Virus record (IMG/VR): IMGVR_UViG_3300018080_000684
Coordinates: 1-20,525 of that record
Source of the DNA: a virus
DNA length: 20,525 nucleotides
Direction: 5' to 3' (one strand)
The notes below the pieces were generated by a model. That model had not been told where the DNA came from. It saw only the letters and a list, made by a program, of their open reading frames with translations, and ran no database searches. The number at the start of each line of letters is the position of its first letter. Position 1 is the stretch's first letter. Positions 1 to 20,525 of this stretch are shown in pieces. The position numbers were made by a program, and so were the translations under genes.

Positions 1-282
1 AGTAAAAGAGAAGTTTGCCGACCCATCATATCTTACATATTTTTGAGTACCCCCTTTACAGTTTAATTTTCCACCGACAACCGTTGCATTTACTAAAGTA
101 CCGGATAAATCGCTATCATCTCCCCATACGCCGTCCTCATTAACCGTATATGTAGCTCCAAACATAGAATCTGTAGGCGTTAAATCCTTTAGTTTAGCCA
201 CTCCTCCGGATATTTCCACTATGCCAGAATCGTATGTATAGTTGGAATCAACTGTAAAAGGATAACTGATTATCGCACTCAT
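1..282 (-). CDS. Tail/fibre-like structural protein with LamG-like region, N-terminal part
   Basis: The frame is open from an ATG at 282 to the left edge (94 codons), so the C-terminus lies outside the window. The product begins MSAIISYPFTVDSNYTYDSG. It continues with a segment containing the pattern G-G-K-L-N-C-K-G-G-T-x-K-Y-V-x-Y-D-G, which I recognise from concanavalin/LamG-like domains of phage tail fibre and receptor-binding proteins. The start codon overlaps the stop of the upstream gene by the four bases ATGA, showing translational coupling within the leftward structural operon. The fold assignment is from recollection of the family pattern. That the frame is coding rests on the coupling, the open frame and the operon position. 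Confidence 0.7.
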   Translation of the reverse strand, partial: MSAIISYPFTVDSNYTYDSGIVEISGGVAKLKDLTPTDSMFGATYTVNEDGVWGDDSDLSGTLVNATVVGGKLNCKGGTQKYVRYDGSANFSFT

Positions 283-647
283 ACCGCTATAACTCCTATA
301 GCATAAACTTCGATTGTCCCGCTTGCAGCTATGCCGTATACCTCATTATCATTACCGAGTTTCAAAGATAGTCCTACTGCGTCATTCTCTAGAACAGGGA
401 AACCTGTAGCAGTAGTAACTTCGTTACTGCCTCCAATATATAGCGTTTCTCCTGCTTCACGATGCAGTAAGGTTATTTCTGAAGCTTCAGCAGGCATATC
501 TATTTTAACCGCGCTAGTCCCTACGTTTGTTGTGACTACATCTATTGAATTACCGTCGTTTGGTATAGATGTAACCTTAACTCTTGTACCGCGCTTTTTT
601 ATAAATTTATTAAACTCGCGATTATTAATGTTAGGACTTAAAGGCAT
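279..647 (-). CDS. Small phage structural protein (head-region, function unknown)
   Basis: A 122-residue protein with an N-terminal basic segment (INNREFNKFIKKRGTRVKV) followed by a beta-rich, acidic, Gly/Val/Thr-rich body. That composition is typical of head decoration, head-tail joining or fibre-attachment proteins, but I recognise no specific family. The ATG at 647 is preceded by AAAGGG (653-658) at suitable spacing. It is separated from the upstream decoration-like gene by an intrinsic terminator and by a small hairpin that includes its own ribosome binding site, so its expression may be reduced relative to the capsid genes. It is coupled to the fibre-like gene by an ATGA overlap. There are no Cys, signal peptide or membrane segments. 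Confidence 0.65.
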   Translation of the reverse strand: MPLSPNINNREFNKFIKKRGTRVKVTSIPNDGNSIDVVTTNVGTSAVKIDMPAEASEITLLHREAGETLYIGGSNEVTTATGFPVLENDAVGLSLKLGNDNEVYGIAASGTIEVYAIGVIAV

Positions 648-652
648 ACATA

Positions 653-667
653 CCCTTTCAAAAAGGG
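653..667 (-). promoter_or_regulatory. Hairpin that can hide the ribosome binding site of the 279-647 gene
   Basis: On the minus strand CCCTTT (667-662) can pair with AAAGGG (658-653) across a TTG loop. AAAGGG is the apparent Shine-Dalgarno sequence of the gene starting at 647. The left arm shares two bases with the adjacent terminator stem, so the two hairpins compete at their junction. The pairing is seen directly; the regulatory role is inferred. Confidence 0.4.
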
Positions 668-685
668 AGGGCTGTTAGGCCCTCC
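660..685 (-). terminator. Intrinsic terminator inside the structural operon
   Basis: On the minus strand GGAGGGC (685-679), loop CTAACA, GCCCTCC (672-666) form a perfect 7-bp GC-rich stem followed directly by CTTTTT. It lies just after the stop of the decoration-like gene (692) and before the next structural gene. No convincing promoter fits in the short gap, so it probably attenuates rather than ends the operon. Confidence 0.75.
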
Positions 686-691
686 ACTCCC

Positions 692-1126
692 TTACTTACC
701 GAATTTATGGTAATTAAAATATAGTTCGCATTTACCAGAAGTAAGAGCTTCATCTACTATTTCAAAACCAATTGATCCCGAAGCGGCAAGTTTCAAAGGT
801 AAAGGAAGTACGTTGGGCGTACCTTCAACAACTGTAGGTTGCACAAGTGCATCAGCTGCAAAAGTTGCCTCTGCTACACCGTCTAAAAGAATATCGGTAT
901 CCCCACCAACAATACCGCAATCGATAGAAGTTCCATCTGCTGCACTATCAAGTACCGTGATGCCTTTTACATAAAAATCTGTGATAACGATATCATCTGA
1001 TGTAGTAATAGCGTTTAATACCCCTACAGCACCGCCATCGTTATCAAAATCATATTCTACCCTTACCATCTGAGAAGCGTTTCCAAAAGGAGCGCCAATG
1101 GATTTATGATCTGCTAAATTAGCCAT
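692..1126 (-). CDS. Probable capsid decoration/stabilising protein
   Basis: A 144-residue acidic, beta-rich protein (MANLADHKSIGAPFGNAS...). It lies two genes downstream of the major capsid gene, the usual place of head decoration or auxiliary head proteins, and a strong terminator follows it, as is often seen after highly expressed capsid genes. The body is full of short Val/Ile-rich strands and Asp/Gly turns, and the C-terminus reads CELYFNYHKFGK. The ATG at 1126 overlaps the stop of the preceding gene by eight bases (ATGGCTAA) and has AAGGAAA upstream. The role is inferred from position and composition; I recognise no diagnostic family motif. A fibre-related or head-completion role is the alternative. 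Confidence 0.6.
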   Translation of the reverse strand: MANLADHKSIGAPFGNASQMVRVEYDFDNDGGAVGVLNAITTSDDIVITDFYVKGITVLDSAADGTSIDCGIVGGDTDILLDGVAEATFAADALVQPTVVEGTPNVLPLPLKLAASGSIGFEIVDEALTSGKCELYFNYHKFGK

Positions 1127-1439
1127 TTTCTATTTCCTTATCTTGAGATTTAACGTTTTCATCTTGAGCTTCAGGCTCTTCATTTTGAAGCTTAAGCTCT
1201 TCATCTTGAGCTTTAACTACATCCTTTTCAGGCTTAAGCTCTTTTTCTTCCGGAGGTTTTTTAAGACTCTTTTTTATTGGTTTTGTTAAGCTGACCCAAA
1301 CATAATGCTCTTCTTCTATCGCGTACATCGCAAGTATTTTATAGGGCAATCTTATTTGAGCTAATTGCTCTTTAATACCCTTAGCGTTGGGCGCCGAAAA
1401 GTATTCTAGATTTGGGTGGCTTGTAAGATTAGCTTCCAT
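1119..1439 (-). CDS. Short protein with acidic heptad repeat tail, in head gene cluster
   Basis: A 106-residue protein of two halves. Residues 1-52 look folded (NLEYFSAPNAKGIKEQLAQI, then aromatic LPYKILAMYAIEEEHYVWVSL). Residues 53-106 are a highly charged Lys/Glu-rich tail. Residues 77-104 are four degenerate seven-residue repeats of the form x-Q-[D/N]-[E/K]-x-x-x, matched in the DNA by 21-base repeats. The ATG at 1439 has AAGGATTACTC upstream. It sits between the capsid and decoration-like genes and is coupled to the latter. The N-terminal half resembles small head-region proteins found next to capsid genes in other phages, but I cannot name the family. The tail may be disordered or form a short coiled coil. 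Confidence 0.6.
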   Translation of the reverse strand: MEANLTSHPNLEYFSAPNAKGIKEQLAQIRLPYKILAMYAIEEEHYVWVSLTKPIKKSLKKPPEEKELKPEKDVVKAQDEELKLQNEEPEAQDENVKSQDKEIENG

Positions 1440-1448
1440 GAGTAATCC

Positions 1449-2333
1449 TTAAGAATCGTAGTTTACAATTTGCTTAACTCCACCATCGATGCCTTTCTTA
1501 GCTCCAACAACTGCTTTAACGCTGATCACATAGCCGAATTGCTTATTACTATGTAGCGAAGATACCTGAAATTCAGGAACTAGCTGATGTACGAGATAAA
1601 GAAAATCTGGATGAAAGAAAAGCCCACATTCTTCGCCTGCACTTGCAGGAGAAAGAGTTAAAAGACCATCAGAGTTATCTTCGAGAAGATTAAACCCGAA
1701 ACGCTTCATCGCGCTTTGACCGCCAACTACCGGCGCATCGGGGACATAGTCTGCTGATGTAAGGGTTGTAGCAGATAGAATGTCCGCCCAATATGAAGGA
1801 TCGAGAAGCCCCCACCAACCACCATTTCTAGCCCACTTAGCTTGACCGGCCAACTTGCGGTTTGCAACAAGGGCGGCTGCATCCATTGCTCCAACACCCG
1901 AAACTGAATGATCCGGAGAAGATGTAGAAGGGTCAACAAGCTCATAACAATAGTTATTAAGTTCAATAGCATAAGCTTCTAAAAGACCTTGACGAATCTT
2001 GCTGTCTTTATCCCCGATTTGAGATTGAAGCTCTACAAGATCATCAAATTCATAGCCCGCGCTGATTACTTGATCAGCTACGATATCAACATAAGAAGTT
2101 GAAAGCTTCTGAGTCTCAAAATATTCATGACCGCTTCCTACTGATTTACGGGTAGCTGTAGCACGATTAATCTGGCTTACACGGACGGTATCGCCTTTTT
2201 TCTTAAGTTCACCTTCGAATTCTTTATTAACAAGAGCAGGAAGCAAAACGGCTTCCATAAGCTCGTCCATAAAAGTTTCACTCCAAAAAGTTTGCACCTG
2301 ATTACTGACATCAGTAACGTTCGTCATTGTCAT
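1449..2333 (-). CDS. Major capsid protein
   Basis: A 294-residue protein directly after the scaffold-like gene. The N-terminus carries helices and a segment ending in GDTVRV (around residue 47), a pattern common in HK97-fold coat proteins of the P22-like group that enter the strand E-loop region. The C-terminus contains a GYVISVKAVVGAKKGIDGGV stretch, like the terminal strands of such coats (the A/D/N rearrangement here is not resolvable by eye). It would form the icosahedral shell. The start is ATG 2333 with AAAGGGAATTAATC upstream; ATG 2327 is an alternative. No prohead protease gene is visible between portal and coat, and the protein has no long N-terminal delta domain, which fits assembly on a separate scaffold without proteolysis. 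Confidence 0.85.
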   Translation of the reverse strand: MTMTNVTDVSNQVQTFWSETFMDELMEAVLLPALVNKEFEGELKKKGDTVRVSQINRATATRKSVGSGHEYFETQKLSTSYVDIVADQVISAGYEFDDLVELQSQIGDKDSKIRQGLLEAYAIELNNYCYELVDPSTSSPDHSVSGVGAMDAAALVANRKLAGQAKWARNGGWWGLLDPSYWADILSATTLTSADYVPDAPVVGGQSAMKRFGFNLLEDNSDGLLTLSPASAGEECGLFFHPDFLYLVHQLVPEFQVSSLHSNKQFGYVISVKAVVGAKKGIDGGVKQIVNYDS

Positions 2334-2350
2334 GATTAATTCCCTTTAAT

Positions 2351-2980
2351 CTATTGCGCCGTTACGTGATCGCTATACACTTCTGCCATACGATCTTTAC
2401 GTTCCTTTAACGGCAACTTTTTCCATTCTTCGACAGAGAGCTTACCTTGATTACCCTGTGGAGCGTTATTAGGTAAGTTTCCGCCCGCTTCAGATTTAAT
2501 AACAATCTCCGGATATTCTTTACGCACAAACTCGCACATCTCGGTAACTGACATTTCTTCAGGGACATTATCATCAGTCATTTTGATTTTACTAAAATCA
2601 AGAATAGACGCATATTTATAAGGTATTTCTGCGCCTAGAGTGCTCTTTAAAGCGTTAAACTTTACAGAATTCTCTACTTGAGTTTTATACGAGTTAAGCG
2701 TATCCTCTGTTTCTTGACGTTTTCTTTTCTCTTCCTCTAAAAGCTCTCTAAATCTACCTTCCTCTTCTAGTTTAGCTTGTGTTGCTGCCTCTTTTTCAGC
2801 CTCATATTCAGCTAATTTAGATAAAGCGCCATCAAGCTTTGAAGCTAGATTTTTCTTTTCACCTAAGAGTTTTCGATGAGATTCGTAAGATACAGATCTT
2901 TCCTGAGATTTGTCTTCAGACCCTTTACCGCTGGTTTCAGGGGTTGCAGCACCGCCGCCGTTTTCTTGTTCGGTAGTCAT
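2351..2980 (-). CDS. Scaffold-like capsid assembly protein
   Basis: A 209-residue, strongly charged protein immediately before the major capsid gene. Residues 1-30 are Gly/Ser/Glu-rich and disordered. Roughly residues 33-105 form a long coiled coil rich in Glu, Lys and Leu (LLGEKKNLASKLDGALSKL, then EEEGRFRELLEEEKRKRQE). A small folded segment and a basic C-terminal patch (WKKLPLKERKDRMAEVYSD) follow. Coiled coil plus basic C-terminus is the classic scaffold layout, the C-terminus binding the coat. No catalytic triad of a prohead protease is visible. Assignment rests on composition and synteny. Confidence 0.8.
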   Translation of the reverse strand: MTTEQENGGGAATPETSGKGSEDKSQERSVSYESHRKLLGEKKNLASKLDGALSKLAEYEAEKEAATQAKLEEEGRFRELLEEEKRKRQETEDTLNSYKTQVENSVKFNALKSTLGAEIPYKYASILDFSKIKMTDDNVPEEMSVTEMCEFVRKEYPEIVIKSEAGGNLPNNAPQGNQGKLSVEEWKKLPLKERKDRMAEVYSDHVTAQ

Positions 2981-3010
2981 CCTCTGGATTCCTTTCCTGA
3001 GATTTAAGTT

Positions 3011-3517
3011 TTATGTTTTACGGCTCTTCCTGATTAAGCCGTTGACTATCCTTTTATAAAAGTTCTCAATTCTTGCTTTGCTTTTCTTACTTAACCCTAG
3101 CCAATGTCTTCCCTGGCTTTCAACATAAAAAGCGACTTCTGCATTAGAAATGTTCCCTCCGCCAAAAGGAGAAGCACTTCTAGTTCCCGTAGCCGCAACT
3201 TCAACGGTTTTGGGTCCGACTTTTGTAACCTTTACGCTGTCTACCATTTGGCCCGTTGCAGTTACATTGGATTTACTTTTTCTAGCTGTTTCATCCAAAT
3301 AATCTGAGTATTCATCCCGCTTTTCAATATACTCTTCCGAAAGAGGCTTAAATTTCTGTCCAGTTTTATAGTCCTTACCGATTCTAGCTTGTTGTTTTAT
3401 AAGTCTTACAGCCTCTTCACCTACTTCGGTCATAACTTCTTTAGATGTAGAATCTTCAACTAAGCCAGTTAGTTGCTTTTTAAACTTGAGCATTTGTTTT
3501 TTAATATCTACTGCCAT
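3011..3517 (-). CDS. Virion morphogenesis / tail-completion-like protein (copy 2)
   Basis: A 168-residue basic protein with the layout of phage virion morphogenesis (gpS) and HK97 gp10-like families: an N-terminal helix containing GEEAVRLIKQQARIG; a DYKTGQKFKPLSEEYIEKRDE segment (F-x-P-L-S-x-x-Y); a TGQMVDSV motif near the middle; and a C-terminal GRHWLGLS box followed by a helix (KKSKARIENFYKRIVNG). Such proteins act in head completion or head-tail joining. The ATG at 3517 overlaps the previous gene by 10 bases. The neighbouring upstream gene has the same architecture, so the two look like a tandem duplication or a heteromeric pair. Confidence 0.7.
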   Translation of the reverse strand: MAVDIKKQMLKFKKQLTGLVEDSTSKEVMTEVGEEAVRLIKQQARIGKDYKTGQKFKPLSEEYIEKRDEYSDYLDETARKSKSNVTATGQMVDSVKVTKVGPKTVEVAATGTRSASPFGGGNISNAEVAFYVESQGRHWLGLSKKSKARIENFYKRIVNGLIRKSRKT

Positions 3518-3939
3518 GCCGCTGTTATATTCTTTAAATCTTTAGCTGTTATACCTAAAAAGTCTCTTGCTTTTCCTGCTATGGGTTTTGCTTGCCCATA
3601 AGTTCCCCTTACATTACCTTCTACTTTTCCAAGATCCGTGTAATCTGAAGGGTAACCTATTATGATTTGCTTAAGCCGAGGTTTAACTTGAAGTACCTCT
3701 ATGTCCTCAAGCATTTCTCCACTCTCACTGAGATCAGGAGGATTATCTTTTCCTTCTCTTTCTGCGTATTCTTCATCATATCTAGGAAATACTCGGTTAT
3801 TTTTATTTCTTCCCCTTAAAGTTCTATCAACAACAAAATCGATGATTTCTTCACCTAATATTTCTAGTTCTTCCCTATTTACATCCGGAAGTTCTTTTGA
3901 AACATCAACTGTGAAGTATCGATATTGCCTTTTAGCCAT
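3508..3939 (-). CDS. Virion morphogenesis / tail-completion-like protein (copy 1)
   Basis: From ATG 3939 the product is 143 residues (MAKRQYRYFTVDVSKEL...). This start has AGAGGA eight bases upstream and overlaps the portal stop by ATGGCTAA; longer in-frame starts at 3948 (ATG) and 3960 (TTG) are less well placed. Motifs in order are GEEIIDFVVDRTLRGRN, FPRYDEEYAEREG, SGEMLEDIEVL, GNVRGTYGQAKP and RDFLGIT. These line up with the parts of the following gene (GEE..., F-x-P...EEY, TGQM, LGLS), so the two are paralogous in layout although sequence similarity is low. A role in head completion or connector assembly is inferred from the family and from its place just after the portal gene. Confidence 0.7.
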   Translation of the reverse strand: MAKRQYRYFTVDVSKELPDVNREELEILGEEIIDFVVDRTLRGRNKNNRVFPRYDEEYAEREGKDNPPDLSESGEMLEDIEVLQVKPRLKQIIIGYPSDYTDLGKVEGNVRGTYGQAKPIAGKARDFLGITAKDLKNITAAWQ

Positions 3940-5344
3940 TATTTTCATCCTCTTTTTCAACTTCTTCTACTTCAAAAGAATCTGAATCTTCAGGATCTAT
4001 CTCCACTATATTTTCTTCGTCTATTTCTTTTATAAGTTCGTCTATTTCTTCATCAGACATATGAGGATTGAGTTTTTTAATTGCTCTTTTTCTACTTGTG
4101 AATCCAGCTTTTATCTCTTTATCTAGATCTTCAACTAAATCCCCTCTTTGCTGAAGCGGTACTTGCTCGGCAAATATAGTGACCACTTGAGCCGTAGTGC
4201 TAAAGATCGCTCTATTTTCAAAAGACCCTTTCTTAACCCAAACAGGATGCAAATGGTGCATCGTCAAATCCCATAGCTCTTTTTCGGCTGTTTGAAAGTA
4301 GGATACTTGTCTTTGACGCTCTTCAGTTGTATCGATCTCATCTATTAACTTGGATATACCCGAAGCACTTGCGTTTGCTGCATCTAGTTGACCTATTGCT
4401 CCAGGACGAAGACCCCTAGAGTTAAGCCAAAGGGAAAGCTCAAACTGTATTAACTCTATTAACGCGGAGATATCCGCTTGATTTTTAAGAGTTCCTAATT
4501 CGGGCTTTAGGCTAGGATCTAGTTGAGAAAAGTTCCAAAAAGCATTAGGTGCAAATACAAGACCCTTATCTTCAACATTTATACCGTAAAGTATTGAAAA
4601 GGCTTGAAACATAGATACGTAGTTTAGATCTGAAACGAGAACACTGCACAGCTTTGTGAGTTTTAATAAATCCGCCTCTAATTTCGGATGTAACAGATTT
4701 ATAGAGCGATTGATGTATACAAAAGGAAGGCGGCCAATAGGATTAGAGCCGTCCAGGCCATATACTCCCATAAGATCGGATTGAACATCTCCGTCCTCAT
4801 CAGCTATGACGATTTCATCTTTATCGTAAAAGTAAAAGATCTTTTTATCGTCTTTTTTCCCCATAAAAAGAACAGCTTCGGTAGGTCTGGTAGGTTCTAT
4901 TGGGTCAGTAGATCTTACCCAAAAACAATGCGAAGGTATTGCTCTGAGTCTCGGTAACCCGTCACTATTAAGATAGGGCTGTAAAAGCGTAGATTTAAAA
5001 AGATTAAAGAACTCATTAGTATTATTCATTATTTTATTAACGTCGAATTGCTCTTCGTACCAATTAAGAAGCTCTTTATCTGTATCATTTGATGGTTCTA
5101 CTATCCGCGTAACCGGCTGTTGATATATAGCTGAGAGTTTGTCGATAAGCTTTTTAAGAAGATTTATAGGTGAGATGCGATAACGCATAGTCTCAAAGGA
5201 TTTTTCAGATAATTGTTTTTTAAGATCTTCTTCTACATAAGGTAATAGTTCCCCTTCAAATATATTGAAGAGTATTTCGTTATGAGCTAGATAGTTTCTA
5301 TTTTCTTTTATTTCTTGAACAATTACATGGATGTCTTCTTTCAA
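3932..5344 (-). CDS. Portal protein
   Basis: A 470-residue protein directly downstream of the large terminase. It has the portal signature of an N-terminal helical clip region (MRYRISPINLLKKLIDKLSAIY), a beta-rich middle (IPSHCFWVRS; IGRLPFVYINRSI), and a long helical stem and crown containing ALIELIQFELSLWLNSRG, GAIGQLDAANASASGISKL and a DTTEERQRQ segment, followed by an acidic C-terminal tail. It would form the dodecameric ring through which terminase packages DNA. The start is uncertain. In frame, after a stop, only ATT 5350 and TTG 5344 precede the conserved region. AAAGGA is 7 bases from ATT and 13 from TTG; TTG is preferred as the commoner start codon. Confidence 0.9.
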   Translation of the reverse strand: MKEDIHVIVQEIKENRNYLAHNEILFNIFEGELLPYVEEDLKKQLSEKSFETMRYRISPINLLKKLIDKLSAIYQQPVTRIVEPSNDTDKELLNWYEEQFDVNKIMNNTNEFFNLFKSTLLQPYLNSDGLPRLRAIPSHCFWVRSTDPIEPTRPTEAVLFMGKKDDKKIFYFYDKDEIVIADEDGDVQSDLMGVYGLDGSNPIGRLPFVYINRSINLLHPKLEADLLKLTKLCSVLVSDLNYVSMFQAFSILYGINVEDKGLVFAPNAFWNFSQLDPSLKPELGTLKNQADISALIELIQFELSLWLNSRGLRPGAIGQLDAANASASGISKLIDEIDTTEERQRQVSYFQTAEKELWDLTMHHLHPVWVKKGSFENRAIFSTTAQVVTIFAEQVPLQQRGDLVEDLDKEIKAGFTSRKRAIKKLNPHMSDEEIDELIKEIDEENIVEIDPEDSDSFEVEEVEKEDENNG

Positions 5345-5367
5345 GCCAATTTAGCAATCCTTTGCTT

Positions 5368-6609
5368 TTAGAGTATTCTTGAGCTAGATCGGGTTATATT
5401 ACCTATTTTATCCTGATAATATATATCGTAACCAAGGGCGTCCGTTTTATGCCCTCTATTATTTTTGTCACTAGGAATTCGTCCTTTGACTTCCTGTGAG
5501 CTTAAATCTTTTATCAATTCTTTGCAACTCGGATCAATCTCTATTCTCGACAATCCAGTAAAAGACTTTAGCCAACTATTCACTTTTTTTACTCGATCCA
5601 CTATCGGAGGGTTAGCCGAAAGAACTTGCATCTCCCAGCGAAACCCGCTCGCAGTAAGGATTTCCTGTACATATTGGTAATCAGATCTCCCTGTATTCGA
5701 TGATCTAGCCGAGCCAGCTGCATCGCCTCTTATCTTGATACTCATATTAGCTGCATACTTAGCGTAATCAGCGCAAAATTCAATTACCGTTTCTTCTGTA
5801 GAGGAATTAGGGAAAGAGTATTCGCGTTTATATCTCATTTTCCCATCTTCAAGCTGACTAATCAATAGGGTGGTGGGATTAACGTTAAAATCAAAAGCGA
5901 GATGGACTGGAAGATTAAAATCTACTGGTTTTTGAAGCTTAACTTGATCTTCATGAAAGCTATAATACGCAAGACCTTCAAAGGATTCCCAAAGTGCTTC
6001 ATACTCTTGTTTATAGCTCTTTTCATCTAATTCATCTTGTGCTTCTAAGATTTCCTCGGGGTCCAAAAAAGGATTATCTCTAGAAGTCCAGTAGAAGTAT
6101 TTCCATTTGCCGTCCCCTTTTTTATCCATATAGAAATCATAGGCTTGAGTGCCTTTTCCATCAGGGGTAGTAGAACAGATAGCCCCGCCTTTAAGATCTG
6201 TAAGCGTCGGCCTTACTGTACGCCAAACATAATTAAGGTCTGTTTCGTAATAAGCAACCTCATCTAAATAGGCTTTTGCAACAGCATGACCTCTTACTCT
6301 CTTAATCTTCTCGGCGCCAATTATGTAAATCTTTTTATGATTAGCGAGCTCTATGCGGTGTTTAGAGATCTTATCATCATAAGACCATCCAAGTTCATCA
6401 AGTCTTTTAATTAAAGGTTCCCAAATAATCTCAATAGCTTGGGTGTTAGTAGGACCAATATAGAAAATCTCCGCCCAACTAGGCATACTGCAAGCTGTTT
6501 TAAGAATATCTTCTGTCAAAAGATAGGTTTTACCGCCCCTTCTTCCAGCTAAAATAAGCTTAAAACGCGCAGGATCATTAAAACATTCTATCTGCTTTAA
6601 ATGCTTCAT
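5368..6609 (-). CDS. terL: Terminase large subunit
   Basis: A 413-residue packaging motor with both domains complete. The ATPase domain has Walker A GRRGGKT (residues 22-28), Walker B YLDE (114-117, hydrophobic strand then Asp-Glu) and the coupling motif STTPDGKG (146-153). The RNase H-like nuclease domain has its acidic residues in HLAFDFN (Asp240), IRGDAAG (Asp296) and HKTDALGY (Asp390). It would cut concatemers and drive DNA through the portal. The ATG at 6609 overlaps the small terminase stop by ATGA. Length and motif spacing match the family, with no sign of damage. Confidence 0.97.
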   Translation of the reverse strand: MKHLKQIECFNDPARFKLILAGRRGGKTYLLTEDILKTACSMPSWAEIFYIGPTNTQAIEIIWEPLIKRLDELGWSYDDKISKHRIELANHKKIYIIGAEKIKRVRGHAVAKAYLDEVAYYETDLNYVWRTVRPTLTDLKGGAICSTTPDGKGTQAYDFYMDKKGDGKWKYFYWTSRDNPFLDPEEILEAQDELDEKSYKQEYEALWESFEGLAYYSFHEDQVKLQKPVDFNLPVHLAFDFNVNPTTLLISQLEDGKMRYKREYSFPNSSTEETVIEFCADYAKYAANMSIKIRGDAAGSARSSNTGRSDYQYVQEILTASGFRWEMQVLSANPPIVDRVKKVNSWLKSFTGLSRIEIDPSCKELIKDLSSQEVKGRIPSDKNNRGHKTDALGYDIYYQDKIGNITRSSSRIL

Positions 6610-6968
6610 AACTTCATTGTTTCAGGACACGTATATGTTTCGTCTTTATCATCAGGAAGGGGATTGTCTGATTGACCCAGGAATTGTTTTCCTAGCCATA
6701 TTTGCATTGTGGCATTACCTTTTAAGGCATTTTGGAGTTGAGCTCGTCTTAGACTACGTTTTCCATAAGCTATGTGTTTGCGCCAAACTGCGCCAAGAGT
6801 ACACCCAAAAAGATCATCGGCCCATTTCTCTAATGAGTCAACAGATAGGCCCATAATGTAGGATATTTCGTCTTGAGTGCAAAAAATACCGCATAGCTTT
6901 TTAAAAAGCTCATAATCGACATAGCGTAACGGTTTTCCGGTAGGTTTTTTAGACTCTGCCACAAGCAA
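6606..6968 (-). CDS. terS: Terminase small subunit
   Basis: A 120-residue protein immediately upstream of, and coupled by ATGA overlap to, the large terminase. Residues about 30-54 form a helix-turn-helix (TQDEISYIMGLSVDSLEKWAD). A central helical segment with GNATMQIWLGKQFLGQSDN follows; the W-L-G-K-x-x-L-G-x-x pattern is characteristic of small terminases of this group. It would recognise the packaging site and regulate TerL. The start is probably TTG 6968, with AAAGGA six bases upstream; GTG 6962 is an alternative. It is the first gene of the leftward structural operon. Confidence 0.9.
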   Translation of the reverse strand: MLVAESKKPTGKPLRYVDYELFKKLCGIFCTQDEISYIMGLSVDSLEKWADDLFGCTLGAVWRKHIAYGKRSLRRAQLQNALKGNATMQIWLGKQFLGQSDNPLPDDKDETYTCPETMKL

Positions 6969-7080
6969 AATCCTTTTCGCTTCACAGAAGCTTTAACTTT
7001 TTGCGCTGCTAACTGTCGTCCCTGATTTACCGTTGCCGCGCAAAATTTCCTGAGATTTGATTTAAGTGTAAATACTATTG

Positions 7081-7192
7081 AGCTAATCGGTCAAGAGGAA
7101 AATAACTTTAATCTTAAATAGGCAAAAAATTATCGAGTATATCATATGGCCGAAATAGAAAACCTGAACAAAGGTACATGACCGATTTAGCT
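7081..7192. repeat. Widely spaced inverted repeat AGCTAATCGGTCA / TGACCGATTTAGCT
   Basis: AGCTAATCGGTCA at 7081-7093 recurs as its reverse complement at 7179-7192, with one extra T. The arms are about 85 bases apart. Each contains the CGGTCA core that also clusters at 8583-8705. Likely protein-binding sites; function unknown. Confidence 0.6.
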
Positions 7193-7260
7193 AATAATTA
7201 TCCATACGTATAATACCTAAAGAGGTACTACGTATATCGTTATCCGTATGGATAATTATT
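7193..7260. repeat. Perfect 16-bp inverted repeat with internal palindromes (operator-like)
   Basis: AATAATTATCCATACG (7193-7208) and CGTATGGATAATTATT (7245-7260) are exact reverse complements. The 36-base centre holds a second dyad (TACCT AAAG AGGTA) and two copies of TACGTATA (7205-7212, 7229-7236). It lies just after the stop of the ribbon-helix-helix-like gene and has no U-tract on the leftward strand, so it looks more like an operator or a cruciform site than a terminator. Confidence 0.65.
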
Positions 7261-7266
7261 CAGTTT

Positions 7267-7497
7267 TTACTCAAGGTAATCTTCCACATCAACTATAAAG
7301 CCGTGAAAATCTAAATTCTTATCGATCATTCTCAATACATCTTTCTTAGTTTCATCGCCTTTTAACTTTTTTAGATCGTGTATTAAGGCTTGATGGAATT
7401 TATGGCAAGCAACTAAATGCGAAGAGGCATTCTTTATCCTCTTAAGCTCCCTGTGGACATTCTCTGGGATACTTATCCCTGTAGTTACTTTAGCCAT
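7267..7497 (-). CDS. Small ribbon-helix-helix-like protein
   Basis: A 76-residue protein. The N-terminus KVTTGISIPENVHRELKRI has the alternating strand followed by an amphipathic helix typical of CopG/Arc ribbon-helix-helix DNA-binding proteins, and a second helix (SHLVACHKFHQALIHDLKKL) follows. The C-terminal 30 residues are charged and of unknown role. ATG 7497 is preferred over GTG 7500 because AAGGAG is then six bases upstream. Its leader is unusual: two AAACTAAC units run straight into the ribosome binding site. The nearby inverted repeats make a regulatory, self-controlling role plausible, but the family call rests on the strand-helix-helix pattern only. Confidence 0.6.
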   Translation of the reverse strand: MAKVTTGISIPENVHRELKRIKNASSHLVACHKFHQALIHDLKKLKGDETKKDVLRMIDKNLDFHGFIVDVEDYLE

Positions 7498-7509
7498 CAC
7501 TATCTCCTT

Positions 7510-7525
7510 GTTAGTTTGTTAGTTT
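7510..7525 (-). repeat. Two AAACTAAC units next to the RBS of the 7267-7497 gene
   Basis: Read leftward, two exact AAACTAAC units occur here and are followed by AAGGAG and the ATG at 7497. They are in inverse orientation to the nine-unit array at 7604-7675, so a transcript covering both could fold one onto the other and hide the ribosome binding site. Confidence 0.8.
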
Positions 7526-7531
7526 GTTAAA

Positions 7532-7560
7532 TTGTCAAATCTTTTGTGCGTCCGTAAAAT
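7532..7560 (+). promoter_or_regulatory. Rightward sigma-70-type promoter
   Basis: TTGTCA (7532-7537), a 17-base spacer, then TAAAAT (7555-7560): five of six matches at each hexamer with ideal spacing. Transcription would start near 7567 and run through the repeat array to hairpins at 7762-7803 and 7847-7878. No gene lies downstream on this strand. Strong by consensus, not tested. Confidence 0.5.
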
Positions 7561-7603
7561 CTAAATACCTAAATCGGAATTTAGCTTCATAAACTTTAGC
7601 ATA

Positions 7604-7675
7604 AAACTAACAAACTAACAAACTAACAAACTAACAAACTAACAAACTAACAAACTAACAAACTAACAAACTAAC
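7604..7675 (+). repeat. Nine perfect tandem copies of AAACTAAC
   Basis: Seventy-two bases made of nine identical 8-base units with no substitutions, ending at AAGCTTTT. Perfect identity implies recent expansion or active slippage. Units of eight bases do not keep a reading frame, which agrees with the absence of coding here. Confidence 0.97.
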
Positions 7676-7761
7676 AAGCTTTTACCTTTTTTTTTTCTTA
7701 GAGCTAAAGTTTTTAAGAGTTAATCCGATAGAGAACTCAGGTATCACATTCTCCTGTTTTT

Positions 7762-7803
7762 TCGTCCGTCAATGCGTACATCCCCTTGACGGACGATATT
7801 TTT
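7762..7803 (+). terminator. Rightward intrinsic terminator or operator-like inverted repeat
   Basis: TCGTCCGTCAA (7762-7772) and TTGACGGACGA (7786-7796) form a perfect 11-bp stem with a 13-base loop, followed by TATTTTTT on the plus strand. The minus strand has an A-run after the stem, so termination is expected rightward only. The perfect long arms also suit a DNA-binding site. Confidence 0.55.
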
Positions 7804-7846
7804 TAGGATAGTTTGAGCTTGTTTTATATAAGTTTGTTTTTTATTG

Positions 7847-7878
7847 AACCGCGTCTTTTAAGACGTGGTTTTATTTTA
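7847..7878 (+). terminator. Rightward intrinsic terminator between resolvase and repeat array
   Basis: AACCGCGTC and GACGTGGTT (with one G-U pair) form a 9-bp stem with an A-T rich loop, followed by TTATTTTA on the plus strand (stem 7847-7870). It lies just beyond the stop of the leftward resolvase gene. It may protect that gene from rightward antisense transcription. Confidence 0.55.
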
Positions 7879-7893
7879 CTAAGGTATATGATC

Positions 7894-8370
7894 CTATTCC
7901 AAAAAATGGGCATATAAATCTGAAAACGTCAAAGCTACCGCAAGTGCGCTCCAAATATCCCGTTTAACACCATAAAGCGGCCCAGGAGAAGACTTTTTGC
8001 CCAAAGCAAGGTCCTTGCCCCCAAAACGATCTAAAATCGATTGTCGGACGTTTCTGTCATTCGCTCTTGCGTGTCCGCACAAATGCGTAACAATTTCTTT
8101 TCGCGTAAGCCGAGAAATCGGATTTTCGTAAAGTGCGCTAAAAATGCCAATCCATTCGGCTGTCAAAAGCACACTATCGCCAATTATGTTGCCGTAACTT
8201 TTGACAATTTCAATGGCCAAATAATCTGTTCGCTTGAAAAGTGGCATCTCTAAATGCGCTTTTAAAAACTCATTTTTAGCTTTACCAAAATCAATCAACC
8301 GGGCGTTTTCATTATCAAAAATCAACCAGGCGGACTTTGTAGGGCCAGGATCGATAGCTAAAATTTTCAA
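7894..8370 (-). CDS. RuvC-like Holliday junction resolvase
   Basis: A 158-residue RNase H-fold nuclease. The first strand carries the catalytic Asp7 in KILAIDPGPTKSAW. The second acidic residue is Glu54 in YLAIEIVKSYGN. The C-terminal acidic helix is RDIWSALAVALTFSD with Asp138. This spacing fits phage and bacterial RuvC-type resolvases, which cut four-way junctions; in a phage it would clear branched DNA before packaging and help recombination-dependent replication. The start is TTG 8370, supported by AAGGAG eight bases upstream and by the conserved first strand beginning at residue 2. The upstream leader contains the GC-rich hairpin cluster. The 7894-8370 product is complete. Confidence 0.85.
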   Translation of the reverse strand: MKILAIDPGPTKSAWLIFDNENARLIDFGKAKNEFLKAHLEMPLFKRTDYLAIEIVKSYGNIIGDSVLLTAEWIGIFSALYENPISRLTRKEIVTHLCGHARANDRNVRQSILDRFGGKDLALGKKSSPGPLYGVKRDIWSALAVALTFSDLYAHFLE

Positions 8371-8443
8371 AATTTTGTCTCCTTAAAAATATTACGCTTT
8401 TATTTCACCGGACTTTTGGCGCCCACCCACCGCAAAGGGGTTT

Positions 8444-8495
8444 GGGGCGCGCCACGCCCCTTTGGGCGCGGCCCAATATCCCCCCTTTAGGGGGG
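8444..8495. repeat. Three back-to-back GC-rich hairpins
   Basis: GGGGCG-CGCCA-CGCCCC (8444-8460), TTGGGC-GCG-GCCCAA (8462-8476) and CCCCCC-TTTA-GGGGGG (8480-8495) are three perfect stem-loops separated by one and three bases. None is followed by a T-run on either strand, which argues against simple terminators. Confidence 0.8.
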
Positions 8496-8502
8496 TATAT
8501 GA

Positions 8503-8629
8503 TGTCCAAAGATGGGTTTTAGCTCGAAGATACTGATTTTACTCCGTTAATCGCTAAAAACCGCCTTTGATCGCACCCCTAACGGTCACTGGCGGTCAAA
8601 GGTTGACTTTTAGCTCGAATTAATTGATT
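8503..8629 (+). repeat. Imperfect 36-base direct repeat pair
   Basis: Two related segments begin GTC(C)AAAG and share the exact 12-mer TTTTAGCTCGAA (8517-8528 and 8608-8619). Both continue with A/T-rich sequence ending TGATTT. Start-to-start distance is 91 bases. The related TTTAGC core also occurs at 7186 and twice near 7580-7600. Confidence 0.6.
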
Positions 8630-8705
8630 TCATAAGCATAATCTTTGACCGTCCTTATTATTACCTAAATCTTTGGTCCCTTTGACCGTTTTCCGAGCGG
8701 TCAAA
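8583..8705. repeat. Clustered CGGTCA / TGACCG motifs
   Basis: CGGTCA at 8583-8588, CGGTCAAA at 8593-8600 and 8698-8705, and TTTGACCG at 8644-8651 and 8681-8688; TTTGATCG at 8566-8573 is one base off. The mix of direct and inverted copies in about 120 bases is iteron- or operator-like. Confidence 0.65.
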
Positions 8706-8711
8706 CTTTTT
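8681..8711 (+). terminator. Possible rightward terminator formed by inverted CGGTCAAA motifs
   Basis: TTTGACCG (8681-8688), a nine-base loop and CGGTCAAA (8698-8705) are followed by CTTTTT on the plus strand. It sits downstream of the leftward helicase gene but points the other way, so it may be a protein-binding site rather than a terminator. Confidence 0.35.
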
Positions 8712-8743
8712 CGGTAATATTGTACACTAATTAATCAGATTTT

Positions 8744-10645
8744 TCAATTTAAAAAGCTTAAATCTGACATTTCCCATTTAATCCAATGTTTCTTGTGTTC
8801 CTCTTTCCGATATGTATGTTTTAGCGTTTTTTGTCCGAGTTTACACTCTCCAGAGCTAATTAGTTTAAGCATTTTTTTCCGAAGTCTTCTTTCGCTTAAG
8901 TCAAATATATGTTCGCTGTCATTAATAATTAATAAACTATGTGCTTGCGCAAGGTTTATTTCTTCGCCTTTAGAGATTTGTGGGATTAGAATTCGAGCTA
9001 AATCTTTAGCTTCAGCAAGCTCTCTGTCTTTTCTTAATTCATCCGTTTGATCTTTTAAATCGATTTTAGCTATGGTTCCTACACTATCGCCGTTAAAAAG
9101 ATCAACGCTCTTTTTAATATACCAGTCAGCTTTTTCAGCAGGAGGTTGGAGGTTAGCTTTTGCGCTATCAAATCGGGCGTACCATCCACGCTTTTCAGGA
9201 TCTATACCAAACTTCTCCGCTTCGTCTTCGTCCATCACAGAGAGCGTATGGGCTATTCTAGCAGCATTTATAAGAGCACTAGCCCCCCTAGCCGTATGCA
9301 TATCTCCTTTAACGCCGTTTCCATTAGGTTTTCTGCTATGATGCACAAGACCTACTGCACAGCCCGTCTTACATGCAATTCTCTGAAAAACCCAAACAAC
9401 TTTATCTATTTGCATATTGTCGTTTTCGCTTACTTCGTGAGTTCTCACAAAGGGGTCAGCTATAAGGAGGCTAATTTTATTGGTCTTTATATAGGTAATG
9501 ATCTCTTCCATAGCTGTCTTATTTATTACGATTCCCGATTTATCGCTTTTAGCTAAAATGAGAGGATTTTCTCGACCGGATGTGATATGAAGTTTATCGA
9601 GTTCTTTCACATCTACTTTATGCTCTGAGCAAGCAGCGATTACCCTTCTTTCAAGTTCATCGCTAGGATCTTCTGTATTGTACAGCCATACCGCGCTTTT
9701 CTTTTTAACCATAAACCCTGATAAGGGCTCTCCGGTACATATAGATAGAGCGTCTAATAAAGTTAGACTTGATTTTCCTACACCACCAGGGGCAACAATC
9801 ACCGATATAAAACCCCCGATATACCTATTTTCTAGAATCCAATCCCTTTTAGGTATACTTTTTGCATCAATCAATGACGCTTTTTTGGCAAGTATTTTAG
9901 GGATCGTTAAAAAATCAGAAGCGGCTTTAGCGTTATCAGGTTTATACCTTGCAACTGAGCGGGCTATTGTTTTGATTTCGTCTTCAGGCAGCGGGTCAGA
10001 TAATTGAAAATGATTTACTGCATCAAGGGCAGAAAATATAGCTTCATAGCCTAGTCCTACTGAGCGAAGAGTCCCCGCTATCGAGGTAAGAGTATTATTT
10101 CTTTCACCTGTTAAATCGTTATCATCTTCTTCAAGAACCTTCTTTTCCCTTCCTATTAACTTGCCTATTTTCTCTGGAAAAGGTAATATCGGCAGGTCCT
10201 CTTCAAGGGTATAAGTCGCACTTCCTATCCGACTACCGGGGGCTAACACATAGCCCCCTATTCCTCTCGTATCTATCCCCGGTGCTATAGTAGAAGCACT
10301 ATCCCTATACATCCCACTAAAATAAAGATGAAATCCGCCTGAAGGGGTCTTTACTTTTGTGGTTTTAGGTAGCTCCCCGTGAACCTCTTGTAGATGATCA
10401 AAAGATTTTATCCCTAAGCCTTCATTTTTAACATCTATATCTAAGACCGTTAACCCTGAGGCTCCACAAAAAATCCCCCAATTACAAAAAGGGTATTTTT
10501 TATAGAACGCTAAAATATCTTTATTTGTAGCGTTTTCTGCCCAAGACTGCCATTCTTTTACAGCGGGCGTTTTGCCTCCTGATTTAACCGGAAAAACTTT
10601 AAATCCTTTTTTGAAGAAATGAAGGGCGCCGTCAATTGGTTTCAT
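8744..10645 (-). CDS. Fused primase-polymerase / RepA-like replicative helicase
   Basis: A 633-residue protein from ATG 10645, which has GGAG five bases upstream; a longer TTG start at 10720 lacks a ribosome binding site. Domain order is an N-terminal archaeo-eukaryotic-type prim-pol (start ALHFFKKGFKVFPVKSGGK, metal-binding LDID at about 68-71, GGFHLYF at about 103-109); a PriCT-like helical linker (GERNNTLTSIAGTLRSVG); then a RecA/RepA-type ATPase with Walker A APGGVGKS (about 285-292), Walker B SLLIAD (about 392-397) and VGLVHHSRKP; and a basic C-terminal region. It would both prime and unwind at the phage origin. It is transcribed away from the polymerase operon and lies beside the candidate origin at 8371-8743. 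All key motifs are intact. Confidence 0.93.
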   Translation of the reverse strand: MKPIDGALHFFKKGFKVFPVKSGGKTPAVKEWQSWAENATNKDILAFYKKYPFCNWGIFCGASGLTVLDIDVKNEGLGIKSFDHLQEVHGELPKTTKVKTPSGGFHLYFSGMYRDSASTIAPGIDTRGIGGYVLAPGSRIGSATYTLEEDLPILPFPEKIGKLIGREKKVLEEDDNDLTGERNNTLTSIAGTLRSVGLGYEAIFSALDAVNHFQLSDPLPEDEIKTIARSVARYKPDNAKAASDFLTIPKILAKKASLIDAKSIPKRDWILENRYIGGFISVIVAPGGVGKSSLTLLDALSICTGEPLSGFMVKKKSAVWLYNTEDPSDELERRVIAACSEHKVDVKELDKLHITSGRENPLILAKSDKSGIVINKTAMEEIITYIKTNKISLLIADPFVRTHEVSENDNMQIDKVVWVFQRIACKTGCAVGLVHHSRKPNGNGVKGDMHTARGASALINAARIAHTLSVMDEDEAEKFGIDPEKRGWYARFDSAKANLQPPAEKADWYIKKSVDLFNGDSVGTIAKIDLKDQTDELRKDRELAEAKDLARILIPQISKGEEINLAQAHSLLIINDSEHIFDLSERRLRKKMLKLISSGECKLGQKTLKHTYRKEEHKKHWIKWEMSDLSFLN

Positions 10646-10850
10646 TGTCGCTCCATATTTAGGGTAGGTTGGGTTTTTATATGAAAAAGGAATATAGCTT
10701 GGCGCCGGGGAAACGATCAAGAGTTAATTTAAATCAAGTAAAATTGTTGCGAGTTTAGAAGAAAAGTCGAAATTAGGGGTTGCAGTCTGAAAAATAGCTT
10801 GCTATCAAAGACTCCGTGAATATGTCGAATATGTCGAATAGGAAAAAAGT
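10646..10850. promoter_or_regulatory. Divergent intergenic region with GTCGAA repeats
   Basis: This gap separates the leftward primase-helicase from the rightward replication operon and should hold two divergent promoters. A weak rightward candidate is TTGCAG (10780-10785), a 17-base spacer, TATCAA (10803-10808). GTCGAA occurs at 10766-10771, 10824-10829 and 10833-10838, the last two as an exact 9-base tandem repeat (ATGTCGAAT twice) just before the SNF2 gene. These may be operator sites. Confidence 0.4.
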
Positions 10851-12431
10851 ATGAAGCTCTCCTGTACAGACCATAATATCTACATCGAGTCTGAATCTTC
10901 GACAGAAAATAACGCTTTAAGAATTTCAGGTTTTACTTTCGATAAAAGTAAACAGCTCTGGGCTACTCCTTTTTGGCAAAATCTAGCTATAGTATGGAGC
11001 TATTTAAGTGAGGGAGAAAAAGAAATAGTAAAAGCGTTTAAGTCTAAATCAGATGATAGAATGAGAAACGGAAAAAGAATAGAAAGTAGTAGCGAATATC
11101 CATGCCCAGAAGAAAAGAGCTTCTTTCATTTTCAAAAAGCAGGAATCGATTTTCTATTACAAAACAAAAATGCATTGCTTGCTGATCCAATGGGGCTCGG
11201 AAAAACAATTCAGGCTATAGGGTTAATAAACGAAATAAAAGCGAAAAAAGTTTTAGTGATATGCCCAGCTAGTCTTAAAATAAACTGGAGAAGAGAACTA
11301 GAAGCTTGGTTAACTATTAATAGATCCATAGCAATATGGTCTTCTAAAAAAGCAGAATCAGCCGATATAGTAATTATCAATTACGATATAGTACATAAGT
11401 GTTATACCTCTTTAAGGATAGAGCCCTGGGATACCTTAATACTTGATGAGGCCCACTATCTTAAAAACCCAAAAGCCAAAAGGACGCTTCATGTATTGGG
11501 TGGAAGGCAAAAAGCTGCTAAAAACACAGTGGGCAAAGTATTAAAACCCATTCCTGCAAAAAGAAATGTAGCGTTGACGGGAACACCAATACTTAATAGA
11601 CCTTCCGATCTTTTTAGTATTTTAAAATTTTTATGCCCGTATGGGTTTCCAAACAAACATAAATACATGCAAAGATATTGTGATCTAAAAATAGTTAACG
11701 GTTATTGGGATTCAAAAGGGGCATCAAATTTGACTGAGTTAAATAGTAAACTTCGATCAACGATAATGATAAGACGCAAAAAAGAAGATGTATTAAAAGA
11801 TCTTCCTGAAAAATTAAGGCAAATTATAGAAATAGAACCCAGCATTAGTACCGGGCGACGCTTAATGGATGAACTAGGTTTTCTTTCAAAGATTGAATTC
11901 GACAAAGCGGTAAAAACTTTAAAGCTTCCAAAACACTTAGCTTTCAGTGAACCTGTCGCTTCTCTAAGGCGTAAAGTTGGAGAAGACAAAATTGAAAAAA
12001 TAGCAGACCACATAAAACTCTGCTTAGAAACGAACCGTAAAATAATCGTATTTGCATACCATAAAAGCGTAATCTCAGAACTCAGCAAGGTTTTCAACGA
12101 TATATGTGTGGTGGTAACCGGAGATGTTAGCTTAATAGAAAGACAGGATGCGGTAGATGCTTTCCAAACTGATCCTGAAATAAAACTATTTATTGGGAAT
12201 ATTGATGCAGCTGGAGTAGGCATAACTTTAACCGCAAGTTCCCATATTATCTTTGCCGAAACAGTATGGGAACCTGGAAAGATTTCTCAGGCGGAAGATA
12301 GAGCACATAGAATTGGACAAAGAAATAGCGTCTTAATACAGCACTTAGTTTGGAAAAACAGCCTTGATAGCTATATGATAAAAGCCGTTATCAAGAAACA
12401 AGAAAACATAGATAATGCACTAGGAGACTAA
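10851..12431 (+). CDS. SNF2-family DEAD-like DNA helicase/translocase
   Basis: A 526-residue two-lobed ATPase. An N-terminal ~85-residue segment precedes the motor. Motif I is DPMGLGKTIQ (GLGKT 115-119), motif II LILDEAH (DEAH 199-202), motif III LTGTP (242-246). The second lobe contains IIVFAYHKSVI, then GITLTASSHIIF and the SNF2 hallmark QAEDRAHRIGQ (HRIGQ 486-490). Phage members of this group accompany DUF2800, DUF2815 and a family A polymerase, and are thought to remodel DNA-protein complexes or help replication. AGGA lies ten bases upstream of the ATG. It is the first gene of the rightward operon. The size is small for SNF2 proteins generally but usual for phage versions. Confidence 0.95.
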   Translation: MKLSCTDHNIYIESESSTENNALRISGFTFDKSKQLWATPFWQNLAIVWSYLSEGEKEIVKAFKSKSDDRMRNGKRIESSSEYPCPEEKSFFHFQKAGIDFLLQNKNALLADPMGLGKTIQAIGLINEIKAKKVLVICPASLKINWRRELEAWLTINRSIAIWSSKKAESADIVIINYDIVHKCYTSLRIEPWDTLILDEAHYLKNPKAKRTLHVLGGRQKAAKNTVGKVLKPIPAKRNVALTGTPILNRPSDLFSILKFLCPYGFPNKHKYMQRYCDLKIVNGYWDSKGASNLTELNSKLRSTIMIRRKKEDVLKDLPEKLRQIIEIEPSISTGRRLMDELGFLSKIEFDKAVKTLKLPKHLAFSEPVASLRRKVGEDKIEKIADHIKLCLETNRKIIVFAYHKSVISELSKVFNDICVVVTGDVSLIERQDAVDAFQTDPEIKLFIGNIDAAGVGITLTASSHIIFAETVWEPGKISQAEDRAHRIGQRNSVLIQHLVWKNSLDSYMIKAVIKKQENIDNALGD

Positions 12432-12433
12432 TC

Positions 12434-12643
12434 ATGTTTATGCCTTGGTGGGTTCTAATAGCCCTTATACCTTTAATCCTGCTTATTGTTTTTTCTTTTA
12501 AATTTGATAGTGGTAGCCCAGTAGATATGTATGCTTCAGATAGAACTTTATATTACGTTATTGTGGGTCCTATAGCGATAATTTTTTCACTAACAATAAT
12601 GCTTGGGTATTGGGTTGGCCGTGCCAAAGGATGGATTCAATGA
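12434..12643 (+). CDS. Small two-span membrane protein
   Basis: A 69-residue protein with two hydrophobic segments, residues about 5-23 (WVLIALIPLILLIVFSF) and about 41-62 (YYVIVGPIAIIFSLTIMLGYW). The loop between them is mostly polar (KFDSGSPVDMYASDRT) and the tail is basic (GRAKGWIQ). AGGAG lies seven bases before the ATG; ATG 12440 is also possible. Its stop overlaps the first Ser-X mini-gene by ATGA. It lies in the early/replication operon rather than with lysis genes, so I do not call it a holin. A membrane-acting takeover or exclusion role is possible but unsupported. Confidence 0.6.
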   Translation: MFMPWWVLIALIPLILLIVFSFKFDSGSPVDMYASDRTLYYVIVGPIAIIFSLTIMLGYWVGRAKGWIQ

Positions 12644-12732
12644 ACGCAGCGATATTACGTTTAGGCTATGAAAACTCAGGGTCATGGTCAGGATCAGGAT
12701 CAGGATCAGGATCACGGTCAGGGTCATGGTAA
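12640..12732 (+). CDS. Ser-X dipeptide repeat mini-protein, short copy
   Basis: A 30-residue product: leader MNAAILRLGYEN, then nine Ser-X dipeptides in which X is Gly, Trp or Arg. The repeat is coded by nine hexamers with an invariant TCA codon (12676-12729). Its ATG overlaps the upstream stop as ATGA, exactly as in the longer copy at 13112, which supports this frame. Leader differences between the two copies are two silent changes and two conservative replacements (Ala/Thr, Leu/Ile), again as expected of coding. It is followed by a 38-base spacer with the ribosome binding site of the next gene, also duplicated. Function unknown; there are no Cys, signal peptide or membrane segments. Confidence 0.55.
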   Translation: MNAAILRLGYENSGSWSGSGSGSGSRSGSW

Positions 12733-12764
12733 AAATATCAATTTGATTTAAAAGGAGAAAAGAA

Positions 12765-13115
12765 ATGATAGATTTAAACGATTTAACTTTAGGGCAAGTA
12801 AATCAGATCGGGAAATTATGTGGAAACTCAAAATCAACAAAACATCCCTACAAAATAGGTCAGGCGTATTTAATAAGGACCGTCACTTGCCATTGGGTCG
12901 GTAAACTTGAAGCTGTATATGAACAAGAAATAGTTTTGTCTGAAGCTTCATGGATCGCCAACACCGGAAGATTCAATGAGTGCCTTAAAGACTCAATGGA
13001 GAATTTAAATAACGCCGAAATTGAGCCTGTATTTAAAGGCAACACAATCTTAGGTAGAGCTGCATTTATCGATGTAAACGAATGGCATCATAAGTTACCG
13101 AGAGAAGTAAAATGA
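12765..13115 (+). CDS. Conserved phage/bacterial protein of unknown function
   Basis: A 116-residue protein preceded by AAAAGGAGAAAAGAA. After a helical start (MIDLNDLTLGQVNQIGKLCG) comes a compact core reading HPYKIGQAYLIRTVTCHWVGKL, then EIVLSEASWIANTGRFNECL and a C-terminal [15 protein letters not shown]-like ending. I recognise the pattern T-V-T-x-x-x-x-G-x-L ... A-x-W-I-A-x-T-G-R-F from uncharacterised proteins found in many phages and bacteria. They look like small beta-barrel domains. It is flanked on both sides by the Ser-X repeat mini-genes and overlaps the downstream one by ATGA, so its expression is tied to them. Confidence 0.75.
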   Translation: MIDLNDLTLGQVNQIGKLCGNSKSTKHPYKIGQAYLIRTVTCHWVGKLEAVYEQEIVLSEASWIANTGRFNECLKDSMENLNNAEIEPVFKGNTILGRAAFIDVNEWHHKLPREVK

Positions 13116-13330
13116 ATGCAACGATATTACGTATAGGTTATGAAAACTCACGGTCATGGTCATGGTCAGGGTCAGGGTCAGGGTCATGGTCACGGGTGGG
13201 GTCATGGTCATGGTCAGGATCAGGATCAAGATCACGATCATGGTCATGGTCAGGATCAGGATCACGGTCAGGGTCATGGTCAGGGTCATGGTCAGGGTCA
13301 TGGTCATGGTCAGTGTCATGGTCATGGTAA
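13112..13330 (+). CDS. Ser-X dipeptide repeat mini-protein, long copy
   Basis: A 72-residue product: leader [12 protein letters not shown] followed by about 30 dipeptides, nearly all Ser-X with X being Gly, Trp or Arg, and two interruptions (a V-G and a V in place of the pattern). The DNA is a 180-base hexamer array (13148-13327) with invariant TCA in this frame. CATGAT, which would make a TGA stop here, does not occur even though CAT and GAT codons of the other frame both do. The ATG is coupled to the previous stop (ATGA). The array is over three times as long as in the first copy, showing expansion or contraction in whole hexamers that preserves frame. Function unknown. Confidence 0.55.
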
Positions 13331-13362
13331 AAATATCAATTTGATTTAAAAGGAGAAAAAAA

Positions 13363-13947
13363 ATGATATGTGAAATCGGACAAGAAGGTTTAATATTTAC
13401 AGCACTTTCTAAGACAGAAGAATACGCAGTCAAAGCCTGGATAGCTGAAGGGTGTAAAATTGAGGGAATCGAAAAGCTCGCTAAAACAGAAATTAATTTG
13501 GATGAAGATAAAGAGATTGAGGACGTTCAAACTAAAAAAGAAGAAAAAAAATTTGATGAAAGAGAGACAATCAAGAAAAAACTTGATGCAATGGGTATAA
13601 AATATAATTCTAGATTAAGGCTCCCCGCGCTTAAAGAACTTTTAGAAAAATCTATAGAGGTTCCTAACGACAAATCAAAATCTAAAGAAATTAAAATCGT
13701 TAAAGAATCAAACGTACAACTTAAAAAAGACGGTTTTTTAGAAGATGATTTTTTAAATGAAGCAGTAGAGGAAAAAACCAAAATCTATACGGTAGATGAT
13801 GTAAGAAGCAGCTTAACTGCTTTCGCTAAAAAATACGGCGCTGTAGATACAAAAACCCTATTGTCCAAATATAATGCGCAAAAGGTTTCAGATCTTAAAG
13901 CCGATAATTATCAGGGTATATGCGAAGATTGTGAGGCTAAATTATGA
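13363..13947 (+). CDS. HeH/SAP-like domain protein of the replication operon
   Basis: A 194-residue protein with AAAAGGAGAAAAAAA before its ATG. Residues about 69-98 (TIKKKLDAMGIKYNSRLRL, then PALKELLEK) match the HeH/LEM-like helix-extension-helix pattern found in phage proteins, a small DNA- or protein-binding module. The centre is Lys/Glu-rich and likely disordered. The C-terminal ~55 residues (TVDDVRSSLTAFAKKYG, then VSDLKADNYQGICEDCEAK) look like a helical domain often seen at the end of phage recombination and single-strand-binding proteins. It overlaps the DUF2800 gene by ATGA. I infer an accessory role in replication or recombination. Confidence 0.6.
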   Translation: MICEIGQEGLIFTALSKTEEYAVKAWIAEGCKIEGIEKLAKTEINLDEDKEIEDVQTKKEEKKFDERETIKKKLDAMGIKYNSRLRLPALKELLEKSIEVPNDKSKSKEIKIVKESNVQLKKDGFLEDDFLNEAVEEKTKIYTVDDVRSSLTAFAKKYGAVDTKTLLSKYNAQKVSDLKADNYQGICEDCEAKL

Positions 13948-15101
13948 GTAATGGTCACGCTAAATTGGCACCTAGCGGCGCATATAGATGGATGAATTGC
14001 CCCGGCTCCATAAGATTATGTGAAGGAATGCCTGATGAGGAATCTATATACGCTAAAGAAGGTACCGCTGCTCACGCTTTGGCCGAATATTGTCTTAATA
14101 GATTTGTAGATGCGGAAAAAATCATCGGTCAGGAATTTGAAGAGTTTATTGTAGACAATGAAATGGCAGAAGCAGTCCAGGTATACTTAGATGAATGTCG
14201 ACAATATAAAGGCCAAACGTTTATAGAACAAAGATTCCATCTCGACGATATTCATAAAGATATATACGGAACATCAGATTGTAGTATTTTATCAAAAGAT
14301 AAAAAGAAGCTTTGTGTTATCGATTATAAACACGGTAAAGGCGTAGTAGTTGAGCCGGGAAATAATCCTCAATTAATGATTTATGCTCTCGGCGCTATGG
14401 AATCTTATCCTGTAGATATGGTTCGTATAGTGGTCGTTCAACCGAGAGCCTACCACCGTAAAGGTCCTGTTAGATCATGGGATATCTCCGCTAAAGAACT
14501 TAGGACTTGGGGGCAGAATGTACTTTTACCCCATGCTAAAGCAACTGAAGACCCAAAAGCCCCTTTATTTGCGGGACCGCATTGTCGTTTCTGTAAAGCT
14601 TTAGCTATTTGTCCAAAACAAATGGAGCAAGCTCTTGAGGTAGCTAAGACTGATTTTGCTAAACCAAAACTCCCTGACCCTGAAAATTTAAGCACTGAAG
14701 AAATATCAAAGATTATCGGTCTTGCTTCTAGATTTTCTGAATGGGCAGATAAGATTAGAGCCTATGCAAAATGCAAACTTGAACAAGGCGAGAATATTCC
14801 AGGATATAAACTTGTTGCAAGAAGAGCCAATAGGCGTTGGGTCAAAACAGCGAAATATGAGGATCTTCTTTGTAAGCATTTAGGGGCAGACGCCTATACC
14901 CGAAAACCATTAACAATAGCTCAAGCCGAAAAAGCATTAAAAGGAAAAGGGATAAAAGCGGCTTCAGTTAAAGAGATACTTAACGGTTATTGGGAAAAGC
15001 CAGATGCAGGTAGTACGATTGTAGATGAGAAAGACACTAGACCTGCACTAGCCATTCCTATAATTGAAGATTTTATTGACGATGCAGATTTTTTAAAATA
15101 A
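13944..15101 (+). CDS. DUF2800 Cas4/RecB-like nuclease
   Basis: A 385-residue protein of the DUF2800 family in the PD-(D/E)XK superfamily. The N-terminus HAKLAPSGAYRWMNCPGSI supplies the first iron-sulphur cysteine (Cys19), followed by the GTAAHALAEYC motif (His44). The nuclease core has GTSDCSI (Asp112) and VIDYKHGKG (Asp127, Lys129), then the QL helix (Gln143). CRFCKALAICP gives Cys214, Cys217 and Cys223, completing a Cas4/AddB-like 4Fe-4S cluster. It would be a DNA exonuclease for recombination, working with the DUF2815 protein downstream, to which it is adjacent with 16 bases between. All motifs are intact. Confidence 0.93.
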   Translation: MSNGHAKLAPSGAYRWMNCPGSIRLCEGMPDEESIYAKEGTAAHALAEYCLNRFVDAEKIIGQEFEEFIVDNEMAEAVQVYLDECRQYKGQTFIEQRFHLDDIHKDIYGTSDCSILSKDKKKLCVIDYKHGKGVVVEPGNNPQLMIYALGAMESYPVDMVRIVVVQPRAYHRKGPVRSWDISAKELRTWGQNVLLPHAKATEDPKAPLFAGPHCRFCKALAICPKQMEQALEVAKTDFAKPKLPDPENLSTEEISKIIGLASRFSEWADKIRAYAKCKLEQGENIPGYKLVARRANRRWVKTAKYEDLLCKHLGADAYTRKPLTIAQAEKALKGKGIKAASVKEILNGYWEKPDAGSTIVDEKDTRPALAIPIIEDFIDDADFLK

Positions 15102-15117
15102 GAAAGGATTAATAATC

Positions 15118-15672
15118 ATGGATAAAGTTACAACACCAGAATTTAGAGTTAGTTTTCCAGCAGTCTTTCAATCAAGAGCTTTTGAAGGGCAAGAGCCTAA
15201 ATACTCAGTTAGTATGCTATTCGACAAGAAAACAGATATATCCGAACTTAAGCAGCTTGCTGCTAAAGCACTTAAAGAAAAATGGCCTAATGATGCCGAA
15301 AGACCAAAAGGGCTAAGAAACCCTTTCCGTGACGGAGATGTAGAACATCCAGATAAAAAAGAATACGCGGGTAAATTATTTGTTAACGCTAAAAGCAAAA
15401 TGCGTCCAGGTGTAGTAGATCAAAATCTTCAAAAGATCATATCTGAAGATGATTTTTACGCCGGGTGCTATGCGAGGGCAACAGTTACTTGTTACGCATA
15501 CGATAGAGCCGGCAATCGCGGAGTAGCTTTTGGCCTTCAAAACCTTCAAAAAGTTAGAGATGGTGAGCGTTTTTCAGGAAGAGTAGATGCGGAGAATGAT
15601 TTTGAAGCGTTAGGAGATCCAAGCTTTAATGAAGAGATATCCTCTAGTTCAACAGACGATATGTGGGGTTAA
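15118..15672 (+). CDS. DUF2815 single-strand DNA-binding protein
   Basis: A 184-residue member of DUF2815. The conserved N-terminus reads TPEFRVSFPAVFQSRAFEGQ, followed by KYSVSMLFDKKTDI. The core contains LRNPFRDGDVEHPDKKEYAG and, later, YAGCYARATVTCYAYDR, followed by GVAFGLQNLQKVRDGERFSG. The C-terminus is acidic and Ser-rich (EEISSSSTDDMWG), as in single-strand-binding proteins that use an acidic tail for partner contacts. It has AGAAAGGATTAATAATC before its ATG. It would coat single-stranded DNA for the polymerase and the DUF2800 nuclease. Confidence 0.92.
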   Translation: MDKVTTPEFRVSFPAVFQSRAFEGQEPKYSVSMLFDKKTDISELKQLAAKALKEKWPNDAERPKGLRNPFRDGDVEHPDKKEYAGKLFVNAKSKMRPGVVDQNLQKIISEDDFYAGCYARATVTCYAYDRAGNRGVAFGLQNLQKVRDGERFSGRVDAENDFEALGDPSFNEEISSSSTDDMWG

Positions 15673-15709
15673 TATATTTGGGAGCTGCACTGAATTTGGT
15701 CAGATGAAG

Positions 15710-15790
15710 TGTAGAGCCGATGGAAGGACATAGATAGAAGGACGTAGTCGCCTATCTATATTTACTTCGCGATCGGCCCCTTTGGAGGTA
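15710..15790 (+). promoter_or_regulatory. Structured RNA leader before the zinc/HTH gene
   Basis: The gap 15673-15795 is long for this operon. GCCGAT (15716-15721) pairs with ATCGGC (15772-15777). Inside it ATAGATAG (15730-15737) pairs exactly with CTATCTAT (15752-15759), with GAC/GTC pairing within that loop. GAAGGAC[A/G]TAG is also repeated with a 14-base period (15723, 15737). The ribosome binding site GGAGG follows at 15784-15788. It could be a cis-regulatory RNA or processing site. No known riboswitch pattern is recognised. Confidence 0.4.
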
Positions 15791-15795
15791 AAGCG

Positions 15796-16185
15796 ATGGA
15801 AGTGACAAAATCGATGATTGACAGACAAGGATATAAACATCCTATCTTTAAAAAAGAAGTGTTAGAGAAATTATATGTAAATCAAAAGCTATCCTCTCAT
15901 AGCATAGCTCGAATGCTAGGGACTACTCATAGTTCCGTATTACAGACTTTAAAAGCTAACAATATCCCTACACGAAAATCTTCAGATTATAAAAGAGGAA
16001 GGAACTGTATACACGGTTTTAATAATCACGGATTAGATTGCGACGTATGTGCATCTATAGAAAATAGACTATATAATATGCTGGCAGAGCTGAGATCGCT
16101 TGATATACCTTTGCGTATCATCAAAGATATCGAACAAGTTTGCAAAGATAAGATAGCTAGTGTTAGGAATAAAATAGATGGATAA
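15796..16185 (+). CDS. HTH / Cys-rich DNA-binding protein
   Basis: A 129-residue protein. Residues about 21-57 form a helix-turn-helix (VLEKLYVNQKLSSHSIARML, then GTTHSSVLQTLKANNIPTR), similar to the resolvase/MerR-like and homing-nuclease-associated HTH segments. Residues 71-85 contain C-I-H-G ... C-D-V-C (Cys71, His73, Cys82, Cys85), a likely zinc site. A helical C-terminus follows. GGAGG lies 7 bases upstream of the ATG, and it overlaps the polymerase gene by eight bases. No nuclease motif is visible, so a regulator or replication accessory factor is the best reading. It is unnamed. Confidence 0.65.
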   Translation: MEVTKSMIDRQGYKHPIFKKEVLEKLYVNQKLSSHSIARMLGTTHSSVLQTLKANNIPTRKSSDYKRGRNCIHGFNNHGLDCDVCASIENRLYNMLAELRSLDIPLRIIKDIEQVCKDKIASVRNKIDG

Positions 16186-18145
16186 ATTGACCTTCGATCT
16201 TGAATCGAGAAGTAAAATAGACCTAACGAAATGCGGTATGTATGTATATGCTGAAGATCCATCTACGGATATAATGTGTTTTGCATTTCAAACAAATAAC
16301 GAAGAGCCTTTTCTTTGGATTCCAGAAAAATTCAGGTATTTATACGAAGGCCCGATAGTTACTAAGGATCAATTTCAGTGGGCTATTGATAATGCAGATA
16401 TTATTGAGGCTCATAACGCAGGTTTTGAAGCTATCATGTGGCAAGAAATAATGGTCAAACGCTATGGTTTTAAGCCCTTAATATTTCTTAAATTGAGATG
16501 CAGCGCGGCTAAAGCGGCAGCTATGGCTTTGCCTAGAAAACTTGAAGATGCATGTTTAGCGTTAAATTTACCTCAACAAAAAGATACAGAGGGTAGGCGC
16601 ATTATGCTTAAGATGTGCAAACCTCGAAAACCAACAAAAAATAACGCAGCTATATGGCATGAGCTTCCTGAGGATTTTCAAAAACTATGTAACTATTGTA
16701 AACAAGATATAAGGGCGGAGTATTCTCTATCTGAATCCTTACCCGAATTAAGCTTTAATGAGCTTGTAGTTTGGAGGCACGATTATCTTATCAATAATCG
16801 AGGAGTCAAACTCGATCTACAATCAATAGAGTCGATAAAAAATAAAATATATATCAAAGAACAGGAGCTTTTAGATAAAGTTGACGCATTGACCGAAGGT
16901 AAAATAAGGTCAGTAAGACAAATAGCTGCCACACGTAAATGGTTGGAAGAGAGAGGGTTAAAACTAAAAAAACTTACAAAAGATTCAGTTAATAGGGTTC
17001 TTAAGAAAGAAATACCTCTTGATTGTAGAATGCTTTTAGAAATAAGACAACAGCTGGGAAAGGCATCAGTATCAAAGTTCAACGCTATGGAGCGAAATGC
17101 CTGTAGCGATGAAAGATCAAGAGGTAGCCTTTTATATTATGGGGCTTCAACTGGGCGTTGGAGTGGAAAAGGGATACAGCCTCAAAATTATCCGCGAGAT
17201 TCATATAAAGATAAAGATATAGACTCGTTAGTTTCTATGGATAATGATTCTATTGAAATTATATACGATAACGTCTTCACAGCAGCTTCGAAATGTTTGA
17301 GAGGAATGCTAATAAGTGATAAAGGGAAAAAACTATTTTGTGCAGATTTTTCAAGCATAGAAGCTAGGGTACTTGCCTGGATAGCTAAAGAGATGTGGGT
17401 GATACGCGCATTTAATAAGGGATTGGACCTATATAAAGTTAACGCTTCCGAGATATATGAAACCCCTTATGAAAATGTTACTTCTGAACAAAGGCAGATA
17501 GGAAAAATAGGGGAGTTAGCTCTTGGGTTTCAAGGTTGGCTAGGCGCCTTTCAAGCTATGGCAGAAGGTTACGGCGTTAAATTAGATGAAGATCGAGTAA
17601 AACAGATTATCTTAACTTGGCGTAATATGAGGCCCAACATTGTAGCTCTTTGGAAAAATCTAGAGATGTGCGCTATGCAAACAGTTAGAACTAAAAAAGT
17701 ATATTCGTACGGCCTCTTAAAGTTTGGAATTAAAAATAGATTTTTACATATGAGACTTCCGAGCGGAAGACTTTTGTCCTACTACGATCCCAAAATACAG
17801 TTAGTGGAACCCCCTTATGGAGAAAAAAGAGAAGCTATAACTTTTATGGGTACTAACTCTGTTACCAGAAAATGGGAAAGGCAAAGCACTTACGGCGGTA
17901 AACTAACTGAAAATGCTGTACAAGCTATAGCTAGAGATTTATTAGCCGAAGCAATGTGGAGAGTAGAAGAGGCAAGATTCCCCGTTGTACTCCATGTACA
18001 TGATGAAATAATCTCTGAAGTAGAAGAAAATAAAACGGAAAAAGATTTTAAGATTTTCAAAGAAGCTATGGCTTTTGTTCCTGAATGGGCAGAAGGTTGC
18101 CCGATAAAAGCTGAAGGATGGATAGGTCACAGATATAGGAAATAG
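16178..18145 (+). CDS. Family A DNA polymerase with 3'-5' exonuclease
   Basis: A 655-residue phage-type DNA polymerase I without a 5'-3' exonuclease domain. Proofreading motifs are FDLES (Asp7, Glu9), AHNAGFE (80-84) and YCKQD (Tyr173, Asp177). Polymerase motifs are STGRWSGKGIQPQNYPR (about 324-340), motif A CADFSSIEARVLAW (Asp390), motif B RQIGKIGELALGFQG (about 439-453) and motif C HVHDEI (His608, Asp609, Glu610). All catalytic residues are present. It is the replicative polymerase of the phage, acting with the primase-helicase and DUF2815 protein. The ATG at 16178 overlaps the previous gene by eight bases (ATGGATAA). Length is normal for this group. Confidence 0.97.
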   Translation: MDKLTFDLESRSKIDLTKCGMYVYAEDPSTDIMCFAFQTNNEEPFLWIPEKFRYLYEGPIVTKDQFQWAIDNADIIEAHNAGFEAIMWQEIMVKRYGFKPLIFLKLRCSAAKAAAMALPRKLEDACLALNLPQQKDTEGRRIMLKMCKPRKPTKNNAAIWHELPEDFQKLCNYCKQDIRAEYSLSESLPELSFNELVVWRHDYLINNRGVKLDLQSIESIKNKIYIKEQELLDKVDALTEGKIRSVRQIAATRKWLEERGLKLKKLTKDSVNRVLKKEIPLDCRMLLEIRQQLGKASVSKFNAMERNACSDERSRGSLLYYGASTGRWSGKGIQPQNYPRDSYKDKDIDSLVSMDNDSIEIIYDNVFTAASKCLRGMLISDKGKKLFCADFSSIEARVLAWIAKEMWVIRAFNKGLDLYKVNASEIYETPYENVTSEQRQIGKIGELALGFQGWLGAFQAMAEGYGVKLDEDRVKQIILTWRNMRPNIVALWKNLEMCAMQTVRTKKVYSYGLLKFGIKNRFLHMRLPSGRLLSYYDPKIQLVEPPYGEKREAITFMGTNSVTRKWERQSTYGGKLTENAVQAIARDLLAEAMWRVEEARFPVVLHVHDEIISEVEENKTEKDFKIFKEAMAFVPEWAEGCPIKAEGWIGHRYRK

Positions 18146-18149
18146 AGAT

Positions 18150-18371
18150 ATGTATATACTTGATAGATTTTGGATGTGGTTAGCTTGGAGACTACCTAAA
18201 AGACTTGTATATCAATGCGCTAATAGAGTAGGAGCACATACTAGTACAGGTAAACTTGCGCATAAGCCTTATCCTAATATAACTTTTTTCGAAGTTATGG
18301 AAACATGGATAGAAGAATATCCCCCTTTTACTAAATCCGATAAGCCTGAAAAGCCACCAATTAGACCTTGA
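18150..18371 (+). CDS. Small conserved phage protein of unknown function
   Basis: A 73-residue protein beginning MYILDRFWMWLAWRLPKRLVY and continuing QCANRVGAHTSTGKLA. This aromatic and basic pattern (W-x-W-L-A-W-R-L-P-K-R-L-V-Y ... R-V-G-A-H-x-x-T-G) is one I recognise from small uncharacterised proteins next to phage polymerase genes. The N-terminal 25 residues could form an amphipathic or membrane-associated helix. The C-terminus is Pro-rich. It starts four bases after the polymerase stop, so it is probably co-translated with it. No function is known to me. Confidence 0.7.
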   Translation: MYILDRFWMWLAWRLPKRLVYQCANRVGAHTSTGKLAHKPYPNITFFEVMETWIEEYPPFTKSDKPEKPPIRP

Positions 18372-18383
18372 GAGGATAGAAAT

Positions 18384-18662
18384 ATGCTTAAATTAAAATG
18401 TTTTTTAACCGCTACTAATATGCTGCTTTGTAGTGAGCTACCGATTAACGTAGATTGTTTCGATGAAGCGTTGAAAGTTAACTTAAATAAGCCTATGCGC
18501 TTTAATCTTGCTCTCAATTTAGCTGCTACTGAATGTTTAATTGACTCTAAAGGCTGTTGCAGTTGGCACGGAGGTATAGATTTTTATGATGAAAATAAGG
18601 AAGTATTTATCTGTAAAGATGGGACTGAATCGCCAACATGTAGATTAAAGGGTGAGGGATGA
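18384..18662 (+). CDS. Cys-rich small protein with CCxWHGG motif
   Basis: A 92-residue protein with GAGGA seven bases upstream of the ATG. The C-terminal part reads CCSWHGGIDFYDENKEVFIC, then KDGTESPTC. The C-C-S-x-H-G-G ... C-x-D-G-T-x-S-P-T-C arrangement (Cys58, Cys59, His62, Cys77, Cys86) resembles YHYH-type small domains seen in bacterial and phage proteins. It could be metal-bound or disulphide-linked. The N-terminal half is helical and has no clear signal peptide. It overlaps the next gene by ATGA. Function unknown. Confidence 0.65.
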   Translation: MLKLKCFLTATNMLLCSELPINVDCFDEALKVNLNKPMRFNLALNLAATECLIDSKGCCSWHGGIDFYDENKEVFICKDGTESPTCRLKGEG

Positions 18663-18979
18663 ATAACGAACTACAAATTAGAATCGAAAGTTATGTGAAA
18701 CAAATTAGCAAGTATGAGAGAGATATTAGCGTAATCCGTAAAAAAATTGGAAAATACGTTGACAAGATTTTTACTGAATCTTTTGGGGTCAAGTTTGAAG
18801 AAGAATTTGAAAACAACGGTAGCGTGGTCAAACTGCAACAAATGGACGAATCGCTTGCATTTTTGAGTTCAAGGATGTTGATCACAAAGAACAAGAATGG
18901 AACGTGGAGAAAAAGAGGACAGCTTATCCGTTTAGATGATGTTTTAGACGCGAGTAATTGGAGGATAGAATCAAGATGA
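18659..18979 (+). CDS. Small coiled-coil protein, unknown function
   Basis: A 106-residue protein. Residues 4-36 form a charged helix likely to be a coiled coil (LQIRIESYVKQISKYERDIS, then VIRKKIGKYVDKI). A short folded segment with ITKNKNGTWRKRGQLIRLDD follows. It is coupled at both ends by ATGA overlaps with its neighbours. Its first 16 bases, from the ATG, are identical to those of the next gene. No family recognised. Confidence 0.6.
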   Translation: MNNELQIRIESYVKQISKYERDISVIRKKIGKYVDKIFTESFGVKFEEEFENNGSVVKLQQMDESLAFLSSRMLITKNKNGTWRKRGQLIRLDDVLDASNWRIESR

Positions 18980-19371
18980 ATAACGAACTACTGACACTTG
19001 AAGAGATATGGGAGAAGGCGGATGGGAGGCTTGTTGAGGTTACTTCTCCAGACGGTTACTTTTCTTGTTATCTTATGGGTATTATCGGCCTTAATGCCAT
19101 TCTTCAAAAACACGATGGTGAAATATTTGGAAGATTGAAAACATCAGAATGGAAAATCCACAAAGAAAAGAAAACACAAAGGATGTGGCCAGCTATATTT
19201 TTTAATCCAGATATAAAAGAGCACGACACATCAACTGTATTATTTACTTCAACAGAACACGCAAGAGATTATTATAACGGTAGTAGCGGCTATAGAGGTT
19301 ATGAATTCATCCGCCTAGCAACTTCGGATGACTTCAAGAACGGATTTTTAGTGGAGGCAAAAAATGAGTAA
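18976..19371 (+). CDS. Hypothetical protein of the accessory block
   Basis: A 131-residue protein from ATG 18976, chosen because GGAGGA (18960-18965) is ten bases upstream and the ATG overlaps the previous stop; a TTG at 18958 would overlap that ribosome binding site. Composition suggests an alpha/beta fold with many aromatics (MWPAIFFNPDIKEHDTSTVL, then DYYNGSSGYRGYEFIRL). No catalytic or metal motif is apparent and no family is recognised. It overlaps the zinc-ribbon gene by eight bases. Confidence 0.6.
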   Translation: MNNELLTLEEIWEKADGRLVEVTSPDGYFSCYLMGIIGLNAILQKHDGEIFGRLKTSEWKIHKEKKTQRMWPAIFFNPDIKEHDTSTVLFTSTEHARDYYNGSSGYRGYEFIRLATSDDFKNGFLVEAKNE

Positions 19372-19594
19372 CCGCTACATAGACAAAAAATGCCCTGTAT
19401 GCAGCTCTGAGATGGCTACAAATGGCAAGCTTATTTGGTGTTGTAACAAGGAGTGTGAGAATCATACGCCATTCACAAGAGAAGATCGTTGCCCATGTGG
19501 TGGAGTGATATTAGCTGATACTGAGGATTGGAAGATACCACTTTGTTATAGCTGTTGGCATGAGTTAGGTGAGCCGAAAGAGGAGCCGAAATGA
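19364..19594 (+). CDS. Double zinc-ribbon-like small protein
   Basis: A 76-residue protein with two Cys clusters. The first is KKCPVC (Cys10, Cys13) with WCCNKEC (Cys26, Cys27, Cys31); the second is RCPCGG (Cys43, Cys45) with LCYSC (Cys61, Cys64). Each set suits one zinc-binding knuckle pair. Such small proteins in phage early operons often bind nucleic acid or host polymerase, but no partner can be named from the sequence. It overlaps both neighbours by a few bases, so it belongs to the same translation unit. The C-terminus is Glu/Pro/Lys-rich. Confidence 0.65.
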   Translation: MSNRYIDKKCPVCSSEMATNGKLIWCCNKECENHTPFTREDRCPCGGVILADTEDWKIPLCYSCWHELGEPKEEPK

Positions 19595-19782
19595 CACGAA
19601 TTGAAGAGATTGAGAAACATTGGGATTGGTTGCTCGATGAAATGAGATTGAAGGACGATATTAACTATCTTCTGCGGATTGCTAAAGCGGCTGAGAAGCT
19701 TTGCGAAGACATCGAATTTATGTATGTGGATTGTCCTATGCAGCACTATAAGGAACTCAGAAAGGCACTCGAAGATGAGTAA
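19591..19782 (+). CDS. Small helical acidic protein
   Basis: A 63-residue, Glu/Asp/Leu-rich, probably all-helical protein (TRIEEIEKHWDWLLDEMRLK, then DDINYLLRIAKAAEKL). It has AGAGGAG eight to nine bases before the ATG and overlaps the zinc-ribbon gene by ATGA. Its I-E-K-H-W-x-W start followed by a D-x-x-x-L-L-x-x-A helix is of a type common among small uncharacterised phage proteins. No function can be assigned. Confidence 0.6.
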   Translation: MTRIEEIEKHWDWLLDEMRLKDDINYLLRIAKAAEKLCEDIEFMYVDCPMQHYKELRKALEDE

Positions 19783-19846
19783 ACAACAAGAATGTAAGGC
19801 TAGTGAGATTATTAGCAGTAAAGGAGGTGCAAAAAATGTCACTTAG
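19775..19846 (+). CDS. Possible 23-codon peptide gene
   Basis: ATG 19775 overlaps the previous stop by eight bases (ATGAGTAA), matching the coupling style of this block, and the frame runs 23 codons (MSKQQECKASEIISSKGGAK...) to a TAG inside the next gene. It spans the strong ribosome binding site of that gene. It could be a real peptide, a coupling leader or chance. Confidence 0.25.
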   Translation: MSKQQECKASEIISSKGGAKNVT

Positions 19847-20252
19847 ATTAATTAATTACACAGAACATTATTCGTCTATGTCACACAATGACCTCGTAAA
19901 CCGAATGTTAAATCGTATGGTTGGTAATATAGCTGATTTTAGCGAGAAGGAAGAAGATCCACATGGACACGGGAAAAGAATCCCATATATTGGTTGGTTC
20001 TGGCGCTCAGTGGATTTTATTAATAAATCTGCATCAATTGGTTGGTGTGGTGAGTTTGTTGGGATTATGGAAAACAACAAATGGGATTACAAAGAACGCT
20101 ATCTTGACAAAGAGGAATTTGAAGTCTTTGAAAAATATCTCTGGGAAGCTTTGTCATGGCGTAATAGCGGCGGAGATGTCAAAAATAACTATAAAATGTC
20201 AGACAAAATATTTACAGAAATGTGGGATTGGTTTCAAGGGTTGAGGGTCTAG
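19836..20252 (+). CDS. Hypothetical accessory protein
   Basis: A 138-residue protein from ATG 19836, preceded by AAAGGAGG with about nine bases spacing; an upstream in-frame GTG at 19803 lacks such a site. The sequence is rich in Trp and Tyr (IPYIGWFWRSVDF, WCGEF, KWDYKERY), with charged helices at the C-terminus. G-W-F-W-R-x-V-D-F and G-W-C-G-E-F patterns suggest a compact alpha-beta protein, but I recognise no family. It is the last long gene of the accessory block and likely early-expressed with it. Confidence 0.6.
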   Translation: MSLRLINYTEHYSSMSHNDLVNRMLNRMVGNIADFSEKEEDPHGHGKRIPYIGWFWRSVDFINKSASIGWCGEFVGIMENNKWDYKERYLDKEEFEVFEKYLWEALSWRNSGGDVKNNYKMSDKIFTEMWDWFQGLRV

Positions 20253-20366
20253 CAAAACAACACCACGCCTTTCTTGTGGAGAGGCTTGAGGGTAATGGAT
20301 GGGTTTATGAATAAATCACAGCAATTTACAAATATAGATCAAAAAGATCAAGAAAGGATTAAAAGG

Positions 20367-20492
20367 ATGCCAGTTAAAAAATGCCCAAACGGAAAATATC
20401 GAATAGGAAACGGCCCGTGTATGTATAAAACTAAAGCTGATGCGGAAAGGGCATATAAAGCATATTTAGCTAAAAAAAATAAAAAGGGGTAA
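20367..20492 (+). CDS. Small basic phage protein (MPVKK type)
   Basis: From ATG 20367 the product is 41 residues: MPVKKCPNGKYRIGNGPCMY, then KTKADAERAYKAYLAKKNKK. The pattern of a G-K-Y-R-x-G segment, then Y-x-[ST]-x-x-x-A-x-x-A-x-x-A, is familiar from many tiny phage proteins of unknown function, often near DNA-metabolism or lysis genes. AAAGGA lies eight bases upstream. A longer version from ATG 20295 (65 residues, GAGGG upstream) is possible. The two Cys (residues 6 and 18) may be structural. Confidence 0.65.
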   Translation: MPVKKCPNGKYRIGNGPCMYKTKADAERAYKAYLAKKNKKG

Positions 20493-20496
20493 AGAC

Positions 20497-20525
20497 GTGA
20501 CCCGAAAAACTATAGAGTGTGTTAA
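20497..20525 (+). CDS. Start of a further gene running off the right edge
   Basis: GTG 20497 is preceded by AGGGG at suitable spacing and follows the previous stop by four bases. The frame stays open to the window end (VTRKTIECV...). Too short to assign. Confidence 0.4.

Follow-up and report, generated by a model that had tools for sequence, protein, structure and literature searches.

The window, i.e. the whole 20.5 kb stretch that was analysed, is an IMG/VR virus contig with terminase, head, Prim-Pol and SNF2 helicase genes, and with further genes for a DUF2800 exonuclease, an Enc34-type SSB and DNA polymerase A. It carries two mini-genes for alternating serine dipeptides (Ser-X), placed on either side of a gene for a small protein with a predicted barrel fold (Table 1). 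The small hydrophobic protein encoded upstream of them belongs to no confident family in Pfam or PHROG. Its stop codon overlaps the start of mini-gene 1 as ATGA (12640-12643), and the same overlap joins the barrel gene to mini-gene 2 (13112-13115).

Table 1. Features of the window around the two Ser-X mini-genes.
Feature	Position	Strand	Remarks
Small hydrophobic protein, 69 aa, probable membrane protein	12434..12643	+	upstream of mini-gene 1
Ser-X mini-gene 1, 30 codons	12640..12732	+	(S-G/W/R) repeats after the leader MNAAILRLGYEN
Hexamer array TCA-NGR of mini-gene 1	12676..12729	+	TRF, 6-nt lag identity
Spacer with Shine-Dalgarno-like AAAAGGAG from 12750, serving the Sm-like gene	12733..12764	+	
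Small beta-barrel protein of class A with predicted Sm-like fold, 116 aa; partner of the repeat peptide	12765..13115	+	
Ser-X mini-gene 2, 72 codons	13112..13330	+	follows the Sm-like gene at once, its usual place, and overlaps it as ATGA
Hexamer array of mini-gene 2, 30 units	13148..13327	+	TRF, 6-nt lag identity
Spacer with AAAAGGAG from 13348, serving the next gene	13331..13362	+	

Both mini-genes begin with the leader MNA(A/T)ILR(L/I)GYEN followed by (Ser-X)n, X being Gly, Trp or Arg. The leaders (MNAAILRLGYEN in mini-gene 1) differ at 4 of 36 bases, two of the differences being silent and two conservative, in line with the initial annotation, which had called them silent or conservative. 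Identity at a lag of 6 nt reaches 87% in array 1 and 82% in array 2, no other 181-nt stretch in the window exceeding 43%, and the TRF scores are 74 and 173 respectively. Periodicity, conservation and frame rule out chance low complexity. The initial annotation was right that the mini-genes are real, in frame and ATGA-coupled, and its codon counts were confirmed; it had noted the absence of the stop-creating CATGAT, and no TCATGA is present in frame. TCA is not invariant as it had claimed: GTG replaces it at one Ser position of array 2 (codon 29, 13196-13198) and also stands at one X position. The nearly identical 38-nt stretch that it described after each stop codon, containing AAAAGGAG, was found again: the second spacer together with the first 6 bases of the next gene matches the first spacer stretch at 37 of 38 positions, i.e. 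one base differs. Mini-gene 1 is an extra copy with no barrel gene before it.

Two other elements lie elsewhere in the window. An intergenic octamer array (AAACTAAC, 9.2 copies) occupies 7604-7677, and an inverted arm of TTGTTAGT units is found at 7507-7535 (29-nt arms, 93% complementary, 114 nt apart); array and arm together (7507-7678) are a candidate origin or regulatory element. Between two minus-strand genes, at 7193-7260, a 21-nt inverted repeat with a 26-nt loop may be terminator-like or a putative protein-binding site.

The exact degenerate DNA of the leader had no match in viral contigs, and peptide patterns made from the single window protein found no relatives; alignments were needed. 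Comparison with GenBank phages revealed no nucleotide similarity, a PDB sequence search with the barrel profiles gave no match, and tblastn of the window protein returned one clear relative (MW202573). Viral contigs were scanned for six TCANGR units, which yielded at least 120 stretches, many of them the same kind of mini-gene. This hexamer search also caught plain Ser-Gly/Ser-Arg stretches of unrelated proteins, which were removed by requiring Trp. Upstream of the arrays a recurring gene ends where the mini-gene starts. It is of two types: class A, resembling the product of 12765-13115 in the window (AAWIADTGRF...LPRSQK-stop), and class B, with the pattern YTGKLVGVND...IESFGIVK-stop; the two are homologous by hhalign (E 6e-9). 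Homologues of both classes were then gathered by protein pattern (for class A from genome and viral contigs), with the repeats left aside, and the sequence downstream of each was read.

The initial annotation had asked whether the neighbour of the mini-genes co-occurs with them, and this proved key. A Ser-X gene lies behind the class A barrel gene in 87 of 88 loci, mostly with the ATGA overlap; one locus (L136) is without a repeat gene, the sequence of another (L213) ends after the leader, and in a few class A loci the array is degenerate or begins tens of bases farther downstream. For class B the figure is 75 of 77 evaluable loci, the two exceptions (L268 and L269) having identical flanks and no repeat gene. 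Taking both classes together, the repeat gene follows the Sm-like gene immediately, at a constant position, in 162 of the 165 loci that could be evaluated, with fewer independent cases than loci counted since some loci are near-duplicates. The start offset is -4 in 44/80 and -1 in 15/80 class A loci, and -4 in 29/58 and -1 in 6/58 class B loci. A strict Shine-Dalgarno motif is present within the end of the barrel gene in 39% of class A loci (10% in shuffles) and in 17% of class B loci (9% in shuffles). Conversely, when repeats were picked by pattern, the barrel motif was found upstream of 38 of 47 Ser-X and 47 of 56 Gly-X repeats, for a background of about 6%.

Repeat genes that have no adjacent barrel gene are often tandem and multi-copy. 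Twelve contigs carry arrays lacking an adjacent Sm-like gene: nine of them encode a barrel protein elsewhere, and neither family was found in the other three. The window is partly such a case, with an extra copy before the barrel gene and the standard copy after it. L354, L303, L010, L022 and L027 have coupled repeat genes in tandem, three to five per contig, every one with a leader of its own. Neighbouring genes include RecT, RecE, helicase, exonuclease, polymerase and methylase genes, i.e. functions of recombination and replication.

Viral proteins with similar predicted folds include DUF6948 (PF22253), and a scan for Gly-[Tyr/Ser/Asp] hexamer arrays found DUF6948-like and related barrel genes upstream of them. 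DUF6948 itself is class C: class C proteins score 110, 85, 83 and 67 bits with the DUF6948 Pfam model (cut-off 27). The window protein (12765-13112) falls below this model and has no Pfam match. Profile comparison links class A/B to class C (E 8.5e-7); class B compared directly with class C reaches a probability of only 28%, the link running through class A. A protein search for DUF6948 gave 80 loci, 79 of them with a Gly-X repeat gene behind. In 73 of these 79 the repeat gene starts exactly 13 nt before the stop codon ends (-13), and its ATG is cut out of a conserved Trp codon context, e.g. GTATGG. Most contigs hold one class, DUF6948 being found also in 5/46 class A and 1/36 class B contigs. 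The pair is present in cultured phages (Iodobacter phage PhiPLPE, Pectobacterium phage Abuela, Vibrio phage IKEMa6-1 and Chlorobiaceae phage CV-1-33); the repeat gene is entered there as a hypothetical protein, is missing from the annotation (PhiPLPE) or has been annotated in a different frame (CV-1-33). In one locus, L326, the DUF6948 domain and the Gly-X repeat form one continuous ORF, a natural in-frame fusion. Altogether the homologues of the barrel proteins (at least 413, at least 156 and at least 573) come from more than 1,100 viral contigs, and the module is rare in cellular genomes (2/294 and 1/294 in a sample of one phylum). The window is one instance of a phage two-gene module that is widespread in hundreds of environmental phages.

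Gly-X repeats also occur in other contexts. Two barrel-like families, VVDRGWIFAGDV... (L324, L341, L344, L348, L364, L391) and VLDRGFVYVG... (L320, L322, L395, L410), precede Gly-X genes in 10 of 10 loci; two examples scanned gave no significant Pfam match. In L313, L361, L363, L368, L394 and L422 the repeat makes up the N-terminal portion of a larger protein, whose conserved C-terminal domain (CYIARG..FAHGETLREA..WHH.LTGSC..GR) has no Pfam match; these fusions come from several phage contigs and one Monoglobus plasmid. Another C-terminal domain without a Pfam match, ALHAT..PPKW.GERWWIVAL.GEV, follows the repeat in L359, L400 and L447. Plain Gly-Tyr stretches in tail-type proteins (L342, L403) were judged unrelated.

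The fold of the barrel protein was examined on predicted models. The AlphaFold model of class B (pLDDT 94.6) superposes on the archaeal Sm protein 1i8f with Z 10.7 and an rmsd of 1.6 over 65 residues, and among the matches listed, all those from VIA-align and nearly all those from Foldseek are Sm/LSm proteins. That of the window protein (pLDDT 84.6) superposes on 1i8f_C with Z 9.6 and an rmsd of 1.5 over 64 residues, its top Foldseek matches being mostly Sm/LSm. Both models thus have the Sm fold, a small five-stranded barrel. At E 0.1 the Pfam LSM/Sm profile matched none of 16 class A and 19 class B proteins, and no Hfq profile appeared among the Pfam matches of the barrel proteins. Accordingly we speak of an Sm-like fold and not of a family member, the Sm assignment coming entirely from predicted structure.

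To describe the peptide we surveyed the codons of 140 distinct Ser-X arrays binned by GC. The Ser codon is TCT, TCG, TCA, AGC or AGT depending on lineage, mostly with one codon per array (e.g. TCG in the arrays behind the same barrel gene in a Manatee Spring phage), and the X codons are NGG. From GC below 0.36 to above 0.6 the Gly:Arg:Trp proportions stay at about 1:1:1, and across the same range the Arg codon switches, AGG falling from 0.33 to 0.04 and CGG rising from 0.01 to 0.27. Codons that shift under a held composition are what selection on amino-acid composition predicts, and the codon data thus indicate that the peptide itself is conserved. This codon switching rules out a pure DNA or RNA element as the main reading. 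Within arrays, purifying selection on the Ser codons is weak (120 synonymous and 164 non-synonymous single changes, about 0.68 per site); single units being little constrained, it is apparently through turnover of whole units that composition is maintained. Intact arrays of close relatives differ in length by multiples of 6 nt (e.g. 6, 30, 36, 48, 60, 84), which bears out the length turnover proposed in the initial annotation. As a side observation, TCC is nearly absent from the Ser-X arrays (L131-L298) and makes up 5-20% of nearby Ser codons; TCCNGG would create CCNGG sites and self-complementary repeats.

Ser-X peptides are basic in 118/118 cases, and Gly-X peptides are not net positive in 95%. 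Both types combine a small spacer residue (Ser/Gly) with an aromatic (Trp/Tyr) and a charged one (Arg/Asp), and the order of the X residues is close to random.

That the module is a real translated pair with an Sm-like barrel appears very probable; what the data show directly is the gene layout and its conservation, the constraint on the repeat at protein level, the length changes in 6-nt steps, the predicted fold and the one natural fusion. As to what it does, the explanation that we favour as a whole, a split Sm/Hfq-like core with a disordered multivalent tail, is about evenly poised between right and wrong. Gene 1 would give a small protein of predicted Sm/LSm fold; because the start of gene 2 lies within gene 1 or at its end, ribosomes finishing the first probably reinitiate on the second, to give the low-complexity alternating-dipeptide peptide. 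Early in infection the Sm-like protein would most likely form a ring to bind RNA (or single-stranded DNA). The coupled peptide, on a separate chain, would serve as its disordered multivalent tail, perhaps joining the ring by way of the short leader that is conserved in classes A and B; it would modulate the binding of nucleic acid or promote the formation of larger clusters, as Hfq C-terminal tails act. The L326 fusion and the recombination and replication genes nearby speak for this reading. In E. coli the disordered acidic tail of Hfq competes with RNA for the core and displaces RNA from it (PMC5606850), and in A. baumannii the GGFGGQ repeats of the Hfq tail alter RNA affinity (PMC11617691). 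By this analogy, ring formation, RNA binding, core-tail contact and clustering may be envisaged, and the chance that an RNA-binding core-and-tail mechanism operates falls slightly short of even. Some gut phages fuse the repeat to an unrelated C-terminal domain, which counts against the core-tail model, as do the weak purifying selection within arrays, the repeat genes that lie apart from any Sm-like gene and the lack of a match to the LSM or Hfq profiles. Since Ser-X peptides are basic and Gly-X peptides acidic, one simple electrostatic mechanism cannot serve both. It is doubtful, though conceivable, that a ring-forming core that binds RNA and a sticker-and-spacer peptide translated apart from it make an RNA-protein condensate early in infection, with gain and loss of hexamers tuning the length; that sister lineages, sometimes the same phage, hold basic (Ser-Arg/Trp) and acidic (Gly-Tyr/Asp) versions for such a condensate is an equally tentative part of it.

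The same observations may be read at the level of RNA. The repeat mRNA, with GG every six bases in both array types, would then be a multivalent platform for the Sm-like ring, in autoregulation or as a sponge, and the peptide a by-product. Repeated RNA motifs are known targets of Sm and Hfq proteins, Arg is nearly always AGG or CGG even in AT-rich genomes, and selection on single units is weak. However, switching of Ser between TCN and AGY destroys any shared nucleotide motif, the Gly:Arg:Trp proportions hold while codons shift with GC, and the array continues the reading frame of a conserved leader and start codon and is once naturally fused to a protein. The NGG preference, moreover, is also expected from unit duplication and single first-base changes around the only Trp codon. 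We consider this reading unlikely. A structural peptide, the repeats self-assembling into beta-rich fibres or a coat (of virion or host cell) and the barrel acting as chaperone or nucleator, would agree with the silk-like composition and with the strict alternation, which puts Ser/Gly on one face of a strand and the other residues opposite. But the genes nearby serve mainly recombination and replication and not the virion, and the near-random order of X residues does not favour it; we hold it quite improbable.

The small overlapping gene pair and its basic, Trp-rich Ser-X peptides also recall a toxin-antitoxin or membrane-active pair, in which the Trp/Arg-rich peptide would be a toxin or lysis-type peptide and the barrel its antidote; such a composition occurs in some antimicrobial peptides. 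The sister module nevertheless makes acidic Tyr-rich Gly-X peptides at the same position, the two parts are fused in frame in L326, and PADLOC matched seven proteins to none of its defence-system families, which makes this explanation very unlikely. The initial annotation had seen a mobile or amplifying cassette inserting between operon genes, on the strength of the near-identical leader and spacer of the two window copies, and tandem copies do exist in other contigs. Amplification as tandem copies does stand, for a minority of phages, this one included. Insertion between operon genes does not: the repeat gene keeps its single place behind the Sm-like gene, extra copies mostly adjoin each other instead of being scattered, and no mobility gene was seen alongside. 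As a general explanation a selfish cassette is largely refuted, with hardly any probability left to it, so that the interpretation first given to the locus is supported in part.

In the open-licence literature we found no description of the module, of the repeat gene or of DUF6948, which agrees with the initial view of a product unlike any named protein. We could find no described kind of system to accommodate an obligate phage pair in which an Sm-like barrel goes with a dipeptide-repeat peptide translated on its own, and the pair would be a new phage gene system. Among the more than 1,100 contigs, nearly all the loci inspected carry the repeat gene. The pair offers a natural experiment on the evolution of disordered repeat tails, in which one amino-acid recipe persists through free change of codons and length, and gives a context to DUF6948, in cultured phages included. 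The fold is not new, and the proposed working principle resembles Hfq.

Among known proteins, those of DUF6948, phage proteins of unknown function, are class C of the module itself, but the window protein falls short of the Pfam model and goes with a basic Ser-X repeat in place of the acidic Gly-X one. PDB 3by7, which we take to be an Sm-like protein of putative cyanophage origin, is likewise viral and Sm-like; we know of no repeat partner for it, and it is absent among the best 50 structure matches listed. The repeat-derived low-complexity regions of prokaryotic and phage proteins are comparable in origin, but a survey found aromatic residues and Arg heavily under-represented in them (PMC6821194), whereas these are a main component of the module peptides. 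Sm/LSm proteins and Hfq with disordered tails share with the module the predicted Sm fold and a low-complexity Gly/Ser partner with aromatic and charged residues. They differ in that the tail is here a separate, translationally coupled gene, that the barrel matches no Pfam LSM or Hfq profile, that the pair is encoded by phages, and that its oligomer and RNA binding are putative. The tail of Hfq is part of the same chain, whereas here it is a separate overlapping gene in all loci but L326.
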